Shown here in pieces: positions 1 through 35,505 of a stretch of DNA of 35,505 bases. Within the stretch, counting starts at the first letter, position 1; every line of letters starts with the position of its first letter. The DNA comes from Myxococcales bacterium. GTDB lineage: Bacteria > Myxococcota_A > Polyangia > GCA-2747355. A program made the translations under genes and the position numbers. The stretch lies in the NCBI GenBank assembly GCA_020431405.1, contig JAGQIK010000151.1, positions 1-35,505 on the forward strand, written 5' to 3'. Under the pieces are notes generated by a model that was given only the letters and a program-made list of their open reading frames with translations, ran no database searches and was not told the DNA's origin.

Positions 1-1
1 C

Positions 2-913
2 AGCGGCGGCGGCAGCGGCGGCGGCGGCGGCAACAGCAGCGCCGGCGTGGGCGCTGGCAGCGGCAGCGGCAGCGGGGACGGCGACGGTGGCGACGTCAGC
101 GGCGGGACCGTGCGCAAGGGCAGCAGCGCCGACCGGCACTTCATCCCCAGCGTCGGCCTCGGCATCTGGGCGCGCGTGTTTCGCTTCAACGACCACGCGC
201 CGGGGCAAGACCGCGGCGAGTACAGCTCGGGCGCCGTCTTCGCGCTGGCCCTCGCCGCGCGCGTCTATCCGCTCTCGTTCTTCGTCGACAAGGGCTTCCT
301 GACCAACATCTGGATGCGCATCAACTTCAAGATCGCCCTCGGCCTCTCGTCGCGCATCGGGCAGACCGGCAACGAGGACCTCAGCACCAGCCTCTGGCAG
401 GTCATCTTCGACCTCGGCTATCGCTGGCAGTTCACCGACAAGCCCTCCAGCCCATCGCTAGACATCGGCTTCGGCTTCGGCGCGCACTCCTTCGGCATCG
501 ACTGGGGCCCGGCACAACCGCAGCTGACCAACGTCTCCTACACCTTCATGACCCTCGGCGCTGGCTTCTCGTGGCCCATCGTCAAGGCGCTCGCCTCGCC
601 CAAGACCGCCAACGGCGCGCTAGGCGGGCTCGGCGTCGATCTGCGCTTCGCCTATCGCATCGTCTTTTCCGCCGGCGACATCGAAGACCCCGACCAGTGG
701 TACGGCCCCGCCTCGGTGGGCGGCATCGACTTCGGGCTCGGCGCCGTCTGGCAGCGCAAGTCGCTGGCGATCCGGCTCGGCTACACGCTGACCTACTACT
801 TCTTCGCCTTCAGCGACACGTCCGCGCAGCGCGTTCAGGCCGGCAAGCTCACCGCCGGCGGCGCCACCGATACGTCGCACACAGTGCTCGTCGGCGGCGC
901 CTACTCGTTCTAA
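2..913 (+). CDS. Beta-barrel-like outer-membrane protein, 5' end outside window
   Basis: The frame is open to the left edge, so the true start lies outside the window; the first internal start codon is GTG at 47. The visible N-terminal part is a Gly/Ser/Asp-rich linker (roughly the first 50 residues). About 240 residues follow with alternating hydrophobic and aromatic strands, many short Gly/Ser/Asp turns and a C-terminal phenylalanine (ends YSF). That pattern is typical of small outer-membrane beta-barrels recognised by the BAM machinery. I do not recognise the family. The Gly/Ser linker suggests a periplasmic or anchoring domain upstream that is not visible. The gene is followed 35 nt later by a lipoprotein gene on the same strand, so the two may be co-transcribed. 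An outer-membrane location is inferred from composition only. Confidence 0.6.
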   Translation, partial: SGGGSGGGGGNSSAGVGAGSGSGSGDGDGGDVSGGTVRKGSSADRHFIPSVGLGIWARVFRFNDHAPGQDRGEYSSGAVFALALAARVYPLSFFVDKGFLTNIWMRINFKIALGLSSRIGQTGNEDLSTSLWQVIFDLGYRWQFTDKPSSPSLDIGFGFGAHSFGIDWGPAQPQLTNVSYTFMTLGAGFSWPIVKALASPKTANGALGGLGVDLRFAYRIVFSAGDIEDPDQWYGPASVGGIDFGLGAVWQRKSLAIRLGYTLTYYFFAFSDTSAQRVQAGKLTAGGATDTSHTVLVGGAYSF

Positions 914-948
914 GCTGCGCGCTTCTCAACCCCACCGAAAGGAAGAAG

Positions 949-1254
949 ATGCTCACTCGTTACCTGTTCGTCGTCCTCGCCGTTCTTGGACTCTCGATGG
1001 CCAGCGGCTGCAAGAAGGGCGGCGACGGCGGCGGCAGCACCGGCAGCGGAAAAGCTGCGGCGACCTCCGACAAGCCCAAGCTGGGCGACAAGTGCAAAGG
1101 CCTCGGGCCGATGGACGGCCTGATGGGCTGCGACGGCAACATCAAGATGTTCTGCTCGTCGGCCTCGCAGTACACCTGGAAGAAGCTCGGCGAGTGCAAG
1201 CCGCCGTCGAAGTGCACGGTGGGCGCCAACAAGAAGTCGATCACCTGCAAGTAG
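949..1254 (+). CDS. Small Cys-rich lipoprotein
   Basis: A 101-residue protein with a type II signal peptide: short basic start, hydrophobic core, and lipobox A-S-G-C with the lipidated Cys at 21. The mature part begins with a Lys/Gly/Ser-rich tether. It then has six cysteines (in contexts DKC, MGC, MFC, GEC, SKC and ITC), a number consistent with three disulfides in a small secreted domain. The start is ATG at 949 with a good purine-rich ribosome site (AAGGAAG) just upstream. The Lys at +2 gives no sign of inner-membrane retention, so an outer-membrane location is likely. It lies 35 nt behind the barrel-like gene. I do not recognise the family; similar Cys-rich lipoproteins are common in myxobacteria. 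Confidence 0.75.
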   Translation: MLTRYLFVVLAVLGLSMASGCKKGGDGGGSTGSGKAAATSDKPKLGDKCKGLGPMDGLMGCDGNIKMFCSSASQYTWKKLGECKPPSKCTVGANKKSITCK

Positions 1255-1279
1255 CAGCGGCCGCGCCCCGCTCCCTGGA

Positions 1280-1299
1280 GCGCCGCAGACTTGCGGCGC
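1280..1299. terminator. Hairpin after the lipoprotein gene
   Basis: A perfect 8-bp stem, GCGCCGCA with TGCGGCGC, and a 4-nt loop (GACT) starts 25 nt after the lipoprotein stop. No T-run follows, so intrinsic termination is not assured. It could instead be the first element of the hairpin cluster that runs to 1424. Confidence 0.4.
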
Positions 1300-1359
1300 G
1301 ACCGCGAGCGTAGCGAGCGACATCGGGGTGAGCGGGCGACGGGCCGCCCCTAGCCCGCG

Positions 1360-1380
1360 AGGGGGCTCGGAGAGCCCCCT
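1360..1380. terminator. GC-rich hairpin between convergent genes
   Basis: A perfect 9-bp inverted repeat, AGGGGGCTC and GAGCCCCCT, around a 3-nt loop (GGA) in the gap between the plus-strand lipoprotein and the minus-strand S46 peptidase. No T-run lies on either side. The position suits a bidirectional transcription stop or an mRNA 3'-end stabiliser. Confidence 0.4.
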
Positions 1381-1396
1381 AAGATGATTGTAGGAC

Positions 1397-1424
1397 TCGG
1401 ACAAGCGCGCACGCGCTTGTTCGA
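1397..1424 (-). terminator. Long hairpin just behind the S46 peptidase stop
   Basis: A 13-bp stem (one G-T wobble), 1397-1409 with 1412-1424, core ACAAGCGCG/CGCGCTTGT. As drawn the loop is only CA, so in practice the innermost pairs would open. It begins 3 nt beyond the stop codon of the minus-strand S46 peptidase, which fits a transcript 3' end. There is no strong T-tract. Confidence 0.5.
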
Positions 1425-1427
1425 GGT

Positions 1428-3692
1428 CTACTTCGCGATCTCCGACAGCACGTGCTTGGCACGCTGCACGTTGGCGAGCCACATCACGTAACGCATATCG
1501 ACGCAGATCGAGCGCTGCTCGGCAGGCAAGTACTGCCAGTCGCTGAGGATCGACTCGGGCGTGCCGTCGAAGAGCAGCCCGATGAGCCGTCCCTTGTCGT
1601 CGAGCACCGGGCTGCCCGAGTTGCCGCCGGTGGTGTCGAGCGTCGTCGTGAAGTTCACCGGCACGTCCTTGAGCTCCGGCGCGGCCCACGGTGACTTGCT
1701 CGCCGTCGGCGCCGCCGCGCGCAGCCACGCCGGCACGTCGAACGGGTATTTGCCCTTGTGCTTGCGCAGCACGCCCTGCACGCGCGTGGAGTAGACGTGG
1801 CGCTTGCCCGTCTTGCTCGACGTATAGTCGCGCACGCTGCCGAAGCTCAGCCGCACCGTGAAGTTGGCGTCGGGGTAACGCGCGTGCTTGACGTCGCGCA
1901 CCCAGCGCGGGCGAAGCACCGTCGCCAGCCGCTGCTCGACCTCTTTGTAGGGGCCCTCGCGCATCTTCTTGAGCTCCGCCGCGGCATCGCGCGCGAAGCG
2001 CAGCAGCGGGTCGTTGGTGGCGTGCACCTGCTTGAGGTCGAGCTTGAAGAGCCGCGCGCGCAGCTTGGCGGCCCGCGCCTGCTCCTCGGCGCTGTCGCCG
2101 TGCGCCACCAGCTTCGAGGCGCCGAACATCATGTCGATCGCCGCCGCGAGCTCGCCTTTGCGCGGCGCCACACCGAAGCGCTGCTTGTAGAGCTCGGCGA
2201 ACGGCTTTTTGGCCTTGCGCGCGTCGCGCTTGACGCGCGCGAGCCACTTGCGCGCGCGCCGCAGCAGCGCCTTGGTGGTGCGCAAGCCGCCCCCCGCGCC
2301 GACCTCGGCGTAGCGCAGCGCGGTCAACAGCAGCGCCTTCTCGGTCTCGATCTCGGTCTCGCGCTCGAGCCGCTTGGACGCGCCCATGAAGCGGTAGGCG
2401 TTCTTGTCGCGGTAGCGCTGGTCCTTGCGATCGGCGTCGGCCTTCTTCTTCTCTTCGGCCCAGCGCACGATATCGATCGCCGCCTGCACGCCGCGCGCGA
2501 GGCGCAGCCGGTGAAGCGAGGCGAAGCGCCGGTAGCTGCGGCCGAAGCGCTTGTAGATGCGCTCGATGTCTTTGAGCAGGCGCTTGGCGGCCGCGCGCTG
2601 GCGGCGCTCTTTGATCGCGCCGAGCAGCTTCTTTTCCTGCTCGAGCTTGCGGTCGAGCACCTTCCACTTGTCGAAGCCGGCGCGGCTCATGGTGTAGTAC
2701 TTGACCGCGTTCTGCAGCCCCGCCTCGAGCCCCTCGTACTTGCGGCGCGCCTGCTCGCTCGCCTTCTGGCGCGCGTGCAGCGTCGAGATCAGCTCGCGCA
2801 GCAGGCGGATCGAGTCGGCGAGCTTGACCTTGGTGTGGAAGCGCACCGCGTGCGACGTGACGTGGCGCGACGTGCGCCCGGGGAAACCGATCACCAGCGC
2901 CAGCGAGCCGCGCTTGACGCCCCAGCGCGAGACCACCAGGTGCGTCGGCGTGGCCAGCGGCTTGTTGCCCTTGGCGTACGGCCGCGCCTTGCCGTCGCTG
3001 CCAACGTAGGCGCGCAGGAACGTGAAGTCCGCCGTGTGGCGCGGATACATCCAGTTGTCGATGTCGCCGCCGAACTTGCCGAGCGTCTTGGGCGGCGCGT
3101 AGACCAACCGCACGTCGCGCACGCGCAGGTAGGCGCTGAGGTAGTAGCGCACGCCGCCGTTCATGCCCTTGACGCTGCAGACCACGCCGGCGCCGTGGCG
3201 CTTCTCGCAGGCCTGCTCCATTGCGGCCTTGCGGCGGCGGATCGCCTCGAAGCGCTTGTCCCAGCGCATGCCCTTCTTCAGCACCGAGCGCACCTCCGAC
3301 GTCACGTCTTTGACCTCGCGCACCACGCTGAGGTCGTAGCCGGGACAGGGCAGCTCGGAGGCGAGGTCCTTGGCGATGTAGCCGCCGTTCATCACGCCCT
3401 TGTGCGCGGGCAGGCTGTTGAGCGCGGCGAGGCAGCGAAAGGCCACGTGGTGGTTGGTCACCAGCAGCCCGCGTGGCGAGACAAACGAGCCCGTCCCGCC
3501 GCGGCCGACCTGCACCACGGCGCGCGACAGCGCCGCGACCTTGGCGACGGGGATCTTGAGCTTCGACTTCTCGAGGCGCTTGGCCGGCAGGCGGTCGAGC
3601 AGGAACATGCCCTCGGCGGCGTCGGTGTCGCGGGCAAAGAGGGCCAGCAGCACGAGCGGCAGCAGCGCCACCCAGCGTCGTACGGACGTCAT
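1428..3692 (-). CDS. S46 family serine peptidase (DPP7/DPP11-type dipeptidyl-peptidase)
   Basis: A 754-residue exported serine peptidase. The start is ATG at 3692, preceded by AGGAGA at ideal spacing; an in-frame extension to 3899 exists but lies in the upstream gene and has low-quality sequence. Residues 1-25 form a signal peptide. The chymotrypsin-like triad is visible: His in TNHHVA (about 81-82), Asp within the family signature GGDIDNWMYPRHTADF, and Ser692 in GGNSGSPV. The helical middle (about 290-500), rich in Lys/Arg/Glu, matches the regulatory domain that caps the active site in S46 enzymes. Known S46 members remove dipeptides from the N-termini of oligopeptides in the periplasm or at the surface, supporting peptide nutrition. 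Length fits the family (about 700-750). It sits 34 nt downstream of the EF-G gene on the same strand, so co-transcription is likely although no functional link is obvious. Confidence 0.93.
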   Translation of the reverse strand: MTSVRRWVALLPLVLLALFARDTDAAEGMFLLDRLPAKRLEKSKLKIPVAKVAALSRAVVQVGRGGTGSFVSPRGLLVTNHHVAFRCLAALNSLPAHKGVMNGGYIAKDLASELPCPGYDLSVVREVKDVTSEVRSVLKKGMRWDKRFEAIRRRKAAMEQACEKRHGAGVVCSVKGMNGGVRYYLSAYLRVRDVRLVYAPPKTLGKFGGDIDNWMYPRHTADFTFLRAYVGSDGKARPYAKGNKPLATPTHLVVSRWGVKRGSLALVIGFPGRTSRHVTSHAVRFHTKVKLADSIRLLRELISTLHARQKASEQARRKYEGLEAGLQNAVKYYTMSRAGFDKWKVLDRKLEQEKKLLGAIKERRQRAAAKRLLKDIERIYKRFGRSYRRFASLHRLRLARGVQAAIDIVRWAEEKKKADADRKDQRYRDKNAYRFMGASKRLERETEIETEKALLLTALRYAEVGAGGGLRTTKALLRRARKWLARVKRDARKAKKPFAELYKQRFGVAPRKGELAAAIDMMFGASKLVAHGDSAEEQARAAKLRARLFKLDLKQVHATNDPLLRFARDAAAELKKMREGPYKEVEQRLATVLRPRWVRDVKHARYPDANFTVRLSFGSVRDYTSSKTGKRHVYSTRVQGVLRKHKGKYPFDVPAWLRAAAPTASKSPWAAPELKDVPVNFTTTLDTTGGNSGSPVLDDKGRLIGLLFDGTPESILSDWQYLPAEQRSICVDMRYVMWLANVQRAKHVLSEIAK

Positions 3693-3726
3693 CGATGTTC
3701 TCCTGGTGTGTGGACCCGGCGGCGCG

Positions 3727-5769
<2,043 letters not shown>

Positions 5770-5817
5770 GGAGATCTTCAGTCTTTAGCGGGCCCTAGGG
5801 ACCACCCGCGGCCGCGT

Positions 5818-5846
5818 ATTATACGCGCGCAGGCTCTAGATGCCAG
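5818..5846 (-). promoter_or_regulatory. Sigma70-type promoter for the EF-G/S46 unit
   Basis: On the minus strand a perfect -10 TATAAT (5823-5818) lies 17 bp from a -35 CTGGCA (5846-5841), which matches four of six consensus bases. The -10 lies inside the palindrome GCGTATTATACGC (5814-5826). The predicted start point near 5811 gives a leader of about 41 nt to the ATG at 5769. It stands out because the surroundings are very GC-rich. Confidence 0.65.
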
Positions 5847-5958
5847 TGGCGTCCAGGGTTGACCCGACGCTCCGCTGCGATGCAGACTGCCTCGATCGCT
5901 CCGGCCAGCGCTCGTCGCGCGCCGGCGTCGACATTGTCGAAACTCCAGAGGAAACGCC

Positions 5959-6714
5959 GTGGGGCTCAAGTCGCTATTCAGCAAGGAAGGCCGCAAGGAG
6001 CGCTCGGTCGCCAAGGCATGCGCCAAAGCGATCAACCCCAAGCTCAAGCCCGACGACCGCCGCCCAGCGCTGCAGCTCCTGATCGACACCGGCAGCGACG
6101 AGGCCGTCACCGCGCTACTCGGCCGCTTCGAATACAACTACGACACCAACATGGTCTCCGACGAAGAGGAGAAGAACTTCGTCTACAAGGGCCTGTTGAG
6201 CCTCGGCGAGCGCATCCTGCCGGCTTTGCGCGAGCACCTGCGCGCCGCCGAGACGCTCTCGTGGGGGCTGCGGCTGGCCACGGACATCTGCGACAAAGAG
6301 ACGCTCTGGCAGGTGCTGCAGGGCGTGATCGAGCACCACGAGCCCGGCTACGACCGCGACCCGACGCGCAAGCAGCAGCTGATCAGCGCCCTCGGCGACT
6401 ACGACGATCCGCGCTGCGTCGACGCGCTGATCCCCTACCTGCAGGACCACGACGAAGGCGTGCGCTTCATGACCGTCGAGGGCCTGCTTCGGCTCGGCGA
6501 CGAGAAGGCGCGCGAGCCGCTGCTCGACCTGTTCATCAACGAGGACGAGGAGAGCCTGCGCCTCAAGAACCGCATCGCCGAAGGCTTCGTGCAGACAGGC
6601 TGGGTGGTGCGCGGCTACCGCGGCACGGTGGAGAAGGCGCTCGGCGAGGAGTACCACCTCGACGGCAAGGGCCGCATCAAACACAAGCAGAAGCGCACCG
6701 GGGGCCGTAAGTGA
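5959..6714 (+). CDS. HEAT-repeat domain protein
   Basis: A 251-residue soluble protein made of paired helices in HEAT/PBS-lyase-type repeats. Clear units include PDDRRPALQLLIDTGSDEAV, RKQQLISALGDYDDPRCVDA and RFMTVEGLLRLGDEKAREPL, each with the 'GD.ka..pLl..l' type ending. The C-terminus is basic (KHKQKRTGGRK). No signal peptide or membrane segment is present, so it is cytoplasmic. Such folds usually bind proteins. The start is GTG at 5959 with AGAGGA about 8 nt upstream. The stop overlaps the greA start in a GTGA, so the two are translationally coupled; a role tied to transcription or translation is only a guess from that linkage. Confidence 0.85.
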   Translation: MGLKSLFSKEGRKERSVAKACAKAINPKLKPDDRRPALQLLIDTGSDEAVTALLGRFEYNYDTNMVSDEEEKNFVYKGLLSLGERILPALREHLRAAETLSWGLRLATDICDKETLWQVLQGVIEHHEPGYDRDPTRKQQLISALGDYDDPRCVDALIPYLQDHDEGVRFMTVEGLLRLGDEKAREPLLDLFINEDEESLRLKNRIAEGFVQTGWVVRGYRGTVEKALGEEYHLDGKGRIKHKQKRTGGRK

Positions 6715-7187
6715 AACGAATTCCGATGACCCCGCGCGGCTACGAGGCGCTCCGCAAGGAGCTGCGCGAGTGCAAGGCCGAGCGGCCGCGCCTCGCCGAC
6801 GTGATCGAGGCCGCGCGCGAGCTGGGCGACCTCAAAGAGAACGCCGAGTACCACGCCGCCAAAGAGAAGCAGGGTTTTCTCGAGGGCCGCATCCAGGAGC
6901 TCGAGAGCAAGATCGGCCTCGCCGAGGTCATCGACCCCAACAAGCTAAAGGGCGAGAAGGTCGTGTTCGGGGCAACGGTTCACCTCGAGAGCGAGTCTGG
7001 CGAAGCGGCGGTTTACACCATCGTCGGCGACGACGAGGCCGACGTGAAGCAAGGCATGATCTCGATCAACTCCCCCATCGCACGCGCGCTGATCGGCCAC
7101 ACCATCGGCGACGAGGTGGCGGTGGCCGCGCCTGCCGGGCGGCGCAGCTACGAGATCTCCGACGTGACGTTTGGCGACCGTGACTAG
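6711..7187 (+). CDS. greA: Transcription elongation factor GreA
   Basis: A 158-residue protein, the same length as E. coli GreA. The N-terminal coiled-coil carries the signature GDLKENAEYHAAKEKQGF, including the acidic Asp/Glu pair that acts in the RNA polymerase secondary channel. The C-terminal FKBP-like domain has IVGDDEADVKQG and INSPIARALIG. It rescues backtracked RNA polymerase by stimulating transcript cleavage. The start is GTG at 6711, which overlaps the HEAT-gene stop and restores the usual 'IPMT..GYE.L' N-terminus; ATG at 6726 would lose it. The last codons and stop lie inside a short tandem repeat (7182-7228). Confidence 0.97.
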   Translation: MKRIPMTPRGYEALRKELRECKAERPRLADVIEAARELGDLKENAEYHAAKEKQGFLEGRIQELESKIGLAEVIDPNKLKGEKVVFGATVHLESESGEAAVYTIVGDDEADVKQGMISINSPIARALIGHTIGDEVAVAAPAGRRSYEISDVTFGDRD

Positions 7188-7228
7188 ACCCAATCGGGAC
7201 TAGACCCAATCGTGACTAGTCCGATCGC
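7182..7228 (+). repeat. 16-bp tandem repeat spanning the greA stop
   Basis: GACTAGACCCAATCG occurs at 7182-7196 and again, perfectly, at 7198-7212. A third degenerate copy begins at 7214 (GACTAGTCCGATCG). The period is 16 bp. The first copy contains the last greA codon and the TAG stop, so the duplication has grown out of the end of the gene. Confidence 0.7.
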
Positions 7229-7250
7229 GGCTTGGGCCGATCGGCTTCTC
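7221..7250 (+). terminator. Probable greA terminator
   Basis: An inverted repeat CCGATCG (7221-7227) and CGATCGG (7238-7244) with a 10-nt loop, followed by the pyrimidine-rich stretch CTTCTCT. It lies 33 nt after the greA stop and before the next gene's leader. The T-tract is weak, so confidence is moderate. Confidence 0.45.
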
Positions 7251-7281
7251 TGGGCTTATCTCACGTGATAGAAAGCAACCG

Positions 7282-7686
7282 ATGAAGACTCCCAGCAAAG
7301 TACTGCGTGGCCTCGCCAGCGGCGCGGCCATCGTGCTCTTCGCCGCGGCCATCTTCGGCGCGTGCAAGCAGGGCGAAGGCGATCGCTGCCAGGTCGACGG
7401 CGACTGCGAAGACGGGCTGATCTGCTGCGTCGCGCTCGAAAACGTCATCGAGGGCGGCAGCTGCCGCACGGCGGCGACCTGCGAGCTGTCCGCGGTAGAC
7501 GGCGGGTCGGAGACCGCGCCGCGCGAAGCCGGTCCCGAGACCAGCGAAGGCGGCGTCGACGCGGCGCCGGACGCAGCGCCCGATCAAGCGACGGACGTGG
7601 CGCCCGACACGCCGGCCAGTGACACCACGGTCGACACGACCTCGCCCGACCAGAGCGTCGACGCACAGGACGGAAGCGCCGGCTAA
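7282..7686 (+). CDS. Lipoprotein with Cys-rich head and Asp/Ala/Thr-rich tail
   Basis: A 134-residue protein. The signal peptide ends at F-G-A-C (Cys28), a lipobox-like site with an unusual Phe at -3. Just after it is a small Cys cluster (GDRCQVDGDCEDGLICC ... CRTAATC), resembling the short disulfide-rich modules of myxobacterial surface lipoproteins. Residues from about 70 on are low-complexity and acidic (APD, TDV, DTT units), probably an extended, unfolded stalk. The start is ATG at 7282 with a GAAAG ribosome site; the palindrome TCACGTGA (7261-7268) lies in the leader. The function is unknown. The gene downstream starts 13 nt later. Confidence 0.75.
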   Translation: MKTPSKVLRGLASGAAIVLFAAAIFGACKQGEGDRCQVDGDCEDGLICCVALENVIEGGSCRTAATCELSAVDGGSETAPREAGPETSEGGVDAAPDAAPDQATDVAPDTPASDTTVDTTSPDQSVDAQDGSAG

Positions 7687-7698
7687 GGACCGAGGCGC

Positions 7699-8667
7699 TT
7701 GTCTGACTGGTTCGATCCTCCCGAGCGCCGCGGCGCCCTTCACCACGACACGTCTACTCGAGCGCTCGACGCGCAGGCCACCATCCTCGGGGTCTGCGTG
7801 CCGCTCGAGGTACCCGACAGCGAGCAGGATCTCGAAGCCGTCGAGCTGCAGATGCGGCGCGCCAGCGGCGACGCGCCGTGGAGCGGACGCATCGCGCTGA
7901 CCTACGCGCGCCGCATCGACCGCTTTCGCGGCATCGACGCCGAGACCCTCGCCGAGCTGGTCAGCATCGGCCGCATGCACGACGCGCGACCACAGCTGAT
8001 GTCCATGCGCGTCTTCGTCGGGCCCAACTACTCGCGGCCGCGCACCACCAAGAAGCTGCTCGCCGTGGCGCGCGCCGCGGTCTCGTCGTGGTTCGGCGCG
8101 CCGTCCGCCGAAAGCGAGCGCGCCGGGCAAATCGCCGCCTACGAGGGCCATCGCGACGACGGCTTCGTCGCGCGCGAGGCCGAGATGTACGCCCACCTCG
8201 AGGCGCATCCCGACGACGAGGACGCGTGGCGGGTCTTCGGCGACTGGCTGCACGAGCGCGGTGATCCACGCGGCGAGCTGATCGTGACGCCCGAGCCGAG
8301 CGCGCGGCGCGTGGGGCAGCTTTTGCCGGCGATCGTCGGCGAGCTAGCGCATCAGCCGTGCTTCTTCGAGCTGCGTCACGGCCATCCGTATGCCGTGACG
8401 GTGCAGACCAAAGACGCCCCCGAGACGCTGCGGATGCTGGCGAGCCACTCGAGCACGCGCTTTCTGACCAGTGTCACGACGTACTCCACCGCCAAGGCGG
8501 TGGTCGAGCCGCTGCTGGCGCTGCTCGAGGCGCGGCCGGTGCGCGAGCTGCACCTTCATGGCGCGCGCCCGTTCCCGCTGGCAAGGCTGGCGCCTTTCAC
8601 GCGGCTGCGCGTGGTGACCACGCGAGACGGCCGCGTGACGCGCTCGACGCTCGGCCAGCTCGACTAG
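7699..8667 (+). CDS. TIGR02996-type repeat-companion domain protein
   Basis: A 322-residue protein. Its recognisable part is EMYAHLEAHPDDEDAWRVFGDWLHERGDPRGELI (about residues 155-190, quoted in pieces: HPDDEDAWRVFGDWL and HERGDPRGE). It matches the pattern of the TIGR02996 'repeat-companion' domain, known from Planctomycetes and Myxococcota next to leucine-rich-like repeats. The C-terminal third has short Leu-rich segments (LLALLEARPVRELHLHGARP). The N-terminal 150 residues are unassigned. No export signal is seen. The start is TTG at 7699 behind GGACCGAGG, 12 nt after the lipoprotein stop; this start is tentative. It faces a distant paralogue (8692-9960) across a 24-nt gap. Confidence 0.75.
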   Translation: MSDWFDPPERRGALHHDTSTRALDAQATILGVCVPLEVPDSEQDLEAVELQMRRASGDAPWSGRIALTYARRIDRFRGIDAETLAELVSIGRMHDARPQLMSMRVFVGPNYSRPRTTKKLLAVARAAVSSWFGAPSAESERAGQIAAYEGHRDDGFVAREAEMYAHLEAHPDDEDAWRVFGDWLHERGDPRGELIVTPEPSARRVGQLLPAIVGELAHQPCFFELRHGHPYAVTVQTKDAPETLRMLASHSSTRFLTSVTTYSTAKAVVEPLLALLEARPVRELHLHGARPFPLARLAPFTRLRVVTTRDGRVTRSTLGQLD

Positions 8668-8698
8668 CGCCCGCTCGAGCAGCTCGGCGAGCTAGTCG
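8661..8698. terminator. Shared hairpin containing both convergent stop codons
   Basis: A perfect 8-bp inverted repeat, CGACTAGC (8661-8668) and GCTAGTCG (8691-8698), separated by 22 nt that include the self-complementary GCTCGAGC. The left arm contains the TAG of the plus-strand gene (8665-8667) and the right arm contains the TAG of the minus-strand gene (8694-8692). One structure can therefore serve as the 3' end of both transcripts. No T-tract is present. Confidence 0.5.
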
Positions 8699-9960
8699 TC
8701 AGACGCGGAGCTGCGTCGCGCTTCGAAGCGCCGCTCGCGCCAGTCGAGGCGATGGGCTTCGAGGGGCTGCTGCTCGAACGCCGGAAACGCGACAAACGCC
8801 GGACGCTCGATGACCTGCACCGGCGGCCGCATGGCGGCGCGCAGCGCGTCCAGTCGGTCGTCGATGGTCGGCTCGCAGACGAGGAGCTTGGAAAGGTGCG
8901 CGAAGGCGTCGCTGGCGCTGGCGAGCATCTCGTCGTCGTAGGGCGCGCCGTCTGCGTCGGCGATGGCGAGGTGCCAAAAGCGCGTGGCGAGCACGTCGAG
9001 CTGCGGCAACAGCTCGAGCCCGGCGATGGCGCCGAGCATGCCGCCGTCGCGCTCTTCGTCCCACAGCGAGCTTCGCGTGAGATCGAGCGTGCGAACGCTC
9101 GGAAAAAAGCGCGGCGGGATGGCGCAAACCATGCTCACCGGAAAGTCCTCGCCGTGGCCGGAGTCGTCGACAAACGCCAGCGAGAGCGTGTGCAGATTGG
9201 CAAACGGGACTTCGCGCGCGCCGCCGTCGAACCAGGTGCAGTGCAGCGCGGCGATGGCCGGCGTGGCCGCGCAGAAATGCTCGACGCGGTCGTGTGAAAA
9301 CGCCGCCGAGAGCAGCGACGTGCCGACGAGCGCGAGCTCGCGCAGCGCCGGCGTGGCCTCGCGCAGCTTGACCGCGGTGCCGTCGCCGATGACGTAGCCC
9401 AGCGAAGGATCGCCTGCGACTTGCTGGCCGGCGAGCGCTTGCTCGGTGAGTCCGAGCTGCAGCGTCTCGAGCCGCGGCCGCAGCTGGCTGGCGAGCGCTG
9501 CCGCGGCGACGTCGGCGCTCTCGTCGAAGTCGGCGAACTGCACCTCGAGGCGACGCACCAGCTGGGTCGCGGGGTTTAGCAGCACGTCTTCGAGCGCACG
9601 CTGCTCGCCGGTGGCGTCGTGCGACTGCCACCACGCCGACTGGCGCTCGCTGAAAAAGCGCGCGCGCTCGACGAAGCCGTTCTTCCAGCCCAGCGTCCAG
9701 CCGCGCTGCTCGGCGTCGGCGAGCCCCGCCGACGCGGCCACCTCCGCGTAGGCCTCGGCGAGCAGCGCGCACGCCTGCTCGTCGTCGCGACCGCTGCGCT
9801 CGATGGCGATGGCGCGGCCGCGCGGGTCGCCGCGCTCGACGAGCAGGTCGCCGTAGACCTGCCAGCGCTGCGCGTCGTCGGGCGCCTGCAGCAGCGAGGC
9901 GAGAAGCTCGGGCTCGTCGTGTCGACCCACGCGCTGACTATAGTCGTCGTGGCTGGCCAA
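8692..9960 (-). CDS. TIGR02996-type protein with leucine-rich-like repeats
   Basis: A 422-residue protein. The TIGR02996-like motif is at the very N-terminus (residues about 16-52: APDDAQRWQVYGDLLVERGD). It is followed by a WTLGWKNGFVERARF segment and an irregular leucine-rich-repeat-like body (LRRLEVQFADF, LETLQLGL, LRELALVGTSLLSAAF, LHTLSLAF, VRTLDLTRSSLWD), as is usual for this group in myxobacteria and planctomycetes. No signal peptide is seen. The start is uncertain: TTG at 9960, or GTG at 9930, the latter preceded by ACTATAGT, which could itself be a -10 element of a near-leaderless transcript. Its role is unknown. It is a diverged relative of the convergent gene at 7699-8667, with different domain order. 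Confidence 0.75.
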   Translation of the reverse strand: MASHDDYSQRVGRHDEPELLASLLQAPDDAQRWQVYGDLLVERGDPRGRAIAIERSGRDDEQACALLAEAYAEVAASAGLADAEQRGWTLGWKNGFVERARFFSERQSAWWQSHDATGEQRALEDVLLNPATQLVRRLEVQFADFDESADVAAAALASQLRPRLETLQLGLTEQALAGQQVAGDPSLGYVIGDGTAVKLREATPALRELALVGTSLLSAAFSHDRVEHFCAATPAIAALHCTWFDGGAREVPFANLHTLSLAFVDDSGHGEDFPVSMVCAIPPRFFPSVRTLDLTRSSLWDEERDGGMLGAIAGLELLPQLDVLATRFWHLAIADADGAPYDDEMLASASDAFAHLSKLLVCEPTIDDRLDALRAAMRPPVQVIERPAFVAFPAFEQQPLEAHRLDWRERRFEARRSSASDD

Positions 9961-10078
9961 ATCGCCGCGGACTGCGGCTCCGCGGCCAACGAAGTGGCCA
10001 CCGCAAGTGTCTCAGCCATCTCTAGCAACGCGATTCCAGGGACTTAACTCTGGATCACATCCTGCTTTCGTAACGCCG

Positions 10079-11041
10079 GTGCGCTATCGGTGCGCCATAT
10101 TGATCGCCCTGCTGCTGGCCTTGGCGCCGGCAGCCCCCTCGGCCGCGCCGTCGCGCGGCCAGCGCATCCGCGCGCGCCTCGGCCGCATCCACGCCCGCAT
10201 CGGCGATCACGTGCTGCGCCTCGGCGGCCGCATCATCCCCCTGCTCACCAAGGACCGCTCGGGGCAGGCGCTGCACACGCACGGCGCCGGCGGCAAGGAC
10301 ATCCAGCTCGGCAAGCTCGTCGGCAAGGGCTTCTTCGGCGCCGTCTATCACCTCGCTGCGCCGCATCCGCTGGTGCCGGCATCACACGCGGGCGAGCCGC
10401 TGATCGTCAAGACCGCCCACGCGCCGCGCTATCGCCCGCTGCGCCGGCTGGCGCGCTGGCTGATGCGCAAACAGGCAGGCACCGACCCGCCGCTCGACAT
10501 CGCCACCAAGCGGCTGCAGCTCGAGCTCCAGACCTACCGCTTCCTCGAGTCGCGTGCGTCGCGCATCGCCGCCGCGCCTTCCTATCCCAAAGACACCGCC
10601 TGGCGCCGCGGCGCCCTGCCCGTGGCGCCGATCCTCGCCACCGCCAACACCAACGCCGGCCCAGTGCTGCTCAAGCCGTTCATCCGCGGCGAGAGCCCCA
10701 AGCAGATCATCAAGCGCTACGGCAAGCTGACGCCCGAGATGCGGCGCAGCCTGCGCGAGATCTATGACTTCGTGCAGGCCGCCGGCGAAGCGATCCACGT
10801 CGCCAAGAGCTCCGGCCTGGCGCCGATCAAAGAGCAGCGCGGCGGCGAAGCGCTCTCGCTCGACGCGCGCCCGCACAACCTGATGTGGATCACCAAGCCC
10901 GAGGTGCTACGCAGCCTCGGCCTGTCGCGCCCGAGCTTCATCCTCGTCGAGCTCGATCAGGCCGTCGGCAACATCCCGCAGTATCTGAAGGCGCGCACGC
11001 CGTTCGCCGACTACGTCAAGGAAGTCGAGCGCGCCAACTAA
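10079..11041 (+). CDS. Exported protein-kinase-fold protein
   Basis: A 320-residue protein if it starts at GTG 10079; GTG at 10007 would add 24 residues. The chosen start puts a clean signal peptide at residues 1-24 (ILIALLLALAPAAPSAAPS), with no lipobox Cys. The mature part has kinase landmarks in the right order: glycine loop LVGKGFFGAVY (G82, G84, G87), Lys111 in LIVK, and a catalytic-loop-like DARPHN (D262, N267, exact D-x4-N spacing). The metal-binding Asp is in ELD (D293) in place of DFG. All four key residues are therefore present, but HRD and DFG are not canonical. Kinases of this divergence include APH/UbiB-like and Fam20-like groups. Export is odd because bacterial periplasm lacks ATP. 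It could be a secreted effector or a periplasmic binding protein. No strong ribosome site is seen. Confidence 0.7.
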   Translation: MRYRCAILIALLLALAPAAPSAAPSRGQRIRARLGRIHARIGDHVLRLGGRIIPLLTKDRSGQALHTHGAGGKDIQLGKLVGKGFFGAVYHLAAPHPLVPASHAGEPLIVKTAHAPRYRPLRRLARWLMRKQAGTDPPLDIATKRLQLELQTYRFLESRASRIAAAPSYPKDTAWRRGALPVAPILATANTNAGPVLLKPFIRGESPKQIIKRYGKLTPEMRRSLREIYDFVQAAGEAIHVAKSSGLAPIKEQRGGEALSLDARPHNLMWITKPEVLRSLGLSRPSFILVELDQAVGNIPQYLKARTPFADYVKEVERAN

Positions 11042-11220
11042 AGCCCCTCGACTTCACCTTCGACTTCGACTTCAAACTTCAAACTTCGACTCCCGACTTG
11101 GCCTTGGCCTTAACCTTAGGGTTCCACTTCCAGTCTGAGTCGAAACGGAAGTCTGAGGTTAGGGCCAAGGCCAAGGCCAAGTCGAAGTTGGAAGTCTAGG
11201 TCGAAGTCGAAGTTCGAGAC
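11042..11220. repeat. Low-complexity inverted repeat filling a convergent intergenic gap
   Basis: The whole gap between two convergent stops is made of CTTCGA/GACTTC and GGCCTT units that reappear as complements in the second half. The core pairs are CGACTTGGCCTTGGCC (from 11094) with GGCCAAGGCCAAGTCG (to 11183), TTAACCTTAG with CTGAGGTTAG, and the outer CTTCGACTTCGAC with GTCGAAGTCGAAG (11200-11213). The arms are about 80 nt, imperfect, with the apex near 11130-11145. Composition is plainly less GC-rich than the flanks. It could act as a bidirectional terminator, or be a non-autonomous repeat element. Confidence 0.75.
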
Positions 11221-14200
11221 CTAGGCGACAGAGAGTCCCAGCGTGGCCCGCGCCTCGAAGAACTGCTCGCTGACGCTGTAGGCCAGCATCTGCGCGAGGC
11301 GTGCCTTGGGGTTCATGCCGCCGGCGCGCGGGTCGTCGATGACCAGACGCGCCGCCGTCGGCAGGTCGTCGCAGAGCAGCAGCGCCGCGCGCGTCGCCGT
11401 TAGGTCGACACCCGCGAGCCACTCGTCGATGACCGGCGTTGCGCTCGCCTCGCCGAGCTCGTCGGCGTGCGAGGCGATCATCTCGACGTGCCGCGCTGGC
11501 AGGTCCGAGCGCAGCACGGCGACGAGCTGCTCGATCTCCTCGACGTCACCGCGGATGCGCGTCTTGGGCCGCACCAGCCGCAGCGCCGCCAGCGCGAACG
11601 CCTGCAGCACGTTGCTCGACGGCGTGATGAAGGCGAGCAGGTTCTCGCGCCGCAAAAGCGCCAGCGCGCGCGTGAACCAGAACGTCAGCTCGGGCTGCGT
11701 GCGCCGCTCGTCGAGCAGCATCGGCGCCACCCACAGAAGCACGTCGCGCTTGTTGACGTCACCGGCGATGACCGGCGCGACCTTCTCCTTGACGTCGCCG
11801 CGCAGGTGCAGCTCGTCGGCTTGCTGGCCGATGACGCGCGACGCGTAGTCGTAAGCGCGCGCGTAGGCGCGCGTGTCTTCCTGCGGGTTGAGCTGCTCGC
11901 CGGCCTTGAGCCCGTAGGCGTGCCGCGGGCGAAGCGCCATCGGCCCCACCACCGGCACGATCGCGTTGAACAGCTCGCTCAGCACGGGGTGCTGCTTTTC
12001 GTGCGTCACGCAGTCGCGCCACACCTGCTCGTCGAGCTTGCGCGTCACGCGGCGCATCTCGTCCGGCTTGAGCTTCTGGTAGAGCGCAGCCTCTTCGTTG
12101 GACGCGCGCTTGAGCAGCGTCAGCACCGCCGTCACGCACCAGGCCTTGTCCATCTGGCCCAGCTCGGCGTAGAGGCGCCTGAGCTCCTTGTAGGCCTCGA
12201 GGCGCATCGGGTCGCCCTGCAGCAGGCGCTGATTGGCGCGGATCGCCTTCTCGTAGGCGCTCGGCCCCGCCGAAACGTAGAGCCGCGACAGCTTCTCCTG
12301 CCGCTCGACGTTGCTCGGATCGAGCTTGGCCGCCACCTCGAACGCGACGATGGCGCCGCGCGCGTCGCGCAGCTGCGTCTCGCAGATGGTGCCCAGCTCG
12401 TGCCACAGGCGCACCTGCTCGGCCACTGGCGTCGACTCGGGCAGGCGCTTGAGCATGCGCCGGTAGGCCTTGACCAGCCCCTCGAAGTTGCCTTGCGCCG
12501 TGAACAACGTCTTGAGCGCGTTGAACGCCTTGACGTTGGTCGGGTCGTTTTCGAGCGCCAGGTCGAAGTGCCGCGCCGCCTGCTTGGGCTTGCCCAGCGT
12601 GTCGCGCAGGATCAGCGCCGCCGTGTAGTGCAGGCGGTACTTGTGCACTGGATCCGTCTCGAGCTCCTCGAGCCGACGCAGCACGCGCAGCGCCTCCTCC
12701 CACGACTTGTGCTCGATGAACGCTTCCATCGTCTTGTGCAGCACGCGCCGCTGGTCGGGCTCGACCTCGAGCGCCTGCTGGTAGTACTGCACGCCCTCTT
12801 TGCTGCGACCGAGCTGCTTGACCAAAAGGTCGCCCATCTCCTCGAGCAGCGCGAAGCGCTCCTTGTCGTTGGTGATGCTCTTGAGGCGCCCGCGCTGCGC
12901 GCGCAGCACAGCGTCGAAGTCACCCTTCTCCTCGTAGGCGTGCACGAGCCGCGCGAGCACCGTCGGATCGTTGGGATCGACGTCGAGCGCCTTCTCGTAC
13001 ATGTTGAGCGCTTTGGTGTGCTCGCCCATCGCCTCTTTGACTTCACCGAGGCGCGTGAAGACGCGCACGATGTCTGACGTCTCCATCGTGTCGCGGCGGT
13101 GCACCAGCAGCGCCTGGTACAGCTTGCCCGCCTCCTCGTGCTCGCCGCTCTCGAAGAGCTGCTCGGCGAGGTTGCCGAGGGCAGTCGAGTTGGTGGGGTC
13201 GAGCTCGTAGGCGCGACGGTAGGCGACGATGGCGTCGGCGCGCCGCTCGGCCTGCATGTACGCATCACCGAGGCGCAGGTTGAGATCGATGGCGCGCTTG
13301 CGGTCGCCCTTCGATCCCGTGGTGCTCGACTTGCGCACCAGCATCTCGAGCATCGGCAGCGCCTTGTCGAGCTCGCCCTGCTTTTCGTAGATCGCCGAGA
13401 GGCGCTGGCCAGCAGCGACGTGCTCGGGATCGATCTCCATCAGCTCGACGTAGACCTCGCGCGCCCGCTCCTCGTCGAAGAGGTCGTCCTGATAGGTCGT
13501 GCCGGCGTCGAAGAAGCGCTCCACGCGCTCGAGCTCGTTGGCCGTGTTGCGCGCGGCCTCGCGCATCAAGCGCGCCGCCTTGCCGTAGTCCTTGCGCTTG
13601 CGGTTGAGGCGCGCCAGCGAGACCAGCGTCGGCACGTGGTCGTCCTTGAGCTCGAGCGCCTTGACCAGGTTGCCCTCGGCGTCCTCGAGCCGCTCGAGCT
13701 GCTCGCCCTGCAGACGGCCCATCTGGTAGAAGCACTCGACCTGCTTGTCGACGTCCTCCTCCTTGGTCGACAGGCGCTCGTACATCTCGACCGCCTGCGC
13801 CCACACGCTCGTCTTCTCGTAGAGCCGCGCGAGTGCCTCGAGGGCGATCTTGCTGTCGGCGTCGACGGTCAGCACGTTGTTGTAGCTCTCGATAGCGCGC
13901 GGGATGTCCTCGAGGTGCTCCTCGAGCACGCGACCGAGCGCCGCGTAGAGGATCGCGCGCTCGTCGGGCGCCTCGGTCACGCGCGCCTGCGCCGCGTAGG
14001 CGTCGGCGAGCTTGTCGTAGGCCTTGAGCTCCCAGTAGAGGCGGATCAGCGCCTTGTAGAGATCCTCGCCGCCGCCCGCCAGCGCCACGGCCTTCTCGAG
14101 ATACTCGGCCGCGCGGCTCTTGCCGCCAGCCTGCTCCTCCCACTCGGCGGCCAGGCGGCGATAGAGCGCCACCTTCTCGGCCTCCGACTCGGCCGCCTCG

Positions 14201-17163
14201 ATGCGCTGATCGAGGATACGCAGATACTCCTCGTTGCGCCCGGTGGCGTCATAGAGCCGCTCGAGCCCCTTGAGCGCCGCCGTATCGTCCGCGTCGAGCT
14301 GCAGGATGCGCTCGTACTGCTCGATCGCCTCCTCGGCCTTGCCGCTGTGCTCGGCGAGCACCTCGGCGAGCGAGCGACGCAGCCGCAGCTGCGCGGCGTG
14401 ATCGTGCGCTTCGGCGTGGCCGAGCCGATCGCGCAGCATCTCGGCGAGCTCCTCCCACATCTCGTTTTTGCGGTACAGCGAGTCGAGCGACTGCGTGGCG
14501 TGCTGATTGACCGGGTCGATCTCGAGGATCTTGCGGTAGGCCAGCATCGCCTGCTCGTCGCTGCCGAGGTCCTTGGCGTAGGTATGCGCCAGGTCCTTGT
14601 AGAGCTCGACCTTGCGCGCGTGGTTCTCCTCGAGCTGCGCCTGCCGCGAAAGCAGCCGCGCCACTTCCTTGTGGTCGCCCTTGCGCTTGACCACCTCGGC
14701 GAGCTCGCTAAGCGCGTCGGTGCGGTTGGCGTCGAGCGCCAGCGCTTGCCCGAAGGCGGCCGCGGCGTAGTCGTCGTGGCCGAGCTCGTTGGCGTAGAGC
14801 TGCCCCATGCGGACCCACCAGTCGCCCGCCACCTTGGGATCGCGCAGCGACTGCACCAGCGTGGTGTACTCCTGCAGGAGCTCGTTCCACATGCCCGTGG
14901 CGCCGGCGAGCCGCTCGAGGTCCTTGCGGATCTCGACGCTGTTGTGCGCCTCGCGGAAGGCCGCCTGCAGCGCGGCGAAGGCCTTGCCGAGATCGCCGAC
15001 CTCCATCTCGAAGATGCGCGCCACCTCGCGCAGCATCTCGTGGCGCTTTTCGCCCTCGGGCTCGATCTCGACGCGCCCCAGCAGCATCGTGACCAGCGTG
15101 TCCCAGTCCTTGTCGTCGCGCGCCTGCGACTCGAGCTTCTCGAGCGCCTCGAGCGCGCGCTCGTTTTCCGGCTGGAACGAGAGCACCTCGAGCCAACCGA
15201 TCAGATCATCGTCGCGGTCGGGCAGCGTGACCTCTTCGCCCGATCCCACCACGACCTTGATGAACTCGCCGACGCTCTGCGGGCGCTCTTCGGGCACCGC
15301 GCGCAGCGCGCGCATCACGATCGACTCGAAGCGGCGCGCGGCCGGGTTGGCCTCCGAGAGGCGCGGGAACGAGCCGAGCGGCGCGCGCTTGGTCAGCATG
15401 TAGTAGAGCGTCGCGCCCAGCGAGTAGACGTCCGCACGCTGGTCGGCGCCGGCGCCCGCCAGCAGCTCGGGCGCTTGGAAGCCCTCGGAGCCCTTCTTGA
15501 CGGTGACGTGGCGGCCCTTCTGCGCGCGGCCGGAGCGGAAGTCCATCAGCGCCACGCTGCCGTCGTCACGCAGGAAGATGTTCGACGGCATGATGTCGAG
15601 GTGCAGCACATCCTGCTCGTGCGCATACGCCAAGCCCTCGCAGACCTGCGAGATGATCTCGGCGGCGCGATCGGGCGTCAGCGCCGACCCCTCGCGCAGC
15701 TCGCGCGCGAGGCTGTGGCCGTTGAGGCTCTCGGTGACGAGCACGCAGCGGCCGCCCTCGACCAGCGCGCGATAGACGCGCGCCACGTTGGGGTGCTCGA
15801 GACCCGTGAGCACCTCGGTCTCTTTGAGCCAGCGCTCGGGCGAGACGTGCTCGCGCACGTAGCTGGTGCGCAGCACCTTGACGGTGACGTCCTTGTCGCC
15901 GTCTTCCTTGTCTTTGGCCTGGTAGACCGTGCCGGTGGTGCCGCGCCCGATGACGGCCGAGAGGTCGTAGCGCTTGGGCACCACGCGCATGGAGTCGTCG
16001 AGATCCGTGGCGCGCTTGAGGTGCTCGAGCGCCTTGCCAAAGTCCTTCGTCTCGGCGTGGGCGTGGTGCAGGTTGAGGTGCGCGTCGGCGAGGTCTTTGT
16101 CCTGCGCGAGCGCCGCCTCGAAGCACTGCACGGCGCCGCCGGAGTCACCGAGATAAAGGCGCACGTTGCCGAGACGCAGCAGCGTCGCCGGATCGAGCAG
16201 CGCCAGATCGATGCCCGCCGCCGTGTCGCGGATGCGCGCCAGCCGGCCCTCGGGGATGCTCAGACCTTCGCCGGCGACGACGTCGATGCGCGCCTCGACG
16301 GGGCCGAGGTTGCGTTTGAGCCAGGCGGCGGGATCGTCGACGTCCTCGACGCCGGCCGAGCTCTCGCGCCAGGCCTTCTGGAACTCCTCGATGACGTGCG
16401 TCAGCGCGGCGACCGCGTCGCCGTTGTCGTCGTAGGGGATCACGCGCAGGCGATAGTTGGCGTAGAGCTCCTCGGCCTCGGGCTCGCTGACGCGCGGCAT
16501 GATCGCGTAGTGATCGGAGACGGCGTCGCGGAAGGTGCCGACTAGACGGTCGAGGAACAGCTGGAAGTCGGGATCGCTGAGGCGATAGCCCACCAGCAGC
16601 ATCGTGCGCGTGCGGTAGAGGTCCTCGACGAAGGCGCGATAGGCGTGGTTGGGGCCGATCAGCCGCTTGTAGTCGAGGCGCGTGAGCACGGTCTTGTCGG
16701 GGTGCGCGACGTCGCCGTGCGCCTTGATGACGAAGTGCTCGAGGTCTTCGGCGAGGCGCAGCACGGCGCCGTCGGCGTAGCTGTAGATCTTGGGCGAGAC
16801 CGTCGAGAGCGACTTTTCGACGAGCGAGTCGTAGCCCGTCGAGAGCGCCGCGTGCCACGGGATCGCCGCCAGCAGCCGGTGCGCTGCCGAGGGTGACGCG
16901 CCGTTGCCGTAGGCCTCGCGCAGCATCGAACCGAACGTGTCGGCGCCGAGCTTGCGTTTGAGATAGCCCGCGGCGGTGAGCAGATCGCCCGCCGAGATCA
17001 CCGGGCGCAGCCCTTCGCTGTCGCCGCCGATCTTTTCGCTGAGCTTGGCCAGCAGGTCATCCCAGCTGGGCATTCCGGCGGTGGCGGCAAAACGCACGCC
17101 GCTGCACAGCACGACGTCGCCGGAGCGCAGGCGTTCGAATAGGGCGTCTGGAAACTCGACCAT
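11221..17163 (-). CDS. Giant SIR2-like / TPR / Ser-Thr kinase-like / multi-TPR protein
   Basis: A 1980-residue cytoplasmic protein; the start is ATG at 17163 with CAGGAGAG upstream. Residues 1-270 are a SIR2-like domain. Recognisable features are GMPSWDDLL (30-38), STGYDSLVE (108-116), KAHGDV with His149, VLTRLDY, and LLVGYRLSDPDF. However the GAGxS nucleotide motif is replaced by CSGVRF and the catalytic TTNYD Asn by Gly110. About 325-395 is a TPR pair. About 399-640 is a kinase domain with loop GRGTTGTVY (406-414), Lys429, HLDIMPSN (D523, N528; Arg to Leu and Lys to Met), DFR (541-543) instead of DFG, and an intact APE (564-566). From about 650 to 1740 there are many TPR units (for example AYRKILEIDP, QYERILQLDADD, MYEKALDVDPND). 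The last 240 residues are helical and unassigned. It is probably a large signalling scaffold; enzymatic activity of either module is doubtful. Confidence 0.9.
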   Translation of the reverse strand: MVEFPDALFERLRSGDVVLCSGVRFAATAGMPSWDDLLAKLSEKIGGDSEGLRPVISAGDLLTAAGYLKRKLGADTFGSMLREAYGNGASPSAAHRLLAAIPWHAALSTGYDSLVEKSLSTVSPKIYSYADGAVLRLAEDLEHFVIKAHGDVAHPDKTVLTRLDYKRLIGPNHAYRAFVEDLYRTRTMLLVGYRLSDPDFQLFLDRLVGTFRDAVSDHYAIMPRVSEPEAEELYANYRLRVIPYDDNGDAVAALTHVIEEFQKAWRESSAGVEDVDDPAAWLKRNLGPVEARIDVVAGEGLSIPEGRLARIRDTAAGIDLALLDPATLLRLGNVRLYLGDSGGAVQCFEAALAQDKDLADAHLNLHHAHAETKDFGKALEHLKRATDLDDSMRVVPKRYDLSAVIGRGTTGTVYQAKDKEDGDKDVTVKVLRTSYVREHVSPERWLKETEVLTGLEHPNVARVYRALVEGGRCVLVTESLNGHSLARELREGSALTPDRAAEIISQVCEGLAYAHEQDVLHLDIMPSNIFLRDDGSVALMDFRSGRAQKGRHVTVKKGSEGFQAPELLAGAGADQRADVYSLGATLYYMLTKRAPLGSFPRLSEANPAARRFESIVMRALRAVPEERPQSVGEFIKVVVGSGEEVTLPDRDDDLIGWLEVLSFQPENERALEALEKLESQARDDKDWDTLVTMLLGRVEIEPEGEKRHEMLREVARIFEMEVGDLGKAFAALQAAFREAHNSVEIRKDLERLAGATGMWNELLQEYTTLVQSLRDPKVAGDWWVRMGQLYANELGHDDYAAAAFGQALALDANRTDALSELAEVVKRKGDHKEVARLLSRQAQLEENHARKVELYKDLAHTYAKDLGSDEQAMLAYRKILEIDPVNQHATQSLDSLYRKNEMWEELAEMLRDRLGHAEAHDHAAQLRLRRSLAEVLAEHSGKAEEAIEQYERILQLDADDTAALKGLERLYDATGRNEEYLRILDQRIEAAESEAEKVALYRRLAAEWEEQAGGKSRAAEYLEKAVALAGGGEDLYKALIRLYWELKAYDKLADAYAAQARVTEAPDERAILYAALGRVLEEHLEDIPRAIESYNNVLTVDADSKIALEALARLYEKTSVWAQAVEMYERLSTKEEDVDKQVECFYQMGRLQGEQLERLEDAEGNLVKALELKDDHVPTLVSLARLNRKRKDYGKAARLMREAARNTANELERVERFFDAGTTYQDDLFDEERAREVYVELMEIDPEHVAAGQRLSAIYEKQGELDKALPMLEMLVRKSSTTGSKGDRKRAIDLNLRLGDAYMQAERRADAIVAYRRAYELDPTNSTALGNLAEQLFESGEHEEAGKLYQALLVHRRDTMETSDIVRVFTRLGEVKEAMGEHTKALNMYEKALDVDPNDPTVLARLVHAYEEKGDFDAVLRAQRGRLKSITNDKERFALLEEMGDLLVKQLGRSKEGVQYYQQALEVEPDQRRVLHKTMEAFIEHKSWEEALRVLRRLEELETDPVHKYRLHYTAALILRDTLGKPKQAARHFDLALENDPTNVKAFNALKTLFTAQGNFEGLVKAYRRMLKRLPESTPVAEQVRLWHELGTICETQLRDARGAIVAFEVAAKLDPSNVERQEKLSRLYVSAGPSAYEKAIRANQRLLQGDPMRLEAYKELRRLYAELGQMDKAWCVTAVLTLLKRASNEEAALYQKLKPDEMRRVTRKLDEQVWRDCVTHEKQHPVLSELFNAIVPVVGPMALRPRHAYGLKAGEQLNPQEDTRAYARAYDYASRVIGQQADELHLRGDVKEKVAPVIAGDVNKRDVLLWVAPMLLDERRTQPELTFWFTRALALLRRENLLAFITPSSNVLQAFALAALRLVRPKTRIRGDVEEIEQLVAVLRSDLPARHVEMIASHADELGEASATPVIDEWLAGVDLTATRAALLLCDDLPTAARLVIDDPRAGGMNPKARLAQMLAYSVSEQFFEARATLGLSVA

Positions 17164-17301
17164 CTCTGGACTCTCCTGCCGGTCGCCCGGCGCTGGCGCA
17201 GCGCGACCGTAGATATATGGTCTTGGGGCCTGTGGGCCTGGAACGGACGCTTCTATCGCAGAAAGCCCGCGAGATCAAACGCAAGATTTTGCGCGCAGCA
17301 G

Positions 17302-17310
17302 TTATCATAA
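17302..17310. promoter_or_regulatory. AT-rich -10-like site between divergent genes
   Basis: TTATCATAA is a near-palindrome that offers TATCAT on the plus strand and TATGAT on the minus strand, each five of six with TATAAT. It sits in the 177-bp gap between the divergent giant gene and the glycosyltransferase. I found no convincing -35 at proper spacing on either strand, so this is only a candidate. A second AT-rich spot, AGATATATGG, is at 17211-17220. Confidence 0.25.
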
Positions 17311-17340
17311 GAGCGTCCTAACCGCTGGTCGTCGCCCTCG

Positions 17341-18804
17341 TTGAATCGCTCCTCGCTCTCGTCACCGCTACCGTGGCTGATCTTCGCGATCGCCGCCGGC
17401 ACACGCCTCAGCGGTCTCGACCTCGATGGGCTCGATCACGACGAGCTTTGGACCGCCAACCTGCTGCTGCAGCCCATCGGCGACCAGCTCTACGCGCTGT
17501 GGCGCGACACCCACCCGCCGCTGCCGCACCTGCTGCTCGTGCTGTGGTCGGCGCTCTTCGGCATCAGCGAGCCAGCGCTGCGCGTGCTGCCGGCGCTGAT
17601 GGGTATCGCCGCCGTGGTGGTGGCCTACGTCGAGCTCGCGCCCCGTGTTGGCCGCACCGCTGCGACCGTCGTCGCGCTGTGCATCGCGCTGCTGCCTGGC
17701 CACATCTACTACTCGCAAGAGACGCGAAACTACGCTCAGGCGTTCCTCGCCACCACGTGGGTCTGCACGCGCCTTTTGGCCTATATCGATACGGGCGGCG
17801 CCCGTCGCGAGCGCATCCTGCTGGCCATCGCCTGCGGGCTCCTGCTCTTCAGCCACTACGGCGGCGCGCTGACCATCACCGCAACGATGCTGGCCGCGCT
17901 GCTATGCGTGGGCGGCAGCGCGCGCGAGCGCATGCGCCGCGTGCTCGTTCTCGGCCTGACTACGTTCGCCATCTGCGCGCCGGTGCTTCCGCACCTCATC
18001 GCCACCAAGCTGATCTACGCCACCAACTTCTACAGCCAGCCCATGACGTGGCCAGCGGTGCGCGGCTATCTGACGATACCGTTCTGGTGGGGCCAGCTGT
18101 CGGGGCTTGTCTTCGGCGTGGGGCTGTTGCTCTCGCTGCTGCTCGCGCTGCTGCCACGCCACCGCGCGCGCCTGGGCGCGCTCGCGCTGCTGTGGTGGCT
18201 GCCCTTCGCGGTGGTGATGATCGTGTCGGCCACCAGCAAGCAGGGGCTGCTCAATCACCGACTCGCGATCGTGCTCGCGCCGCCGGCGATCATCGCCATC
18301 GTGCTGGCGTCGCTGTCGCTGTTCGATGGCCAGCCCGAGCGCCGCCGGCGCATCGCCGCGGCCATGGTGGCGCTGCTGGCCAGCGCGCTCTCGGTGGCGC
18401 GCCTCGTGGAGGTCGACTTCTACAGCGTGTCCAAGCGCGATCAGGTGCGCCGTCTGGCGGCGCGCGTGCGCGCTGTGTCGAAAGACGGCGACCGCGTGAT
18501 CTCCATCGATCCGATCTGGATGCTGCTCGGCGGGCGCATGCACTACTACTTCACCCGCCACGGCATGGCCTATCCGATCCCGCTGCGCTCGTACAGCCGC
18601 GGCGTAGGCGGCCCCCCGCTCCCCAAGGCGATCGCGCAGGCGCGCCGCGACCACAAGCGCCGGCTCGTCATCGTGGCGGGGCGACGACCGATGCACGAAG
18701 GCCGCGTCGAGCGCGCGCTGCTTTCGGCGGGCGCCCGGCTCGTACACCACGAGTCCTATCGCCCGCGCCACGTGACGATGTATCTGGCTGTGTTCGAGCT
18801 CTGA
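17341..18804 (+). CDS. GT-C glycosyltransferase (GT39/ArnT-like, PMT_2 type)
   Basis: A 487-residue polytopic membrane protein with roughly nine to ten hydrophobic segments. The first periplasmic loop has GLDHDELWT (D32, D34, E35), the acidic catalytic signature of GT-C enzymes. It is followed by the conserved DTHPPLPHLLL and, after the third segment, GHIYYSQETRNYA, equivalent to the family's 'YSQEaRmYa'. Such proteins transfer a sugar from a polyprenyl-phosphate carrier to lipid or protein on the outer face of the inner membrane. The C-terminal 120 residues form a soluble periplasmic domain. The start is taken as TTG at 17341, with no clear ribosome site, so the N-terminus is tentative. The gene stands alone and its acceptor is not evident. 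Confidence 0.8.
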   Translation: MNRSSLSSPLPWLIFAIAAGTRLSGLDLDGLDHDELWTANLLLQPIGDQLYALWRDTHPPLPHLLLVLWSALFGISEPALRVLPALMGIAAVVVAYVELAPRVGRTAATVVALCIALLPGHIYYSQETRNYAQAFLATTWVCTRLLAYIDTGGARRERILLAIACGLLLFSHYGGALTITATMLAALLCVGGSARERMRRVLVLGLTTFAICAPVLPHLIATKLIYATNFYSQPMTWPAVRGYLTIPFWWGQLSGLVFGVGLLLSLLLALLPRHRARLGALALLWWLPFAVVMIVSATSKQGLLNHRLAIVLAPPAIIAIVLASLSLFDGQPERRRRIAAAMVALLASALSVARLVEVDFYSVSKRDQVRRLAARVRAVSKDGDRVISIDPIWMLLGGRMHYYFTRHGMAYPIPLRSYSRGVGGPPLPKAIAQARRDHKRRLVIVAGRRPMHEGRVERALLSAGARLVHHESYRPRHVTMYLAVFEL

Positions 18805-18851
18805 GGCGCTGCTCTGCGGCCGTTGCCCCGCGGGTTACCCGGAGCTCGCGG

Positions 18852-19844
18852 CTACTTGCGCTTGGAGCAGTTCTGCTCGCAGAAGCCTTGCAGCATGTGG
18901 CACATGGCCGTCTTGCTGTTGATGCTGCGGCACTTCTTGTAGATCAGCCCGCAGATGCGCTGGCAGGCCTTGCCGACGCCCATCCAGAAGCCCGCCTTCT
19001 TGCCGGCGAGCTCCTTGGCGCGGCAATCGGCGACCGGACAGCGCGGGCACTGGCGCGGCGGGGGACAAGGCCGCGGCTGCGGGCAGTCGCCGGCGCTGCT
19101 GCTGCGCGGGCAGCGGCACGGCGGGCAGCGCTGGTAGACACCGCCGCTGCTGTTGTTTGTCGGCGCGGTGCGGCGCGAGGCGTAGCGCGAGCCGCCGCCG
19201 CCCGGCGTGAAGAAGCGCGTCACCTTGAAGCGGTCGGGGAAGCGGATCACGATGCGCCCGTCGCAGCTGGCCTTGGCGCGCGCCCCGCTCTCGTGCGTCT
19301 CGCGAAACAGGACGCGCTGGCTGCCCGAGGTGCAGACCGCGCCCTCGCTGGCGGCGCGCCGCTCGACGCGCCGCACCCACGTGCTCAGCCGGCTGCTGCC
19401 CACTGACGTCGCCGCGCGTTGCGGCCGGCGATCGGAGCAGATCCAGTAGTAGTGCCAGTGGGTCGAGACGACGAGCTGGTAGAAGACGACAGCATCGTCC
19501 TCGCGCCCTTCGCAGAACGTGCGGCGCAAGCGCGCGATGTCCTCGCGGGGCTGGCCGCTGGTGGTCGTCTCGACGACGGCGTCGCGCAGGCGCTTGGCGT
19601 CGATCAGCACCGGTACGTCGCGGCGCGCGCTGCGGCTGCGGCTGCGGCTGCGACGGCGCCGGCGCGAGGTGCGGCGGCTGCGACGACGCTTACGGCGCCG
19701 GGTGGCGGCGCGGTCGGCGTCGTCGTCATCGTCGAAGTAGTCGTCGTCGTCCGTGCGAGCCCCGCCCCGCCCTGCCGGACACGCGGAGAGCGCGACCGAG
19801 CACGGCAGGATCAGCAGCAGGCACATCGTGAGCCAGCGAAACAT
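18852..19844 (-). CDS. Lipoprotein with acidic run, RS-rich run and Cys-rich tail
   Basis: A 330-residue protein with a textbook lipobox (L-S-A-C, lipid Cys22). Residues 32-44 are almost entirely Asp (DDDDYFDDDDDAD). This is followed at once by a strongly basic stretch to about 75 made of Arg runs and RS dipeptides (RRRRRSRSRSRSARR). A folded middle (about 76-225) has four cysteines. A Pro/Cys-rich segment (CPPCRC, CPQPRPCPPPRQCPRC) and a helical C-terminus with spaced cysteines bring the total to about 18 besides the lipidated one. The start is ATG at 19844. The family is unknown. The adjacent opposite charges could pair with one another or bind surface polymers. It converges with the glycosyltransferase, 47 nt apart. 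Confidence 0.8.
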   Translation of the reverse strand: MFRWLTMCLLLILPCSVALSACPAGRGGARTDDDDYFDDDDDADRAATRRRKRRRSRRTSRRRRRSRSRSRSARRDVPVLIDAKRLRDAVVETTTSGQPREDIARLRRTFCEGREDDAVVFYQLVVSTHWHYYWICSDRRPQRAATSVGSSRLSTWVRRVERRAASEGAVCTSGSQRVLFRETHESGARAKASCDGRIVIRFPDRFKVTRFFTPGGGGSRYASRRTAPTNNSSGGVYQRCPPCRCPRSSSAGDCPQPRPCPPPRQCPRCPVADCRAKELAGKKAGFWMGVGKACQRICGLIYKKCRSINSKTAMCHMLQGFCEQNCSKRK

Positions 19845-19956
19845 ACGAACCCGACAAGTGTAGCGATGTTGACTACCTTATCCAAACTCGACGGGCAACT
19901 GTCCCCCAGTGACGCCCACACAGGCCTTGGCCGCCGCAGTGAGGTAAGCTCCTACC

Positions 19957-20799
19957 ATGTCTCCTGGCCGCGCCCTAGTCGTCGGATTGCTGGCCCTCGC
20001 GGCCTGGATCGTGGCCGTCTTCTGGCTCTGGAAGCGCTCGCCGCTGGCGGCGCTGATCCTGCTGTCGCTCAGCGCCATCGCCGTGCTGGTCACCGTGTGG
20101 CGCAAGCCCAAGGCCGGCCCGGGCGCGATCACTGCCGAGCAGCTGAGCCAGCTCGACCCCGCCGAGGCCGAAAAGCAAGCGCGCTTCGTGGTCACGCGCA
20201 TGCTCGCCACGCTGACCCGCGCCCAGGTGGCCTACCTCGGGCAGAGCTTTGACGACGCGCGCGAAGCCAAGGCCTGGCTCAAGCGGGCGTTGCCGCGCAC
20301 CTACCGCGGCATGCTCGACGATCTGATGCGCGATCTCGAGGCGGCGCGGCGCGGCGAGAAGCCCGACGCGCTGCGCCTGGCGCTGCGGGTGGTCGAGCGC
20401 AAGGACGAGGTCGAGCGCATCGAGCGCACGCTCAACAAGCTCGCCGAGTCGCGCGAAGGCTACGCCCTGGCGCACCCGGTGATCTACGTCGTCACCGGCG
20501 GCGTCGACCTCGAGTCGGGCGCCGAGCCGCGCGTGGTGCTGCTCTCCAGCATCGATCTGGCGCAGCCGACGTTGCTGCCGGCGGTCGAGGTGATCAACGT
20601 CTTTCACCAGCTCGACGGCGAGCGCCGAATTCGTGGTCAGGCCACGCTCGCCGCCGTGCGCCGCGTTTTCGGCAACAAGATCGAAAAGCTCCCCGGCAAG
20701 CCGGTCGTCTACGAGACGAAGGCCATCGATCCACACGCTGAGATGACGCTCGAGACGGCGCAGGTGGGCTTCGTCGTCAGTGCCGGCGAGCTGGCATAG
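19957..20799 (+). CDS. Membrane-anchored protein of unknown function
   Basis: A 280-residue protein with two hydrophobic segments at the N-terminus (about 6-24 and 29-47) and a short RKPK after them, so the remaining 230 residues are probably cytoplasmic. The soluble part is helical and charged to about 165 (KQARFVVTRMLATLTRAQVAYL, DLMRDLEAARRGEKPDAL). It then has a beta-rich end (VIYVVTGGVDL, PRVVLLSSIDL, VGFVVSAGELA). I do not recognise the family. The start is ATG at 19957 with GAGGT 12 nt upstream. It is followed 55 nt later by the PHA-granule gene on the same strand. Confidence 0.7.
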   Translation: MSPGRALVVGLLALAAWIVAVFWLWKRSPLAALILLSLSAIAVLVTVWRKPKAGPGAITAEQLSQLDPAEAEKQARFVVTRMLATLTRAQVAYLGQSFDDAREAKAWLKRALPRTYRGMLDDLMRDLEAARRGEKPDALRLALRVVERKDEVERIERTLNKLAESREGYALAHPVIYVVTGGVDLESGAEPRVVLLSSIDLAQPTLLPAVEVINVFHQLDGERRIRGQATLAAVRRVFGNKIEKLPGKPVVYETKAIDPHAEMTLETAQVGFVVSAGELA

Positions 20800-20854
20800 C
20801 GTTTACAGCGACTTGTGGCTGGGCTAAAAGCCGCCTGAACCTTGGAGGCGCTCG

Positions 20855-21133
20855 ATGCCGAAGATCCAGTATCGCCACGACCACAGCCTCGACAGCGACG
20901 AGTCGCGGCGACGAATCCAAGACCTCTTCGAGCGCTTCGGCGCCAAGTATCGCTTTCGCACGCGCTGGACCAGCGACACGCTCGCCGAGGTCAGCGGGCG
21001 CGGCGTGCGCGGGTCGGTGAGCCTCGCTGACGGACGCGTCGATCTGCGGCTCGACCTGCCCTTCTACCTGGCGCCCTTCGCGTCGCGCATCGAGAGCGGC
21101 ATGACGCGCGAGCTGGCCAAGGCCCTCGACTAG
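20855..21133 (+). CDS. Polyhydroxyalkanoate system protein (PF09650/TIGR02610 type)
   Basis: A 92-residue soluble protein that fits the small polyhydroxyalkanoic-acid granule family. It has the N-terminal 'H.l..deArrriqdlferfgaky.fr..W..d' pattern, the central GRGVRGSVSLADGRVDLRLDL and the C-terminal LAPFASRIESGMTREL. Family members are found with PHA synthase genes and are thought to act at storage granules, but no phaC or phasin is visible here. The start is ATG at 20855 with a strong GGAGG ribosome site. A kinase gene begins 24 nt downstream, so the two may share a transcript. Confidence 0.8.
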   Translation: MPKIQYRHDHSLDSDESRRRIQDLFERFGAKYRFRTRWTSDTLAEVSGRGVRGSVSLADGRVDLRLDLPFYLAPFASRIESGMTRELAKALD

Positions 21134-21157
21134 TCGCCGCCGGAACGCGCCCGCACC

Positions 21158-22273
21158 GTGCCCGCCACAGGCCATGATCAGCTCGAAAACCAGCTGATCG
21201 ACAATCGCTTCAAGCTGCTGCGCCGCATCGGCAGCGGCGGCATGAGCGTGGTCTACATGGCCGAGCGCGTGGGCATGGGCAAGCCGCTGGCGATCAAGTT
21301 CCTGCGCAGCGCCTTCGCCAACCTGCCCGGCTTCGTGCGGCGCTTCGAGCAAGAGGCGCAAGCCTGCAGCCGCCTCAATCACCTCAACTGCGTCTCCGTG
21401 CTCGACTACGGCGTGGCCTTCGGCAGCCCGTACCTGGTGATGGAGTACATCGGCGGCACGCCGCTGTCGGCGCTCACCAACAAGGGCGCCATCGAGGCCA
21501 CGCGCGCGATCCACATCGTGCGGCAGATCCTCGCCGGCCTGCGTCACGCGCACGCGCGCGGCGTGGTGCATCGCGATCTCAAGCCGGGCAACGTGATGCT
21601 CGCCGAGATGACGGGCACGGCCGACTACGTGAAGATCATGGACTTCGGCACGGCGCAGATCCTCACCGGAGATGGCGCTGACCAGGGCCAGAGCGGCACC
21701 GACATCGGCACGCCGTGGTACATGGCGCCCGAGCAAGCCGCCGGCCAGCCCACCGATCCGCGCACCGACGTCTACGCCGTGGGCGTGATGTTGTTCGAGC
21801 TGCTCACCGGCGAGCGCCCCTTCGTCGCCGACGATCCGATGCGCGTGCTGCAGATGCAGCTGACCAGCCCGATACCGTCGGTGCGCGTGCTGCGACCGCA
21901 GGCCGGCATCAGCCCCGAGCTCGAGGCCGTCGTGGTCAAGGCGATGCAGAAGCAGCCCGACGACCGCTTCGAGAGCGCGGAGGAGTTCGAGGAGACGCTC
22001 AAGGTGGTGCCAGAGGTGGCGCCGCGCCGCATCAAGCGCCCCACGGGTCCGGTGCATCCGGCGCTCGCGCCGCCCAAGCCGCGGCCGTCGGCGCCGCTGG
22101 CTCCGCTCGAGCCGGTCATCGGCGACGACGAGCTGAGCGCGCCCCCGGTGCTGCTCGCGCCGCCCGTGGAAGGCAGCGCCAAGGGCAAGCGCGCGATGCT
22201 CATCGGTGTGGTGCTGGCGCTGCTGGCGGTCGGGCTCGGCGTGCTGGCGCTCAAGATCGCCGGCGTCTTTTAG
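21158..22273 (+). CDS. Hanks-type Ser/Thr protein kinase, membrane anchored
   Basis: A 371-residue canonical bacterial Ser/Thr kinase. All motifs are intact: glycine loop IGSGGMSVVY, AIKFL, HRDLKPGN, DFG, and GTPWYMAPEQ in the activation segment, followed by DVYAVGVMLFELLTGERPF. The kinase domain spans about 18-285, with a Pro/Ala-rich linker (about 290-340). One transmembrane segment lies near the C-terminus (about 346-368, LIGVVLALLAVGLGVLAL), leaving almost nothing outside, so any sensing must be within the membrane or through partners. The start is GTG at 21158. It is 24 nt after the PHA gene and 27 nt before the sensor kinase. Confidence 0.93.
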   Translation: MPATGHDQLENQLIDNRFKLLRRIGSGGMSVVYMAERVGMGKPLAIKFLRSAFANLPGFVRRFEQEAQACSRLNHLNCVSVLDYGVAFGSPYLVMEYIGGTPLSALTNKGAIEATRAIHIVRQILAGLRHAHARGVVHRDLKPGNVMLAEMTGTADYVKIMDFGTAQILTGDGADQGQSGTDIGTPWYMAPEQAAGQPTDPRTDVYAVGVMLFELLTGERPFVADDPMRVLQMQLTSPIPSVRVLRPQAGISPELEAVVVKAMQKQPDDRFESAEEFEETLKVVPEVAPRRIKRPTGPVHPALAPPKPRPSAPLAPLEPVIGDDELSAPPVLLAPPVEGSAKGKRAMLIGVVLALLAVGLGVLALKIAGVF

Positions 22274-22300
22274 GCGGCCACAGGCGGCGGAGCGCGAGCG

Positions 22301-22972
22301 ATGGGGGCGTCGTGGGGGATCGTGGGGGTGGTCGGCGCAGTCGCGCTCGGCGCGGCGGCGGTGGCGCTGGCGCAGTGGCTGCGCGCGGCCCGTACGCGAC
22401 GCGCGCTCGAGGCCAGCGGCCACATCGTCGAGGTCGGAAACGACCCGGTGCTCGTGGCCGACATCGTCGACGGCCGCGTGATGCTCGCCAACGCCGCCCT
22501 CTGCGAGCTGCTCGGCTACCGACGCGAGGAGCTGCTGTCGCGGCGGCTGCCCGACCTGCACCCCAAGGCGCTGGTCGAGACGAGCGCCGCACGCATCGCC
22601 GAAATCTGGGAGCGCAAAGGCATGGTCTACGACGACCTGCCCTTCTGCCGCAAAGACGGCGAGCAGGTGGCGGTCGAGGTCAGCGCCACGGTGGTCTCGT
22701 TTCAGGGACGGCCGGCGGTGGTGATCTACGCGCGACATCCGCGAGCGCCTCGAGGCCGAGCAGCGCATCCGGGACTACGCCACGAAGCTCGAGCAGACCA
22801 ACCGCGAGCTCAAGGACACGCAGGCGCAGCTGGTGCAGGCCGGCAAGATGGCGGCGCTCGGCAACCTGGTGGCGGGCGTCTCGCACGAGCTCAACACGCC
22901 GCTCGGCGCGATCCGCGCCAACACCGACGTGACCAAGCGCGCGCTCGAGATCGTCGGCGCGCGCATCGCTGA
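22301..22972 (+). CDS. Sensor histidine kinase, 5' part (TM + PAS) before a frameshift
   Basis: Starts with ATG at 22301 behind GGAG. One TM segment (about 5-27) is followed by a PAS domain (about 38-145: VLVADIVDGRVMLANAALCELL, the GYRREELL turn, and a KDGEQVAVEVSATVVSFQGRP core). Real coding ends at about 22733. After IYAR the frame turns into HPRAPRGR-type shadow sequence and runs on to 22972. The continuation of the protein (RDIRERLEAEQRIR...) is found in another frame from 22734. A 2-bp loss in a CG run (TACGCGCGACATC in place of an expected TACGCGCGCGACATC) would explain the break. It could be a true pseudogene, a phase-variable tract or a sequence error. Confidence 0.7.
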   Translation: MGASWGIVGVVGAVALGAAAVALAQWLRAARTRRALEASGHIVEVGNDPVLVADIVDGRVMLANAALCELLGYRREELLSRRLPDLHPKALVETSAARIAEIWERKGMVYDDLPFCRKDGEQVAVEVSATVVSFQGRPAVVIYARHPRAPRGRAAHPGLRHEARADQPRAQGHAGAAGAGRQDGGARQPGGGRLARAQHAARRDPRQHRRDQARARDRRRAHR

Positions 22973-23573
22973 CACCATCGAGGCAGACCGCAAGCTCGGC
23001 CGCTCCTTCGAGACGCTGCGCGGCATTTGCGAGACCAACGCCAGCGCGGCGGCGCGCATCGACGACATCCTCAAGGCGCTGCGCAACTTCGCGCGCCTCG
23101 ACGAGTCGAAGCAGAAGAAGGTCGACCTGCACGAGGGCATCGAGAGCACGCTGACGCTGCTGACGCACAAGCTCGGCGACAAGATCACCGTCGAGCGCGA
23201 CTTCGGCGAGCTGCCGCGGCTTTTCTGCAACCCCGATCAGATCAACCAGCTGCTGATGAACCTGCTCAACAACGCCATCGAGGCGATCGAGAGCAGCGGC
23301 CGCGTGACGGTGCGCACCGAGCAGGTGGATAGCGACGTGCTGGTGCACATCATCGACGACGGCGTCGGCATCGCCGAAGAAGACCTCGAGCGCGTCTTCG
23401 ACCCCGGCTTCACCACCAAGGGTGTCGGCGTCGGCACGGGTTTGGGGCTGCCGATCTGCTATCGCATCGCGCAGCAGCACGGCGGGCGCATCGACGTGCG
23501 GTCGGAGCCCGGCCGCGGCGCGCACTTTACGGTGCGGCTTCCGATCCGCGAGGCGCTGCAGCCGCCGGCGTAG
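22734..23573 (+). CDS. Sensor histidine kinase, 3' part (HisKA + HATPase)
   Basis: This is the continuation of the kinase broken near 22733. It opens with a coiled-coil linker (RDIRERLEAEQRIRDYATKL) and then the dimerisation domain with H-box GVSHELNTPLGAI, so the phospho-His is in SHELNTP. The ATP-binding domain follows: N-box NQLLMNLLNNAIEAI, G1 DDGVGI, F-box FDPGFTTK, G2 GVGTGLGL. All catalytic boxes are intact. The only start codon in this frame after the break is GTG at 22833, giving 246 residues without PAS or membrane anchor. No response regulator is adjacent, so it is an orphan. Its last 47 nt overlap the convergent gene. Confidence 0.85.
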   Translation, partial: DIRERLEAEQRIRDYATKLEQTNRELKDTQAQLVQAGKMAALGNLVAGVSHELNTPLGAIRANTDVTKRALEIVGARIADTIEADRKLGRSFETLRGICETNASAAARIDDILKALRNFARLDESKQKKVDLHEGIESTLTLLTHKLGDKITVERDFGELPRLFCNPDQINQLLMNLLNNAIEAIESSGRVTVRTEQVDSDVLVHIIDDGVGIAEEDLERVFDPGFTTKGVGVGTGLGLPICYRIAQQHGGRIDVRSEPGRGAHFTVRLPIREALQPPA

Positions 23574-24522
23574 CAGCCGAGGCGCGCGCCAGCACCGCGG
23601 CGAGGCGCGTCTTGCTGGCGTAAGACGTCACGTCGTCGGGGCGCGAGATGTCGAGCAGCGTGCCGTCGGGGCCGACCAGCAGGGCCACCGGCAGCGGCAC
23701 GTCCTTGCCGCGGCGCTGCATCTCGATGAGCCCGAACGAGCGCGAGAGCGCGGCGTCTTCGTCGTAGAGCATCTCGGAGCGGATGCCGAGCGCGGCGCGC
23801 AGGTTGTCGTGCATCGCGCCCTCGCTGGGCGTGATGATGTAGACGTCGACGTCGTGCTTTTCGAGCTGCTCGCGCTCGCGTGTGATGATGCGCATCAACA
23901 CGTGACAGACGGGACACCAGTCGCCGCGCACGTAGGCGAGCAGCACGAAGCGGCCGCGCTTCTCGCTGAGCTTGAAGCGCTCGCCGGCGCGATCGCCTCC
24001 AGCGCGAAACGGCAGCTCGACCTCGGGCATCGGGCGGCCCACCGAGAGCTTGGCGCGGCGCACGATGGTGGCGCCGTTGCGCACGGCGGCGATGCCGGTG
24101 GCCGAGACCATCACGCCGACGAGCAGCAACGGCACGACGGCGAGCAGCCACAGCCCGCTGCCGCGCCCGATCACGGCGAGCGTGATGCCGGCGACGAGGC
24201 CGGCGACCGGGTGCAGCACCTGCAGCCAGCGATAGCGCGCGAGGCTGTAGATGCCGGTGTGCAGGGGCAAGCCCACGGCGAGGCTCGCGGCGGCGAGCCA
24301 CGGCGAGCGCGTGGCGAGATAGATCGACGCCGCGTGCGCGATGACGGCGACGTAGAAGCCCAGGCGCGTCGACGTCGTGTTCTGCTGCGTGACTGCGAAG
24401 CCGCAGAGCACCGTGGCCAAGGTGGCCACCACCACGCCTGCGCCGGCGTGCAGCGTGGCTGCAGCCGCCGCGCCGCCTGCGCTGATCAGCGCCAGCGTGA
24501 AGACCTGGAGCGTCACCGACAT
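23527..24522 (-). CDS. Membrane protein with C-terminal peroxiredoxin/thioredoxin-fold domain
   Basis: A 331-residue protein. The first 160 residues hold four to five hydrophobic segments (for example VVVATLATVLCGFAV, YVAVIAHAASIYLA and LLAVVPLLLVGVMVSATG). The C-terminal half is an AhpC/TSA-like thioredoxin fold. It has the entry 'GRPMPEVELPFR', the redox motif RGDWCPVCHVL (Cys203, Cys206), VYIITPSEGA and the cis-Pro-region PLPVALLVGPDGTLLDI. It probably acts as a membrane-tethered thiol oxidoreductase or peroxidase; the active-site side is likely but not certainly periplasmic. The start is ATG at 24522, 6 nt downstream of the beta-lactamase/NamZ stop, so the two form an operon. Its 3' end overlaps the histidine-kinase 3' end by 47 nt. 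Confidence 0.8.
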   Translation of the reverse strand: MSVTLQVFTLALISAGGAAAAATLHAGAGVVVATLATVLCGFAVTQQNTTSTRLGFYVAVIAHAASIYLATRSPWLAAASLAVGLPLHTGIYSLARYRWLQVLHPVAGLVAGITLAVIGRGSGLWLLAVVPLLLVGVMVSATGIAAVRNGATIVRRAKLSVGRPMPEVELPFRAGGDRAGERFKLSEKRGRFVLLAYVRGDWCPVCHVLMRIITREREQLEKHDVDVYIITPSEGAMHDNLRAALGIRSEMLYDEDAALSRSFGLIEMQRRGKDVPLPVALLVGPDGTLLDISRPDDVTSYASKTRLAAVLARASAATPAAAAPRGSEAAP

Positions 24523-24528
24523 CGGAGC

Positions 24529-26859
24529 TCAACGATACAGCAGGTAGCGACGGCGCCGCGCGGCGAAGGCGCGCAGGTCCTGACGCCACAGCGCGACGAC
24601 CTGGGAGAGCGGCTTTCCAGCGAGGATCGCGCTGTTTACGCTCGGATCGGCGACGAGCTTGATCAGCTGCGCGGTGTGCCAGTGCGCCGCGAAGAGACGT
24701 CGCAGCGCGAGCGCGATGGCCGCGCCGGTGCGGCCGACATCGAAGCGCGCGGCGTCGAGCAGCAGCAGGCGCACGCCGTCGCAGCGCTTGCGGCGGTGGC
24801 GTGACGAGCGCGGCGTGCGCGCCTCGGGCACGAAGTAGGCGCCGGCGAGGCCGAGCGCGTTGAGCGCGCGCGCCAGCTTGACGCCGTCGATCCACGGCGC
24901 GCCGAGCCACAAGAACGGGCTGTCGGTGCCGCGGCCGACGGCGACGTTGGTGCCTTCGACGAGCCCCACCGCGCCGTAGGTCAGCGCCTGGCGCCAGCTG
25001 CGGATGTTCGGCGACGGGTTGACCCAGCGCAGGCCCTGGCGGTCGAAGCGCTGCGCGCGCCGCCAGCCGCGCACCTTGATGACCTCGGGCTTGGCGCCGA
25101 TGCGGCGCTCGCGATCGAGCAGCAGCGAAAGCTCGCCCATGGTCATGCCGTAGCGCACCGGCAGCGCGTGGTAGCGCGTGGCGTGGCCGAGGCGGTAGCG
25201 CGCCACGGGGCCCGAGAGCTTGACCGCGCCGAGGGGGTTGGGTCGGTCGAGCACGACGAAGCGCAGCTTGTGGCGCGCGGCGGCGCGCATCGACCAGCCC
25301 ATGGTCGCGATGTACGTGTAGTAGCGCACGCCGATGGCAGCGACGTCGAAGACGATGGTGTCCACACCGGCGAGCGTCTTGCTGGTCGGCCGCTGGCGGC
25401 GGCCGAAGAGGCTGTAGACGGGCACACTGCGCCCGCTCGGGGTGCGCCACTTGCCGTCGCGGATGCGGCGATCGACGCGCGCCGAGAGGCCGTGCTCGGG
25501 GGCGAAGAGCGCGACGAGCGAGACGTCGCGCGCGGCGTCGAAGATCTCGCCGATCCAGCGGCCGCGCGCGTCGATGGCGGTGCGGTTGGTCACCAGCGCC
25601 ACGCGCCGGCCGTGCAGGCGCTTGAGCTTTTCGGCGACGAGCACGTCGAGCCCGACGCGAACGCGCCCGCCGCGGCGACGGCGCCCGCGCAGCAGCGCAC
25701 CGCGCACCAGCGCGTGCACGCGACGCCGCAAGCGCGAGACCGAAGGGTGTACGTCCTTGCGCAGCTCGAGATAGGTGCGGTTAGTGAGCAGCACGACGAC
25801 GGTGTCGGCGCGCGGGTCGATGAAGATCGAGGTGCCGGTAAAGCCCGTGTGTCCGAAGCGTCCGCTGCGGCTGACGATCCAGCCCAGCCCGCGCGTGCGG
25901 CCGCCGGGCAGCGCGTGGCGTTGGGTCATGGCGCGGATCGAGGCGCGGCTGAGCACGCGTCGGTTGGCCAGCTTGCCGCCGCGCAGCAGCGCCAGGCCAA
26001 AGCGCGCCAGGTCGTCGGCGGTGGCGTAGAGGCCGGCGTGGCCGGCGATGCCGCGCATGCGCTCGGAGAGTGGATCGTAGACGATGCCGTCTTTGTGCTT
26101 CCAGCGCCCGCGCGGCCACGGCGTGATCAATCGCGCCCGCACGCGGCGCGGCGGCGCGAAGCCGGCGCTGCACATGCCGAGCGGCGCGAGGATGTGCGAG
26201 CGCACGTAGCGGTCGAAGCGTTTGCCGGAGAGCTTCTCGACGAGCGCGGCGAGCAGGATGAAGCCCGCGTCGCTGTACTTGACGCGTGTACCGGGCGCCG
26301 CGCGCACGCGCGAGCGCTTGATGCGGCGCAGGATGATCTTCGGGTCGAACGTCAGGTCGCCCTTGGCGACCACCGAGTGCAGCCCGCTGATGTGCAGGAG
26401 CAGCTGCCTGACGGTGATGCTGCGCTTGTCGGGCCCCAGCCAACGCAGGTGCTTGGCCACCGGGTCGTCGAGCCGCAGCTTGCCGCGCTCGACGAGCTGC
26501 AGCACCGACGTCACGGTGGCGACGACCTTGGTCACCGACGCCAAGTCGAAGATCGTGTCGAGCTTGGCGCCGCCCACGGCGCGTCGATAGACAACGCGGC
26601 CGCGGCGCACGACCACGAGCTGAGCTGCCGGGATGATCTTGCGGCGCAGCGCGTCGCGCAGCAGCGCGTCGAGATCTGCGGTCAGGTCGTCGACTATCCC
26701 GACGGCGCTCGGTCGCGCCGACGGCAGCGGCTGGGTGGTGCAGGACGGCCAGGGGTCACGGCCAGCGAAGGCATCGTAGGTTGGCCCCTCGCGCTTGGCC
26801 CAAGCTGGCGCCGCGATCAGCAGCACGGCCTGTACGAGCGGGATCAGGCGAAGGCGCAC
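24529..26859 (-). CDS. Beta-lactamase-family serine hydrolase fused to NamZ (DUF1343) N-acetylmuramidase
   Basis: A 776-residue exported two-domain enzyme. The start is taken as GTG at 26859, giving the signal peptide LRLIPLVQAVLLIAAPAWA; the longer frame to 27024 is Arg-rich and unlikely. Residues about 55-385 are a class C beta-lactamase/DD-peptidase-like fold with SVTK (Ser108, Lys111), Tyr-Ser-Asp (YSDAGF) and HTGFTG. Residues about 395-776 match NamZ/DUF1343: VALVTNRTAID, LFAPEHGLSARVD, VYSLFGRRQRP, DTIVFDVAAIGVRYYTYI, FVVLDRPNPLG and VGLVEGTNVAVGRGTDSPF. Known NamZ enzymes release N-acetylmuramic acid from the non-reducing ends of peptidoglycan fragments. The fusion suggests one protein acting on both peptide and sugar parts of murein, for recycling or for attacking other bacteria. 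It is the first gene of an operon with the thioredoxin-fold protein. Confidence 0.9.
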   Translation of the reverse strand: MRLRLIPLVQAVLLIAAPAWAKREGPTYDAFAGRDPWPSCTTQPLPSARPSAVGIVDDLTADLDALLRDALRRKIIPAAQLVVVRRGRVVYRRAVGGAKLDTIFDLASVTKVVATVTSVLQLVERGKLRLDDPVAKHLRWLGPDKRSITVRQLLLHISGLHSVVAKGDLTFDPKIILRRIKRSRVRAAPGTRVKYSDAGFILLAALVEKLSGKRFDRYVRSHILAPLGMCSAGFAPPRRVRARLITPWPRGRWKHKDGIVYDPLSERMRGIAGHAGLYATADDLARFGLALLRGGKLANRRVLSRASIRAMTQRHALPGGRTRGLGWIVSRSGRFGHTGFTGTSIFIDPRADTVVVLLTNRTYLELRKDVHPSVSRLRRRVHALVRGALLRGRRRRGGRVRVGLDVLVAEKLKRLHGRRVALVTNRTAIDARGRWIGEIFDAARDVSLVALFAPEHGLSARVDRRIRDGKWRTPSGRSVPVYSLFGRRQRPTSKTLAGVDTIVFDVAAIGVRYYTYIATMGWSMRAAARHKLRFVVLDRPNPLGAVKLSGPVARYRLGHATRYHALPVRYGMTMGELSLLLDRERRIGAKPEVIKVRGWRRAQRFDRQGLRWVNPSPNIRSWRQALTYGAVGLVEGTNVAVGRGTDSPFLWLGAPWIDGVKLARALNALGLAGAYFVPEARTPRSSRHRRKRCDGVRLLLLDAARFDVGRTGAAIALALRRLFAAHWHTAQLIKLVADPSVNSAILAGKPLSQVVALWRQDLRAFAARRRRYLLYR

Positions 26860-27046
26860 CGAGATAGGGTAGCTCAAGGGAGGGGCAGCTGCGAAAAGAC
26901 GGGCGAAACGAGGCGGTGCGGTGCGTCCAAGCGCGGTGCGGGCGATTTGGCCACCGGCTACAGCCCGACCGATCGGCACGCGCACGCGCCGGGGTCGACG
27001 TCGGCGAGACACGCTCGAGAGCACGCCGTGATCGGAGGCGCGACGG
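26860..27046. other. Intergenic sequence without recognisable gene
   Basis: Between the beta-lactamase/NamZ start and the hairpin array I see no convincing gene: the frames here are shadows with Arg-rich composition. It presumably holds the promoter of the minus-strand gene at 26859, but no clear -35/-10 pair is visible. No tRNA fold was found. Confidence 0.4.
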
Positions 27047-27158
27047 GAGCTCCGAAGCTCGCAGCAGCCGAGTCACCAACGACTCGCGCCGCGAAGCGGC
27101 GGAGCGAGCGAGCCCAAAGGGCGAGCACTCGCGATGGCGCCGAAGGCGCCCTAGGTAT

Positions 27159-27191
27159 AAACGCGAACGGGAGCGCCTACTGGCGCTCCCG
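27159..27191 (-). terminator. Second, duplicated terminator-like hairpin
   Basis: A 10-bp stem CGGGAGCGCC/GGCGCTCCCG with 4-nt loop, followed on the minus strand by TTCGCGTTTATA. It shares about 18 nt of sequence with the terminator at 27216-27252 and lies 57 nt further from csp, as if the terminator had been duplicated. Confidence 0.55.
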
Positions 27192-27215
27192 CCCGGCGCC
27201 GCTAGGCGCCTCCCC

Positions 27216-27252
27216 AAAAACGCGAACGGGAGCGCCGCTAGGCGCTCCCGTT
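27216..27252 (-). terminator. Intrinsic terminator of the csp gene
   Basis: On the minus strand a 12-bp perfect stem (AACGGGAGCGCC with GGCGCTCCCGTT, 4-nt loop) is followed by CGCGTTTTT. It is the best Rho-independent terminator in the window, 47 nt after the csp stop. Read on the plus strand it is followed by CTTCTTCT, so it may work both ways. Confidence 0.75.
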
Positions 27253-27299
27253 CTTCTTCTGGGCATAGATGGGGCGGAGTGGTGCCGCCCCTCGAAGCT

Positions 27300-27506
27300 T
27301 TAGGCTGCGACCTTACGAACGGCCGTGGCGTGGAAGCCCTTTGGCCCGCGAGCCATTTCGAACTCCACCCTCTCGCCCTCGGCGAGCGTCCGGAACCCAT
27401 CACCCTCGATCACGGAGTAGTGGACAAAAACGTCCTCACCCGTCTCCTGCAGGATGAAGCCAAAGCCCTTACTGTTGTTGAACCACTTAACTGTACCGGT
27501 TTGCAT
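27300..27506 (-). CDS. csp: Cold shock protein (CspA family)
   Basis: A 68-residue single cold-shock domain. RNP1 (KGFGFI) and RNP2 (VFVHYSVI) are intact, as is the opening [16 protein letters not shown]. It binds single-stranded RNA and DNA and melts mRNA structure. The start is ATG at 27506, which gives the standard MQTGTVKWF; the frame continues upstream to 27737 but that part is leader sequence. The gene has a long, less GC-rich upstream region (27507-27768), as is usual for regulated csp mRNAs, and strong terminators behind it. It is probably its own transcription unit between the isc genes and the murein hydrolase. Confidence 0.96.
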
Positions 27507-27768
27507 CGTCCGCTCTACTCGAAAAAACAACCTCTGGGTTACCGGGGCACAACGCGCCCCCTCCAACAACACGGGTCCACGAATGGTTTGCGCTCTAACT
27601 TTCGTCGCTTGGAAAAAGTGGGCCCGCTGAAACCAGGCCGTACATTGCCTCCGAACCCCGTGCGGAGTCAAGGAGATTGTCCTGGTATTTTGACCAATAA
27701 TTACAGCGCGTTGCGCACTGTTGAGCCCGCGCAACATCGCCGCCGCACCGCTTCGATCGCGGGCTAGA
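27507..27768 (-). promoter_or_regulatory. Long csp leader and promoter region
   Basis: 262 nt between the IscA stop and the csp ATG, noticeably richer in A and T than the neighbourhood. On the minus strand it contains TTGACT (a five-of-six -35) about 180 nt before the ATG, with only a weak -10 behind it. Close to the gene are a small stem GGGGC/GCCCC and the segment AACC-CAGA-GGTT followed by T6. This is compatible with a structured cold-responsive 5' UTR, but no known family is recognised. Confidence 0.4.
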
Positions 27769-28104
27769 TCACTGGACCTTGAAGCTCACGCTCTCGCCGC
27801 AGCCGCAGCTCGACTCGACGTTGGGGTTGTTGAACGTGAAGCGCTTGCCCATCAGCTCGTCGACGAAATCGAGCTCGGTCCCGTTGAGGTAGAAGTAGCT
27901 CTTCTTGTCGCAGTAGACGCGAATCTCCTCGAACTCGAAGACCTTGTCCTTCTCCGTGGGCTCGTTCTCGTCGAGCTCGAACAGGTAGGAGAAGCCAGAG
28001 CAGCCGCCGCCGCGCACGCCGACGCGTAGGGCGCGCGCCTTGTCGTTCTTGGCGAAGATCTCGCGCAGCCGCCCGAGGGCGCTGGCTGAAAGCTGTAGTG
28101 CCAT
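27769..28104 (-). CDS. iscA: A-type iron-sulfur cluster assembly protein (IscA/ErpA)
   Basis: A 111-residue protein of the HesB/IscA family. The three cluster-binding cysteines are in place: GGGCSGF in the middle and SSCGCGES near the C-terminus. It carries Fe-S clusters from the scaffold to target proteins. The start is ATG at 28104 ([13 protein letters not shown]); a longer frame to 28164 would overlap the cysteine desulfurase. It is the last gene of the four-gene minus-strand operon, 31 nt after iscS. The central region has a family-like acidic loop ([17 protein letters not shown]). iscU and iscR are not nearby. Confidence 0.93.
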
Positions 28105-28135
28105 CTCTAGGAACTTATCACGCGGTGATGATTGG

Positions 28136-29326
28136 TCAACGACCGCCGGCCACGCGCACGGCATGTGCCTGCCCGCGCACGCGCGCCACGGCGGCCGCCA
28201 CCCGGTCGGCGATGAAGTCGCACTGCTCGTCGTCGCTGTAGCGCCCCAACGTGATGCGCAGCGTGCCGAAGATCCAGCGTTCGTCCACCGCCATGGCGCT
28301 CAACACGTGCGAGGCGGCGCCGTTGCCCGACGCGCAGGCCGAGCCGCTCGAGAGCGCTACGTCGGGCAGCTCGGCGATCAGCGCCTCCGCCTCGACGCCG
28401 GCGAAGCTGACGCTCAGGGTGCTCGGCACGCGGTGCGCTCGCGGCGCGTTGATGCGCGCATCGTCGATGGCGAGCAGACGCTGCTCGAGCCGCTCGCCGA
28501 GCTGCGCCATGCGCGCGCGCTCGGCCGCCCCCTCGAGGCGCGCGATCTCGGCGGCAGCGCCGAACCCGACGATGCCCGCCACGTTGAGCGTGCCCGGCCG
28601 CAGCCCGCGCTCCTGACCGCCGCCCGCAGACATCGGCGACAGCCGCGCCCGCGGCCCGCGCGCGCGCAGATAGAGCGCGCCAACGCCCTTGGGCCCGTAC
28701 ATCTTGTGCGCCGTCACCGACGCCAGGTCGAGGCCGAAGCTGTCCACCGTCCAGTCGAGCTTGGCGGCCGCCTGCACTGCGTCGCAGTGAAACAGCACGG
28801 AGCGCTCGCGGCACACCGCGCTGATCTCGCTTACCGGATTGATCACGCCCGTCTCGTTGTTGACCGCCATCACCGAGACGCAGATCGTGTCGTGACGCAG
28901 CGCGGCGGCCACCTCGTCGGGGTCGACGCGGCCGTCGCTGCCCACGGGCAGCTCCGTCAGGTCGAGGCCGTGATGCTCGGCGAGCAGCCGTGCGCTCTCG
29001 AGGATCGCCGGATGCTCGGTGGCCGCGGTGATCAGGTGCCCGCCCGAGCGCTTGCGCCTCACGTGGCGGCGCACCAGCCCGGCGAGCGCCAGGTTGTCGC
29101 TCTCGGTAGCGCCGCTGGTGAACACGATCTCGCCCGGCTCGGCGCCGATGAAGGCGGCCACCTGCGCGCGCGCGCGCTCCACGGCCTCGCCAGCGCGCTG
29201 GCCGAACGCGTGCAGCTTGCTCGACGGGTTGCCGAACTCGCCGCGCAGGTATGGCAGCATCGCCTCGAGCACGCGCTCGTCGAGCGGCGTCGTGGCGTTG
29301 TAGTCGGCGTAGACCGGCAGCCGCAT
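28136..29326 (-). CDS. iscS: Cysteine desulfurase (IscS/NifS)
   Basis: A 396-residue PLP enzyme that takes sulfur from cysteine for Fe-S clusters and tRNA thiolation. It has the N-terminal VYADYNATTPLD and TSGATESDNLAL, the HPAIL with catalytic His (TEHPAIL), the PLP Lys208 in TAHKMYGPKG, and the persulfide Cys331 in SSGSACASG. The single short loop around Cys331 without an insertion fits the IscS/NifS (group I) type. The start is ATG at 29326, 4 nt after the RNase Y-like stop. It is co-transcribed with the downstream IscA-type carrier, a sensible pair. Confidence 0.95.
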   Translation of the reverse strand: MRLPVYADYNATTPLDERVLEAMLPYLRGEFGNPSSKLHAFGQRAGEAVERARAQVAAFIGAEPGEIVFTSGATESDNLALAGLVRRHVRRKRSGGHLITAATEHPAILESARLLAEHHGLDLTELPVGSDGRVDPDEVAAALRHDTICVSVMAVNNETGVINPVSEISAVCRERSVLFHCDAVQAAAKLDWTVDSFGLDLASVTAHKMYGPKGVGALYLRARGPRARLSPMSAGGGQERGLRPGTLNVAGIVGFGAAAEIARLEGAAERARMAQLGERLEQRLLAIDDARINAPRAHRVPSTLSVSFAGVEAEALIAELPDVALSSGSACASGNGAASHVLSAMAVDERWIFGTLRITLGRYSDDEQCDFIADRVAAAVARVRGQAHAVRVAGGR

Positions 29327-29330
29327 GACG

Positions 29331-30875
29331 CTAGTTGGCGACCTCGGAGGCGACGAACTCGCGGATCACGGTCACCCGGATCTGACCCGGAAACGTCATC
29401 TCGTCCGAGATCCTCTCCGCGATGGCGGTCGACAGCTCTTCGAGGTCGGCGTCCTTGACGCGGCGCTGGTCGACGTGGATGCGAAGCTCGCGCCCCGCCT
29501 GCACGGCGTGCACCGACTCGACCCCGTTGAAGCTGTGCGCGATGCGCTCGAGATCGCCGATGCGATCGCCGTAGCTCTCGACCATCTCGCGGCGCGCGCC
29601 GGGCCGACCGCCGCTCATCGCGTCGGCAGCCGCCACCAGCGGCGCGTAGGCCGAGATGCTCGGCTCTTCGCCGTGATGCGCCGCGATCGCGTTGCTGACG
29701 CGCTCGTCCTCGCCGCTGCGACGCGCGATCTCGCCGCCGATCAGCGCGTGCGAGCCATCCATCTCGTGCGTCAGCGCCTTGCCGATGTCGTGCATCAGCG
29801 TGCCGCGCCGCGCGATGACCGGATCGAGCCCCAGCTCCTCGGCCATCATCGAGGCCAGCTGCGCCGCCTCGATGGCGTGGCGCCACTGGTTCTGCGTGTA
29901 GCTGGTGCGGTAGTTGAGCTTGCCGACCAGCTCGACGATCTCGTCGGCGGCCTTCTGCAGCGACAGCTTGTTGAACGCCTTGCGCCCGAGCTTGCCGATG
30001 TCGCGCTCGAGCTCGCGCGAAAGCGACGTGATCAACGCCTCGGTGTCGCGGATGTTGCTCTCGCTGTGAAAGCGCGTCAGCGCGCGGCGGCACAGCTCGC
30101 GCGCGACGCCGTCGCCCGACTCGAGGCGCGCGCTGCTGCCGTCCTCGGCGAACGTGATCGGCACGTTGGTGATCTCGGAGAGCTTGGCCACGTGCTCGGC
30201 GGCTTCGCCCTGCAGCTTCTCGGCGGCGCCCTTGGGCAGCGGCATGGTTGTCGAGGTGCGCTCGCGCACGCAATGGCCCGTGTAGCGCTGCATCACGATG
30301 CCCATCACGCGCTTGGCCTGCCGCGCGAAGTCATCGGCGCCGGCGCTCTCGAGGTTGCGCAGGCGGTCGGCGCACTGCGACCTCGTCTCGTCGACCAGCC
30401 GCTCGACCATCGCGGCGATCAGCGTGTCGCCCGACTCGCCCGAGCGCTCTTCGAGCACCGGCCGCGTGTTCTCGCCGATCGTCTTGGCTTCCTTGCGCAG
30501 CGCCTGCGCTTCCTGCTTGGCGCGGCGGACCTCCGCGAAGCGGCCATCGAGGGTGGCCTGCTCGGCGTCGAGCTGCGCGCGGCGCTCCTCGAGCTCGACC
30601 TCGCCCTGATCGATCGCCGCGTTGAGCTCGGTCATGGTCGAGTCGAGCTCGCTCTCGTCGTCCTCGGCCGCGGCGAGCACGGCGTCACGCGCCTCGCGCC
30701 CCTTGGCCTCGGCCTCGCGCAGCGCCAACTTCGCCGCGCGCTGCGCTTCGTCGCGCAGGCGGCGCGCCAGCGCTTCGGCCTCGGCGCGCTCGCGCATCGC
30801 TCGGGCGCGTCCCGAAGCGATGCCGATACCGGCGCCGACGGCGGCCGCCGCGGCGATGACGATCCACGAGATCAT
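29331..30875 (-). CDS. RNase Y-like HD-domain protein with degenerate KH region
   Basis: A 514-residue protein with the layout of ribonuclease Y: one N-terminal TM segment (about 2-20), a long Ala/Glu/Arg coiled-coil (about 22-145), a middle region, an HD domain with MHDIGKAL (His362-Asp363) and NAIAAHHGE, and the C-terminal FPGQIRVTVIRE. RNase Y is a membrane-bound endonuclease that starts mRNA decay. Unusually the KH part (about 215-265) lacks the GxxG RNA-binding loop, and the usual IIGREGRN and DDTPE blocks are absent. It could be a diverged RNase Y or a paralogue. The ATG start overlaps the upstream stop (ATGA). It lies in an operon with an FAD oxidase and iscS. Confidence 0.82.
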   Translation of the reverse strand: MISWIVIAAAAAVGAGIGIASGRARAMRERAEAEALARRLRDEAQRAAKLALREAEAKGREARDAVLAAAEDDESELDSTMTELNAAIDQGEVELEERRAQLDAEQATLDGRFAEVRRAKQEAQALRKEAKTIGENTRPVLEERSGESGDTLIAAMVERLVDETRSQCADRLRNLESAGADDFARQAKRVMGIVMQRYTGHCVRERTSTTMPLPKGAAEKLQGEAAEHVAKLSEITNVPITFAEDGSSARLESGDGVARELCRRALTRFHSESNIRDTEALITSLSRELERDIGKLGRKAFNKLSLQKAADEIVELVGKLNYRTSYTQNQWRHAIEAAQLASMMAEELGLDPVIARRGTLMHDIGKALTHEMDGSHALIGGEIARRSGEDERVSNAIAAHHGEEPSISAYAPLVAAADAMSGGRPGARREMVESYGDRIGDLERIAHSFNGVESVHAVQAGRELRIHVDQRRVKDADLEELSTAIAERISDEMTFPGQIRVTVIREFVASEVAN

Positions 30876-32308
30876 CGGGCCATCGTCCTTTTGCCGCCCT
30901 GAGCTGTCAAGGCGCTAGCCGTGCCCCCGCGCCCCGGCGCCGCCGGCCAGACTTTGCCGGGATTGAGCAGGCCGTCGGGGTCGAAGACGCGCTTGAGCTC
31001 GCGCTGCAGCGCGATATGCGCGGGCGGCTGCTCGAGGTGCAGGTAGGGTCGCTTGCTGAGGCCCACGCCGTGCTCGCCGCTGAGCGTGCCACCCAGCTCG
31101 AGTGTCGCGCCAAAAATCGCCTCCAGCGTGGCCTTCTCGCGCTGGCGCTGCTCGACGGCGTCGAAGAGCACGTTGACGTGCAGGTTGCCATCGCCGGCGT
31201 GACCGTAGGCGGCGACCAGCAGGGCTTGCTCGGCGGCGATGGCGTCGAGCCGGCGCAGCATCTGGGGGATGCGTCCGGGCGGCACTGCGATGTCCTCGGA
31301 GACCTTGCTGTGGTGCGCGTCGCGCAGCGTGTGGCTGACGCTGCGCCGCATCTGCCACAGCTTGGCGCGGCGCGCCTCGTCGGTGGCGACGAGCACCTCG
31401 CGCGCGCTGGCGCCTTCGCAAACCTCCGCCGCGGCCTCGAGCTCGACGTCGATGCTGTGCGCGTCGCCGTCGACCTCCACCAGCAGCAGCGCGCAGCGCT
31501 CGGCGGGCAGCGGCCACTTGCCGCTGGCACGCAGGTGGTCGACCACGTGCACGTCGAGCAGCTCGAGCGCGCGCGGGCGCAGACCGGCGCGCACCAGCGC
31601 CACCACGGCGCGGCCCGCGCCATCGGCGTCGTCGAAGCGTGCGAGAAACGCGCGGGCAGCGCGCGGCCGCGGCAGCAGCTTGAGCGTGATCTCGGAGATC
31701 ACGCCCAGCGTGCCCTCGCTGCCAACCACCAGGCTCGCCAGGTCGAGGCCCACGACGCCCTTCTGCGTGCGACCGCCGGCGCGCAGTCGCTCGCCGCCGA
31801 TGCGCACCAGCTCGAGCCCGCGCACGTAGTCGCGCGTGACGCCGTACTTGAAGGCGCGCGGGCCGCCCGCGTTGCACGCCACGTTGCCGCCGATAGAGCA
31901 GATGTCGAGGCTCGCCGGATCGGGCGGGTAGAAGAGCGACTCGGCTTCGACCGCGCGCTGAAGCTCGCCGGTGATGACACCCGGCTCGACCACCACCACC
32001 ATGTCGGCCGCGTCGATCTCGCGCACGCGGTTCATGCGCTCGGTGGACAGCACGATGCCGCCCTCGGCGGCGAGCGCGCCGCCGACCTTGCCGGTGCCGA
32101 GGCCACGCGGCGTGACGGCGATGCGGTCGCGCTGGCAGAGCGTCAGCACCTCGGCGATCTCGTCGGCGCTCTGCACGAGCACGGCCGCCTCGGGCACGAA
32201 CGGGCCCAGGCCCGACTCGTCGCGCGCGTAGGGCGCGAGCGCCGCCTCGCCGGCCAGCACGCGGCTGGCGCCGATCGCCCGCTCGAGCTTTGTCTGGACC
32301 GAGGTCAG
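30872..32308 (-). CDS. FAD-linked oxidase (GlcD/D-lactate dehydrogenase type), probable CTG start
   Basis: A 478-residue flavoprotein of the VAO family. The FAD-binding part has TPRGLGTGKVGGAL, PPDPASLDICSIGGNVACNAGG and the VTRDYV segment. The cap and C-terminal part has YGHAGDGNLHVNV, SGEHGVGLSKRPYL and FDPDGLLNPGKVW. Members oxidise 2-hydroxy acids such as glycolate or D-lactate. The first ordinary start codon is GTG at 32260, but it would cut off conserved sequence. The preceding residues (LTSVQTKLERAIGASRV) read like the family's N-terminal helix, and CTG at 32308 has AAGGAG at exactly 7-nt spacing. I therefore place the start at CTG. It is first in the operon and its stop overlaps the next start. 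Confidence 0.88.
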   Translation of the reverse strand: MTSVQTKLERAIGASRVLAGEAALAPYARDESGLGPFVPEAAVLVQSADEIAEVLTLCQRDRIAVTPRGLGTGKVGGALAAEGGIVLSTERMNRVREIDAADMVVVVEPGVITGELQRAVEAESLFYPPDPASLDICSIGGNVACNAGGPRAFKYGVTRDYVRGLELVRIGGERLRAGGRTQKGVVGLDLASLVVGSEGTLGVISEITLKLLPRPRAARAFLARFDDADGAGRAVVALVRAGLRPRALELLDVHVVDHLRASGKWPLPAERCALLLVEVDGDAHSIDVELEAAAEVCEGASAREVLVATDEARRAKLWQMRRSVSHTLRDAHHSKVSEDIAVPPGRIPQMLRRLDAIAAEQALLVAAYGHAGDGNLHVNVLFDAVEQRQREKATLEAIFGATLELGGTLSGEHGVGLSKRPYLHLEQPPAHIALQRELKRVFDPDGLLNPGKVWPAAPGRGGTASALTAQGGKRTMAR

Positions 32309-32321
32309 CGTGGTACTCCTT
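32306..32321 (-). promoter_or_regulatory. Strong ribosome site with CTG start codon
   Basis: On the minus strand AAGGAG (32321-32316), 7-nt spacer TACCACG, then CTG (32308-32306) in frame with the FAD oxidase. No ATG, GTG or TTG in that frame lies nearby until GTG 32260, 48 nt downstream. The in-frame stop TAA is upstream near the TATAAT box. Confidence 0.65.
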
Positions 32322-32361
32322 CCTCGCAGAGATCGAATAAGGCCCCGGATGGCCTTGGGAG

Positions 32362-32390
32362 ATTATAGAGGCTCACGCCCGAGATGCCCG
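32362..32390 (-). promoter_or_regulatory. Promoter of the FAD oxidase/RNase Y/IscS/IscA operon
   Basis: A perfect -10 TATAAT (32367-32362) on the minus strand, with a poor -35 (CGGGCA, three of six) at 17 bp. The predicted start near 32355 gives a leader of about 46 nt to the CTG start. The -35 region overlaps the first codons of the divergent Nudix gene (ATG 32384), so the two transcription units share control sequence. Confidence 0.55.
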
Positions 32391-32860
32391 CATCACGACA
32401 GCACAGCGACAAGCCGCTGATCGGCGTAGGCGCCGTCGTCTTCGACGCCGCGCTCGAGCGCGTGCTGTTGATCCGGCGCGGCGGGTGGCCGGCGCGCGGG
32501 CTGTGGAGCGTGCCGGGCGGGCTCGTCGAGCGCGGCGAGCGGCTGGTCGACGCCTGCGCGCGCGAGCTCGTCGAGGAGACCGGCGTGCGCTGCGAGCTCG
32601 CCGGCGAGGTCTGCGTCGTCGAGCGCATCGTCGACCAGCCTCAGCCCTACCACTACGTAATCGTCGACTTCTGGGGCGTCGCCGCGCAGGGCGACGAGCC
32701 ACGCGCCGACTCCGACGCCCAAGAAGCGCGCTGGGTGACGGTCGGCGAGCTCGCCGAGCTCGAGACCACCGCCGGGCTCGCCGGCGTGGTGCGGCGCGCG
32801 CACGCGCTGGCGCGCGGCGAGGCGCACGGGCGTTGGCTCACCGACGGGAGCGAGCCGTGA
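32384..32860 (+). CDS. Nudix hydrolase
   Basis: A 158-residue protein with a complete Nudix box, GGLVERGERLVDACARELVE followed by ETGV, matching G-x5-E-x7-REU-x-EE-x-GU. The REx2EE residues bind the metal that hydrolyses nucleoside diphosphates linked to other groups. The N-terminal strand LIGVGAVVFDAALERVLLIRR and the W-S-V-P-GG approach are typical of ADP-ribose or NADH pyrophosphatase-like members; the substrate cannot be fixed. The start is ATG at 32384. The stop overlaps the next gene's start (GTGA), so the pair is coupled. Confidence 0.92.
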   Translation: MPASRQHSDKPLIGVGAVVFDAALERVLLIRRGGWPARGLWSVPGGLVERGERLVDACARELVEETGVRCELAGEVCVVERIVDQPQPYHYVIVDFWGVAAQGDEPRADSDAQEARWVTVGELAELETTAGLAGVVRRAHALARGEAHGRWLTDGSEP

Positions 32861-33939
32861 GCGCGCTGGTTATCGGGCGCGTCGCCGACGGCGAGCCGCT
32901 CTTTCGCTCCGAGCTGGCGCTCGCTCGCGCCGAGCCCGAGGCGCTGCTGCGCGGGCTGCTCGCCGTCGCCGAGGTGCACCGCGCCAGCGAGGTCGTGCTC
33001 GCCGTGCGCCAGGACTACTGGTCCAAGACGCGTGCCCTGCGCGAAGCGCTGCCCGCGGCGGCGCGCGCGGCGAGCGCGGCGAGCGTGCGCCCGCTGACCG
33101 CGCGCGCGCTGCGCCTGCACGATAGCTACCCGCTCAACGCCACCAGCGTGGCCGCCGATCTGGTCGAGCAGCACGGCGTGCAAGCGGCGGCGACGGCGCC
33201 CGTCTACGGCGCCGCCGATCTGGTCGCGCGCGGACGTGCGCAGCAGAGCGACCGCCCGCCGCGGCTCGTCTCGGTGGTGGGCTACGTCGCGCGCCCTGCG
33301 GTGATCGAAGCGCCGCTCGGCACGCCGATCGCGCAGTTGGTGGCGCGCTGCGGCGGCGCGCTGCCAGCGGGCACGCGCGGGCTCGGCTGGGTGCCGCTGG
33401 TCAACGGCGCCGCCTCGGGCTGGCTCGGCGCACAGGATGACGTCACCGACGAGGCCGTATCCGGCGTGTTCGTGCTGCCGGGCCGCCACCCGTTGGTCGC
33501 GCGGCGCGCCACGCCCCTCGCCGACATCGTGCGCCGCGCCGCCTCGGCCTGTATCGGCTGCCGCATCTGCACCGACGTCTGTCCGGCCTACGAAAACGGC
33601 GCGCCGCTCGAGCCACATCGCATCAGCGCGCTGATGGCCAAGGCCGCCGCGCCGCCTGCCGCGGTCGACGACGCGCTCGCCCTCGGCGCGTTGTGCTGCG
33701 GCGGCTGCAACCTCTGCGACGTGGCCTGCCCGGCCGACCTTCTGCCATCGCGGCTGGTGGCCGCTCTCGCGCGCGGGCTCGGCGAGCGCGGCGTGCAGGT
33801 CGAGGCCGCGTCGGGCAAGCCGTTCGCCATCGCCCCACGTGCCGGCCGCGCGGCGCGCCGCTACGGCATCGACCGTCTCGGCGCGCGCCTCGGCGTATCC
33901 GCCCTCTCGCCCCCTGAACCGATCCCACAGCCCCTGTGA
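32857..33939 (+). CDS. Truncated RnfC-like (SLBB + 2x 4Fe-4S) electron-transfer protein
   Basis: A 360-residue protein matching the C-terminal two-thirds of RnfC/PduS-type proteins. It has a Rossmann-like segment (ASEVVLAVRQDYWSKTRALR, LHDSYPLNATSVAADL), an SLBB-like region (VVGYVARPAVIEAPLGTPIA, with VLPGRHPLV further on) and two ferredoxin motifs, CIGCRICTDVCP (from Cys232) and CCGGCNLCDVACP (from Cys280). The N-terminal part of RnfC, with its flavin/NADH-binding glycine signature, is missing. No other rnf gene is present, so it is an orphan, perhaps a stand-alone electron carrier. The start is GTG at 32857, overlapping the Nudix stop. It is 25 nt before hisS. Confidence 0.8.
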   Translation: MSALVIGRVADGEPLFRSELALARAEPEALLRGLLAVAEVHRASEVVLAVRQDYWSKTRALREALPAAARAASAASVRPLTARALRLHDSYPLNATSVAADLVEQHGVQAAATAPVYGAADLVARGRAQQSDRPPRLVSVVGYVARPAVIEAPLGTPIAQLVARCGGALPAGTRGLGWVPLVNGAASGWLGAQDDVTDEAVSGVFVLPGRHPLVARRATPLADIVRRAASACIGCRICTDVCPAYENGAPLEPHRISALMAKAAAPPAAVDDALALGALCCGGCNLCDVACPADLLPSRLVAALARGLGERGVQVEAASGKPFAIAPRAGRAARRYGIDRLGARLGVSALSPPEPIPQPL

Positions 33940-33964
33940 GCCCGCACAGCCCCCGAGCAAGCGC

Positions 33965-35338
33965 ATGAGCAAAGCCAGCACCAAACCCCCGAGCGGCACG
34001 CGCGACTTCTTGCCCGCCGACATCGCACGCCGCCGCTATGTCGTGTCGGTGATCGAGACCGTCTACCAAGGGTCCGGCTTCGTGCCGCTCGAGACGCCCT
34101 CCTTCGAGAACCTCAGCACGCTGCTCGGCAAGTACGGCGACGAGGGCGACCAGCTCGTCTATCGGCTGCTTCACCGCCGCGACGCGCTCAAGCGCGCGCT
34201 CGAAAAAGACGACGTCAGCGAGAGCGACCTGGCCGACCTCGGGCTGCGTTACGACCTGACGGTGCCGCTTGCGCGCGTGGTGGCGCAGTACCGCGACCTG
34301 CCGCGCTTCTTCAAGCGCTACCAGATCCAGCCGGTGTGGCGCGCCGATCGTCCGGGGCGCGGGCGCTTCCGCGAGTTCTACCAGTGCGACGTCGACGTCA
34401 TCGGCGTCACGACACTGATCGCCGAGGCCGAAGTGCTCGGCGCAGTGGCCGAGGTGTTGACGCGGCTCGGCTTCGAGGACTTCACGCTGCGGCTCAACCA
34501 CCGCGCGCTGCTGCGCGGCCTCATCGAGACCGCCGGCGTGGCGCCTGCGGACGAGCAGACGGCGCTGGTAGCGCTCGACAAGCTCGACAAGGTTGGCCCC
34601 GATGGCGTGCGCGCCGAGCTGCGCACGCGCGGCATCTCCGACGACGCGGCAGCGCTGCTGCTCGAGCTGCTCGTCGAGAAGGCCTCCGCCGCGAAATCCG
34701 ACGACGAGCTGACCGAGGTGCTCGGCGCAGCGCTGCGCAGCGACGCCGGCCGCGCCGCGCTCGACCAGCTCAGCGAGCTGCGCGCGCTGCTCGACCACAC
34801 GCCGGCCAAAGGCCGCTACAGGCTCAGCCCCGAGCTGGCCCGCGGGCTGGGCTACTACACGGGGCCGATCTTCGAGATCAGCGTCGCCGACCTCGCCGGC
34901 AGCCTCGGCGGCGGCGGGCGCTACGACGATCTGATCGGCATGTTCGGCAAGCAGCAGATCCCCGCCGTGGGCTGCTCGCTCGGCCTCGAGCGGATCCTGC
35001 TGGTGATGGAAGAGCGCGGCATGTATCCGCCGCTGCGCGTCGGCCCCGAGCTAATGCTGTGCTCGCTCGACGTCGAGCCCGCGGCGCTGCTCGAGACGGC
35101 CAACGCACTGCGCCAGCAGGGCCTCAGCGTCGAGGTCTTCCCGACGCGCAGCAAGCTCGGCAAGCAGCTCGCCTACGCCGACAGCGTCGGCGCGCCTTTC
35201 GCCGCGATCCTCGGCGCCGACGAGGCGGCCGCCGGCGACGTGACGCTCAAGCAACTCGCCAGCGGCGAGCAGGCGCGCGTCGCGTTGCACGAGGCGGCCG
35301 GCTGGATCGCTGCGCGCGCGCCAGACGCAGCCCCGTAG
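33965..35338 (+). CDS. hisS: Histidyl-tRNA synthetase
   Basis: A 457-residue class II synthetase that charges tRNA-His. It has PSGTRDFLPADI, motif 2 (YDLTVPLARV, then FKRYQIQPVWRADRPGRGR and the REFYQCDVDVIG), the histidine-specific LGYYTGPIFEI, motif 3 (AVGCSLGLERI), and the anticodon-binding domain with LCSLDVEPAALLE. The Arg in RADRPGRGRFREF agrees with motif 2. The length is a little above E. coli HisS (424). The start is ATG at 33965; an upstream in-frame extension overlaps the previous gene. It ends 11 nt before the queG start. Confidence 0.95.
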   Translation: MSKASTKPPSGTRDFLPADIARRRYVVSVIETVYQGSGFVPLETPSFENLSTLLGKYGDEGDQLVYRLLHRRDALKRALEKDDVSESDLADLGLRYDLTVPLARVVAQYRDLPRFFKRYQIQPVWRADRPGRGRFREFYQCDVDVIGVTTLIAEAEVLGAVAEVLTRLGFEDFTLRLNHRALLRGLIETAGVAPADEQTALVALDKLDKVGPDGVRAELRTRGISDDAAALLLELLVEKASAAKSDDELTEVLGAALRSDAGRAALDQLSELRALLDHTPAKGRYRLSPELARGLGYYTGPIFEISVADLAGSLGGGGRYDDLIGMFGKQQIPAVGCSLGLERILLVMEERGMYPPLRVGPELMLCSLDVEPAALLETANALRQQGLSVEVFPTRSKLGKQLAYADSVGAPFAAILGADEAAAGDVTLKQLASGEQARVALHEAAGWIAARAPDAAP

Positions 35339-35349
35339 GCGAGACGCTC

Positions 35350-35505
35350 GTGCCACCCACCGACGAGGCCGAGCAAAACCGGCAGCAGCTGCGCGAGATG
35401 CTGCGCGGCTGGGCGCGCCAGGCGGGCTTCGCGCGCGTGGGCTTCGCCGGCGTCGAGCCGCTCGAGCGCGGCCGCGAGGCGCTGGCGCGCTGGCTCGACA
35501 GCGGC
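35350..35505 (+). CDS. queG: Epoxyqueuosine reductase QueG, 5' part only
   Basis: The first 52 residues, cut by the window end. The start is GTG at 35350, 11 nt after hisS. The sequence LRGWARQAGFARVGFAGVEP followed by REALARWLDSG matches the N-terminus of QueG ('a...GF..vGia.aepl....rl..wl..G'). QueG is an Fe-S/cobalamin enzyme for the last step of queuosine synthesis. The modification sits at the wobble base of tRNAs including tRNA-His, so the pairing with hisS may be meaningful. Fe-S motifs lie beyond the window, so the call rests on the N-terminus only. Confidence 0.7.
   Translation, partial: MPPTDEAEQNRQQLREMLRGWARQAGFARVGFAGVEPLERGREALARWLDSG

Follow-up and report, generated by a model that had tools for sequence, protein, structure and literature searches.

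A giant SIR2-TPR-kinase-TPR protein with a C-terminal pseudo-M48 domain: probably a binding or signalling scaffold built from degenerate enzyme folds

What is a bacterial protein for when it carries several enzyme folds whose active sites seem to be gone? The question is raised by a giant gene in a 35,505-nucleotide stretch of DNA from a Myxococcales bacterium (contig JAGQIK010000151.1, positions 1 to 35,505; the whole stretch is called the window here). Its product joins a SIR2-like head, TPRs, a kinase-like domain and, at its C-terminal end, a domain of M48 type. Since the active sites of all three enzyme folds have been lost and have stayed lost across many species, the protein is probably a binding or signalling scaffold rather than an enzyme. 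SIR2-like domains have been studied almost only as NAD-cleaving effectors, and a family that keeps the SIR2 fold, with new conserved residues, after a class-wide loss of the catalytic Asn offers a natural test of a non-catalytic SIR2 role. Descriptions of a SIR2-TPR-kinase fusion, or of the C-terminal domain, were looked for in open-licence papers and none was found, which is weak evidence of absence.

The open reading frame has an ATG start and runs uninterrupted, free of frameshifts and stops; its GC content at the three codon positions (0.72/0.40/0.93) is a coding pattern, the same as in the neighbouring genes. Pfam places SIR2_2 at residues 106-242 (E 1.4e-24), Pkinase at residues 399-615 and many TPRs along the protein. 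The SIR2-TPR-kinase-TPR layout described in the first-pass annotation thus agrees with both the reading frame and Pfam, and the motifs quoted there are all in place; the strand is added here, and the domain list lacked only the C-terminal pseudo-M48 domain (Table 1). The source genome, of 11.2 Mb, has 154 Pkinase matches and a single SIR2_2 match, which is the window protein; Pfam finds no second SIR2_2 there.

Table 1. Features of the giant gene and its product, in window coordinates
Feature	Position	Strand	Evidence
Whole gene, 1980 aa: pseudo-SIR2, TPR pair, putatively degenerate kinase, TPR array, pseudo-M48	11221..17163	-	ORF, codon GC, Pfam, colinear full-length relatives
SIR2-like domain, residues 1-270, lacking the catalytic Asn	16354..17163	-	Pfam SIR2_2; AF2 pLDDT 95.3; SeThsA Z 25.8; ThsA profile E 5.9e-30
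CSGVRF, residues 20-25, replacing GAGxS as the nucleotide loop; all 50 family rows have G22	17089..17106	-	
STGYD, residues 108-112, replacing TTNYD; catalytic Asn is Gly110	16828..16842	-	
HGDVA with His149 kept in the window protein; Leu/Phe or segment missing in most relatives	16705..16719	-	
Linker and TPR pair, residues 271-395	15979..16353	-	Alignment coverage; Pfam TPR_11 at 332-371
Kinase-like domain, residues 396-640	15244..15978	-	Pfam Pkinase E 4.4e-42; kinase alignment
VTVKVL, VAIK equivalent, Lys429 kept	15871..15888	-	
HLDIMPSN, residues 521-528; D523 and N528 kept, HRD Arg and catalytic-loop Lys lost	15580..15603	-	
DFRSG replacing DFG (DFR, residues 541-543)	15529..15543	-	
Long TPR array, residues 641-1689	12097..15243	-	Pfam TPR families; colinear in relatives
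C-terminal pseudo-M48 domain, residues 1690-1980	11224..12096	-	AF2 pLDDT 93.3; gluzincins lead structural list, Z 7.0-7.7; hhalign vs M48
ELTFWFTRALAL, residues 1825-1836, opposite M48 helix ELAFVIGHECGH; HExxH lost	11656..11691	-	Profile alignment
VDLTATRAALLLCDDLPTAAR, residues 1919-1939, opposite M48 AEITCDRAGLICAGDL; third zinc ligand Glu replaced by Asp	11347..11409	-	Profile alignment

The SIR2 head belongs to the SIR2_2 fold (PF13289), with a Pfam score of 87.2 bits against a cut-off of 24.5. The AlphaFold2 model of residues 1-270, a prediction that had been proposed as a check, is a confident SIR2 fold; among solved structures ThsA, DSR2 and KomC come closest, followed by FAM118B. Of the active-site signature of a SIR2_2 NADase, which consists of the Asn in TTN[YF]D and a downstream His, the window protein has only the His. 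In the giant family the Asn column holds Gly, Ser, Ala, Phe or another residue, and the sole member examined that has an Asn (L067, ATNYA) is without the Asp and the His. SIR2_2 proteins outside the giant family keep TTN[YF][DE] and the His intact; the Asn column carries 1.5 bits in 50 giant-family rows versus 4.3 bits (Asn in 11/11) outside the family. In ThsA, the mutation N112A, in the same column as Gly110, is described as NADase-null (PMC10022894). This result and the family-wide loss of the Asn together lend good support to the prediction that the SIR2 head cannot cleave NAD.

His149 is shared by the window's order, by L045 and by L090, the second copy in genome G004; its position is mostly Leu or Phe in other relatives. 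Other positions have become fixed: G22, D197 and H218 are invariant in all 50 giant-family rows, and the conservation of R70, R104 and R206 lies mainly within the giants. Across 13 family-level groups, with identities of about 25-35%, both the fold and these family-specific residues persist. Since the fold is intact and new residues have become conserved, the SIR2 head is a retained pseudoenzyme and not a product of decay. It might still be argued that the SIR2 and kinase modules are roleless, decaying relics beside a working TPR and C-terminal part, as the shrunken or missing SIR2 part of Nannocystaceae members (see below) would suggest. This view is improbable in the face of the conserved SIR2 residues, of a window gene that is still open throughout, and of a kinase-like domain conserved better than any other segment in the window's order.

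A local defect or sequencing error is also rejected, since independent genomes carry the same losses. The nearest relatives, L043 and L044 from other genomes of the order, read TTGYD/STGYD at the Asn motif, HLDLQP/HLDVMP in the catalytic loop and DFR; because both share them, the substitutions in the window protein are not sequencing errors. Nearby homologues with an intact Asn and GAG loop, named in the first-pass annotation as the evidence that would count against its reading, were looked for and did not overturn it; the Asn is lost in all giant relatives examined except L067. Two candidates for intact-Asn members, L062 and L063 (from genomes G247 and G230), were rejected as 1200-aa SIR2 + AAA proteins that align poorly downstream. 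The TTNYD motif and His of these two proteins are intact, and they recall SIR2-STAND defence proteins.

The resemblance of the head to ThsA of the Thoeris system is close. ThsA is its best match in both fold (over 257 residues) and profile, and the motif positions align; however, ThsA has the Asn and the His and hydrolyses NAD, whereas the window head is without the Asn, and TPR, kinase and M48-like parts stand where ThsA has a C-terminal module of its own. DSR2 and KomC, two anti-phage proteins with Z scores of 21-24 to the window head, likewise carry a SIR2-like head within a larger assembly; they are catalytic in their own systems, whereas the window head is without the Asn and its gene lies in conserved chromosomal surroundings. 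Human FAM118A and FAM118B likewise have SIR2_2 folds (Z 19.4, profile 4.8e-15). FAM118B forms filaments and requires partnership with FAM118A (PMC12700824). In contrast to the window protein, FAM118 proteins retain the Asn and the His, mutation of either of which abolishes activity, and no fused TPR or kinase is mentioned in the text available.

The link to defence systems that had been drawn from the SIR2 fold is not supported. A head that depletes NAD as a defence effector of ThsA or DSR type, by means of other residues, would fit the nearest solved folds and the PADLOC ThsA model, which matches residues 4-232, but it is very improbable: Gly stands in place of the Asn, a family-wide loss, Pfam finds no ThsA-type C-terminal module, and the only PADLOC matches among nine neighbours are to a generic kinase. 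Thoeris consists of an active ThsA with a nearby ThsB; the Asn is lost here, and neither a TIR domain (Pfam) nor ThsB (PADLOC) was found among the neighbours scanned. The flanking genes are common to the window gene and its relatives in the order, which argues that the giant gene is chromosomal and has been kept vertically within the order. A mobile defence island is rejected on the same grounds, with no defence genes among the neighbours scanned.

The family is widespread in the class, which we take to be Polyangia. With residues 1-387 as query, strong relatives are found in the window's order (G003, 58%; G002, 54%), and weaker matches in 109 of the 289 genomes from the class; unrelated SIR2 proteins contribute to this number. 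In a phylum-wide search with the family profile, matches at E <= 1e-58 are confined to the window's class. Thirty-six further relatives were inspected in full or partial sequence; they follow the window protein in the order SIR2 head, TPR array and C-terminus, and include cultured Enhygromyxa. Several genomes (G079, G045, G004 and G153) have two or three copies, and in G153 two matches with similar scores lie on opposite strands.

The SIR2-TPR architecture is found across the class, and the kinase is an optional insert: residues 271-640, the TPR pair and the kinase, are absent from most relatives, which are SIR2-TPR proteins. The insert occurs in two lineages only, the window's order and a second one (group f8) that was found, in a scan of named genomes, in Enhygromyxa salina, Plesiocystis pacifica and Paraliomyxa miuraensis, and that presumably corresponds to Nannocystaceae. 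The His149 segment is missing in this second lineage. Of L210, L214 and L216, the P. pacifica and P. miuraensis relatives have no matched SIR2 segment and a kinase that is degraded further; in L216 the SIR2 part is shortened and the kinase absent. The SIR2 head thus appears to be expendable in Nannocystaceae, and so is not essential in every lineage.

The kinase-like domain is a member of the Ser/Thr kinase fold (PF00069; 144.7 bits against a cut-off of 31.7). Lys429 is kept, but the signature of an active enzyme is broken by HLDIM in place of HRDxK and by DFR in place of DFG. In the window's order (three sequences, one of them truncated) Lys429, the alpha-C Glu, D523, N528 and D541 are all kept, together with HLDx[MQ]P and DFR. 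In the nine Nannocystaceae-type kinases the VAIK Lys and the DFG Asp are also lost, and judged by these residues that kinase is plainly dead. Both kinase-bearing lineages thus carry damaged kinases, and the loss common to them is that of the catalytic-loop Lys. The two lineages group on a tree of the TPR part (94) and on a kinase tree with 30 kinases of the source genome (96), both of them quickly built and long-branched, and are not joined on a tree of the SIR2 part. Since they group on the TPR and kinase trees, a single gain of the kinase would be favoured over two gains.

Of the earlier reading that both enzyme modules look inactivated, the part concerning SIR2 is supported; for the window kinase, which keeps its ATP-binding residues, we infer inactivation from sequence, and the SIR2 loss is much firmer. 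Since the domain is conserved in the window's order (73% between the window protein and L043, against 49-64% elsewhere), it is likely to be functional; ordinary catalysis is unlikely given the residues it lacks, but residual or weak activity could persist. A live but unusual kinase that phosphorylates partners held by the TPRs, with only the SIR2 and M48 folds dead, would account for ATP/Mg-binding residues kept in 3/3 order sequences and for the domain being the most conserved segment. It is nevertheless unlikely: the HRD Arg, the catalytic-loop Lys and the DFG Gly are lost, the sister lineage is plainly dead, and HRDxKP and DFG are present in all of the 30 best-scoring kinases from the source genome, a sample biased to high scores. 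In Myxococcus xanthus the tyrosine pseudokinase EcpK has a non-catalytic role; EcpK is of a different kinase type and acts in exopolysaccharide synthesis, and the part of the report that is available does not mention a SIR2/TPR fusion such as that of the window protein (PMC12004946).

The C-terminal domain has no Pfam or PDB match by sequence; none of 33 members matches M48 (PF01435) at E <= 10, nor does their profile match PDB sequences. The leading structural matches of the AlphaFold2 model are gluzincin metallopeptidases (Z scores: Ste24p 7.7, 3c37 7.5, ZMPSTE24 7.2 and BepA 7.1), borderline values by themselves. Profile comparison with hhalign against M48 peptidases of the same class gives a probability of 96.4% (E 1.1e-9, 138 columns). 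For paralogue C-termini, compared on their own, it is 96.6% (5e-10), against 0.1-0.9% for unrelated profiles and for a reversed one and at most 0.5% for 30 column shuffles. The shuffles were made with a first M48 set that held some wrong-ORF rows, which are excluded from the final comparison. In the alignment, AEITCDRAG of M48 peptidases corresponds to VDLTATRAA, and the helix that bears the zinc site reads TRALA, so that the domain retains neither of the His residues, nor the catalytic Glu, nor the third ligand. No relative examined has HExxH at this position. The only HExxH string in the window domain, HEKQH, is rejected as a zinc site, being outside the aligned helix and not conserved. By fold and profile, the domain is a predicted degenerate M48-type metallopeptidase, the third degenerate enzyme fold of the protein; it escapes sequence searches and shares its chain with a putative pseudokinase. 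BepA, a zinc peptidase, likewise joins an M48-type fold to TPRs, but the window domain is without HExxH and its parts are in the reverse order.

The same genome has nine other matches to the pseudo-M48 domain, on eight contigs (C423, C181, C170, C298, C86, C382, C32 and C155; L161-L169), behind TPRs or in short frames, and the assignment gives a fold to the unannotated C-termini of several giant TPR proteins. In the paralogue on C86, an N-terminus that by eye is receiver-like precedes the same kind of core. Since N-termini are exchanged on a shared core, the SIR2/kinase part can be read as the input side.

A cytoplasmic scaffold or adaptor of pseudoenzymes, with a TPR/pseudo-M48 core and N-terminal input modules, is the reading we regard as probable. 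It fits the undescribed signalling scaffold proposed in the first-pass annotation and widens it by the pseudo-M48 C-terminus. The TPR array and the pseudo-M48 domain, the latter recurring at eight or more further sites in the genome, would form a hub that binds proteins. The pseudo-SIR2 head, joined in two lineages by the kinase-like insert, would act as input in the absence of catalysis, through self-association or by binding nucleotide-type ligands (NAD or an ADP-ribose-like molecule for SIR2, ATP for the window kinase); these candidate ligands are guesses taken from the folds. The state of the input would change the partners bound by the hub, and the input modules would be interchangeable on the common core. 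A more specific version, which we hold to be doubtful, is that these class-wide pseudoenzyme scaffolds, triple in two lineages, are sensors of NAD or energy status, in which non-catalytic binding of NAD/ADP-ribose and ATP would set the partners of the hub.

Two further features were seen around the giant genes. In the window, positions 24529-27024 of the minus strand encode a NamZ exo-muramidase joined to a domain of the serine beta-lactamase fold; L043 and L044 have a homologue of this fusion close to their giant gene. In eight kinase-less loci (L046, L047, L048, L050, L053, L054, L061 and L068) the giant gene is followed, in the same direction, by a gene for a protein of some 300-350 aa that looks secreted, a possible operon partner.
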